Shown: positions 1 to 27,908 of the stretch, piece after piece | How the letters are laid out: each line of letters starts with the position of its first letter | Position numbering within the stretch: the stretch's first letter is position 1 | Source of the DNA: a virus | DNA length: 27,908 bases | Virus record (IMG/VR): IMGVR_UViG_3300032294_002106 | Location: 1-27,908 of that record | Direction: 5' to 3' (one strand) | Program-made: the position numbers and the translations under genes | The notes under the pieces: generated by a model | The model's database searches: none | What the model saw: the letters and a program-made list of their open reading frames with translations, nothing else | Told to the model about the DNA's origin: nothing

Positions 1-109
1 AGTCATCGAGGAACTGCCCTGCAAATGCGATGAAGGTATGGACTACTGCGACGGACATACGGATGCGATCAATGCGATTGAAGCGATAGATAAAGAGCAG
101 ACACCGTGA
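1..109 (+). CDS. C-terminal fragment of an unknown small protein
   Basis: An open frame enters from the left edge and stops at a TGA at 107-109, leaving about 35 residues. The visible part holds a CKC pair, another Cys and a His (CKCDEGMDYCDGH), possibly a small metal site, then an Ala/Ile/Glu-rich helix. The stop overlaps the GTG start of the next gene (GTGA), as in a translationally coupled operon. The start lies outside the window, so family and function cannot be judged. Confidence 0.55.
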   Translation, partial: VIEELPCKCDEGMDYCDGHTDAINAIEAIDKEQTP

Positions 110-276
110 GTCTTGATGATTGGAATGACGGTTGGGTTGACGGATGGAGGGAGGGTGTTGAGGCGTGCATCGCAGCGGTTGAGCATCTACACGATCACGA
201 AGCTCCGCACGACTCGCACAAAGATGCATTGTGGAACGCTATTACTTCTCTTCGTGCCCTCAAGGAACGTCAATGA
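106..276 (+). CDS. unknown 56-residue acidic protein
   Basis: GTG start overlapping the previous stop; 56 codons to a TGA. The protein is rich in Trp, Asp and His (DDWNDGWVDGW near the N-terminus, then a His-rich stretch and a basic helix). Its stop overlaps the ATG of the next gene. Continuous overlap with both neighbours is the main argument that it is real. I recognise no family. Confidence 0.55.
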   Translation: MSLDDWNDGWVDGWREGVEACIAAVEHLHDHEAPHDSHKDALWNAITSLRALKERQ

Positions 277-524
277 GTGATTATCTAGAACTGCCTTTGT
301 ACCTCGACAATTACGACGAGGGAGCGACTGTCAATCTGTGGATTCACACGACAGACGGCAAACCAATTGTTCTAAAAGACGTAAACGCAGATCCTGTGAG
401 ATACCAGGGGTGGTGGTCTATCGGTCACGCCATCACTGACAGTGTTCGGGCAACGGCATTAATTCCTGCTGATCTCGTCAGATACTTCGTAGTACTAGAT
501 CATCAGAGTAGTCATGTCTCATGA
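273..524 (+). CDS. unknown 83-residue protein
   Basis: I take the ATG at 273 rather than the upstream in-frame codon at 231, because it is preceded by AAGGA and overlaps the upstream stop as ATGA. The protein begins MSDYLELPLYLDNYDEG and looks like a small alternating-strand domain with a GWW motif in the middle. No membrane segment or metal motif is visible. Its end overlaps the next gene by 11 bases. Function unknown. Confidence 0.6.
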   Translation: MSDYLELPLYLDNYDEGATVNLWIHTTDGKPIVLKDVNADPVRYQGWWSIGHAITDSVRATALIPADLVRYFVVLDHQSSHVS

Positions 525-774
525 CCCCCTGTGCCGTTCATCCGAGGCAGACTGGGATTACGGATGGTGTCTTTGCGATCTCATTCGCAAGGTGCGCGAG
601 CATGAACGGGAAACCTTCACCGAGTGGGCGGTTAAGCAAAGTGCTCGCCATGTGTCGTGGCTGACTCGCAGAATGAGCCGAATCGAAGCGTCTTATGAAG
701 AAGGTCGTGGAGATGTTCTGAACATGCTCTTACGTGAGATCCGAGTTAGAAACCGACAAATGAGGCAAACATGA
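514..774 (+). CDS. unknown 86-residue charged protein
   Basis: ATG start inside the end of the previous gene; the stop overlaps the next ATG (ATGA). The N-terminus has three Cys (positions 6, 19 and 21) around a Trp/Tyr-rich patch; the rest is a strongly charged, probably helical region rich in Arg and Glu. The ribosome binding site is weak, which fits translational coupling. No recognised family. Confidence 0.6.
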   Translation: MSHDPLCRSSEADWDYGWCLCDLIRKVREHERETFTEWAVKQSARHVSWLTRRMSRIEASYEEGRGDVLNMLLREIRVRNRQMRQT

Positions 775-1031
775 CGCAATATGTACAATTACGCGAATCG
801 GACACCTTTCAAGATGATGCCGAGTTCTATGTAGCAGACCCCCGCCGCATCCTCATGGTCGAGCAGGTTGCCAATGCTCTCTTCCTAGAGTGGTTCCCCG
901 GACACCCTGAGAAGGGACCAGCCGGGGAAGATTTTGAGAACTGGCACAACATCGCTTGCGTCGATGCTCAGGTGGCCGTCCGCGCCTTGGTTCAGTCAGG
1001 TTGGATAGATGACCCGACAATGGATTGCTGA
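771..1031 (+). CDS. unknown 86-residue acidic protein
   Basis: ATG start overlapping the previous stop, preceded by GAGG. An acidic soluble protein with a predicted helix around RRILMVEQVANALFLEWF followed by a Pro/Gly turn. It is the last gene before a clear promoter, so it probably ends the first small-gene operon. No recognised family. Confidence 0.6.
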   Translation: MTQYVQLRESDTFQDDAEFYVADPRRILMVEQVANALFLEWFPGHPEKGPAGEDFENWHNIACVDAQVAVRALVQSGWIDDPTMDC

Positions 1032-1037
1032 GAAGAT

Positions 1038-1066
1038 TTGACAACGGGTCGTAAGGTCATTATTGT
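1038..1066 (+). promoter_or_regulatory. sigma-70-type promoter
   Basis: A perfect TTGACA at 1038-1043, a 17-bp spacer, and TATTGT at 1061-1066. Transcription should start near 1073, about 40 bases before the next gene and its AAGGAAGG ribosome binding site. It starts the operon running to the holin and beyond. Confidence 0.75.
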
Positions 1067-1112
1067 CTGAAATGCTGTAATGCCTTAGAGACGACTAGAC
1101 GAAAGGAAGGCC

Positions 1113-1337
1113 ATGACTCTCAGCATCTGGGACACGATGGCAATCGCAGGATTCATTGTTTTGTGGCTGTTCGTGTTAACTCTCTTCCTGGGGTTCATCG
1201 GGGGTTTGATTAAGCGATCCCGAGCCAAGAAGCAGAAGGAAGAGCTTTATGACAAGGTCATGCAGGTAATCAAGACCGACGAGGATTTTAGCCGGATCGT
1301 GCGGAACATCCAGAAGGAGACCGACGATGACCGCTAA
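1113..1337 (+). CDS. small single-pass membrane protein
   Basis: 74 residues. Residues about 5-33 form one long hydrophobic segment (GFIVLWLFVLTLFLGFIGGL), followed by a basic KRSRAKKQKEE stretch and a charged helix. The basic residues predict a cytoplasmic C-terminus. ATG preceded by AAGGAAGG and first behind the promoter at 1038-1066. It overlaps the next gene by 11 bases. It lies one kilobase before the holin, so a lysis accessory or spanin-like role is possible but not shown. Confidence 0.7.
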   Translation: MTLSIWDTMAIAGFIVLWLFVLTLFLGFIGGLIKRSRAKKQKEELYDKVMQVIKTDEDFSRIVRNIQKETDDDR

Positions 1338-1794
1338 TCCACTTGACGCTCTAGGAGTCTCCCTTGAGGAGGTTCTGGAAGCCGACTCCGAACTCCGCAC
1401 CCGCCCCGCCAAGCGGGATGGTCGGATCTGCATCTGCGGTCATTCCATGACCAAGCACAAGTTCGACAAATACCTTGGGACCACCGAGTGCAAGCCCTCG
1501 CGGATGCACTGCCCCTGCAAGGAGTCCCGTCCGGTTCTGGATGCCGAGGACACCCGACCCTTCCTCCGACGCACCCAAGGTGCGGGAGCCATGCACGCCC
1601 TCCTGCGAGGACTGGCCGCTTTGGTCGCCAGCGGGAAAACGGCTGAGTGGACTATCGACATGGTGTGCGACCGTTGCGGAAGTGCGAGCACCGAACTGGT
1701 CCCGGTTCCGGTGACCAAGAACGGGGTGGCCTCCATTGAGCCGACCGGCATCGACAAGTTGCTCTGTCCCGGTTGCCGCAAGGATATCTCATGA
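1327..1794 (+). CDS. unknown protein with Cys-rich metal-site motifs
   Basis: 155 residues, start preceded by AAGGAG. There are two Cys clusters: CICGHSMTKH followed by C...CPC (residues about 35-65), and CDRCG with a distant CPGC (about 114-150). Each resembles a treble-clef or ribbon zinc site, so the protein probably binds two zinc ions. Its TGA overlaps the next ATG. Comparable Cys-rich proteins occur in actinophages without assigned function; nucleic-acid or protein binding is only a guess. Confidence 0.65.
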   Translation: MTANPLDALGVSLEEVLEADSELRTRPAKRDGRICICGHSMTKHKFDKYLGTTECKPSRMHCPCKESRPVLDAEDTRPFLRRTQGAGAMHALLRGLAALVASGKTAEWTIDMVCDRCGSASTELVPVPVTKNGVASIEPTGIDKLLCPGCRKDIS

Positions 1795-2015
1795 CCGATT
1801 TCCGGCAGGGTATTAAGAACATGCAGGAGGACGGGTCGCTCCAACCGGACGCGACCGTCCGAGTGCTCGCCCTCCACCGAGCTTCCCTTGAGGAACTGGC
1901 CGACATACTTCGTAGCAAAGTCAGGGAGTGGGAACTGCTGGACCCCGAGGACACCAAGCTGTACTCCCTAGGTCTTCGTCATGCCGTTGACTTGTTAGAG
2001 GAGGAGCTCCAGTGA
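1791..2015 (+). CDS. unknown 74-residue helical protein
   Basis: I choose the ATG at 1791 (ATGA overlap, AAGGAT upstream) over the in-frame codon at 1773. The protein is acidic and helical throughout, with Leu-rich heptad-like stretches (LEELADILRSKVREWELL). It could be a small coiled-coil partner protein. Its stop overlaps the GTG of the next gene. Family not recognised. Confidence 0.6.
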   Translation: MTDFRQGIKNMQEDGSLQPDATVRVLALHRASLEELADILRSKVREWELLDPEDTKLYSLGLRHAVDLLEEELQ

Positions 2016-2212
2016 GGAACCAGAAGACTGCTACTAAGAAGTCGATCCTGCTTACGGACGAGGAGATCATCCACCTCCTCGCCATGCTCCGAGTGGCAGG
2101 CTTCAAGGAGAAGCGGGACATTTCAGAATCACTTCGCGGCACTCGCAATGACGAGATGCGGATCATCGGTCGGGTGATGAAACGGCTTCGAAAGGCCTAC
2201 TCAGAAAGCTAA
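2012..2212 (+). CDS. unknown 66-residue basic protein
   Basis: GTG start in a GTGA overlap with a strong GAGGAGG ribosome binding site. The protein is basic and helical (IIHLLAMLRVAGFKEKRDI, then RIIGRVMKRLRKAY), suggesting a small nucleic-acid- or partner-binding helical bundle. It is the last gene before the holin. Function unknown. Confidence 0.6.
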   Translation: MRNQKTATKKSILLTDEEIIHLLAMLRVAGFKEKRDISESLRGTRNDEMRIIGRVMKRLRKAYSES

Positions 2213-2353
2213 ACCAGACCGGTTCATTATAGTTTCTGTTTCTATAAGTGGCTGGATGGCTGGCTCCAGCCTCTCCACGCGCATTTTTTCGTCCGAAACC
2301 TTGCTACCATTCGAACAACGGAAAACTTTTCCAACGAAAGGTAGCAATCAATA
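2213..2353. other. intergenic leader before the holin gene
   Basis: 141 bases without a gene. It holds TATAGT and TATAAG boxes near 2227-2250 without a clear -35 partner, and a weak GGCTGG/CCAGCC hairpin near 2250-2275. An AAAGG before the holin start is a moderate ribosome binding site. A separate holin promoter is possible but not convincing. Confidence 0.3.
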
Positions 2354-2614
2354 ATGTTCGATTCCCGTTTCTGGATCTCAAGCGCCGAGCGAGCCATCAA
2401 AACTTTTGCCCAGGCCCTCCTCGCCCTCATCGGCACGGACATGGTCGGCATCACCTCCCTTGACTGGCCCCAGCTCCTCGCGGCCTCCGCCACCGCCACC
2501 CTCTTGTCGGTCCTGTCCTCCATTGCCTCTGCCAACTTCGGCAAGAACCCCGGTCCTTCCCTAGCGGACGAGACCATCGAGCCCGATCCCATCATTGTTG
2601 AGGTCGAGAAGTAG
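2354..2614 (+). CDS. phage holin, r1t type
   Basis: 86 residues matching the pattern of the actinophage r1t-like holin family: a short N-terminus with a charged W..SAERAIKTFAQALLALIG segment, a first hydrophobic stretch (about 15-35), an SLDWPQLLAASATATLLSVLSSIAS second stretch (about 42-65), then a polar acidic tail. Holins oligomerise in the inner membrane and make the lesions that let the endolysin reach the wall. Length and order are typical. No endolysin is visible in the window; it may lie upstream of the left edge. Confidence 0.85.
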   Translation: MFDSRFWISSAERAIKTFAQALLALIGTDMVGITSLDWPQLLAASATATLLSVLSSIASANFGKNPGPSLADETIEPDPIIVEVEK

Positions 2615-2634
2615 AAACAACGACTGGCCCGCCC

Positions 2635-3651
2635 ATGTCCGCCATCGAGAAACTATTCGATTCTGACGAACCGGATGAGCTCGCGCCCGAACCTGCCGTC
2701 GATGAACCTTACGACCTGCGGCCCGACTTGTCCGATTTAGGTATTATTGAAGTCGAGCGCGGCGTCTGCGAGGACACTTACGAAAACCGTGCCGTCCTGC
2801 GCCGAGCTCGTCTTCAGTGGAACCCGGTCTACGACCAAAGCGGCGTGCCTACCGGAATGATCGCGGCCCGCTCAGCGGAAGCTATTACAGAGCGACGGAT
2901 CCAAGCCCTAGCCGAGAAGAAGCCACTGCTCGTTGACGGTGCGAACCATAATTCGGACTATCTCACGGGCCTCGACCTGCTCCTAGAAGACAAAGCCATC
3001 GCGATCTGCCCCCCGTGGGTGATCGGCGCGACTAAAGCATGGCAAGCCGAGCAAGCGGCGGGCGGCCCGCCAACAAACCGGCGAGCTCCTAAGCCGCTGC
3101 CACAACGGTGCCGTTTCGTGAAGTCGGACGGGATCCGCTGCCAGCTCTGGTTCTCCGGGCGTCCGAAAGATGACGGTTTGTGCCGGATCCACCTCGGGAA
3201 GACTCGACGGCCTGGGGAAGATGTCGAGCGAGCTCGCCGCAAGCTCATCCAAGCTGCACCGTATGCGGTAGATGTTCTCGAAGAGTTGATGGAGTCCGCC
3301 GAATCTGAGCCGGTTCGACTCAAAGCATCTACTGAGATTCTTGATAGGGCAGGCCTACGTGGCGGGCAAGACATCTCAATTGATATGGAAGTTACCGAGG
3401 GCCGCCCAGCTGCGCAGGTCGTGCTCGAAAGACTGCAGCGACTTCAAGAAGGTGCCGCCGTCATCGCAGCCCGGGCAGTGCTTGCGGAAGAGGGACAAAA
3501 CGGACAAACGGATCCTGAAGACGCCGAGGATTCAGAAGTTGTCGAAGCTGAGCTGGTCGAGCCAGAGCTAGAGCTCGAGCTCGAGGAAACTTCCGAAGAG
3601 TTTGAGGATCTAGAAGATGAGCTCCAGCAGGATGGCGGCCGTAACCCATGA
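2635..3651 (+). CDS. terminase small-subunit-like protein with acidic tail
   Basis: 338 residues. Residues about 155-185 hold C...C and C..HL positions in CRFVKSDGIRCQLWFSG, a possible zinc finger. Residues about 200-245 (KLIQAAPYAVDVLEELM...EPVRLKASTEILDRAG) match the helix pair seen in many small terminase and related packaging proteins. The last 70 residues are an extreme Glu/Asp-rich tail (ELELELEETSEEFEDLED). Small terminases bind pac or cos DNA and hand it to the large subunit. The unusual length, Cys motif and lack of an adjacent large-subunit gene leave the call tentative; a transcription or structural accessory role is possible. Confidence 0.45.
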   Translation: MSAIEKLFDSDEPDELAPEPAVDEPYDLRPDLSDLGIIEVERGVCEDTYENRAVLRRARLQWNPVYDQSGVPTGMIAARSAEAITERRIQALAEKKPLLVDGANHNSDYLTGLDLLLEDKAIAICPPWVIGATKAWQAEQAAGGPPTNRRAPKPLPQRCRFVKSDGIRCQLWFSGRPKDDGLCRIHLGKTRRPGEDVERARRKLIQAAPYAVDVLEELMESAESEPVRLKASTEILDRAGLRGGQDISIDMEVTEGRPAAQVVLERLQRLQEGAAVIAARAVLAEEGQNGQTDPEDAEDSEVVEAELVEPELELELEETSEEFEDLEDELQQDGGRNP

Positions 3652-3818
3652 CTTTTGAAGAAGCCGTTGAAGTAGCTCGTGAGCTGGCGGAGCATTTATC
3701 CGATGACATCCAGAAGTGCTCAACTCGTGAGGAGCACATTCGTGTGACGGCCCGCGCAAACTCTGCAGCTGCGCTCTATAACGGCCTGATTGGAAGTCGG
3801 CGCGAGATGGGTGATTGA
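3648..3818 (+). CDS. unknown 56-residue helical protein
   Basis: ATG overlaps the stop of the previous gene (ATGA); 56 codons to a TGA. The protein is helical and acidic in its first half (EEAVEVARELAEHL), with an Arg/Ala-rich second half. It ends inside a hairpin that separates it from the leftward regulator. No family recognised; support comes from coupling and reading frame. Confidence 0.5.
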   Translation: MTFEEAVEVARELAEHLSDDIQKCSTREEHIRVTARANSAAALYNGLIGSRREMGD

Positions 3819-3833
3819 GCCCGAGCTCATCAC
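3809..3833. terminator. bidirectional hairpin between convergent genes
   Basis: GGTGATTGAGC pairs with GCTCATCACC around a CCGA loop, giving about 10 bp with one bulge. It sits exactly between the rightward operon end and the leftward LuxR-type gene, so it could terminate both. No clear T tract follows on either side, so efficiency is uncertain. Confidence 0.5.
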
Positions 3834-3839
3834 CTCATC

Positions 3840-4208
3840 TCAGATGGCATCCTGAAGCTCAAACATCTCGTTCGCGACAGCGGCCTGAATCGCACCCTCG
3901 CGGTTAGATACACCGAGAGATCTGTAGATCGCCATCGTCTCGTGCCGAACGGTTGACTCACTGAACCCGAGGTTTCTGGAGATTGAGCCGTTCGTCTTCC
4001 CTGCAGTAATAAGCCTGAGGATCTCGATTTGACGGTCCGTCAGGTTTTCAGGGGTGGTTGTCCAGTACAGGATCGAGTTCCTGAAGAAGTTGTAGGTCTT
4101 GTCACCGCTCTTCAGCTGGACGACATCTCCATCGGGAAGAACTTCCAAGCTCTCCCCGCTAAGATTTAGTTCCTGGCCATTGCTCAAGCTGATCACGTAC
4201 GTACTCAT
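3840..4208 (-). CDS. LuxR/GerE-type HTH transcriptional regulator
   Basis: 122 residues on the minus strand, start preceded by AAGGA. Residues about 55-112 form a LuxR/GerE C-terminal DNA-binding domain: LTDRQIEILRLITAG, then SISRNLGFSESTVRHE as the helix-turn-helix, then IYRSLGVSNREGAI. The first 50 residues look like a small beta-rich domain rather than a receiver or autoinducer domain. It is transcribed opposite to its neighbours, as early regulators often are, and shares a 270-bp region rich in palindromes with the divergent gene at 4477. A switch regulator is plausible; its targets are unknown. Confidence 0.85.
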   Translation of the reverse strand: MSTYVISLSNGQELNLSGESLEVLPDGDVVQLKSGDKTYNFFRNSILYWTTTPENLTDRQIEILRLITAGKTNGSISRNLGFSESTVRHETMAIYRSLGVSNREGAIQAAVANEMFELQDAI

Positions 4209-4476
4209 TCGAGTCCTTCCGTCGCTTACAGCTCATTTGGCTGCTATAGCACGTATTATCTCTTATAAACCAGTAATTACCTATAGCGACAATTAAGCCA
4301 TTTAGGCGCGTATCGCCCATGTTTGATAACGTTTTGATAACCAATACCGATGTCCCGAGACATTTGTCCCGTTTCGCGGCCTTTTCCACTTGACGGCCCG
4401 CTGAGTAACTCAGTGAGACAGTTCCGAGTTAGCTGGTGCCGTAACCAGGAGACGGCGAGACAAAGGGAGAACGGAC
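4209..4476. promoter_or_regulatory. divergent regulatory region with palindromes
   Basis: This 268-bp gap lies between the leftward regulator and a rightward gene. It is AT-rich near the regulator, where a leftward TTGTCG-17-TTTATA or a GATAAT box could be the promoter. It holds a perfect palindrome CTGAGT-A-ACTCAG at 4401-4413 and a GTC/GAC inverted pair in TGTCCCGAGACA near 4350. These are candidate operators for the LuxR-type protein. A TTGACG at 4389-4394 has no good -10 partner. Confidence 0.5.
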
Positions 4477-4680
4477 ATGAAAGTTGCTGGAGTACTGCAG
4501 ACCATGGAGGGCCTGGACGCAAGCCGCCGGGTTGGCTGGGCGAAGTACTACGAGCTGCTCGACGAGAACGAAACTTTAAGAAGTCTTCTCCAGGACCTGG
4601 CGAGCTCCGTGATGTTCAACCCTCGGATTCATTCGGAAGATCCTATTATTGAGCTAGCTCGACGAGCTCTAGCTACCTGA
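4477..4680 (+). CDS. unknown 67-residue helical protein
   Basis: ATG preceded by AGGGAG. The protein is a likely coiled coil (WAKYYELLDENETLRSLLQDLASS) with a short basic C-terminus. Its last 12 bases overlap the 3' end of the convergent DUF3039-like gene. It is the only rightward gene in this divergent block, so it may be under control of the LuxR-type protein. No family recognised. Confidence 0.6.
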   Translation: MKVAGVLQTMEGLDASRRVGWAKYYELLDENETLRSLLQDLASSVMFNPRIHSEDPIIELARRALAT

Positions 4681-4896
4681 ATCAATTAACTCGTAGGCTT
4701 CTTTGCACTCCGGGCAGACCGGATACTTGTCCGGGTCCCTGGAGGGAACCCAGATCTTTCCGCAAAGTGCGATGACCGGCCAGCCGTTGATCACGGCGTC
4801 CGCGATCTCGTCGCGATCTACGTAGTGGGCGAACCGGTCGTGGTCCCCACTTTCCGTGCGGATGTCGAGCTCGTGCTCCAGGTCTAATTCCGACAT
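4669..4896 (-). CDS. DUF3039-like small zinc-ribbon protein
   Basis: 75 residues on the minus strand. The motif ALCGKIWVPSRDPDKYPVCPECKEAYE (given in parts: ALCGKIWVPSRDP, then KYPVCPECKEAYE) matches DUF3039 proteins, common in actinobacteria and their phages; the Cys residues suggest one zinc ion. The N-terminus is acidic. There is no ribosome binding site, but a TAGAAT -10 box (4903-4908, minus strand) ends six bases before the ATG, so the transcript may be leaderless. Function of the family is unknown. Confidence 0.8.
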   Translation of the reverse strand: MSELDLEHELDIRTESGDHDRFAHYVDRDEIADAVINGWPVIALCGKIWVPSRDPDKYPVCPECKEAYELIDSGS

Positions 4897-5105
4897 GTCT
4901 GAATTCTACGGCTAGCTGTAGATGCGAGATCCGTAAAGTTTTAGCGATGTGTTTCAGGGGACCGGCTCGGTCATGTCGCACGTATGACCGATCGGTTTGT
5001 CCTAATTTGCACCATTCCGTCCGTTTATGCCGTTTGTGTTCCATTGCCGAGCTGTTCTATAACGAGCACATGGAAGAAATCACTTCTTCAGAAAGGAGCT
5101 CGACA
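4897..5105. promoter_or_regulatory. intergenic region with promoter and palindrome
   Basis: On the plus strand, TTGTGT (5034-5039), an 18-bp spacer and TATAAC (5058-5063) form a plausible promoter starting near 5070. A perfect palindrome ACCGATCGGT is at 4987-4996, and an imperfect copy, ACCGGCTCGGT, is at 4961-4971, 26 bp to the left, like a pair of operators. On the minus strand the TAGAAT box serves the DUF3039-like gene. Confidence 0.45.
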
Positions 5106-5150
5106 GTGTCTGGCAAACATCTTCGGTTAGTTGCTCGACGGTGGAACTAA
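5106..5150 (+). CDS. possible 14-codon leader peptide
   Basis: A GTG preceded by a strong AAAGGAG opens a short frame (MSGKHLRLVARRWN) 35 bases after the predicted transcription start. Its stop sits in a small perfect hairpin (GGTGGA, ACTAAC loop, TCCACC). A well-placed ribosome binding site, a basic peptide and a hairpin resemble a leader that controls a downstream gene, here the one at 5318. It could also be a chance frame. Confidence 0.35.
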   Translation: MSGKHLRLVARRWN

Positions 5151-5222
5151 CTCCACCACCGGCCCGACAAGAACTGAATCTGTTTTCGGTCAGCTTCCGG
5201 CTAGATTGAGCCCAAAGGCCTA

Positions 5223-5282
5223 TTGCTTTCGGTGGGAGCTACCTGATAATCGAATAGAACGGCCTGCGGGAACACCCCCGCA
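5223..5282 (+). promoter_or_regulatory. second promoter and leader hairpin
   Basis: TTGCTT (5223-5228), a 16-bp spacer and GATAAT (5245-5250) would start transcription near 5257. The leader then folds a perfect TGCGGG/CCCGCA hairpin (5265-5282) before the AAAGGAAAG ribosome binding site of the gene at 5318. Confidence 0.45.
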
Positions 5283-5317
5283 AATGACGGAGCACTTCCC
5301 CAAAGGAAAGAGACGCA

Positions 5318-5683
5318 ATGATGGCCAAGTCAACCGCACCAGACGAGATCCCCATCCAGGAAGAAAAGAAAGCCCCCGAGGCCCCCAAGAAGTCTCGGCG
5401 CGGCTCCTACACGAAGACCACACCAGGCGACATCGTCTACTTGCATAAGTCGCGAGGAACCGGTTCGACCGTCGCTGTGCTGAAAGGTCCGGCTGAACTC
5501 GGATACGGCCCCTCGACAAAGTGGGTTGATCTCTGTTTGACCCACCGTCAGTTCTCGATCTTCGAGACACGGATATCCGCCACGAGCATGGTCACCCACT
5601 CGGATGCCTGGTGCTCAGAATGCGAAGACGCCAAGAAGGCGCGTTCGAGAAAGAAGCGAGCTGGAGCTGCAGCTGCAGCTTAA
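5318..5683 (+). CDS. unknown basic protein with CxxC motif
   Basis: 121 residues. A charged, disordered Lys/Pro-rich N-terminus (about 1-30) precedes a compact middle with CLTHRQ (about 75-80) and WCSECEDAKKARSRKKR (about 96-112), which together could hold one zinc ion. The tail is poly-Ala. An RNA- or DNA-binding role is possible from charge alone. It has its own promoter region and a strong terminator, so it is a single-gene unit. No named family recognised. Confidence 0.65.
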   Translation: MMAKSTAPDEIPIQEEKKAPEAPKKSRRGSYTKTTPGDIVYLHKSRGTGSTVAVLKGPAELGYGPSTKWVDLCLTHRQFSIFETRISATSMVTHSDAWCSECEDAKKARSRKKRAGAAAAA

Positions 5684-5701
5684 CTTTCCTACAAGATCGG
5701 G

Positions 5702-5752
5702 AAGACCCGTCCAGGAGCTGTGCCTCCGCCTGGGCGGGTCTTTCCCTTTTCC
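5702..5752 (+). terminator. strong intrinsic terminator
   Basis: A 14-bp stem (AAGACCCGTCCAGG with CCTGGGCGGGTCTT, one wobble pair) around a 13-nt loop, followed by a T-rich stretch. It follows the gene ending at 5683 by 18 bases. Confidence 0.85.
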
Positions 5753-5829
5753 TGAATTTTTGAAATTCCCTTGACTCCGGGAGCGGCCAGTGATTCACTG
5801 GATCCACTCCTTTCCAAGGGTGTGTGGTT

Positions 5830-5867
5830 GCGAGGGCCTCTGCCGAGTGGACGGCAGGGGCCTTCGC
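5830..5867 (+). terminator. second long hairpin before the glycosylase gene
   Basis: A 16-bp stem with two wobble pairs (GCGAGGGCCTCTGCCG, six-base loop, CGGCAGGGGCCTTCGC). It has no long T tract, so it may be a weak terminator, an RNA processing site or a leader structure for the gene starting 28 bases later. Confidence 0.5.
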
Positions 5868-5895
5868 GTTATACGAGACAAAGAGACGGTGAGCT

Positions 5896-6336
5896 ATGCA
5901 GACTTTTCTTCCATACGAAAGTTTTCAACTGACAGCCGAGGTCCTCGACTACCGGCGGCTCGGCAAGCAACGAGTAGAGACCTGGCAACTGATCCGTGCG
6001 ATCAACGGCCAGACAAAGGGGTGGGCAAATCATCCAGCCGCTGTGATGTGGCGCGGCCACACTGCAGCGTTGGCAAACTACGGCTTGGTGATGTGCCAGG
6101 AGTGGAAGCGGCGCGGGTACAACGACACGATGACGGACCGGTTCCTGGAGCTCCTCGAGGATTCAACTTCCGAGGAAATTGCGAAGTTGCCCGCCTGGTA
6201 CGGATCCGCCGAGCTCCACCTCAGCCATCAATCAAATCTTATTAGAAAGTTCCCTGAACACTACGGCCCGGTCTTCAGCGGCGTGCCGGATGACCTACCC
6301 TATGTTTGGCCCATCCACGAAACAGTGAACAGTTAG
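5896..6336 (+). CDS. pyrimidine dimer DNA glycosylase-like (Pyr_excise/DenV family)
   Basis: 146 residues. The N-terminus MQTFLPYESF, then LDYRRLGKQRVETWQLIRA (about 18-36), WANHPAAVMWRGHTAALANYGLVMC (given as WANHPAAVMWRGH and ALANYGLVMCQEW) match actinobacterial proteins of the Pyr_excise family, related to T4 endonuclease V. That enzyme cuts the glycosyl bond at UV-induced cyclobutane dimers and nicks the backbone. The RLGKQR motif and the short N-terminus are typical of the bacterial branch, whose activity is less well established than DenV itself. The phage may repair its own DNA. Confidence 0.8.
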   Translation: MQTFLPYESFQLTAEVLDYRRLGKQRVETWQLIRAINGQTKGWANHPAAVMWRGHTAALANYGLVMCQEWKRRGYNDTMTDRFLELLEDSTSEEIAKLPAWYGSAELHLSHQSNLIRKFPEHYGPVFSGVPDDLPYVWPIHETVNS

Positions 6337-6345
6337 GAGACATTC

Positions 6346-6657
6346 ATGTCACACTTTGACGATCCGGTTTTCGAATCGCCACTCAACCCCGTAGCAGTTT
6401 CAGATGCTATTCATATCTCCGCCGAGAAGAATCAGGTCAAGAGCGGCGGCTGGCTCGCCAAGTTCCAGGCATTCGACAGAGACGCAAAGTTCGCAGCTTT
6501 CACAACAGCTAGCGCAGCTAAGCAGTGGCTGGTTGATCAGTTCAACGAGTACGCAGGTGACGAGCGGAAGCGTCTTCCCTGGAAGAAGAACTCCGAGTTC
6601 CTGGTCACTGCCCACGCGACGATGTCAGCTAGAGGCAAGATCAACTTCGATAAATGA
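6346..6657 (+). CDS. unknown 103-residue protein
   Basis: ATG preceded by TTAGGAG, nine bases after the glycosylase-like gene, so probably in the same operon. The middle (SGGWLAKFQAFDRDAKFAAFTTASAAKQWL) alternates aromatic and basic residues and suggests a small compact alpha/beta domain. The C-terminus is basic. I recognise no family; an accessory nucleic-acid role is a guess from its neighbour. Confidence 0.6.
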   Translation: MSHFDDPVFESPLNPVAVSDAIHISAEKNQVKSGGWLAKFQAFDRDAKFAAFTTASAAKQWLVDQFNEYAGDERKRLPWKKNSEFLVTAHATMSARGKINFDK

Positions 6658-6726
6658 CATAAATCTTTAAAAACTCACCTCGTGTCGGTGCTTGCACAGC
6701 GGCCACCGCCGTGGGAGGATGTTGTA

Positions 6727-6891
6727 ATGCTCTTTGACCGAGTAGCGTTCGATGACTACTTCCAGGACGCCCGCGCCATGTCATGTCTAGATGGCACGGG
6801 TGCTCTGGGAGAGAAGCATGTTCGAGGAATCACTGAAGTACTAGTCGAGTGGATTCTCGCAAACAAAGAGAGGGCGGGTTCTCGTGCTTGA
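6727..6891 (+). CDS. unknown 54-residue protein
   Basis: I prefer the ATG at 6727 because GGGAGG lies eight bases upstream; a longer form from 6682 lacks a site. The protein (MLFDRVAFDDYFQDARAMSC...) is helical, with a C-terminal amphipathic helix (VRGITEVLVEWILANKERAG). Its end overlaps the next gene by eight bases. No family recognised. Confidence 0.55.
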   Translation: MLFDRVAFDDYFQDARAMSCLDGTGALGEKHVRGITEVLVEWILANKERAGSRA

Positions 6892-7231
6892 AGCCCTGAT
6901 CCTCTGGCAAGTGGCTGGCGTGCGCAGTGATAGAAATCGCGAAGACCGTGCGGCCTACCTAGAGAGAACGAACGACCCCACGGGTGCAGCCCAAGGGATG
7001 TACACATTCGGACTGATGGTCCGGTTTATTGCAACGATGTTCCTATGGCCGTTCGCTGCGGCCTACCGAACAGGGTTCTTCAAGAAGGCACCACAGCTAG
7101 CGCTGTGGACTTGCATTACTTTCTCGCTTGTCTTCGCTCTTGGAGCCCTTCCCATCTACGCATTGATCGGCTTCTGCTGGGCTTTCGGTGAAATGACGGC
7201 CTGGGCTGCGAGAAACGGAGCCGCATCATGA
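6884..7231 (+). CDS. membrane protein with two transmembrane segments
   Basis: GTG start inside the end of the previous gene. 115 residues with two hydrophobic segments: about 43-63 (FGLMVRFIATMFLWPFAAAY) and about 74-104 (LALWTCITFSLVFALGALPI and onward). The first 40 residues are polar and likely cytoplasmic. It lies just before two lipoprotein genes, so this cluster may act at the cell envelope, for example in superinfection exclusion. That role is inference. Confidence 0.65.
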   Translation: MLEALILWQVAGVRSDRNREDRAAYLERTNDPTGAAQGMYTFGLMVRFIATMFLWPFAAAYRTGFFKKAPQLALWTCITFSLVFALGALPIYALIGFCWAFGEMTAWAARNGAAS

Positions 7232-7252
7232 GAGGCAAGAAGGAGATCTCAG

Positions 7253-7864
7253 GTGCAACTTTCGAAACGATTAATAGCCATCCTCCCAGTGGCCGGATTA
7301 CTTCTCACCGCGTGTGGAACTTCCAGCGCGGCAATGTCGCAAAGCACCGCACCGGGGGCGGCCCAGACGGTGTCCCCGGAGAAACAAGTAAACGAAATTG
7401 AAAAGTCGGCTCCAGCACAGCTGCAGCTCGAGCCGAAGACAGTAAAGGTTCGCAAAGTCGGCCCGCCCTGCGGGGACAAAGTCGTCAAGTGGATCTGGGC
7501 AGCAGGGTTCCGTGGACAAGAAGTCCGAGTAGCCTGGGCGATTGCCCAAAGAGAGTCCAATGGAAACCCGAACGAGAGCACGTATCCGGACCTCGGAATA
7601 GTCCAACTAAATTCGCCATCCTGGAGCGGGACCAAGTACTGGCCCGACAACATCTACGACCCGGTTCAGAGTTTCACCGCCATGCGCAAGATGGTCCGGG
7701 ACATGAACTGGCAACCGTGGGGCCTGCGTGTACATAAGGGCAAGGTCTCCTACGACTTCTCGTCTTACGGCATGTGGTCTTCCTGGCATCACCAGAACTG
7801 GATAGTCATCCCATTTGAACGGTACTACGCACAGTTCCCAAATAAGTGTGCGAAGAACCTCTGA
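7253..7864 (+). CDS. lipoprotein with lysozyme/transglycosylase-like domain
   Basis: 203 residues from a GTG start preceded by AAGGAG. The N-terminus is a lipoprotein signal (KRLIAILPVAG, lipobox LLTAC, lipidated Cys21). After a disordered linker (about 22-70), residues about 73-200 resemble a lytic transglycosylase-like fold: VAWAIAQRESNGNPN with Glu101 in the position of the catalytic acid, then DLGIVQLNS. The mature protein should sit on the outer face of the membrane and could cut or bind peptidoglycan. Wall remodelling during DNA entry or blocking a second phage are both possible. Confidence 0.75.
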   Translation: MQLSKRLIAILPVAGLLLTACGTSSAAMSQSTAPGAAQTVSPEKQVNEIEKSAPAQLQLEPKTVKVRKVGPPCGDKVVKWIWAAGFRGQEVRVAWAIAQRESNGNPNESTYPDLGIVQLNSPSWSGTKYWPDNIYDPVQSFTAMRKMVRDMNWQPWGLRVHKGKVSYDFSSYGMWSSWHHQNWIVIPFERYYAQFPNKCAKNL

Positions 7865-7878
7865 AGAGAGTTCGAGAC

Positions 7879-8289
7879 ATGAAGATCAAGATTAGTTATT
7901 TAGTTGCCATCCCAGTAGCTGCGCTCGTGTTCACGGCCTGCTCATCTGGTACCCCAGCAGCAACGGTGACCGTAACGGCCACTGCCACCGAGACCGAGAC
8001 GCGGCCCGCTCCTGAGCCCGCCCAGGAAGCGGACACGGATAATCTTTCTGAAAGTGAGAAGGATGAGACGTACTTGCTGCTCCTCTCGACGAAGGTCAAC
8101 ACATTCGGTATTGATGAGGACACCCTCACTGAACTCGGCAGGACCATCTGCGATTCTCTCGACCGTGGGATTGATGTCGAGAGCATTTACATGGTCGCGA
8201 AGTCGAGCGGCTTGAGCGATGATGAAGCCGCTGCAATCATTGCCGCCGCCATCGTCGTGTACTGCCCTCAGCACGAAAGTTCTGTATAA
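7879..8289 (+). CDS. DUF732-like lipoprotein
   Basis: 136 residues. Lipoprotein signal with lipobox VFTAC (Cys21), a Thr/Glu/Pro-rich linker (about 22-55), then a compact domain with FGIDEDTLTELGRTICDSLDRG, the helical SGLSDDEAAAII and a C-terminal VYCPQH. Two Cys in these positions probably form a disulfide. This pattern fits DUF732, a family mostly found as exported proteins of mycobacteria and relatives. It follows the lysozyme-like lipoprotein and is probably co-transcribed. Acquired host gene or exclusion factor are reasonable ideas; neither is shown. Confidence 0.75.
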   Translation: MKIKISYLVAIPVAALVFTACSSGTPAATVTVTATATETETRPAPEPAQEADTDNLSESEKDETYLLLLSTKVNTFGIDEDTLTELGRTICDSLDRGIDVESIYMVAKSSGLSDDEAAAIIAAAIVVYCPQHESSV

Positions 8290-8336
8290 CGGTCTGACCC
8301 CGTTAAGCGCGTCCAGTGAGACGGCACGGGGAATCC

Positions 8337-8414
8337 GGGGCGGTAGCTCAGCTGGTCAGAGCAGCAGACTCATAATCTGTCAGGTCGTGGGTTCGAGCCC
8401 CACCCGCCCCACCA
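8337..8414 (+). tRNA. tRNA with CAT anticodon (Met, possibly Ile2)
   Basis: A full cloverleaf: acceptor GGGGCGG (8337-8343) pairs with CCGCCCC (8404-8410), a TAGCTCAGCTGG D arm, anticodon stem GCAGA/TCTGT with loop CTCATAA (anticodon CAT at 8371-8373), and the T arm GGGTTCGAGCCCC. An encoded CCA follows the discriminator A (8411-8414). A CAT anticodon reads AUG, or AUA if the C is modified to lysidine; identity cannot be decided by eye. Confidence 0.9.
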
Positions 8415-8437
8415 TTTGTAAATATCTCCGATTGGGC

Positions 8438-8466
8438 TTGACCTAGCCCTAGGGACTCTGTATTAT
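8438..8466 (+). promoter_or_regulatory. strong promoter for the 8471-8574 RNA
   Basis: TTGACC (8438-8443), a 17-bp spacer and TATTAT (8461-8466). The expected start, six to eight bases downstream, falls at or within two bases of the first base of a long RNA stem. Confidence 0.8.
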
Positions 8467-8470
8467 TGAG

Positions 8471-8574
8471 GTGTGGGCGGAGGTAAGCGACCCGTCACGC
8501 GGACTGTGAATCCGAGCGGAGTTCCGTGGGAGTCGGAACCGCGTTGTGACATCGACTCGCTCCTCCGCCCACAC
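8471..8574 (+). ncRNA. putative structured RNA of about 104 nt
   Basis: The ends pair over 13 bp without mismatch (GTGTGGGCGGAGG at 8471-8483 with CCTCCGCCCACAC at 8562-8574). After a two-base bulge the stem continues with AGCGA/TCGCT. Further in, GTCACGCG (8494-8501) pairs with CGCG plus TGAC (8540-8550) around a TTG bulge, and a perfect six-bp hairpin GTTCCG/CGGAAC closes on a seven-base loop (8521-8539). Alternatively the middle forms D-arm-like and anticodon-arm-like hairpins (loop CTGTGAA), but no T arm is present. It could be a regulatory RNA, a degenerate tRNA-like element or the leader of the next gene, 35 bases on. Confidence 0.65.
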
Positions 8575-8608
8575 ACAACAGACACAACGACAAAGAAGGA
8601 CGGGGACC

Positions 8609-9112
8609 ATGGGTCTTGATATGTATCTGAAGTACCGCAAGTCTTTTCACGGATACGAGCACACCTCAGACTCCGATGAGAAAGAGAAGTACCACAACAT
8701 CATCGAGGCAGCAGGCCTCGACGGCATGGTGACTAGCGACAGCCCCTTCGTTGAGGTTGAGACGACTGTCATCTACTGGCGCAAGGCCAACGCCATCCAC
8801 GGCTGGTTCGTGAATGAGTGCGGCGGCGGTGTAGATGAGTGCCAGTCCATCCCGGTTACGCGGGAGCAGTTGGTGAAACTTCGTGAACTTTGCTTCGAAG
8901 CCCTGAGCATCCCGGCGGGGTCATCGTTGCAAGACCACGCGCCAACGGTGCTGCCGCCGACACCCGGCTTCTTCTTCGGTTCCTACGATGTTGACGAGTG
9001 GTACGTCTCTGACTTGGAGCGAACGATGAGAGAAATCGACCGACTTCTCCCCCTCCTCCCCGTTGACGGCGAGGGCTGGGACTGGGGACTCGTCTATCAG
9101 GCTTCTTGGTAG
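8609..9112 (+). CDS. phage protein of the MGLDMYL-type family
   Basis: 167 residues. I start at the ATG at 8609 because an AAGGACGGGG stretch precedes it and the protein then begins MGLDMYLKYRK, a start shared by a family of uncharacterised proteins in many phages and bacteria. A Trp/His/Asn region (VIYWRKANAIHGWFVNE, about 52-68) is also typical, as is the C-terminal YDVDEWYVSDLERT. No catalytic motif is evident. It is the first gene after the structured RNA and so may be controlled by it. Confidence 0.7.
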   Translation: MGLDMYLKYRKSFHGYEHTSDSDEKEKYHNIIEAAGLDGMVTSDSPFVEVETTVIYWRKANAIHGWFVNECGGGVDECQSIPVTREQLVKLRELCFEALSIPAGSSLQDHAPTVLPPTPGFFFGSYDVDEWYVSDLERTMREIDRLLPLLPVDGEGWDWGLVYQASW

Positions 9113-9120
9113 TACGCTTC

Positions 9121-9167
9121 TAGTAGCAGGCGCGGGTCACTCCGGTTTAGGCCCGCGTCTGCTACTA
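9121..9167 (+). terminator. hairpin built on an inverted motif pair
   Basis: TAGTAGCAG and CTGCTACTA form the outer arms, and CGCGGG/CCCGCG the inner arms (one mismatch between), around a 15-base loop. It follows the gene ending at 9112. There is no T tract, so it may be a processing or protein-binding structure as well as a terminator. Confidence 0.6.
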
Positions 9168-9195
9168 ACAACACAAACATTAGACGGAGGAAACA

Positions 9196-9522
9196 ATGAC
9201 AACTAAGACAGATTTCAGGATCATCGAACACGGCCACCCGCTCTACATGGGCATGTTCACGGACGACGGCAACATCCAGGTCCACAACATGGTCAACATC
9301 CTCATCCTAGAAGCGACCCGTGGCGAGTTCATGCGGCACGAGTTGCAGAGTGTCCTGCGGCAGGCGATGGAGAATCTGGAACAGAATGGCTACGGCGAGA
9401 TTTACGACACTGACGTTCGGATGAAGATCGCAGCGCGGCTCAACCGCGAGTTGCTTGCCCCGATGAAGTGGACTCAGATCGACTACTTCTTTGACGACTG
9501 GGACGGGGTGCAGCCGCGATGA
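9196..9522 (+). CDS. unknown 108-residue protein
   Basis: ATG preceded by ACGGAGGAAA. The N-terminus has strand-like and polar segments (DFRIIEHGHPLYMGMFTDDG), followed by a long helix with many Met, Glu and Leu residues. It ends in an acidic DYFFDDWDG patch. Its stop overlaps the next ATG. No family recognised. Confidence 0.65.
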   Translation: MTTKTDFRIIEHGHPLYMGMFTDDGNIQVHNMVNILILEATRGEFMRHELQSVLRQAMENLEQNGYGEIYDTDVRMKIAARLNRELLAPMKWTQIDYFFDDWDGVQPR

Positions 9523-9728
9523 AGTTTCAGTTCACTACCACCGTGGAAGCCGAGACGTACGGCCAAGCAGTGGAAGTCATGAATGAGCGTATCCACTATG
9601 ACGAGGACTACGGCTTCCCCTACGAGATTGACTGGGAAGACATCCCGTCCAACGAGGCAGCTGAGGTTCTACACGAAATGCAGATGGAGTTCGAGATGGA
9701 CGAACGGCGTACCGAACTCCTCGATTGA
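9519..9728 (+). CDS. unknown 69-residue acidic protein
   Basis: ATGA overlap with the previous gene. It starts with a strand-like MKFQFTTTVEAETYGQAVEV, as in small ferredoxin-like folds where a strand is followed by a helix, then becomes strongly acidic with several Glu and Met. It is the end of this two-gene unit; a double hairpin follows. No family recognised. Confidence 0.6.
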   Translation: MKFQFTTTVEAETYGQAVEVMNERIHYDEDYGFPYEIDWEDIPSNEAAEVLHEMQMEFEMDERRTELLD

Positions 9729-9760
9729 CAAGGGCTCAGCAGTCTGGGATCATCAGACTT

Positions 9761-9842
9761 CCTGAGGGTCGAGGTTCTCCCCCGTCCCTCCCCTCAGGAA
9801 CCGGCCCCCCACGGAGTTCCCCCCCGTCCTCTGTGGGGGGCC
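9761..9842 (+). terminator. tandem terminator hairpins
   Basis: First CCTGAGGG/CCCTCAGG (9761-9798), then a very stable stem of about 14 bp, GGCCCCCCACGGAG with CTCTGTGGGGGGCC (9803-9842), followed by CATCATTCTT. A motif copy (9850-9859) comes immediately after. Confidence 0.75.
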
Positions 9843-9904
9843 ATCATTCTTAGTAGCAGTCACCAACACCACACCACACACCACAAATGACGAAAGGACC
9901 GGCA

Positions 9905-10039
9905 ATGCCTACGTATGTAGAAGTTGAGACCATGGACGGACGCGGGCTCCACTGGGTAGTAGATGAGGAAGTCATCTCAAAGTTGATTTTTATTTTGGGC
10001 GAACCCGACATCGAACTCTTGCAAGATGAAGCGGCATGA
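9905..10039 (+). CDS. unknown 44-residue protein
   Basis: ATG preceded by AAAGGA. MPTYVEVETMDGRGLHWVVDEE looks like a beta-rich start, followed by a helix and an acidic end. It stands alone between a double terminator and a promoter; the promoter's -35 box lies in its last codons. No family recognised. Confidence 0.5.
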   Translation: MPTYVEVETMDGRGLHWVVDEEVISKLIFILGEPDIELLQDEAA

Positions 10040-10047
10040 CCTAGAAT
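10019..10047 (+). promoter_or_regulatory. promoter with TTGCAA -35 box
   Basis: TTGCAA (10019-10024), a 17-bp spacer and TAGAAT (10042-10047). The predicted start near 10054 falls in CTACTAGTAG, directly before a motif copy, so the motif would be the first part of the transcript of the gene at 10087. Confidence 0.65.
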
Positions 10048-10086
10048 GGGACTACTAGTAGTAGCAAACAAGCGACGGAGGGAAAC

Positions 10087-10746
10087 ATGCCTAACTGGGT
10101 CTACAACAACCTAAGCATCACCGACCCCAGCGGTGAGCACACTGCCGACATTGCACGGCTCGTTGAGCAGGTCGGAGCCTCGTACACCACGGTCGGAAGC
10201 GATTGGGATAACGGCTCGTACACGATCAGGGAGGTCAAAGTCCCCAATCCCGTGCTGTCTTTCTGGAACATCAAGCGGCCAGAAGGCGAGGGACTAGAGC
10301 AGTGGAACGAGTCCATCCGTGCAGGCGGGGCGCATCCGTTCTGGTACGAATGGAGCGTGGACAACTGGGGATGCAAGTGGGACGCGAGCGAGGTGGACAT
10401 GCAGGACCATGCGGTAGATCACAAGCAATACACGTTCAGCACACCGTGGTCCCCGCCCCTGCCGATCCTTGCCACCCTGAGCGAGCAGTACCCGAACCTC
10501 CACATTGAGTTGGAGTGGGAGGAGGAGCAGGGCTTCGGCGGCACGTTCGTGTTCACGAACGGGGAGGCCACGGAAACTGACTCCTACGACATTCCTTCCT
10601 CTCATGCGGATCACGTTTCACGGGGTAGGGACTGCATCTGCGAGTATTACGATGATCCAGAAGATTTCTACCCCGACTGCCCCAACGCACTACCTGAGGG
10701 CGCTATCATTCCGAACGACGAGTTGGAAGTGGAGGTAATGCTGTGA
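10087..10746 (+). CDS. Api92-like protein
   Basis: 219 residues, ATG preceded by ACGGAGGGAAA. The N-terminus MPNWVYNNLSI, the middle YEWSVDNWGCKWDASEV (about 86-102) and STPWSPPLPILATLSEQYP (about 115-133) match the Api92-like ferredoxin-like domain found in phages and plasmids. Near the C-terminus there is a CICEYYDD...YPDC segment. The biochemical role of the family is not known. It is coupled to the next gene by a GTG overlap and is the first gene behind its promoter. Confidence 0.8.
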   Translation: MPNWVYNNLSITDPSGEHTADIARLVEQVGASYTTVGSDWDNGSYTIREVKVPNPVLSFWNIKRPEGEGLEQWNESIRAGGAHPFWYEWSVDNWGCKWDASEVDMQDHAVDHKQYTFSTPWSPPLPILATLSEQYPNLHIELEWEEEQGFGGTFVFTNGEATETDSYDIPSSHADHVSRGRDCICEYYDDPEDFYPDCPNALPEGAIIPNDELEVEVML

Positions 10747-11024
10747 GCGATGCAGATTTCATCGTGAGTGTTCCTGAGGCTGGGAAGGTCGGGAGTCTGA
10801 CCTACTTCGCTACAGACGGTAACTACGGAGATGCTGTCGGCCTGACTGTCATTGACACGACTGGCTGGACTGACATCGACTTCGAGACGTTCGATGCGGT
10901 CCTCGACCACGAGCGCGTCTCTCTTGCTCGCCTCATCTCTGAGTGGAAGGATGCGGAGGATAAGGCTTACTTCCATCCGTACTTCGAGAAGCTGGGCGTC
11001 CCAGAGGACTACTACGCTTCTTAG
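10743..11024 (+). CDS. unknown 93-residue acidic protein
   Basis: GTG start overlapping the end of the Api92-like gene. An acidic protein with likely mixed structure (TYFATDGNYGDAVGLTVIDT, then a helical region with WKDAEDKAY). The stop codon TAG lies inside a motif copy (11021-11030), so the motif gives two in-frame stops in tandem. No family recognised. Confidence 0.6.
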   Translation: MSDADFIVSVPEAGKVGSLTYFATDGNYGDAVGLTVIDTTGWTDIDFETFDAVLDHERVSLARLISEWKDAEDKAYFHPYFEKLGVPEDYYAS

Positions 11025-11039
11025 TAGCAAAGTTGAGAG

Positions 11040-11073
11040 CCCCCAGATGTCGCACCCCCGCGATGTCTGGGGG
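11040..11073 (+). terminator. intrinsic terminator
   Basis: CCCCCAGA (11040-11047) pairs with TCTGGGGG (11066-11073), with inner TCGC/GCGA pairs, followed by TCTTTCATTGTT. Motif copies lie on each side (11021 and 11084), with a third at 11131. Confidence 0.75.
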
Positions 11074-11196
11074 TCTTTCATTGTTAGTAGCAAAGTTGCA
11101 TTGTGGGACTAGCCATCACAACTTCCTTCCTTAGTAGCAAAGTGCGCCTGCACCTCCGCTCCTCACGACACGAACGCAGAAACTTTGCACAAGGAT

Positions 11197-11225
11197 TTGA
11201 CACTTAGTGCAAATGAGAGTATCGT
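11197..11225 (+). promoter_or_regulatory. promoter with perfect TTGACA
   Basis: TTGACA (11197-11202), a 17-bp spacer and TATCGT (11220-11225). The AAATGAGAGTA stretch before and into the -10 box recurs at the promoter near 14990. It drives the gene at 11269 and probably the MoxR gene. Confidence 0.6.
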
Positions 11226-11268
11226 CCTTCCTGTAAGCAACACCTACACACCTACTACGGAGGATGGA

Positions 11269-11766
11269 ATGGACATTACAAAGCCCGTGCAGGGCGTGGC
11301 GGTCTACGCAGAGTTTGCGCGTAGCAACGCCACAACTCAGGTCATCATCACCCCCGATGGATTCGACTCCAACGGGAACGAGGTCACAATGTCGATCATT
11401 CGGCGCACGGTGACTGACACCAGCCCACGCAAGCAGTGGCGTTTCAGCAGCCTTGTCGCTGCCGACCCGATCATGCAGATTGTCGCTACGCGCGGTGTCT
11501 CAATAGACGAGGCCAAGGAACTTTACTGCGACGAGCGTATGCGCTACGCATCCTCGCTGTTCGATCAGATCGCGCGCGGCGATTGGACCCTTGTGGGCGA
11601 GCCTCTGCTCATTGAGGTTTCCAAGATCGACCTTGACAACGTGCGGGAGTCCAAGACTCCGACGAAGTTGCTCTACCGCATCACTCAGTCGCGGATTGCC
11701 AAGGGCTACCCGACTGATCTCGTGAACACCACAGTCGCCGCTGCCGCTGTTAGTAGCAGCGTCTAA
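11269..11766 (+). CDS. unknown 165-residue protein upstream of the MoxR ATPase
   Basis: I choose the ATG at 11269, with CGGAGG five bases upstream, because the longer reading from 11185 would run through the promoter. The protein has beta-rich and mixed segments (VQGVAVYAEFARSNATTQVI), then helices and an Ala/Val/Ser-rich tail; a motif copy encodes part of that tail. It lies 23 bases before the AAA+ gene, so the three genes from here to 14839 may form one functional unit. No family recognised. Confidence 0.65.
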   Translation: MDITKPVQGVAVYAEFARSNATTQVIITPDGFDSNGNEVTMSIIRRTVTDTSPRKQWRFSSLVAADPIMQIVATRGVSIDEAKELYCDERMRYASSLFDQIARGDWTLVGEPLLIEVSKIDLDNVRESKTPTKLLYRITQSRIAKGYPTDLVNTTVAAAAVSSSV

Positions 11767-11789
11767 CACCTACACAGGAGGATGGGATA

Positions 11790-12839
11790 ATGCTTACAGA
11801 AAGGTACGCCAATATCGGCTCTCCGACAGGGCCGACGACGTTCTGGCAGAAGGTTGTCGAAGTTGCAGCGCAGAAGGATGTTGAGGACTCTGCGATCAGA
11901 CTGAGCGCAGTTGTTCTGCCGCAAGGTCGCTACGTCGCACGGGCATCGGGACCGCGCAGGCCGCGTGGGTCGAAGCCCGTAGTAGCAACTACTACCACGG
12001 TGGAGAGCATGGAAGCCGAAGAGGTCTACGTCCGTCCCAATGGGCAGGACTACCACGCTCGCACTTGGGGAGAGCATGGCGATGTTGCGGCTCTCCGCAA
12101 GGCACGCGAGGTCACGGCTCAGGCTTTCAGCGAGGGCAAGGGCTCTCCGATGTTCTCTCTGCTCTACGGCGCTCCCGGTTGCGGAAAGACCGCGCTGGTG
12201 GAGGCCGCGTTCGGTGAGAGCCTGTTCACCATCCTTGGCACGGGTGACACGGAGGTCGCAGATATGATCGGCGGCTACGTCCAGACTCCCTCTGGCGGCT
12301 TTGAGTGGGTCGATGGTGACCTCATTCGCGCTGCGGAGTCAGGAGGCGTCTACTTCATTGACGAGATCGGTCTGATCGACCCGAAGGTGTTGTCCATCGT
12401 CTACGGTCTGATGGATGGTCGTCGTGAGATCACAGTCACCGCCAACCCTGAGCGCGGCACGGTCAAGGCGCACCCTGAGTTCTACGTCGTGGCTGCTACT
12501 AACCCTAACGCTCCCGGTGTTCGACTCAGCGAGGCTCTGCTGTCGCGCTTCACCGTGCAGGTGGAAATGACGACAGATTGGAACCTTGCGCGGAAGTTGG
12601 GTGTCAGCACCACGATGGTCACCGCCGCGCAGAATCTCGCCAAGAAGCAGCAGTCTCACGAAGTTTCGTGGGCACCGCAGATGCGCGAGTTGCTCGCCTT
12701 CCGCGACATTAGCGACACGTTCGGCACGGAGTTCGCTCTCTCCAACTTGCTCGCCGCCGCTCCCGAAATGGACCGTCCTGTAGTAGCAGACGTTCTCACA
12801 AGGGCGTTCGGCGCTGAGTGCAAGCCTGCCAAGATTTAG
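11790..12839 (+). CDS. MoxR-type AAA+ ATPase
   Basis: 349 residues, ATG preceded by AGGAGG. After an N-terminal region of about 110 residues comes a AAA_5/MoxR-like core: Walker A GAPGCGKT (127-134), Walker B VYFIDE (187-192, catalytic Glu192), sensor ATNPN (236-240) and an Arg in LLSRF as a likely finger. MoxR proteins are ATP-driven chaperones that usually work with a VWA-domain partner to insert cofactors or activate other complexes; such a partner is encoded next door. Two motif copies lie in frame in VVA codons and one in the ATN codons. Confidence 0.9.
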   Translation: MLTERYANIGSPTGPTTFWQKVVEVAAQKDVEDSAIRLSAVVLPQGRYVARASGPRRPRGSKPVVATTTTVESMEAEEVYVRPNGQDYHARTWGEHGDVAALRKAREVTAQAFSEGKGSPMFSLLYGAPGCGKTALVEAAFGESLFTILGTGDTEVADMIGGYVQTPSGGFEWVDGDLIRAAESGGVYFIDEIGLIDPKVLSIVYGLMDGRREITVTANPERGTVKAHPEFYVVAATNPNAPGVRLSEALLSRFTVQVEMTTDWNLARKLGVSTTMVTAAQNLAKKQQSHEVSWAPQMRELLAFRDISDTFGTEFALSNLLAAAPEMDRPVVADVLTRAFGAECKPAKI

Positions 12840-12866
12840 GCCCATCCTCCCCTTGGCAGGACGCGG

Positions 12867-12892
12867 GGGGCGGGGAGTAGGTGCCCCGCCCC
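12867..12892 (+). terminator. GC-rich hairpin between the ATPase and VWA genes
   Basis: GGGGCGGGG (12867-12875) pairs with CCCCGCCCC (12884-12892) around eight bases. There is no T tract. It probably limits read-through from the ATPase gene into the separately promoted VWA gene. Confidence 0.6.
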
Positions 12893-12915
12893 TCGCACCC
12901 TCTTAGTAGCAAGTA

Positions 12916-12945
12916 TTGACACCTACTCACCTGAGACACTAGAAT
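12916..12945 (+). promoter_or_regulatory. promoter for the VWA gene
   Basis: TTGACA (12916-12921), an 18-bp spacer and TAGAAT (12940-12945). A motif copy (12903-12912) ends four bases before the -35 box, where a bound protein could contact RNA polymerase. The expected start is near 12952. Confidence 0.75.
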
Positions 12946-12955
12946 CAGAGTGCAA

Positions 12956-12993
12956 GGACACAGGACACAGGACACAGGACACGAAGGGACACA
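12956..12993 (+). repeat. tandem GGACACA repeats in the VWA leader
   Basis: Four head-to-tail GGACACA units (the last lacks the final A), then GAAG, then one more unit that runs into the AGGA before the ATG at 12998. The repeats would form nearly the whole 5' leader. Slippage or protein/RNA binding could tune translation. Confidence 0.8.
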
Positions 12994-12997
12994 GGAA

Positions 12998-14839
12998 ATG
13001 GCTCACTACAAGATTGGCGAGACTCGCAAGGGCGACACACCCTCCGCGTGGCTGCCTGTCGGTCGTCAGATTGGCGAGTTGGCTAACGAGTGGTCGAAGC
13101 GCACAGACATTGTGGCGTTCGTAGGCCCAGGAGCAGGCGGTCCTGCTCCCGCGTGCTTCATCCCCGATACGGCAGAGGTCGAAGTGAACGTCGATGTGGC
13201 GTTCGGTTTCGGAGTCAAGCCCGACCTCATCGACCTGACGACTCGCTCAGGACGCTACGAGTTTCCCCGCGCCACGGGCGCGATCATGCATGAGGCGTTC
13301 CACGCTCGCTACTCTCGCTGGTCTATGCCGAAGGCGATGGACGACTTGGAGAAGGATGAGTACGAGGCGCTGATGCTTTTGGAGGAGAGCCGCATTGAGT
13401 ACCAAGGTATGCGCGGTCTGCCGAAGGCTCGCCCGTTCCTACAGGCGTGCGCTCTGGAAATCGTCGTGGCTGACGCTGCGGAACAGTTTGCAGGCATGAG
13501 CAACACGAAGGCCGCTGCGACATTAGTAGCACTCGTCTACGGGCGCGTGGATGCAGGCATCCTCCGTATTGACGATGTGCGCGACCTGACCAACCTCCTT
13601 GATGACTTCCTTGGGCTGGACATTGTTTCCCGCCTCCGCGACCTTGCTACTAAGGCGCAGGACCATGACAACCACTGGGATGCCGCGTCGCTCTACCCCG
13701 TTGCCCGTGAGTGGGCCGCGCTGGTGCGCGAGGTCGCAGAGGAGAAGGGCGAGGCAAGCGAGTCGGGCGAGGCTGGCGAGGGCACGGGTGTCGGCATGGC
13801 TGGCGACGGCGAAGGCGACGGCGAAGGCACGGGCATGAGCATGAGCGCGGTCCTCTCCGAAATGCTGGACGCGCTCTCCGATGCAGCAGACAACGTGGCT
13901 GTCTCTAGCGCCGACTCGCTGGACGCTGCGGAGACTGCGGAGAAGTACGAGGAGATCGTCAAGGAGAAGGCCGACCAAGCCAAGGAGCGCAAGGATGCGA
14001 AGGCTGCGGCTGGCAGCGTGTTCGGTGGCAAGGGTTCGGGGACGCTGGACTTTGGCTCATCCCACTCGCGGCTGCTGGCGAGTCGCGCACCTAGTGGCGA
14101 CGAGCGCGTGGCTGCGAACATGATTGCTACTAAGTTGGAGAAGGCGAAGTACCGCGACCGCGACGAGACTGTCGTTAGTAGCGTTCTCCCTCCCGGTCGG
14201 CTGCGCGCGCGTGCGGCTGTGCAGGCTGCGGCTCTCCGCGAGCGCGGTGTCATGCAGCAGGCAGAGGCGTGGCGGCGCACCGTTCGCAAGCAGACTGACG
14301 AGCCGACTCTGAACGTCGGAGTGCTGGTGGACATTAGCGGTTCGATGGGTTCCGCGATGGAGCCAATGGCGGTCACCGCCTACGTCCTGAGCGAGGCCGT
14401 GCGCCGCGTGCAGGGACGCGCCGCGATGGTCTACTACGGGAACGATGTGTTCCCGACCCTGCGCGCTGGCGAGCATCTGAGCGAGGTCAAGGTCTACTCC
14501 GCACCTGACGGCACGGAGAAGTTCGACAAGGCTTTCCAAGCAGTAGACGGCGCGCTGAACCTCCTGTACGGCGACGGCGCGCGGCTGCTCATCGTCGTGA
14601 GCGACGGGCACTACACACCCGACGAGAGCCGCAAGGCGCAGCGGTGGATGCGCCGTTGTGCGGAGCAGGGCGTGGCTGTCGTGTGGCTCCCGTTCGATGA
14701 CGGCTACATGGCGAAGGTAGTAGCAGGCGAGCATGGCGTGGTGCTGTCGGGGCGGTTCGACCCCACCGCTGCTGCCATGCAGATCGGTCAGGCGTGTGAG
14801 CAAGCGATCACGCGCACGACCGTCCGAAGGGCTGCCTAG
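12998..14839 (+). CDS. metallopeptidase-like and VWA domain protein, MoxR partner
   Basis: 613 residues from the ATG at 12998 (AGGA upstream); a GTG at 12950 would translate the repeat and is less likely. Residues 98-102 are HEAFH, an HExxH zinc-peptidase motif, with LLEESRIE (about 127-134) as a possible third ligand, as in DUF2201-type proteins. A Gly/Glu/Asp-rich linker spans about 250-285 and a charged helical region follows. The C-terminal VWA domain has a complete MIDAS start, DISGS (445-449). Such pairs form a chaperone or protease-like machine with the MoxR ATPase. Several motif copies lie in frame. Substrate unknown. Confidence 0.85.
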   Translation: MAHYKIGETRKGDTPSAWLPVGRQIGELANEWSKRTDIVAFVGPGAGGPAPACFIPDTAEVEVNVDVAFGFGVKPDLIDLTTRSGRYEFPRATGAIMHEAFHARYSRWSMPKAMDDLEKDEYEALMLLEESRIEYQGMRGLPKARPFLQACALEIVVADAAEQFAGMSNTKAAATLVALVYGRVDAGILRIDDVRDLTNLLDDFLGLDIVSRLRDLATKAQDHDNHWDAASLYPVAREWAALVREVAEEKGEASESGEAGEGTGVGMAGDGEGDGEGTGMSMSAVLSEMLDALSDAADNVAVSSADSLDAAETAEKYEEIVKEKADQAKERKDAKAAAGSVFGGKGSGTLDFGSSHSRLLASRAPSGDERVAANMIATKLEKAKYRDRDETVVSSVLPPGRLRARAAVQAAALRERGVMQQAEAWRRTVRKQTDEPTLNVGVLVDISGSMGSAMEPMAVTAYVLSEAVRRVQGRAAMVYYGNDVFPTLRAGEHLSEVKVYSAPDGTEKFDKAFQAVDGALNLLYGDGARLLIVVSDGHYTPDESRKAQRWMRRCAEQGVAVVWLPFDDGYMAKVVAGEHGVVLSGRFDPTAAAMQIGQACEQAITRTTVRRAA

Positions 14840-14917
14840 CCCGTATGTCCTGTGTCCCCTGTGTCACGGGCTAGGTGGGTGGTGGCCTCCGCGTCGAAAG
14901 GCGCGGGGGCTGCCACC
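14835..14917 (+). terminator. two hairpins after the VWA gene
   Basis: CCTAGCCCGT (14835-14844) pairs perfectly with ACGGGCTAGG (14866-14875); the VWA stop codon lies in this stem. A second hairpin has outer arms GGTGGC/GCCACC and inner arms CCGCG/CGCGG (14881-14917). A motif copy follows at 14920. Confidence 0.65.
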
Positions 14918-14976
14918 GATTGCTACTAAGAAGAGAGCGACGAGGCGAGACACGGACTGACCTAGTAGCAACGTCC

Positions 14977-15005
14977 TTGCACGATTTTGGAAATGAGAGT
15001 AGACT
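14977..15005 (+). promoter_or_regulatory. promoter, TTGCA type
   Basis: TTGCAC (14977-14982), a 17-bp spacer ending AAATGAGAG and TAGACT (15000-15005). A motif copy (14962-14971) sits five bases before the -35 box. It drives the small genes from 15038. Confidence 0.65.
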
Positions 15006-15037
15006 TGCACTAGGAACTACAGACGGAGGGAAAGACA

Positions 15038-15241
15038 ATGATGCCCGCAGACTTCCAAGGGACATACGGCGAGTGGTATCAGACCGTGGAGAAGCCACGG
15101 CTGGACGCTATCCAGCCTGCGACTCGCCAAGACAACGCGCGGTCGCACCGCATCGGAAATGTCGATGACGTTGCCCGTTGCGTCCGTTGCGAGGTTGCAG
15201 CGTGGAACGCATGGCAGACCAAGTGCATTGGAGAGGAGTGA
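15038..15241 (+). CDS. unknown 67-residue protein with CxxC
   Basis: ATG preceded by ACGGAGGGAAAG; a second ATG follows immediately. The protein holds DVARCVRCEVAAWNAWQTKC near its C-terminus, where a CxxC and a third Cys could bind a metal. Other Arg/His residues give a basic character. First gene of a tight four-gene cluster. No family recognised. Confidence 0.6.
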   Translation: MMPADFQGTYGEWYQTVEKPRLDAIQPATRQDNARSHRIGNVDDVARCVRCEVAAWNAWQTKCIGEE

Positions 15242-15243
15242 CC

Positions 15244-15387
15244 ATGATGGGATCACGAAAGAGGCGGCACGCACACTTCCGCTACTGCGGGTACGGGTGC
15301 TGCGGCCCGTTTGCTACTAAGAGGCAGCAGACTCGCATCCTGCGGCGAGCTGAGGCGCGGTCGTGGAAGCGGGAGGCGTGGGCATGA
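15244..15387 (+). CDS. unknown 47-residue basic Cys-rich peptide
   Basis: ATG three bases after the previous stop, with GGAG upstream. Very basic (MMGSRKRRHAHF), with a CGYGCCG Cys cluster and an Arg-rich C-terminus. A motif copy encodes the FATK segment in frame. Could be a small nucleic-acid-binding peptide; not established. The next gene overlaps the stop by ATGA. Confidence 0.5.
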   Translation: MMGSRKRRHAHFRYCGYGCCGPFATKRQQTRILRRAEARSWKREAWA

Positions 15388-15482
15388 GACTGACACGACG
15401 GGGAGCATGGGTAGTAGCACTAGGGTTCACCGCGCTATTTGTCGCGGTTTCATACATCGAGTCTGTGGGGACAATGCCATGA
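15384..15482 (+). CDS. small membrane peptide, 32 residues
   Basis: ATGA overlaps at both ends. MRLTRRG is followed by one hydrophobic helix (AWVVALGFTALFVAVSYI) and a short polar end. A motif copy encodes WVVAL in frame. The RLTRRG start and MP near the end of the helix also occur in the peptide at 23253, so the two look like paralogs. Confidence 0.55.
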   Translation: MRLTRRGAWVVALGFTALFVAVSYIESVGTMP

Positions 15483-15784
15483 GTCAGATTGCTACTAACA
15501 GTCAGGCGACCCTCGTGAGGGACGCGCGGCTCGTCATCGAAATACGGCGAGAGGAATGGACCGTCACCCTGAGCGAGTGGAGCGACGGGACGCACACGCT
15601 GGACGCGAGTCGTGAAATCGACACATACCCTGTCCCGCTGCCACGGATGCTGGACGAGTACGAGATCGACCTAGGCACGGACGTTCCCACGATTGCGACG
15701 ATCATTGACGCTATCGAAACCGCTGCGGAGGGTCGCGCTGAGAGCGCATGGGAGTCTCGCCTAAGCAACTACTACGGCGGGTAA
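15479..15784 (+). CDS. unknown 101-residue acidic protein
   Basis: I choose the ATG at 15479 (ATGA overlap) over an upstream in-frame start at 15311. The motif lies immediately after the start and encodes QIATN. The protein is acidic with probable beta strands in the middle (EWTVTLSEWSDGTHTLDAS) and a helical end. The stop is followed at once by another motif copy. No family recognised. Confidence 0.6.
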   Translation: MSQIATNSQATLVRDARLVIEIRREEWTVTLSEWSDGTHTLDASREIDTYPVPLPRMLDEYEIDLGTDVPTIATIIDAIETAAEGRAESAWESRLSNYYGG

Positions 15785-15796
15785 GTAGTAGCACGC

Positions 15797-15825
15797 TTGC
15801 AACTGTCAGTCTAAGCGAGTAGACT
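15797..15825 (+). promoter_or_regulatory. promoter, TTGCAACTGTCAG type
   Basis: TTGCAA (15797-15802), a 17-bp spacer beginning CTGTCAGT and TAGACT (15820-15825). A motif copy ends three bases before the -35 box. The same TTGCAACTGTCAGT sequence recurs at 16501. Confidence 0.75.
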
Positions 15826-15854
15826 CTAGGCATCACCTACGAAGGGGGAGTGTG

Positions 15855-16361
15855 ATGGGAGTGTATCCCGCAAGCGAGCGTCAGGTGGATTACCTGCGCT
15901 CACTCATCTCAGGCCGCGAGTGGCCTGCCTACCTTGGGGACCGCGAGGATGCGGTCGCACGGCTGGGCGAGGGGACGCTGGACGGCCTCACGGCGAGTCG
16001 CTGGATTGACGCGCTGCGCTCCGCTGCGAAGCGTGCGACTGCTACTAAGAGTGTGGCTGACGGCCTCACGGTCGGGATGTACCGCACGACTGACGGGACG
16101 ATCTACCGCATCCATGAGTCGCGCGAGACAGGACGCCTGTACGCGAAGCGCATGGTCTGGAACATGCTCACGGAGTCGAAGCCGCGTTTCGAGTACGACC
16201 GTGGAGCGATCTACACGCTGTCGCAGAGCGACAGGATGACGCTGGACGACGCGCGTGCGTGGGGCGTGGAGACAGGAGCGTGCTGCGTATGCGGAGCGTT
16301 CCTCACGGACGCCAAGAGTGTGTCGCGGGGTATCGGTCCCGTGTGCGAGGGGAGGGTCTAG
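15855..16361 (+). CDS. protein with C-terminal DUF6011-like zinc motif
   Basis: 168 residues from the ATG at 15855, with GGGGGAG upstream (a GTG lies just before it). The C-terminus, GACCVCGAFLTDAKS then RGIGPVCEG, matches DUF6011-type proteins, where the Cys residues bind zinc. The N-terminus (ASERQVDYLRSLISGREWPA) resembles the helical segment often found ahead of it in actinophages. The middle (MYRTTDGTIYRIHES) is beta-rich. Function of the family is unclear; nucleic-acid binding is suspected. The stop codon lies in a motif copy. Confidence 0.7.
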   Translation: MGVYPASERQVDYLRSLISGREWPAYLGDREDAVARLGEGTLDGLTASRWIDALRSAAKRATATKSVADGLTVGMYRTTDGTIYRIHESRETGRLYAKRMVWNMLTESKPRFEYDRGAIYTLSQSDRMTLDDARAWGVETGACCVCGAFLTDAKSVSRGIGPVCEGRV

Positions 16362-16417
16362 TAGCACGCGGAGTGCGCGCGGGTCAGGTTCGCCGGCTCG
16401 CGCGCACTTTGCTACTA
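16359..16417 (+). terminator. hairpin with motif arms after the DUF6011-like gene
   Basis: TAGTAGCA (16359-16366) and TGCTACTA (16410-16417) form the outer arms; AGTGCGCGCG (16372-16381) pairs perfectly with CGCGCGCACT (16399-16408) inside. It lacks a T tract. Confidence 0.65.
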
Positions 16418-16460
16418 AGTTAGGAAGTGCGCCGCGTGGGAGGCAAGCGCGGTCACAAGA

Positions 16461-16529
16461 AATAACATTTTTTCTGGACGCGCCACGCGGGGGACCAGAC
16501 TTGCAACTGTCAGTGAACTACCCTAAAGT
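16461..16529 (+). promoter_or_regulatory. promoter with AT-rich upstream element
   Basis: AATAACATTTTTTCT (16461-16475) lies 25 bp before TTGCAA (16501-16506); a 17-bp spacer beginning CTGTCAGT leads to TAAAGT (16524-16529). Four promoters in the window share this arrangement. Confidence 0.7.
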
Positions 16530-16575
16530 AGGTATCACGACAGCGAGACACGCGGTCAAGACAGGGGAGGGCACC

Positions 16576-16680
16576 ATGCGAGGCAAGATAAAGCTTTCGC
16601 TGGACTCGCGCGGCGAGTACGAGATCACCTACGTCGAAGTGAATGGCGAGGTCACCTATGACGCTAAGGGGGGCAAGTAG
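16576..16680 (+). CDS. unknown 34-residue peptide
   Basis: ATG preceded by GGGGAGG and placed about 40 bases after the predicted start. The peptide is almost all alternating strand residues (KIKLSLDSRGEYEITYVEV), which suggests a small beta hairpin or a ribbon. The next gene starts one base after the stop. No family recognised. Confidence 0.5.
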   Translation: MRGKIKLSLDSRGEYEITYVEVNGEVTYDAKGGK

Positions 16681-16681
16681 C

Positions 16682-16807
16682 GTGGCTACTAAGTGCGGGT
16701 ACTGCAAGGACGGAGCCACGGGAGCGCCGTGGTCGCCCGACTCGTGCGCGGAGTGTTTCCCGCGAGAGGGCGCGACGATTGTGGAAAGTGGGGTGATGAT
16801 CCCGTGA
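16682..16807 (+). CDS. unknown 41-residue zinc-finger-like peptide
   Basis: GTG start, then a motif copy that encodes ATK, then CGYCKDG and a second pair in SCAECF. CxxC and CxxC spaced 14 residues apart would suit a small zinc ribbon. The stop overlaps the next GTG. Similar Cys-pair peptides are common in actinophages without known roles. Confidence 0.55.
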   Translation: MATKCGYCKDGATGAPWSPDSCAECFPREGATIVESGVMIP

Positions 16808-17115
16808 AGCGACTGAACTACCGTGAGATACGGGAGGCACTGCGCGAGCGTAAGCCTTTCACGGGCAACTCAATGTCTGCGGATTATGTGGACACGACGA
16901 GGCAACTAAGCACGGGTTACATGCCCACGCACGATTGCTATTACTTGGAGTCCGACGTACACACTGCGCGGACACAAGGCATCCCGTTCTACGTCGTGTG
17001 GTCCTACGGGACTCCGATTGCGTGGGCGTACGGAACTACGGTGCGCGTGCCGGAAGTGCGCTACAGCGTCACCACAAGCAAGCAGCAGGGTATCGCACGG
17101 GCGTATCTCGCCTAG
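16804..17115 (+). CDS. unknown 103-residue protein
   Basis: GTG start in a GTGA overlap, giving MKRLNYREIREALRERKPF. The middle is beta-rich with several Tyr and Thr (YMPTHDCYYLESDVHTAR, then IPFYVVWSYGTPIAWAYG). It looks like a compact soluble domain. Part of the operon behind the 16501 promoter. No family recognised. Confidence 0.65.
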   Translation: MKRLNYREIREALRERKPFTGNSMSADYVDTTRQLSTGYMPTHDCYYLESDVHTARTQGIPFYVVWSYGTPIAWAYGTTVRVPEVRYSVTTSKQQGIARAYLA

Positions 17116-17120
17116 TGAGT

Positions 17121-17143
17121 CTTAGTAGCAGATTGCTACTAAG
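17121..17143. repeat. perfect palindromic motif pair
   Basis: CTTAGTAGCA, GAT, TGCTACTAAG: ten-bp arms with a three-base centre, the most compact inverted pair in the window. It sits between a stop at 17115 and a start at 17166. It could be a dimer binding site or a small RNA hairpin. Confidence 0.85.
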
Positions 17144-17165
17144 AGACAGGGGAAGGGGAAACACA

Positions 17166-17369
17166 ATGTCAGACACCGCCACAGTCGCCACGCTACCCGC
17201 GTGCGACCTATGCCCTGAGGGTACGGGTGCCCTCGCCGCTTACGATGCGCGTACGGTGATGGGACCGTGGGCGAATCTGTGCGAGGGACACTTCCAGCAC
17301 TACGGGGTCGGACTGGGCACGGGACGCGGACAGCGCCTCGTGATTGCTACTAAAGGGAAGGGGGAGTGA
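17166..17369 (+). CDS. unknown 67-residue protein with zinc-ribbon-like motif
   Basis: ATG preceded by AGGGGAAGGGGAAA. ACDLCPEGTGALAAYDARTV, then WANLCEGHFQHYGVGLGTGRG, where Cys, Cys, Cys and His can hold one zinc. The GPWANLCE..HF...GVGLGTGRGQRL pattern is familiar from many actinophage small proteins of unknown role. The motif encodes ATK near its end, and the stop overlaps the next start (TGATG). Confidence 0.7.
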   Translation: MSDTATVATLPACDLCPEGTGALAAYDARTVMGPWANLCEGHFQHYGVGLGTGRGQRLVIATKGKGE

Positions 17370-17521
17370 TGCAGGGAGTCGCAGTGCGCGTGCGGAATGG
17401 TGCGGACGTTCACCACTACGCCTACGAGTGCCATACGCCTGAGCGCCTAGCTGAGATCATGGCGGGCACGATGCGGGCCATGCCTGAGGGCTGGACGCTG
17501 GAGGCCGTGGAAGTAGCCTGA
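17369..17521 (+). CDS. unknown 50-residue protein
   Basis: ATG overlapping the previous TGA, with GGGGGAG upstream. MQGVAVRVRNGADVHHYAYE is strand-like; the rest is a Met/Ala-rich helix and a short strand (WTLEAVEVA), fitting a small two-layer fold. It closes this operon, with a motif copy and a terminator after it. No family recognised. Confidence 0.55.
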   Translation: MQGVAVRVRNGADVHHYAYECHTPERLAEIMAGTMRAMPEGWTLEAVEVA

Positions 17522-17535
17522 CGCGGTTAGTAGCG

Positions 17536-17568
17536 AGGGGGAGTCGCCTGAGCGCGGCTCCCCCTTTG
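17536..17568 (+). terminator. intrinsic terminator
   Basis: AGGGGGAG (17536-17543) pairs with CTCCCCCT (17558-17565) and is followed by TTG. A motif copy (17525-17534) is directly upstream. Confidence 0.7.
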
Positions 17569-17590
17569 CCATGCCTGGGAGAGGGGCCAC

Positions 17591-17664
17591 ATAAAAATCA
17601 TTTTTTCTGATGGCCCCGTTTCTGCGATTTGGACTTGCGCGTTGTCAGACCCCTGTAGTAAGTT
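17591..17664 (+). promoter_or_regulatory. promoter with AT-rich upstream element
   Basis: ATAAAAATCATTTTTTCTG (17591-17609) lies 25 bp before TTGCGC (17635-17640). The spacer begins GTTGTCAG and TAAGTT follows after 18 bp (17659-17664). A motif copy (17663-17672) overlaps the end of the -10 box, so a bound protein would block or cover the start site. Confidence 0.6.
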
Positions 17665-17709
17665 AGTAGCAACACGGAAAGCCCGTGGGAGAGACGAAAG
17701 GACAGGCCA

Positions 17710-18105
17710 ATGGCCGTTCGGAAGAGCAAGAAGGGCACGGTGACCGTGACACACGCGGGCATCGTTGCTACTAAGGAGGTGGCGAACGCTCTCGCCACGA
17801 TCAGCAGCGCACGCAAGACGAAGCGCGACCTCACCCTCAAGGAGGATGAGAACAAGGAGATCGTGCTGGACGCCGTAGGCCGCCGCGCATCGAAGATTCT
17901 CACGGAGGACGGCGACCTCCTCGCGGAGGTTCAGTCGATCTCGCCCAAGGGCACGGAGAGCCTGCAAGGGTTCCTTGACGCTCTCGCGGAGATCGCTCCC
18001 GATCTCTACGAGGAGATCGTGGTCAAGCACCCCAAGGAGTACGCAGCGGCTCGCAAGGCCGCGACGGTGGAGCGTGACTCCTACCTCAAGATCAAGATGG
18101 ACTAG
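17710..18105 (+). CDS. unknown 131-residue charged protein
   Basis: ATG preceded by AAAGGACAGG. A basic N-terminus (MAVRKSKKGTVTVTHAGIVA), then helices rich in Lys and Glu, ending with HPKEYAAARKAATVERDSYL. A motif copy encodes VATK in frame. The charge pattern suggests a soluble helical protein, possibly oligomeric. It is a single-gene unit with its own promoter and terminator, so it is likely an expressed effector. No family recognised. Confidence 0.65.
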   Translation: MAVRKSKKGTVTVTHAGIVATKEVANALATISSARKTKRDLTLKEDENKEIVLDAVGRRASKILTEDGDLLAEVQSISPKGTESLQGFLDALAEIAPDLYEEIVVKHPKEYAAARKAATVERDSYLKIKMD

Positions 18106-18114
18106 CGGGGTCGG

Positions 18115-18140
18115 GAGGGGGCCGCACACGCGGTCCCCTC
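18115..18140 (+). terminator. intrinsic terminator-like hairpin
   Basis: GAGGGGGCCGC (18115-18125) pairs with GCGGTCCCCTC (18130-18140) around ACAC with one wobble pair. A weak T/C-rich tail follows. Confidence 0.65.
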
Positions 18141-18180
18141 TCACTTCCACCCGATTGCTACTAAGAGACAGGGGACCACA

Positions 18181-18414
18181 ATGAGCGAGACAGTAGTCAT
18201 CACGGGCGAAGGCATCGAGCGCCTGCGAGTGTTCACGGCGAAGCAAGCCCTAGCGATGTACCTGCGCACGGATGGGCGCATGGAACTCACACGCGGCGGC
18301 ACACAGGCCGCGCTGGGGATCATCGCAGACATCACAGGCAAGACCTACAAGCGCAGCAAGGCAGGCAAGCGCGAGGCTCTGGCAGACGCGGAGGCCATTC
18401 TCGCAGCGTGGTAG
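18181..18414 (+). CDS. unknown 77-residue basic protein
   Basis: ATG 16 bases after a motif copy, with AGGGGA between as ribosome binding site. The protein begins MSETVVITGEGIERLRVFTA and continues as helices with many Lys and Arg (ADITGKTYKRSKAGKREAL). Basic helices suggest nucleic-acid contact but there is no clear HTH. No family recognised. Confidence 0.6.
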   Translation: MSETVVITGEGIERLRVFTAKQALAMYLRTDGRMELTRGGTQAALGIIADITGKTYKRSKAGKREALADAEAILAAW

Positions 18415-18429
18415 GACGCACGCGGATTG

Positions 18430-18458
18430 CTACTAACTAGGTGCCCCCTAGTTAGTAG
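18430..18458. repeat. long perfect inverted repeat with motif copies
   Basis: CTACTAACTAGG, TGCCC, CCTAGTTAGTAG: 12-bp perfect arms and a five-base loop. Both arms include the motif core. It lies after the gene ending at 18414 and is the longest uninterrupted motif palindrome in the window. Confidence 0.85.
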
Positions 18459-18490
18459 TAGTCTGGCGTTCCAGCGCACCACGAAGGGCG

Positions 18491-18565
18491 AAATAAAAAA
18501 CATTTTTTCTGAGCGCAGCTTTCGCGCATCCACGCTTGCAGTCACAGGGATTCTTATGCCAGACT
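18491..18565 (+). promoter_or_regulatory. AT-rich element and probable promoter
   Basis: AAATAAAAAACATTTTTTCTG (21 bases, 18491-18511; key parts A6 and T6) is followed 24 bp later by TTGCAG (18536-18541). The -10 box is unclear: CAGACT after 18 bp is the closest analogue. Placement matches the three sister elements. Confidence 0.5.
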
Positions 18566-18610
18566 TACTACATGCGCGGCAGACGCCACGCCAGACGGAG
18601 GGATAGGGGA

Positions 18611-19027
18611 ATGGCTACAGAGGGAGTGCGCGTGCTGGTCATCAGCGCAGCAGACAGCAGCGTGCGCGTTGAGACAATGCCACGCGGTGAGGGTCTAACG
18701 CTGGACTACTTGCAGGGCGCGGTCGCTACAGGGTCAGGACAGGATCGCGGTTGGGTGCAGTGCGTGGACTTCCCGTGCTTCGACATGTGGATGCATGAGG
18801 ACGGCAAGGTCATCGGCCTTGAGCAGAACAAACTTGCTACGGCGTTGTGGCACCAGACTTACGGGGCCACCGACATCATCGTGGGCGACGTAGTGCTCAC
18901 AGGACCGCCTGACGCCGATGGGTATGGCACCGACATTCCGCAGCACACTCTGGAAGCGACCACGGCTATCTCACACATCGTTCAGTTGATGCCGCGAGTG
19001 TTCGACTACACGATGGACGTTCACTAG
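18611..19027 (+). CDS. DUF3846-like protein
   Basis: 138 residues from the ATG at 18611, with GGAGGGATAGGGGA upstream. The N-terminal strands (VRVLVISAADSSVRVETMP), then LTLDYLQGAVATGSG, then the HEDGKVIGLEQNKLATALW stretch and DIIVGDVVLTGPPD match the DUF3846 pattern, a small domain found in phages and mobile elements with no established activity. Its usual context is early or accessory genes. It closes a transcription unit with a strong terminator. Confidence 0.8.
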   Translation: MATEGVRVLVISAADSSVRVETMPRGEGLTLDYLQGAVATGSGQDRGWVQCVDFPCFDMWMHEDGKVIGLEQNKLATALWHQTYGATDIIVGDVVLTGPPDADGYGTDIPQHTLEATTAISHIVQLMPRVFDYTMDVH

Positions 19028-19033
19028 GACGGG

Positions 19034-19062
19034 GAGGGTCGGGACTCCCCCTCCCGACCCTC
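19034..19062 (+). terminator. intrinsic terminator
   Basis: Perfect 11-bp stem GAGGGTCGGGA/TCCCGACCCTC around CTCCCCC, then TCTCTTAG. A motif copy (19067-19076) follows directly. Confidence 0.8.
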
Positions 19063-19078
19063 TCTCTTAGTAGCAGAC

Positions 19079-19108
19079 TTGCACGGTGTCAGGGGTATGC
19101 ACTAGATT
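19079..19108 (+). promoter_or_regulatory. promoter flanked by motif copies
   Basis: TTGCAC (19079-19084), an 18-bp spacer with GTGTCAGG and TAGATT (19103-19108). A motif copy ends two bases before the -35 box and another (19107-19116) begins inside the -10 box, so the promoter is bracketed by inverted copies. Confidence 0.75.
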
Positions 19109-19143
19109 GCTACTAACAGTAGAAACCGACGGAGGGACACACC

Positions 19144-19308
19144 ATGAAGGTCAGGGCCACGGTTGAGCTTTCAGGCTCACATGCGATTACGCACCGACGT
19201 TTCGAGACTGAGGTGGAAGGCTACGCCGCCGCTGAGTCGTGGGTGAAGGCTCTCGCGGAGTCTGCGGAACGTCAGGGGCACAGGCTAGTCAGCGCGGTTA
19301 TCGCCTGA
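19144..19308 (+). CDS. unknown 54-residue protein
   Basis: ATG preceded by ACGGAGGG. MKVRATVELSGSHAITHRRF is strand-like and a helix follows (AAAESWVKALAESAERQG), then a short strand. This strand-helix-strand order suits a tiny ferredoxin-like or dodecin-like fold. First gene behind the bracketed promoter. No family recognised. Confidence 0.6.
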   Translation: MKVRATVELSGSHAITHRRFETEVEGYAAAESWVKALAESAERQGHRLVSAVIA

Positions 19309-19343
19309 CCTGTGACCTGCTACTAAGAGAGGAAGGACGAGGG

Positions 19344-19499
19344 ATGCTAGAGAGCCGGATCGACAGGCAGGGGCGAGTCCTGCACAACGGCCCACACGGG
19401 ACGTATTCCGTAGGACGCCCCGACCAGTGCGAGTATGACGGCTGCAAGGGCTACAGAGAATCGCGCTCGCGGCACTGCTGGAAGCACACGCGACGCTAA
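19344..19499 (+). CDS. unknown 51-residue Cys/His peptide
   Basis: ATG preceded by AGGACGAGGG, 17 bases after a motif copy. The C-terminal half has CEYDGCKGYRESRSRHCWKH, in which Cys, Cys, Cys and His could bind zinc as in small HNH-like or CHC zinc modules. The peptide is basic. No family recognised. Confidence 0.55.
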   Translation: MLESRIDRQGRVLHNGPHGTYSVGRPDQCEYDGCKGYRESRSRHCWKHTRR

Positions 19500-19531
19500 T
19501 CAGATTGCTACTAAGAGAGATAGGGGAGAAC

Positions 19532-19789
19532 ATGCAGTACCTAGCAGACGCGGGGCATGGCTGGCTGGAAGTGAGCCTTGACGAGTATCCCGACGCTGAG
19601 AACTACGGGACAGGGTTCGGATACTTGGATGAGTCCAAGCGCGTGATCTACTTGGAGGAGGATTGCGAGATGGTGGCGTTCCTCCACGCCTACCCTGACG
19701 CGGTTGCAGGCATACGCTACGTTCCCGTAGAGGGTGACAGCGCGGTTAGGAGCCTGCCACGCAACGCCGCGAGGATGGTGACCAAGTAG
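19532..19789 (+). CDS. unknown 85-residue acidic protein
   Basis: ATG preceded by AGGGGAGA, 17 bases after a motif copy; the longer reading from 19505 starts in the motif and is rejected. MQYLADAGHGWLEVSLDEYP, then YGTGFGYLDESKRVIYLEED, resembles a small phage protein type with repeated strands. Its stop TAG is followed by TAG from a motif copy, giving tandem stops. Function unknown. Confidence 0.65.
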   Translation: MQYLADAGHGWLEVSLDEYPDAENYGTGFGYLDESKRVIYLEEDCEMVAFLHAYPDAVAGIRYVPVEGDSAVRSLPRNAARMVTK

Positions 19790-19795
19790 TAGCAG

Positions 19796-19823
19796 GAGCG
19801 CGGAGCCACGAGGTTCCGCGTTC
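19796..19823 (+). terminator. hairpin after the gene ending at 19789
   Basis: GAGCGCGGA pairs with TCCGCGTTC (nine bp, one wobble) around ten bases. There is no strong T tract directly after it. A motif copy (19786-19795) precedes it. Confidence 0.5.
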
Positions 19824-19835
19824 ACTGCGTTCCAG

Positions 19836-19907
19836 GTAAAAATTATTTTTTCTAGCTGACAAGGTTGCGCGGTCAGACTTGCATGTAGGTTCGCAACCTG
19901 CTTGAAT
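19836..19907 (+). promoter_or_regulatory. promoter with AT-rich upstream element
   Basis: GTAAAAATTATTTTTTCTA (19836-19854) lies 24 bp before TTGCAT (19879-19884); TTGAAT follows after a 17-bp spacer (19902-19907). The -35 box is preceded by CAGAC, as in two sister promoters. Confidence 0.6.
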
Positions 19908-19944
19908 AGGACTTGTAAGGGGAACACGACGGAAGGGGAAAGAA

Positions 19945-20127
19945 ATGGCAGAGAACCTCGCACATGAGGCGCTCAAGGCATTCAATGCCGAGTGCGCGAT
20001 TCGTGAGTATCGCAAGGCTCGCGAGAACTACGTCCCCTCCGCTGAGGAGATGTACGAGATGCAGGCAGCCTTCGGACCGGGAGCCATAGTCGTGGACGTA
20101 ATCACGGGACAGCGTTTCCAAGTCTGA
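19945..20127 (+). CDS. unknown 60-residue protein
   Basis: ATG preceded by GGAAGGGGAAAG. The first half is an Ala/Glu/Arg-rich helix; the second (AEEMYEMQAAFGPGAIVVDV, then ITGQRFQV) matches a recurrent small actinophage protein ending in a short beta hairpin. Function unknown. It ends before an inverted motif pair. Confidence 0.65.
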   Translation: MAENLAHEALKAFNAECAIREYRKARENYVPSAEEMYEMQAAFGPGAIVVDVITGQRFQV

Positions 20128-20135
20128 TCTTGACG

Positions 20136-20172
20136 CCCCTCTTAGTAGCAGGTAGATTGCTACTAAGGGGGG
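20136..20172. repeat. inverted motif pair with GC clamp
   Basis: CCCCTCTTAGTAGCA pairs with TGCTACTAAGGGGGG around seven bases (15 bp, one wobble pair). It lies between a stop at 20127 and a start at 20193 and may act as terminator, leader structure or protein site. Confidence 0.75.
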
Positions 20173-20192
20173 CACAACGAAAGGGGAAGCAA

Positions 20193-20351
20193 GTGGCAGG
20201 GCGGATTTACAAGATCTACTACATGAACAACTACAAGACTTCCAAGCGGGACCGCGACGCGGCTCTGGATTGGGTTCGGACTCAGGTTCGCACCGGGGCT
20301 GGCGATCTCGAGGATTACGAGATCGTGGACGAGATCGTGGAGGGGTGGTGA
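20193..20351 (+). CDS. unknown 52-residue basic protein
   Basis: GTG preceded by AAAGGGGAAGCAA. MAGRIYKIYYMNNYKTSKRD is strand-rich and basic; a helix and acidic tail follow. Its stop overlaps the next GTG. The upstream codon at 20130 would run through the inverted motif pair and is not used. No family recognised. Confidence 0.55.
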   Translation: MAGRIYKIYYMNNYKTSKRDRDAALDWVRTQVRTGAGDLEDYEIVDEIVEGW

Positions 20352-20629
20352 GCGAGATGGGGACTCAGACAGTCCTGACGCGCGTAGGTGGCGCAATCGA
20401 GATCGTGACCGAGCCTTACTTCCTTGGAGGTGAGCATCGGACGATCTACGTCAATCACATAGCGCGAGTGAGCATCATTCCGCAGGCCAATGGGATGAGC
20501 ATTCACGAGGGTCTCTTTGAGATTGCTGCGCTGCGCGGTGAAGACGACATTGAGATCGTGGAGACCTACTGCACGGAAGAGAGAGTGCTAACTCTTCTGG
20601 GCGAGATGGTGCTTGGAGCGTCATTGTGA
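20348..20629 (+). CDS. unknown 93-residue protein
   Basis: I choose the GTG at 20348 (GTGA overlap, GGAGG four bases upstream) over the ATG at 20357. The protein is beta-rich (TQTVLTRVGGAIEIVTEPYF, IYVNHIARVSII) with an amphipathic C-terminus. Its TGA overlaps the next GTG. No family recognised. Confidence 0.6.
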   Translation: MSEMGTQTVLTRVGGAIEIVTEPYFLGGEHRTIYVNHIARVSIIPQANGMSIHEGLFEIAALRGEDDIEIVETYCTEERVLTLLGEMVLGASL

Positions 20630-20838
20630 TTGCTACTAACACAGAGCGCGGAGCAGCAAGCATCCGCGTCGAACTTCGCGATGGTGGAGTCACCATGTTC
20701 CATGGCGAGGACGGCTCAGTCCTGCACCACTTCCCCGAGGTCGCAAAGGGAACGTGGGACAAGATGTTCAGCGCGGTATTCAGAGAGCTTTGGGATGGCG
20801 AAACAAAGATCATGCAAGAGAGAGGCGAACTACCTTGA
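20626..20838 (+). CDS. unknown 70-residue protein
   Basis: GTG start in a GTGA overlap; a motif copy follows at once and encodes IATN. The protein continues with beta strands (ASIRVELRDGGVTMFHGEDG) and an aromatic helix (KMFSAVFRELWDG). It sits between an unknown and an HTH gene in the same operon. No family recognised. Confidence 0.6.
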   Translation: MIATNTERGAASIRVELRDGGVTMFHGEDGSVLHHFPEVAKGTWDKMFSAVFRELWDGETKIMQERGELP

Positions 20839-20843
20839 GCACG

Positions 20844-21434
20844 ATGGAGAGGAAGAAGAAGAACCTAGAACTTCCGGAGGAGGTGGCCGATGAGTTTCAG
20901 GTTCTGACGGAATACGATCTCGAGGTTCGGGATTCGTACATGCGCCTGCTGCGGGACAAGGGGTGGACGCTGCAGTCCATCGCAGACGCGGTGGGTGATA
21001 TCTCAAGGGAGCGCGTGCGCCAATGCGTCGAGAGCGTGGACAGCAAGGATGCTATGGCTACGGTCAAGAGAATGGGTGGCGCAGATGAGAGACTCACGTT
21101 CTCGATTCCCGATGTTCCACTTCTCCCTGAAAGGGTCCCGAGCCCGAGAGTGGTCGTGGACCCGTCTCCCGAGACTTTGGCAAGGCTTAAGGAACTACAG
21201 CCTCTAGCCAATCAGGTGCGCTATGCCCACAAGGCTTATCGCAAGGAAGCCGAGGAGTATGTAGCACTTCTCTGGAAGGCTCATACGGTTGAGGGAGTGA
21301 GTGTTTACAGGCTTGGACAACTTCTGGGAGTCCTGTCTACAGGCATTCACAGTCGGTTCGTCCGATACGGCTACAAGACAACCAAGGGCAAGTCAAAGTC
21401 TTTCGAGCCAGTAAAGTATCGGAAAGCGCGGTAG
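20844..21434 (+). CDS. helix-turn-helix DNA-binding protein
   Basis: 196 residues from the ATG at 20844 (a TTG overlapping the previous stop is an alternative). Residues about 31-62 (MRLLRDKGWTLQSIADAVGD, then ISRERVRQCVE) resemble a sigma-factor region 4 type HTH. A second, weaker HTH-like segment is near 150-180 (VEGVSVYRLGQLLGVLSTGI). The last residues are basic. It is a candidate regulator of this segment, and a possible binder of the dispersed motif, though nothing in the sequence shows the target. Confidence 0.75.
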   Translation: MERKKKNLELPEEVADEFQVLTEYDLEVRDSYMRLLRDKGWTLQSIADAVGDISRERVRQCVESVDSKDAMATVKRMGGADERLTFSIPDVPLLPERVPSPRVVVDPSPETLARLKELQPLANQVRYAHKAYRKEAEEYVALLWKAHTVEGVSVYRLGQLLGVLSTGIHSRFVRYGYKTTKGKSKSFEPVKYRKAR

Positions 21435-21444
21435 TTGAGCGCGG

Positions 21445-21517
21445 GCCCCTGTAACTCAGAGGATAGAGTCACTGACTTCTAATCAGTTGGTCGCAGGTTC
21501 GAGTCCTGCCAGGGGCA
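21445..21517 (+). tRNA. tRNA-Arg (TCT anticodon)
   Basis: Acceptor GCCCCTG/CAGGGGC (21445-21451 with 21510-21516), D arm TAACTCAGAGG, anticodon stem ACTGA/TCAGT with loop CTTCTAA (anticodon TCT at 21478-21480), and T arm CAGGTTCGAGTCCTG. Discriminator A at 21517; CCA is not encoded. It reads AGA, a rare codon in GC-rich actinobacterial hosts, so it may supplement translation of phage genes. Confidence 0.93.
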
Positions 21518-21559
21518 CTACAATATTGCTACTAACAGGAGACAGCGCTGGAGGGGGAA

Positions 21560-21826
21560 ATGGAAGACGGAGAAAAGATCGTAGTGTCCATGGGGAAGCC
21601 CGAGGCCACTGTCATTGGAATGGCTCTGGGGCTATTCCTTAGCAAGGTGAACTTCGACGTTAGTAGAGCCGAACTAGGAATCTATGAGCGCGAGATGAAA
21701 GACCTCATGGAAACTCTGGAAATGAAGATCACTGCGGAAGAGATTTTCACCAGTCTGTGGTCAGTCCTAGGGATGGACGAAACAGAGATCAGCAGCATGT
21801 TAGAGGCTACGGAGAGGCCAATATGA
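21560..21826 (+). CDS. unknown 88-residue helical protein
   Basis: ATG preceded by TGGAGGGGGAA, 24 bases after a motif copy that lies just behind the tRNA. Residues about 10-30 (KPEATVIGMALGLFLSKVNF) and the second half are helical and rich in Met and Glu. There is no clear membrane segment. Its stop overlaps the next start. No family recognised. Confidence 0.6.
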   Translation: MEDGEKIVVSMGKPEATVIGMALGLFLSKVNFDVSRAELGIYEREMKDLMETLEMKITAEEIFTSLWSVLGMDETEISSMLEATERPI

Positions 21827-22053
21827 GTGACGCGGTAGACACCATTGAGCAGACTCGCACGGTCCTATTCGTCGGGGACTACTTCGCTCTGACGACGACG
21901 GTCGTGCTGGACGAGGGACTTCGCTATGACGGGGAGGACGACGACGACTTCGCCATTAGAATCGCAAGTGTGTTCCTATCCGAGCACTACGGTTTCGATG
22001 ACCTTGAGGACAAGGCCAACGAGATTGGAGTCGTGGATGAGGATGCAGACTGA
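21823..22053 (+). CDS. unknown 76-residue acidic protein
   Basis: ATGA overlap start. A strand-rich first half (TRTVLFVGDYFALTTTVVLD), then DGEDDDDFAIRIASVFLSEH and an acidic end. Strong negative charge and small size recall DNA-mimic or anti-restriction proteins, but no family match is claimed. A strong terminator follows. Confidence 0.6.
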   Translation: MSDAVDTIEQTRTVLFVGDYFALTTTVVLDEGLRYDGEDDDDFAIRIASVFLSEHYGFDDLEDKANEIGVVDEDAD

Positions 22054-22117
22054 GACTTAGGTCGAGCGCGTCCCGTGTCTGCGCTCCCTAGGCGGGAGGT
22101 TCCCCTTTCCTCCCGTA

Positions 22118-22155
22118 GACGGCCCCCGGTCCCCCCACCGGGGGTCGTCATTTTT
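22118..22155 (+). terminator. strong intrinsic terminator
   Basis: GACGGCCCCCGGT pairs with ACCGGGGGTCGTC (13 bp, one wobble) around CCCCCC-type loop bases, followed by ATTTTT. A smaller GGGAGG/CCTCCC hairpin lies just upstream. Confidence 0.85.
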
Positions 22156-22192
22156 GTAGTTTGCTACTAACTTCTATGATGCCAAGTGCAGG

Positions 22193-22205
22193 TATTCTTT
22201 TCTCT
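22193..22205 (+). promoter_or_regulatory. possible -10 box of a leaderless transcript
   Basis: TATTCT (22193-22198) fits the actinobacterial TANNNT -10 pattern and ends seven bases before the ATG at 22206, which lacks a ribosome binding site at normal distance. No convincing -35 box is seen; a motif copy lies at 22161-22170. Confidence 0.4.
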
Positions 22206-22469
22206 ATGTCCTCCGAGGTAGAGATCGTACAGAGCGCGTTTCATGTGAACGGTCGCGCTGCGCCGTTCTACGCGGCGATTGTGGATGATCCACAGTCCGG
22301 CGATACAAAGCTAGTCATCATGTTCGATGAGCCCGACTACACAGCAGTCCTGTCTCTGGACGCTTTGCTAGACGTTGAGGATGTCTCGCCAGAACTACAC
22401 AGATCGCGCGGTGATCTATTCGATGATGCCCTCCGGGATGCGCTCTGGTATCCGGAGGAAGAGGGCTAA
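22206..22469 (+). CDS. unknown 87-residue acidic protein
   Basis: I choose the ATG at 22206 because the coding pattern begins there (MSSEVEIVQSAFHVNGRAAP); codons at 22161 and 22179 would include the motif. The protein is acidic with strands (FYAAIVDDPQSGDTKLVIMF) and a helical end. It overlaps the start of the Ntn hydrolase gene by one base (TAATG), so it may be its functional partner. No family recognised. Confidence 0.55.
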   Translation: MSSEVEIVQSAFHVNGRAAPFYAAIVDDPQSGDTKLVIMFDEPDYTAVLSLDALLDVEDVSPELHRSRGDLFDDALRDALWYPEEEG

Positions 22470-23035
22470 TGTCTACGGTAGCCGCTATCCAAGGTTCCAC
22501 ATGGTCAGTCGTGGCATATGACTCTCAGGTAACCGAGGACGGCGGTAGGTCCTACACACTTCCCCGAGGCATGGAGAAGGTGTGCCAGAACAAAGGTTAC
22601 GTCCTAGGAGTAGCAGGAGACTTCCGCGCCGTAAATATTGTGACGCATGTGTTCGATCCTCCGAGCCCCCCGATCAAGCGCGGACATGACTTAGACGTAT
22701 TCATGTCTGCCAAGTTTGTCCCATCTTTGCGCGGTTGCTTTGAGAAGAGTTTCTACGCGAAAGATGGAGAGCAGGGATCGCTACTAATCGTCGTGGTGAA
22801 TGGAGTGATCTACGAGATTGGTGGGAACTACGATTGCCTGCGAGATGAGGCTGGACTCTACGCGATTGGCAGCGGGTCATCTTTCGCACTGGGATCACTC
22901 TTAGAGAGCGAGTCTGAGAAGCGAACTCTAAAGAATGCGAAAGAGCGAGCCGAGAGCGCTCTGCACATCGCCTGCACGCTGGACTCAGGTACTTCAGAAC
23001 CTATTAGAATATTGGTGCAGCATTGGACACCGTAG
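22469..23035 (+). CDS. Ntn hydrolase, proteasome-beta/HslV-like
   Basis: 188 residues. The start MSTVAAIQGSTWSVVAYDSQVTED fits an N-terminal-nucleophile hydrolase of the proteasome beta/HslV fold (shown as MSTVAAIQG, then WSVVAYDSQVTED): after Met removal Ser2 (or Thr3) would be the nucleophile, Asp18 matches the conserved Asp17, Lys37 in MEKV matches Lys33, and GYVLGVAGD and YAIGSGSSFALGSL match later conserved turns. The length is typical. HslV-like proteins need an unfoldase; the nearest AAA+ gene is the MoxR at 11790. A protease, or a non-proteolytic relative, is equally possible. Confidence 0.75.
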   Translation: MSTVAAIQGSTWSVVAYDSQVTEDGGRSYTLPRGMEKVCQNKGYVLGVAGDFRAVNIVTHVFDPPSPPIKRGHDLDVFMSAKFVPSLRGCFEKSFYAKDGEQGSLLIVVVNGVIYEIGGNYDCLRDEAGLYAIGSGSSFALGSLLESESEKRTLKNAKERAESALHIACTLDSGTSEPIRILVQHWTP

Positions 23036-23054
23036 TAGCAGGAAGGAGGGGATA

Positions 23055-23189
23055 GTGGAAACACTAGTCTTGCTAGGTCTCTTTTTCCTAGGCAGTGTTC
23101 TGGGAGTATCTATTGGGGTCAGCCTTGCTATGCGGCAGCCCGCCAAGTGCGTCAAGCATTCAGTCACGACACGCCGAGTAGCATCCTAG
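23055..23189 (+). CDS. small membrane peptide, 44 residues
   Basis: GTG preceded by GGAAGGAGGGG. One hydrophobic segment (LVLLGLFFLGSVLGVSIGVS) with a basic C-terminus containing one Cys and one His. It follows the Ntn hydrolase, whose stop lies in a motif copy. No family recognised. Confidence 0.55.
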   Translation: METLVLLGLFFLGSVLGVSIGVSLAMRQPAKCVKHSVTTRRVAS

Positions 23190-23252
23190 GATTCTATTAT
23201 TGCGCGCGGTACTCTAGTTGTGTAAGGGGAGAACACAACCAAGGGAGTAGCA

Positions 23253-23411
23253 ATGAGCGTTCGACTCACAAGGCGCGGAAAGATCGTCGCGGGGATTCTG
23301 GTCACACTTGCTTTGATTTTCCTGTACGGTATCTTCGGAACCCTGACCATGCCTGAGGAGTGCAGGGTCAGCATTGAGGAGATGTCGGCAGCGTGCAAAT
23401 CGTTGCTCTAG
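23253..23411 (+). CDS. small membrane peptide, paralog of the one at 15384
   Basis: 52 residues, preceded by AAGGGAGTAGCA. SVRLTRRGK, then a hydrophobic helix (IVAGILVTLALIFLYGIFG), then MPEECRVSIEEMSAACKSLL outside. It shares RLTRRG and the following helix layout with the 32-residue peptide at 15384, with an extra C-terminal domain holding two Cys. It overlaps an alternative upstream start for the next gene. Confidence 0.6.
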   Translation: MSVRLTRRGKIVAGILVTLALIFLYGIFGTLTMPEECRVSIEEMSAACKSLL

Positions 23412-23419
23412 GAGGGGCT

Positions 23420-23845
23420 ATGGCTAGGGGAAAGTGGAAGCAACCACAGAAGACCACAAGCCTGTGGACAGAGTTTCAGCAGGTCTACCCTGTGGGCGCG
23501 GACGACGAGATGATTGAGATGGGGGAAGGCGAAAGCTACTGGAAAAATAGTTTTTATTTAGTTTTCCGTAAAGAGTTGGACATTGAGCACGGACTAGACG
23601 GCGCGGTTAGATTGTCAATCAAGCACAATCAGGGCAAGGCGATCCGAGAGTGGAAGCATCTGCAGCGCATCAAGAATGAGTTGGTCGGGAAAGAAAGAGA
23701 AGCCGTAGAGATCTTCCCTCCAGAGTCCATGCTCACGAGTCTGGACAACGAGCACCACCTTTTCGTTACCCCCGTGGGTGTATCGAGCATCTTTGTCTTT
23801 GAGGAGAAACTACTCAGGCACATGTCAGGAGAGAAGAATGATTAG
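23420..23845 (+). CDS. unknown actinophage protein, possibly DUF7694-like
   Basis: 141 residues from the ATG at 23420 (GGAGGGG upstream; the codon at 23393 lies in the previous gene). The segment AIREWKHLQRIKNELVGKER, then AVEIFPPESMLTSLDNEHHL, resembles a conserved actinophage protein with W..LQRIKNE..G.E.EA.E..P.ES, which I associate with DUF7694; I am not certain of the name. No catalytic motif is apparent. It overlaps the next gene by seven bases. Confidence 0.65.
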   Translation: MARGKWKQPQKTTSLWTEFQQVYPVGADDEMIEMGEGESYWKNSFYLVFRKELDIEHGLDGAVRLSIKHNQGKAIREWKHLQRIKNELVGKEREAVEIFPPESMLTSLDNEHHLFVTPVGVSSIFVFEEKLLRHMSGEKND

Positions 23846-23990
23846 AAGATTGGTCTGGACGGCAGTGATCGCCTCTGTCCTAGGGGTTGCAGCGATTGTC
23901 CTAGCGATCCTGGGCTACGAGTCTGTAAGCCTCGCCGTAGGCCTTGCGGGGGTAATTTCGGCCCTACTCGCCTCACGGGAAAGAAGATAA
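23839..23990 (+). CDS. small membrane protein with two transmembrane segments
   Basis: ATG inside the end of the previous gene, with AGGAGA upstream. 50 residues: MIRRLVWTAVIASVLGVAAI and VGLAGVISALLA are hydrophobic, with basic ends (RR at both termini). A holin- or antiholin-like shape, but small hydrophobic proteins are common and no such role is claimed. Confidence 0.6.
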
Positions 23991-24020
23991 AATAGATGCC
24001 AACCCCCAGAGGAGAGAGTT

Positions 24021-24509
24021 ATGACAGAGATGCCACAGGATCACAGCGCGGCAGAAGACCATGAAAGAGATGAGCGCGGTCGATTCGTATTCGATGCCCC
24101 TGAGCCTGCGAGTGAGCCAGAGGTTGCCCCTGAGCCTGCGAGTGAGCCAGAGGAGAAGCCAGAGCCAGAGCCAGAGCCCGCGCCTGCGCCTACGCCTGTC
24201 ACAGTCCACAAGCCAAAGCGCAAGCCAGCCGGAACCTCCTCGCAACTAGACGGGGCGACCGTGAGCATGGCGGCCCTCATCTACAAGTCAGGGATGAGAA
24301 ACAGTGCGAGCGTTGCCACCGTGCAGGATCGCCTCTCCGAGTTGGGCTTTGCGGCAGTGCGCGGTGACAAGCGCGGATGGCTATCTGATTGCACGGTAGA
24401 TGCCCTCAGAGACTTCCAGCAGTCAGCAGGTCTCGATGTCTCAGGGTCAGCAGATCGCGAGACTGTCGAAGCTTTGTTCAGTGGTGTGAACGTCACGATC
24501 ACTGACTGA
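24021..24509 (+). CDS. peptidoglycan-binding domain protein
   Basis: 162 residues, ATG preceded by AGAGGAGAGAG. The first 70 residues are disordered and rich in Glu and Pro (repeats of EPASEPE; at DNA level a near-perfect 25-bp direct repeat near 24099 and 24129). Residues about 97-155 (VQDRLSELGF, then GWLSDCTVDALRDFQQSAGL and SADRETVEALFSG) form a PG_binding_1 domain, normally a cell-wall anchor in endolysins. No hydrolase domain and no signal peptide are seen, so it may be a virion or lysis accessory protein. Confidence 0.8.
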   Translation: MTEMPQDHSAAEDHERDERGRFVFDAPEPASEPEVAPEPASEPEEKPEPEPEPAPAPTPVTVHKPKRKPAGTSSQLDGATVSMAALIYKSGMRNSASVATVQDRLSELGFAAVRGDKRGWLSDCTVDALRDFQQSAGLDVSGSADRETVEALFSGVNVTITD

Positions 24510-24519
24510 CTCTTAGTAG

Positions 24520-24564
24520 CAAAGCAGAACCCCCCAGAGTGTGAGTCTGGGGGGCTTTGCTTTG
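24520..24564 (+). terminator. terminator closing the motif segment
   Basis: CCCCCCAGA (24530-24538) pairs with TCTGGGGGG (24546-24554), flanked by CAAAGC/GCTTTG and followed by T-rich sequence. The last motif copy (24513-24522) lies on its upstream side. Confidence 0.8.
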
Positions 24565-24575
24565 TCTGATCCTCG

Positions 24576-25073
24576 CTAGGTTCGGAGAGACTCCAACTCT
24601 GCCGAAAGTCTAAGCATCTCCTCTCGAAGATTTTCTAGAGTCTTGTCTGCATTACTCAGGAAGTCTATGGAGGACTGAACGTTCTTGATCCTCTCCTCAA
24701 TTTCCAAAGCCTTGACCATGCCCGCCCTCTTCCTATCCTCTGCAGCGGAGTAGGCAATTTCGTGGAGACGCCTGTGACTACTTACTGCGTGGGAAACCTC
24801 CGAGACTTTATCTGTGGAGAAAACCCAGTCGCACTCTTTGCAAGTAACCACCACGGGGGTCATCCCAACGTAGGGCATGTGGGCTAGTGACTCGTCGATG
24901 TCCACATCTGGACGTTCGATGTGGGATCGCATAATCACAATTGCAGCACTGTTTGCTCCGACTGAATTGTAGATACTGTCAGAGAATTCATACCGCCACC
25001 CGCAAACGCAGCCAATTATTCTGTGTCCAGATTCCCTACCTACGGTGGAATCTTCTAGATGAATTGCGGTCAT
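24576..25073 (-). CDS. unknown Cys-containing coiled-coil protein
   Basis: 165 residues on the minus strand from the ATG at 25073 (AGGGGA upstream), preferred over an upstream codon at 25109. GCVCGWRYEF (about 20-29) and VTCKECDWVF (about 75-84) provide two Cys pairs, the second followed by several His (SHAVSSHRRLHE), as in zinc fingers. Residues about 105-165 are a Glu/Leu coiled coil. A DNA-binding or packaging-accessory role is possible. The gene ends 12 bases from the terminator of the rightward block. Confidence 0.7.
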   Translation of the reverse strand: MTAIHLEDSTVGRESGHRIIGCVCGWRYEFSDSIYNSVGANSAAIVIMRSHIERPDVDIDESLAHMPYVGMTPVVVTCKECDWVFSTDKVSEVSHAVSSHRRLHEIAYSAAEDRKRAGMVKALEIEERIKNVQSSIDFLSNADKTLENLREEMLRLSAELESLRT

Positions 25074-25121
25074 TGTTGTAGTCCCCTGTCTTGCCGCCCC
25101 TTGCGGCATATGTCTATTACA

Positions 25122-25595
25122 TCACCTATGTGCGCTAGGTGTCAAGTCATCCACCCACCCCTCCACAACAGTGCAGGGGATTCCCTCCTCCTCCCATAGT
25201 TGGATGATCGCGGGGTTGTCATCCCATGCGTGCATGACAGTGTGCCGCTTGCGTATCTGCGCGAGGATGTCCCGCTTGACTTCGTAGTCTTTGCGGTTGT
25301 CGTCATTGCCACGCATGTAGAGCGCGGTCGATGGGACATTGTGGATCGCCAGCCACCACGCGGTGTGATGTCGCCACATGTGCTTACGCGCGGTGACAAC
25401 CAGAACGTCTAGGCCTAGCAGGTGCGCGGCTTGCGCGGCATTGACCACATGACTGTGCGGTGGAACATTGACAGATTCACTGTGGAAGGTGTCAAAGTCT
25501 TTGCGATGATTGTGCGGTATCAGGTGATGACGTATGCCTGTGACATTGGCTAGGGTGCCGTCCATGTCAAAGATGACAGCAGGTGTGCGGTACAT
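25122..25595 (-). CDS. HAD phosphatase, PNKP-like
   Basis: 157 residues on the minus strand. HAD motif I DMDGT (Asp10, Asp12), motif II VVTAR (about 66-70), motif III Lys107 in YEVKRDI and motif IV AWDDNP (Asp125, Asp126). The order and the MRGNDDNRKD segment match the 3'-phosphatase half of phage polynucleotide kinase-phosphatases; no kinase domain is present. Such enzymes remove 3' phosphates from nicked DNA or RNA ends before ligation. An alternative is a nucleotide phosphatase. Its start is only two bases from the next gene's stop. Confidence 0.85.
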   Translation of the reverse strand: MYRTPAVIFDMDGTLANVTGIRHHLIPHNHRKDFDTFHSESVNVPPHSHVVNAAQAAHLLGLDVLVVTARKHMWRHHTAWWLAIHNVPSTALYMRGNDDNRKDYEVKRDILAQIRKRHTVMHAWDDNPAIIQLWEEEGIPCTVVEGWVDDLTPSAHR

Positions 25596-25597
25596 GA

Positions 25598-25840
25598 TTA
25601 CCAGTGATCCACGCGGAATGCGGTGATCATGTCTGTCATCACTACGGTGCCGTCCTCAAGGGTGAGGAACACATGCCCGAGTTGAGTGCGGTCTGACTGT
25701 CCTAGGAAACTCGCGAGCCTGCCCTCACCAAGCACGGTGTAGAACTCTCCTGCCCACACAACCCCTGTGCGGCCAGTAACCACCATGCTCTCCACGCGGT
25801 CGCCCTTGCGTGCCATGCGCTCTGCGGTCTGTGCGGTCAT
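25598..25840 (-). CDS. unknown 80-residue protein
   Basis: I start at the minus-strand ATG at 25840, with AGGGGAGA upstream; a longer form from 25876 would overlap the operator. The N-terminus is basic and helical (MTAQTAERMARKGDRVESMV), the rest beta-rich (GRTGVVWAGEFYTVLGEG, then HVFLTLEDGTVVMT), like a small OB- or SH3-type barrel. First gene of the leftward operon. No family recognised. Confidence 0.65.
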   Translation of the reverse strand: MTAQTAERMARKGDRVESMVVTGRTGVVWAGEFYTVLGEGRLASFLGQSDRTQLGHVFLTLEDGTVVMTDMITAFRVDHW

Positions 25841-25865
25841 GTCATTCTCCCCTTTGTGTAGTGCC

Positions 25866-25906
25866 CTTGTGATCACAGTAGATCACTGTGCGGATGCGGT
25901 TGTCAA
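25866..25906 (-). promoter_or_regulatory. leftward promoter with operator-like palindrome
   Basis: A perfect TTGACA on the minus strand (25906-25901). The -10 box is uncertain: TCTACT (spacer 18) or TACTGT (spacer 20). Across it lies a perfect inverted repeat CACAGT-AGATC-ACTGTG (25874-25890), the size of a dimeric repressor site. It would control the three leftward genes. Confidence 0.6.
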
Positions 25907-26144
25907 GTGTGGGGGGATGGCAGGGTAGGTGTGTCGGCGTATGCTCATGCGGATGCGGTCAAAGGGTCTAGGCCGAGGGCCTAGGCAAGTGGGACTAGGC
26001 CAATGCGGATGCGGCTTTGATCCCTGCCTAGCAGGGCAGTGCATAGGCACCTAGGCATAGTCCACAGGCCATGCGGTGGAAGCACACCCCCCACCCCTGC
26101 AACCTGTCACGCACCTAGGCAGGCCATGCGGATGCGGTCAAAGG
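25887..26144 (+). repeat. TGCGGATGCGG repeats
   Basis: Copies begin near 25888 (then TTGTCAA), 25947 (then TCAAAGG), 26003 (then CTTTGA) and 26126 (then TCAAAGG). The first overlaps the leftward promoter spacer. Two copies agree over 20 bases. All four are on the plus strand. Confidence 0.75.
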
Positions 26145-26432
26145 TGGGAGGGGGGTGGCCTCCCGCTGCGACCCCCCACCCCCCACCCCCTCCCCTCCTC
26201 TTCTGTCTTGCCTGTCGCTCTCGTAGATGTCTAGTCACTGACACCTAGGCTCATGTATGTATGTCATGTCTATGTGTGTTTAATTTGTTAGCTATTGTCT
26301 AGGTTCTATGTCATATCTGACATAGACATCTATGTCTTATCTATTGACTAGGACAGCGCTCGCCTAGCACCTAGGCCAGCCTAATTGTCATTGTCTAATC
26401 CACCCCCCCACCCCCCAGGTAGGCACCTAGGC
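26047..26432. repeat. five CACCTAGGC iterons
   Basis: GCACCTAGGC or ACACCTAGGC at 26047, 26111, 26241, 26367 and 26423. Spacings are 64, 130, 126 and 56, roughly multiples of 64. The CCTAGG core is palindromic. Further CTAGGC fragments occur between, near 25968, 25981 and 25994. Confidence 0.8.
26305..26336. repeat. overlapping TATGTC inverted repeats
   Basis: TCTATGTCA-TATC-TGACATAGA (26305-26326) overlaps GACATAGA-CA-TCTATGTC (26319-26336); both are perfect. The middle arm can pair with either side, giving two alternative cruciforms or hairpins. Confidence 0.85.
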
Positions 26433-26755
26433 CTAGGCCACCTGTCACCTAGTCGATCATCTTTCAACGTCTCAGGTCTTGCCTGCCTGCCTGCTCGCCC
26501 ATCTTTCACATCTCTTGTCTATGTCTGACCAGCGCACGCACCTTGACCAGTCTCGACCCACCTGTCCCACCACCCACCTCCTGTTCCTTGACATCTTCTC
26601 CTATGTCAGTGGAAAGGAACGCGCACCCCCTGATCACATCTCTCTGCCTGTCTCCTTCACATTCACCCCCCCACCCACCCCTAGGGGGGGCAGGGAAGAC
26701 CATAGGCATATGTGCCTTCTCTATTTTTAATAGAAATTTTGTCGAAGTTTTGTTT

Positions 26756-26784
26756 TTGTACTTTTGGAGCATTTTTTGTAAAAT
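26756..26784 (+). promoter_or_regulatory. rightward promoter in the AT-rich stretch
   Basis: TTGTAC (26756-26761), a 17-bp spacer and TAAAAT (26779-26784). No gene starts for 340 bases downstream, so its product could be a long leader, an RNA primer for replication or an uncharacterised RNA. Confidence 0.5.
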
Positions 26785-27042
26785 CTAACGGAAACGGACA
26801 TTACGGACAAATTTCTCGAAACAACCTACAATGCCACCAAAACATACGACTGCCCACTCACAGGCCAAATCCAACTTTCGCTAATGTTCAGCCCTCTGCT
26901 GATGCCGTCCGAACCCCCCGCCCTCTTCTAGAAAACAGACCCACCCCCCTTTTTTCGGAGCTGGCCCATGCCCCCGAAAATTTCCAAAGAAAAAATCGTT
27001 TAAGATTCAGAAAATAAGGTTGCCGTACGAAATCTTCCACAG

Positions 27043-27059
27043 TCTATCTTTAAGATAGA
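27043..27059. repeat. perfect palindrome upstream of the double-HTH gene
   Basis: TCTATCTT-T-AAGATAGA, 8-bp arms with a single central base, about 65-80 bases before the -10 box of the next gene. A candidate operator or autoregulatory site. Confidence 0.7.
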
Positions 27060-27124
27060 TTTTGGTTCTGCAAATAAAGTTTACTAAAGTTCATAAAACT
27101 TCGGACATGACAAGTGAAATGCTG

Positions 27125-27136
27125 TACAATGGTGTC
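27125..27136 (+). promoter_or_regulatory. -10 box for a leaderless transcript
   Basis: TGTACAAT holds a TACAAT -10 box (27125-27130) whose end is six bases before the ATG at 27137. No ribosome binding site precedes that ATG. The -35 position is not well matched. Confidence 0.5.
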
Positions 27137-27646
27137 ATGCGCTCCCAACCGCTGCTTCCCGACGACGAGATCCGGTTCCTAGAGTCGCTACCTATCAACC
27201 AGTTCCACTCCCGACTCGCCCACCTGCACGCCCACGGGTGGTCCCTGGCGACCATCGCCCGGTCTTTGAGGCCTCCCAAGCCCAAGACCACCGTGCATTA
27301 CTGGATTCAGAATGCCTCGACCGATCACGATCAGCGTCGCGCACTTCCCGAGCCGCCGCCGACCTCGCTGACAATGGCGGTGCCGACCTATAAAGCTCCG
27401 CGTACGCGGTCGGTAAGCCCCAACGTGCCGCCAGATATTCGTCCGAAACTTCGCGAGCTGTCCGAAAAGAGCAAGCGCTACCGCGCCAAGACGCCCAGTA
27501 CCTCGTCTACGGCCCTCGCGAACCAAGAATTGACCAAAATCGCCCTGGAATTGCACGCCCACGGCGTTCCGACCTCGAAGATCGCCGCCGCTGCGGGTGT
27601 GACCTACCGTGCAATGGCCCGGAGGATCGCGTCGAACGGCAGTTAG
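27137..27646 (+). CDS. protein with two helix-turn-helix segments
   Basis: 169 residues from the ATG at 27137, chosen over ATGs at 27107 and 27119 because it begins MRSQPLLPDDE and sits right for a leaderless start. Residues about 25-55 (LHAHGWSLATIARSLRPP, then TVHYWI) and about 137-165 (LHAHGVPTSKIAAAAGVTYR) are two similar HTH units separated by a Pro/Ser-rich basic linker; LHAHG is shared by both, suggesting internal duplication. It may be a terminase small subunit, an origin-binding protein or a repressor; its place beside the repeat-rich region favours a DNA-binding role. Confidence 0.7.
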   Translation: MRSQPLLPDDEIRFLESLPINQFHSRLAHLHAHGWSLATIARSLRPPKPKTTVHYWIQNASTDHDQRRALPEPPPTSLTMAVPTYKAPRTRSVSPNVPPDIRPKLRELSEKSKRYRAKTPSTSSTALANQELTKIALELHAHGVPTSKIAAAAGVTYRAMARRIASNGS

Positions 27647-27656
27647 GAGCACGACC

Positions 27657-27908
27657 ATGCACGGCGAGCGCACCTATCGCACCGAAACCGGCACCTACGG
27701 GGAGTCCGAGCTGGGAATTCTGGTGTGGATCAACCCCGACTTCGAAAAAGGCAAGAATTCTCGGCTGCTGATGACGATGACCGACCACTCCAGCCCCGCG
27801 CCGATGGCTTTTCCGCTCAATTTGCTCCGAAAAAGCCCGATTTTTGCCAAATTACCCGTTTCTGACCCCGAAAACCTCTCTCAACTCGTCTTTGCAGCCA
27901 CTTCGGAG
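27657..27908 (+). CDS. unknown protein, N-terminal part
   Basis: ATG preceded by TTAGGAG, ten bases after the previous stop. The frame stays open for 84 codons to the right edge. It begins MHGERTYRTETGTYGESELG and is strand-rich, then Pro-rich (SSPAPMAFPLNLLRKSPIF). No family recognised; the truncated end limits any call. Co-transcription with the double-HTH gene is likely. Confidence 0.6.
   Translation, partial: MHGERTYRTETGTYGESELGILVWINPDFEKGKNSRLLMTMTDHSSPAPMAFPLNLLRKSPIFAKLPVSDPENLSQLVFAATSE

Follow-up and report, generated by a model that had tools for sequence, protein, structure and literature searches.

The window analysed here, a 27.9-kb IMG/VR virus record, contains a strongly folded sequence at a predicted promoter between a tRNA gene and a phage gene, which raises the question of what kind of RNA may be encoded at this locus and whether other viruses carry it. 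A preliminary description of the DNA had proposed a promoter of ideal spacing, a highly folded RNA of approximately 104 nt with a 13-bp terminal stem at the predicted start, and a position between a tRNA and a phage gene, and each of these proposals was borne out. The sigma-70-type promoter TTGACC-17-TATTAT (bp 8438-8466, + strand) has 10 of 12 consensus bases; its pattern occurs nowhere else in the window, where 0.05 matches would be expected by chance. The complete RNA (bp 8471-8574, + strand), identified by fold z-score and covariance model, has a minimum free energy (MFE) of -56.6 kcal/mol compared with -39.1 ± 3.3 kcal/mol for shuffled sequences (z = -5.2), and none of 200 shuffles folded as well. 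Its terminal stem (bp 8471-8483 paired with bp 8562-8574) begins 4 nt past the -10 hexamer, so that bp 8471 lies within 1-3 nt of the transcription start expected from the predicted promoter, and no T run follows the stem.

Upstream of the promoter is a tRNA-Met (CAT) gene (bp 8337-8414, + strand), found with ARAGORN and Rfam, which together report two ordinary tRNAs in the window and nothing else. The next gene (bp 8609-9112, + strand, ATG at bp 8609) encodes a 167 aa protein that begins MGLDMYL and has a weak match to phrog_7971. The predicted model of this MGLD protein is confident (pLDDT 91), its fold has no match in the PDB, and its relatives are all distant (≤44% identity). PADLOC returned no match for eight window proteins. 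The window has no close named relative, as megablast matches to phages cover only a few dozen bases of tRNA.

Identification of related loci

The AAA ATPase gene at bp 11790-12836 of the window retrieves contigs at 78-81%. When the RNA was compared with these contigs using BLAST, an unexpected pattern was observed: the more distant relatives L131, L139 and L143 match the middle of the RNA (bp 8499-8542) at 93% identity, but the nearest relatives lack it. The latter (the L082 group and L086) carry a shorter hairpin, linked to a promoter and located ahead of the MGLD gene, that shares the outer part of the window RNA. We refer to the outer part as module X and to the inner part as module Y. A search pattern (GCGACC ... 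CGACTCGC) built from window-type and nearest-relative copies found further copies of X among the collected loci, and X pattern scans of IMG/VR (23 stretches, with no stem demanded) and of one genome per bacterial species yielded more. A long outer stem is present in 21 of the 23 IMG/VR stretches (19 by inspection and two by a model score >40 bits), while stems of ≥5 bp were demanded of training members from bacterial genomes. The covariance model R1, trained on 14 sequences with the window excluded, finds bp 8472-8573 of the window with a score of 50.9 bits (E-value: 1.6e-7). Because the core is fixed in the search patterns and rewarded by the model, its true variation is under-sampled.

BLASTN of the RNA and of the X consensus against named phages gave no match, a result that cannot exclude X in these phages because the conserved words are too short. 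No convincing X was found with the X model in nine whole named actinophages that encode DUF932; the weak matches in Zemanar (23.6 bits) and CaiB (E-value: 0.47) both lack the core. Nor was a match obtained when the inner part was searched for as an exact pattern, with the linker fixed and GGAGUUCC included, because the linker and bulge differ in relatives.

Architecture and covariation of module X

X consists of a long stem (P1), a core with the strands YANGCGACC and CGACUCGCU, and a variable arm (P2). In the window, where all of these elements are on the + strand, the P1 strands (bp 8471-8483 and 8562-8574, 13 bp, assigned from fold and covariation) enclose the 5' core strand UAA-GCGACC (bp 8484-8492; YAN-GCGACC in the family) and the 3' core strand CGACUCGC-U (bp 8553-8561, invariant in 26/26), and the P2 strands GUCAC (bp 8494-8498, shared with L131) and GUGAC (bp 8546-8550) pair with each other. 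A.GCGACC and CGACUCGCU are invariant in all 26 X sequences, an invariance partly built into the search patterns, and the asymmetric internal loop has the same offset of three versus one nucleotides in 26/26 copies. The length of X is about 46-109 nt, with P2 ranging from a 3-5-nt loop to large inserts. Two copies (L240:8093-8179 and L241:4846-4954) carry other large P2 inserts that are unlike Y in sequence.

The preliminary description had named the lack of compensatory changes in relatives as a result that would count against it. Such changes are seen in all 12 modelled P1 pairs among 26 distinct sequences, and the P1 covariation score of these 26 sequences is 0.620, compared with 0.167 when shuffled and ≤0.156 in slid controls. 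P1 pairs include 10 G.U but only 1 C.A mismatch, and it is therefore likely that X is an RNA read from this strand and not a DNA-only palindrome. Based on these results, X is almost certainly a real, conserved RNA family, and the earlier suggestion of a regulatory RNA holds when taken broadly, as a structured RNA with a function, given this covariation and the recurrence of X in unrelated phages. The tRNA-like D arm that had been described is unsupported, because the bases assigned to it (GUAAGCGACC) belong to the invariant core of the outer module.

With 4227 Rfam families, only tRNA matches were obtained and none for X at gathering level; permissive searches of the window, L188 and L131 gave spurious microRNA matches, partial matches or none. 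Judged from these searches, X is a previously uncatalogued family that is absent from Rfam. By inspection, a short leader peptide from AUGCGACC was rejected (its frame is not conserved and the AUG is missing in the window), and K-turn and hammerhead readings of the core fit poorly by eye.

Distribution among actinobacterial viruses

X is present as a single copy in 21/21 genomes or records, three of which are whole genomes of actinobacteria (8-9.3 Mb). An even draw of the phylum contained X in two of 396 genomes (one being the seed genome), while in the family of G002 it was found in nine of 251, of which two are seeds and one is doubtful (G444, 40.3 bits, with an altered core). On the basis of shared genes, at least three groups of phages with X can be distinguished. 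Group A (the window, G007, G008, G009, G010, G011, G014 and G016) has in common the AAA ATPase and a 629-aa protein; group B (G012, G013, G017, G018, G019 and perhaps G021) has tRNA clusters in most members; and group C comprises actinobacterial prophage or element contexts (G002-G006 and others). Sequenced strains with X include Streptomyces sp. WAC 01529, Spongiactinospora and Sphaerisporangium. X is carried by several unrelated groups of actinobacterial viruses.

Genomic context of X

The settings of X vary, and include the 5' end of different mRNAs, the head of a tRNA-Asp operon, the vicinity of tRNA-Leu(UAA) and the space between convergent genes. Eight copies from lineages A and B (the window, L082, L086, L087, L165, L170, L241 and L249) are preceded by promoters with 10-12 of 12 consensus bases that end 1-19 nt before P1, placing X at the transcript start by position. 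This is not the case for L172, L197 and L221, nor for L129, L131 and L139, in which X follows a gene with no promoter ahead of it; in L131 and L139, a U-rich tail is found 3' of X. Several lineage A copies are predicted to lie at the extreme 5' end of an mRNA, with no terminator. A convergent HTH gene has its 3' end immediately after X in L221, and in Spongiactinospora the gene next to X is reversed in orientation and ends at X.

In group B, X precedes tRNA-Asp in the same orientation at the head of the tRNA-Asp operon, and in the Streptomyces element it lies about 5 nt before tRNA-Leu(UAA). A tRNA adjoins X in the window, L165, L170, L240, L241, L249, L167 and L175, but not in L129, L131 or L139. 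The MGLD gene is found near X in groups A and B. DUF932 (PF06067, TIGR03299) is encoded in 13 of 30 genomes with X, and in 13/13 of these a copy lies ≤2.3 kb from X; a rough estimate of the chance of this proximity, based on seven whole genomes and ignoring the common descent of the element, is 1e-22. As no DUF932 gene was detected in group A or among the Streptomyces elements, DUF932 is a neighbour of X and not a proven partner. Its structure model is of low confidence (pLDDT 46).

Module Y in the P2 arm of the window RNA

In the window, P2 (GUCAC/GUGAC) encloses both hairpins of Y, such that Y is nested in an arm of X. Hairpin 1 (CGGA-CUGUGAA-UCCG, bp 8500-8514, + strand) resembles an anticodon arm and is identical in L131, L139 and L143. 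The apparent GTG anticodon reported previously is indeed present: GUG occupies the anticodon position in the 7-nt loop CUGUGAA (bp 8504-8510). The supporting stem has 5 bp in L131 and L143, and 4 bp (CGGA/UCCG) plus a G.A mismatch in the window; all three have a 7-nt loop with U33. Hairpin 2 (GCGG-AG-UUCCG-UGGGAGU-CGGAA-CCGC, bp 8516-8542, + strand) has a 5-bp stem and a 7-nt loop that fits the T-loop pattern U-N-N-R-A-N-N. The UUCCGUGGGAGUCGGAA segment of hairpin 2 is invariant in the window, L131, L139/L143 and L249, although the flanking stem differs in L249. The L249 copy is thus the second X with the UUCCGUGGGAGUCGGAA hairpin inside P2, and its first hairpin is different (AUGGU-UCGUUGG-ACCAU). 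In 3.6 Mb of compared sequence, the exact UUCCGUGGGAGUCGGAA hairpin is limited to these copies.

The 93% identical Y core of L131, L139 and L143 is predicted to form an RNA of its own behind a TATAAT promoter. The P2 stem of the window recurs in L131, where it closes a small loop, while the Y of L131 sits elsewhere and is predicted to fold into a four-way junction with both hairpins in the MFE structure. For the window RNA, a structure that includes both hairpins lies 1.6 kcal/mol above the MFE, and its preference therefore rests on the relatives. Y is known from few sequences (both hairpins in four and hairpin 2 alone in a fifth) and is absent from other X copies. No double change was found within Y among three sequences, and in alignment A3 the window row has one inserted T to keep register. 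Sequence comparison identifies the window copy as a fusion of two modules, X and Y; Y may have been inserted into X, or the two may have parted in other lineages. Downstream of the separate Y, further structured-looking stretches are found in L131 (6540-6760) and L143 (6500-6740), and TGATATAATA promoters both separate and follow them; L131 6400-6760 matched no Rfam family.

Comparison with known phage and bacterial RNAs

Few structured phage RNAs are known beyond tRNAs. GOLLD and ROOL are structured non-coding RNAs of phages and prophages that are often located near tRNA genes or clusters and have no known function; GOLLD, often >800 nt in length, has one conserved and one less conserved part (PMC12286853). 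X is similarly phage-encoded and near tRNA genes in many copies, but it is far smaller and has another core, and the GOLLD and ROOL models (assumed to be included in the 4227 families) did not match it. We found nothing matching X in the open literature on phage structured RNAs of this kind.

The closest RNA in plan is YrlA (RF02553), in which a stem with a conserved protein-binding motif is joined to a tRNA-like part, two modules as in the window RNA. The RF02553 model has no match at bp 8471-8574 or any X position at E-values up to 10. In three actinobacterial genomes with X, candidates for RF02553 adjoin TROVE (Ro60) genes; none scores over the cut-off, and their core is unlike that of X. 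No TROVE gene was found in 19 virus records, and those on the three host chromosomes are away from X. With neither an RF02553 model match nor a Ro60 partner gene, membership of X in the Y RNAs was rejected.

Possible roles of X

We consider it about evenly balanced whether X is a trans-acting scaffold whose arm can be exchanged, a mechanism proposed from sequence comparison. X would then be a small stable phage RNA, in which P1 and the invariant core are the probable binding site or scaffold for a putative host or phage protein and P2 would be an exchangeable effector arm; the arm of the window virus bears Y, possibly as an imitation of part of a tRNA. The P1 covariation, the recovery of the window by R1, the single copy per genome, the varied contexts, the variable P2 and the existence of separate Y are all consistent with such a scaffold, while the presence of DUF932 near X in two lineages only argues against it, as does the 5' position of lineage A copies that lack a terminator, which also fits a cis-acting leader. 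More tentatively, X could be the scaffold of an uncharacterized class of phage ribonucleoprotein with one core to which different RNA effector arms can be fitted, Y being one of those that also occur as separate RNAs; this would reflect an exchange of RNA modules between phages. It is a doubtful alternative that X is a 5' leader acting in cis, one that stabilizes the phage transcript or changes RNA polymerase. The promoters just ahead of P1 in the eight A and B copies favour it, a single copy per genome would be enough to control one operon, and there is a precedent in HK022 put, a phage RNA reported to suppress, while still nascent, both pausing and termination in early transcription (PMC9378689). 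This likeness, which concerns transcript-start position and not the put sequence itself, makes put the closest cis-acting precedent, but X occurs once and is also found at 3' and convergent positions. Furthermore, the downstream genes differ, the copies in L129, L131 and L139 are promoterless and behind a gene (two with a U-rich tail), and the copy in L221 abuts a convergent gene end and therefore has nothing downstream to act on.

A role of the RNA, or of Y within it, as a tRNA mimic or decoy (for instance, one aimed at a host tRNA-cleaving or tRNA-modifying enzyme), suggested in part by the preliminary description, is improbable. The sizes of the Y hairpins, corresponding to anticodon and T arms, the U33-like and A37-like positions flanking GUG in hairpin 1, the T-loop pattern of hairpin 2 and the many X copies adjoining tRNA genes speak weakly for such a role. 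It is made less likely by the loop of the hairpin 1 counterpart in L249 (UCGUUGG), by the complete lack of Y in other X copies and by tRNA scoring, in which bp 8471-8574 fell below the RF00005 gathering cut-off, were unrecognized even at a permissive threshold and were not called by ARAGORN; compared with a tRNA, Y has neither D arm nor acceptor end and is nested in another RNA. That P1 is a mere processing or termination hairpin (an RNase III site, or a terminator separating transcripts) appears quite improbable: a long G+C-rich stem, the U-rich tails of L131 and L139 and the intercistronic or convergent placement in actinobacterial genomes would suit it, but such a hairpin has no need for an invariant asymmetric internal loop, it would not be expected once per genome, and the window stem starts at a promoter with no T run after it. 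The reading of X as a ligand-binding riboswitch, also raised previously as a riboswitch-like leader, is highly improbable. An invariant internal loop between covarying stems and the 5' leader position in lineage A are aptamer-like, but the reading fits poorly because downstream genes differ between lineages and some copies, such as that of Spongiactinospora, have no same-strand gene downstream; there is thus no conserved class of sense-oriented downstream gene, and no alternative expression platform is visible.

As a small, strongly covarying, single-copy RNA that is spread across unrelated actinophages and present in sequenced strains, X is directly testable. The nesting of one conserved RNA module in the variable arm of another provides a natural example of RNA modularity, and the X model should help annotators with a region left blank by gene finders.

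Other elements in X-bearing records

A tRNA-like element in L086 (5084-5166) and L087 (3248-3330) closely precedes the promoter that lies ahead of the MGLD gene. It has an anticodon loop (CUUAUAA), a T arm, an acceptor stem and a long variable region but hardly any D arm, and scores 34 bits with the Rfam tRNA model; ARAGORN does not call it. The most widely shared gene is that for an HslV/proteasome-like peptidase (window bp 22469-23035, phrog_1040), present in 11 of 18 X-bearing records. Between bp 9121 and 24514, both strands of the window carry >40 copies of TGCTACTA, many as GATTGCTACTAA and many in intergenic gaps. There are 37-39 copies of this repeat in the L082 group, 14 in L087 and none in L086, and it is probably a phage operator or start-associated repeat.
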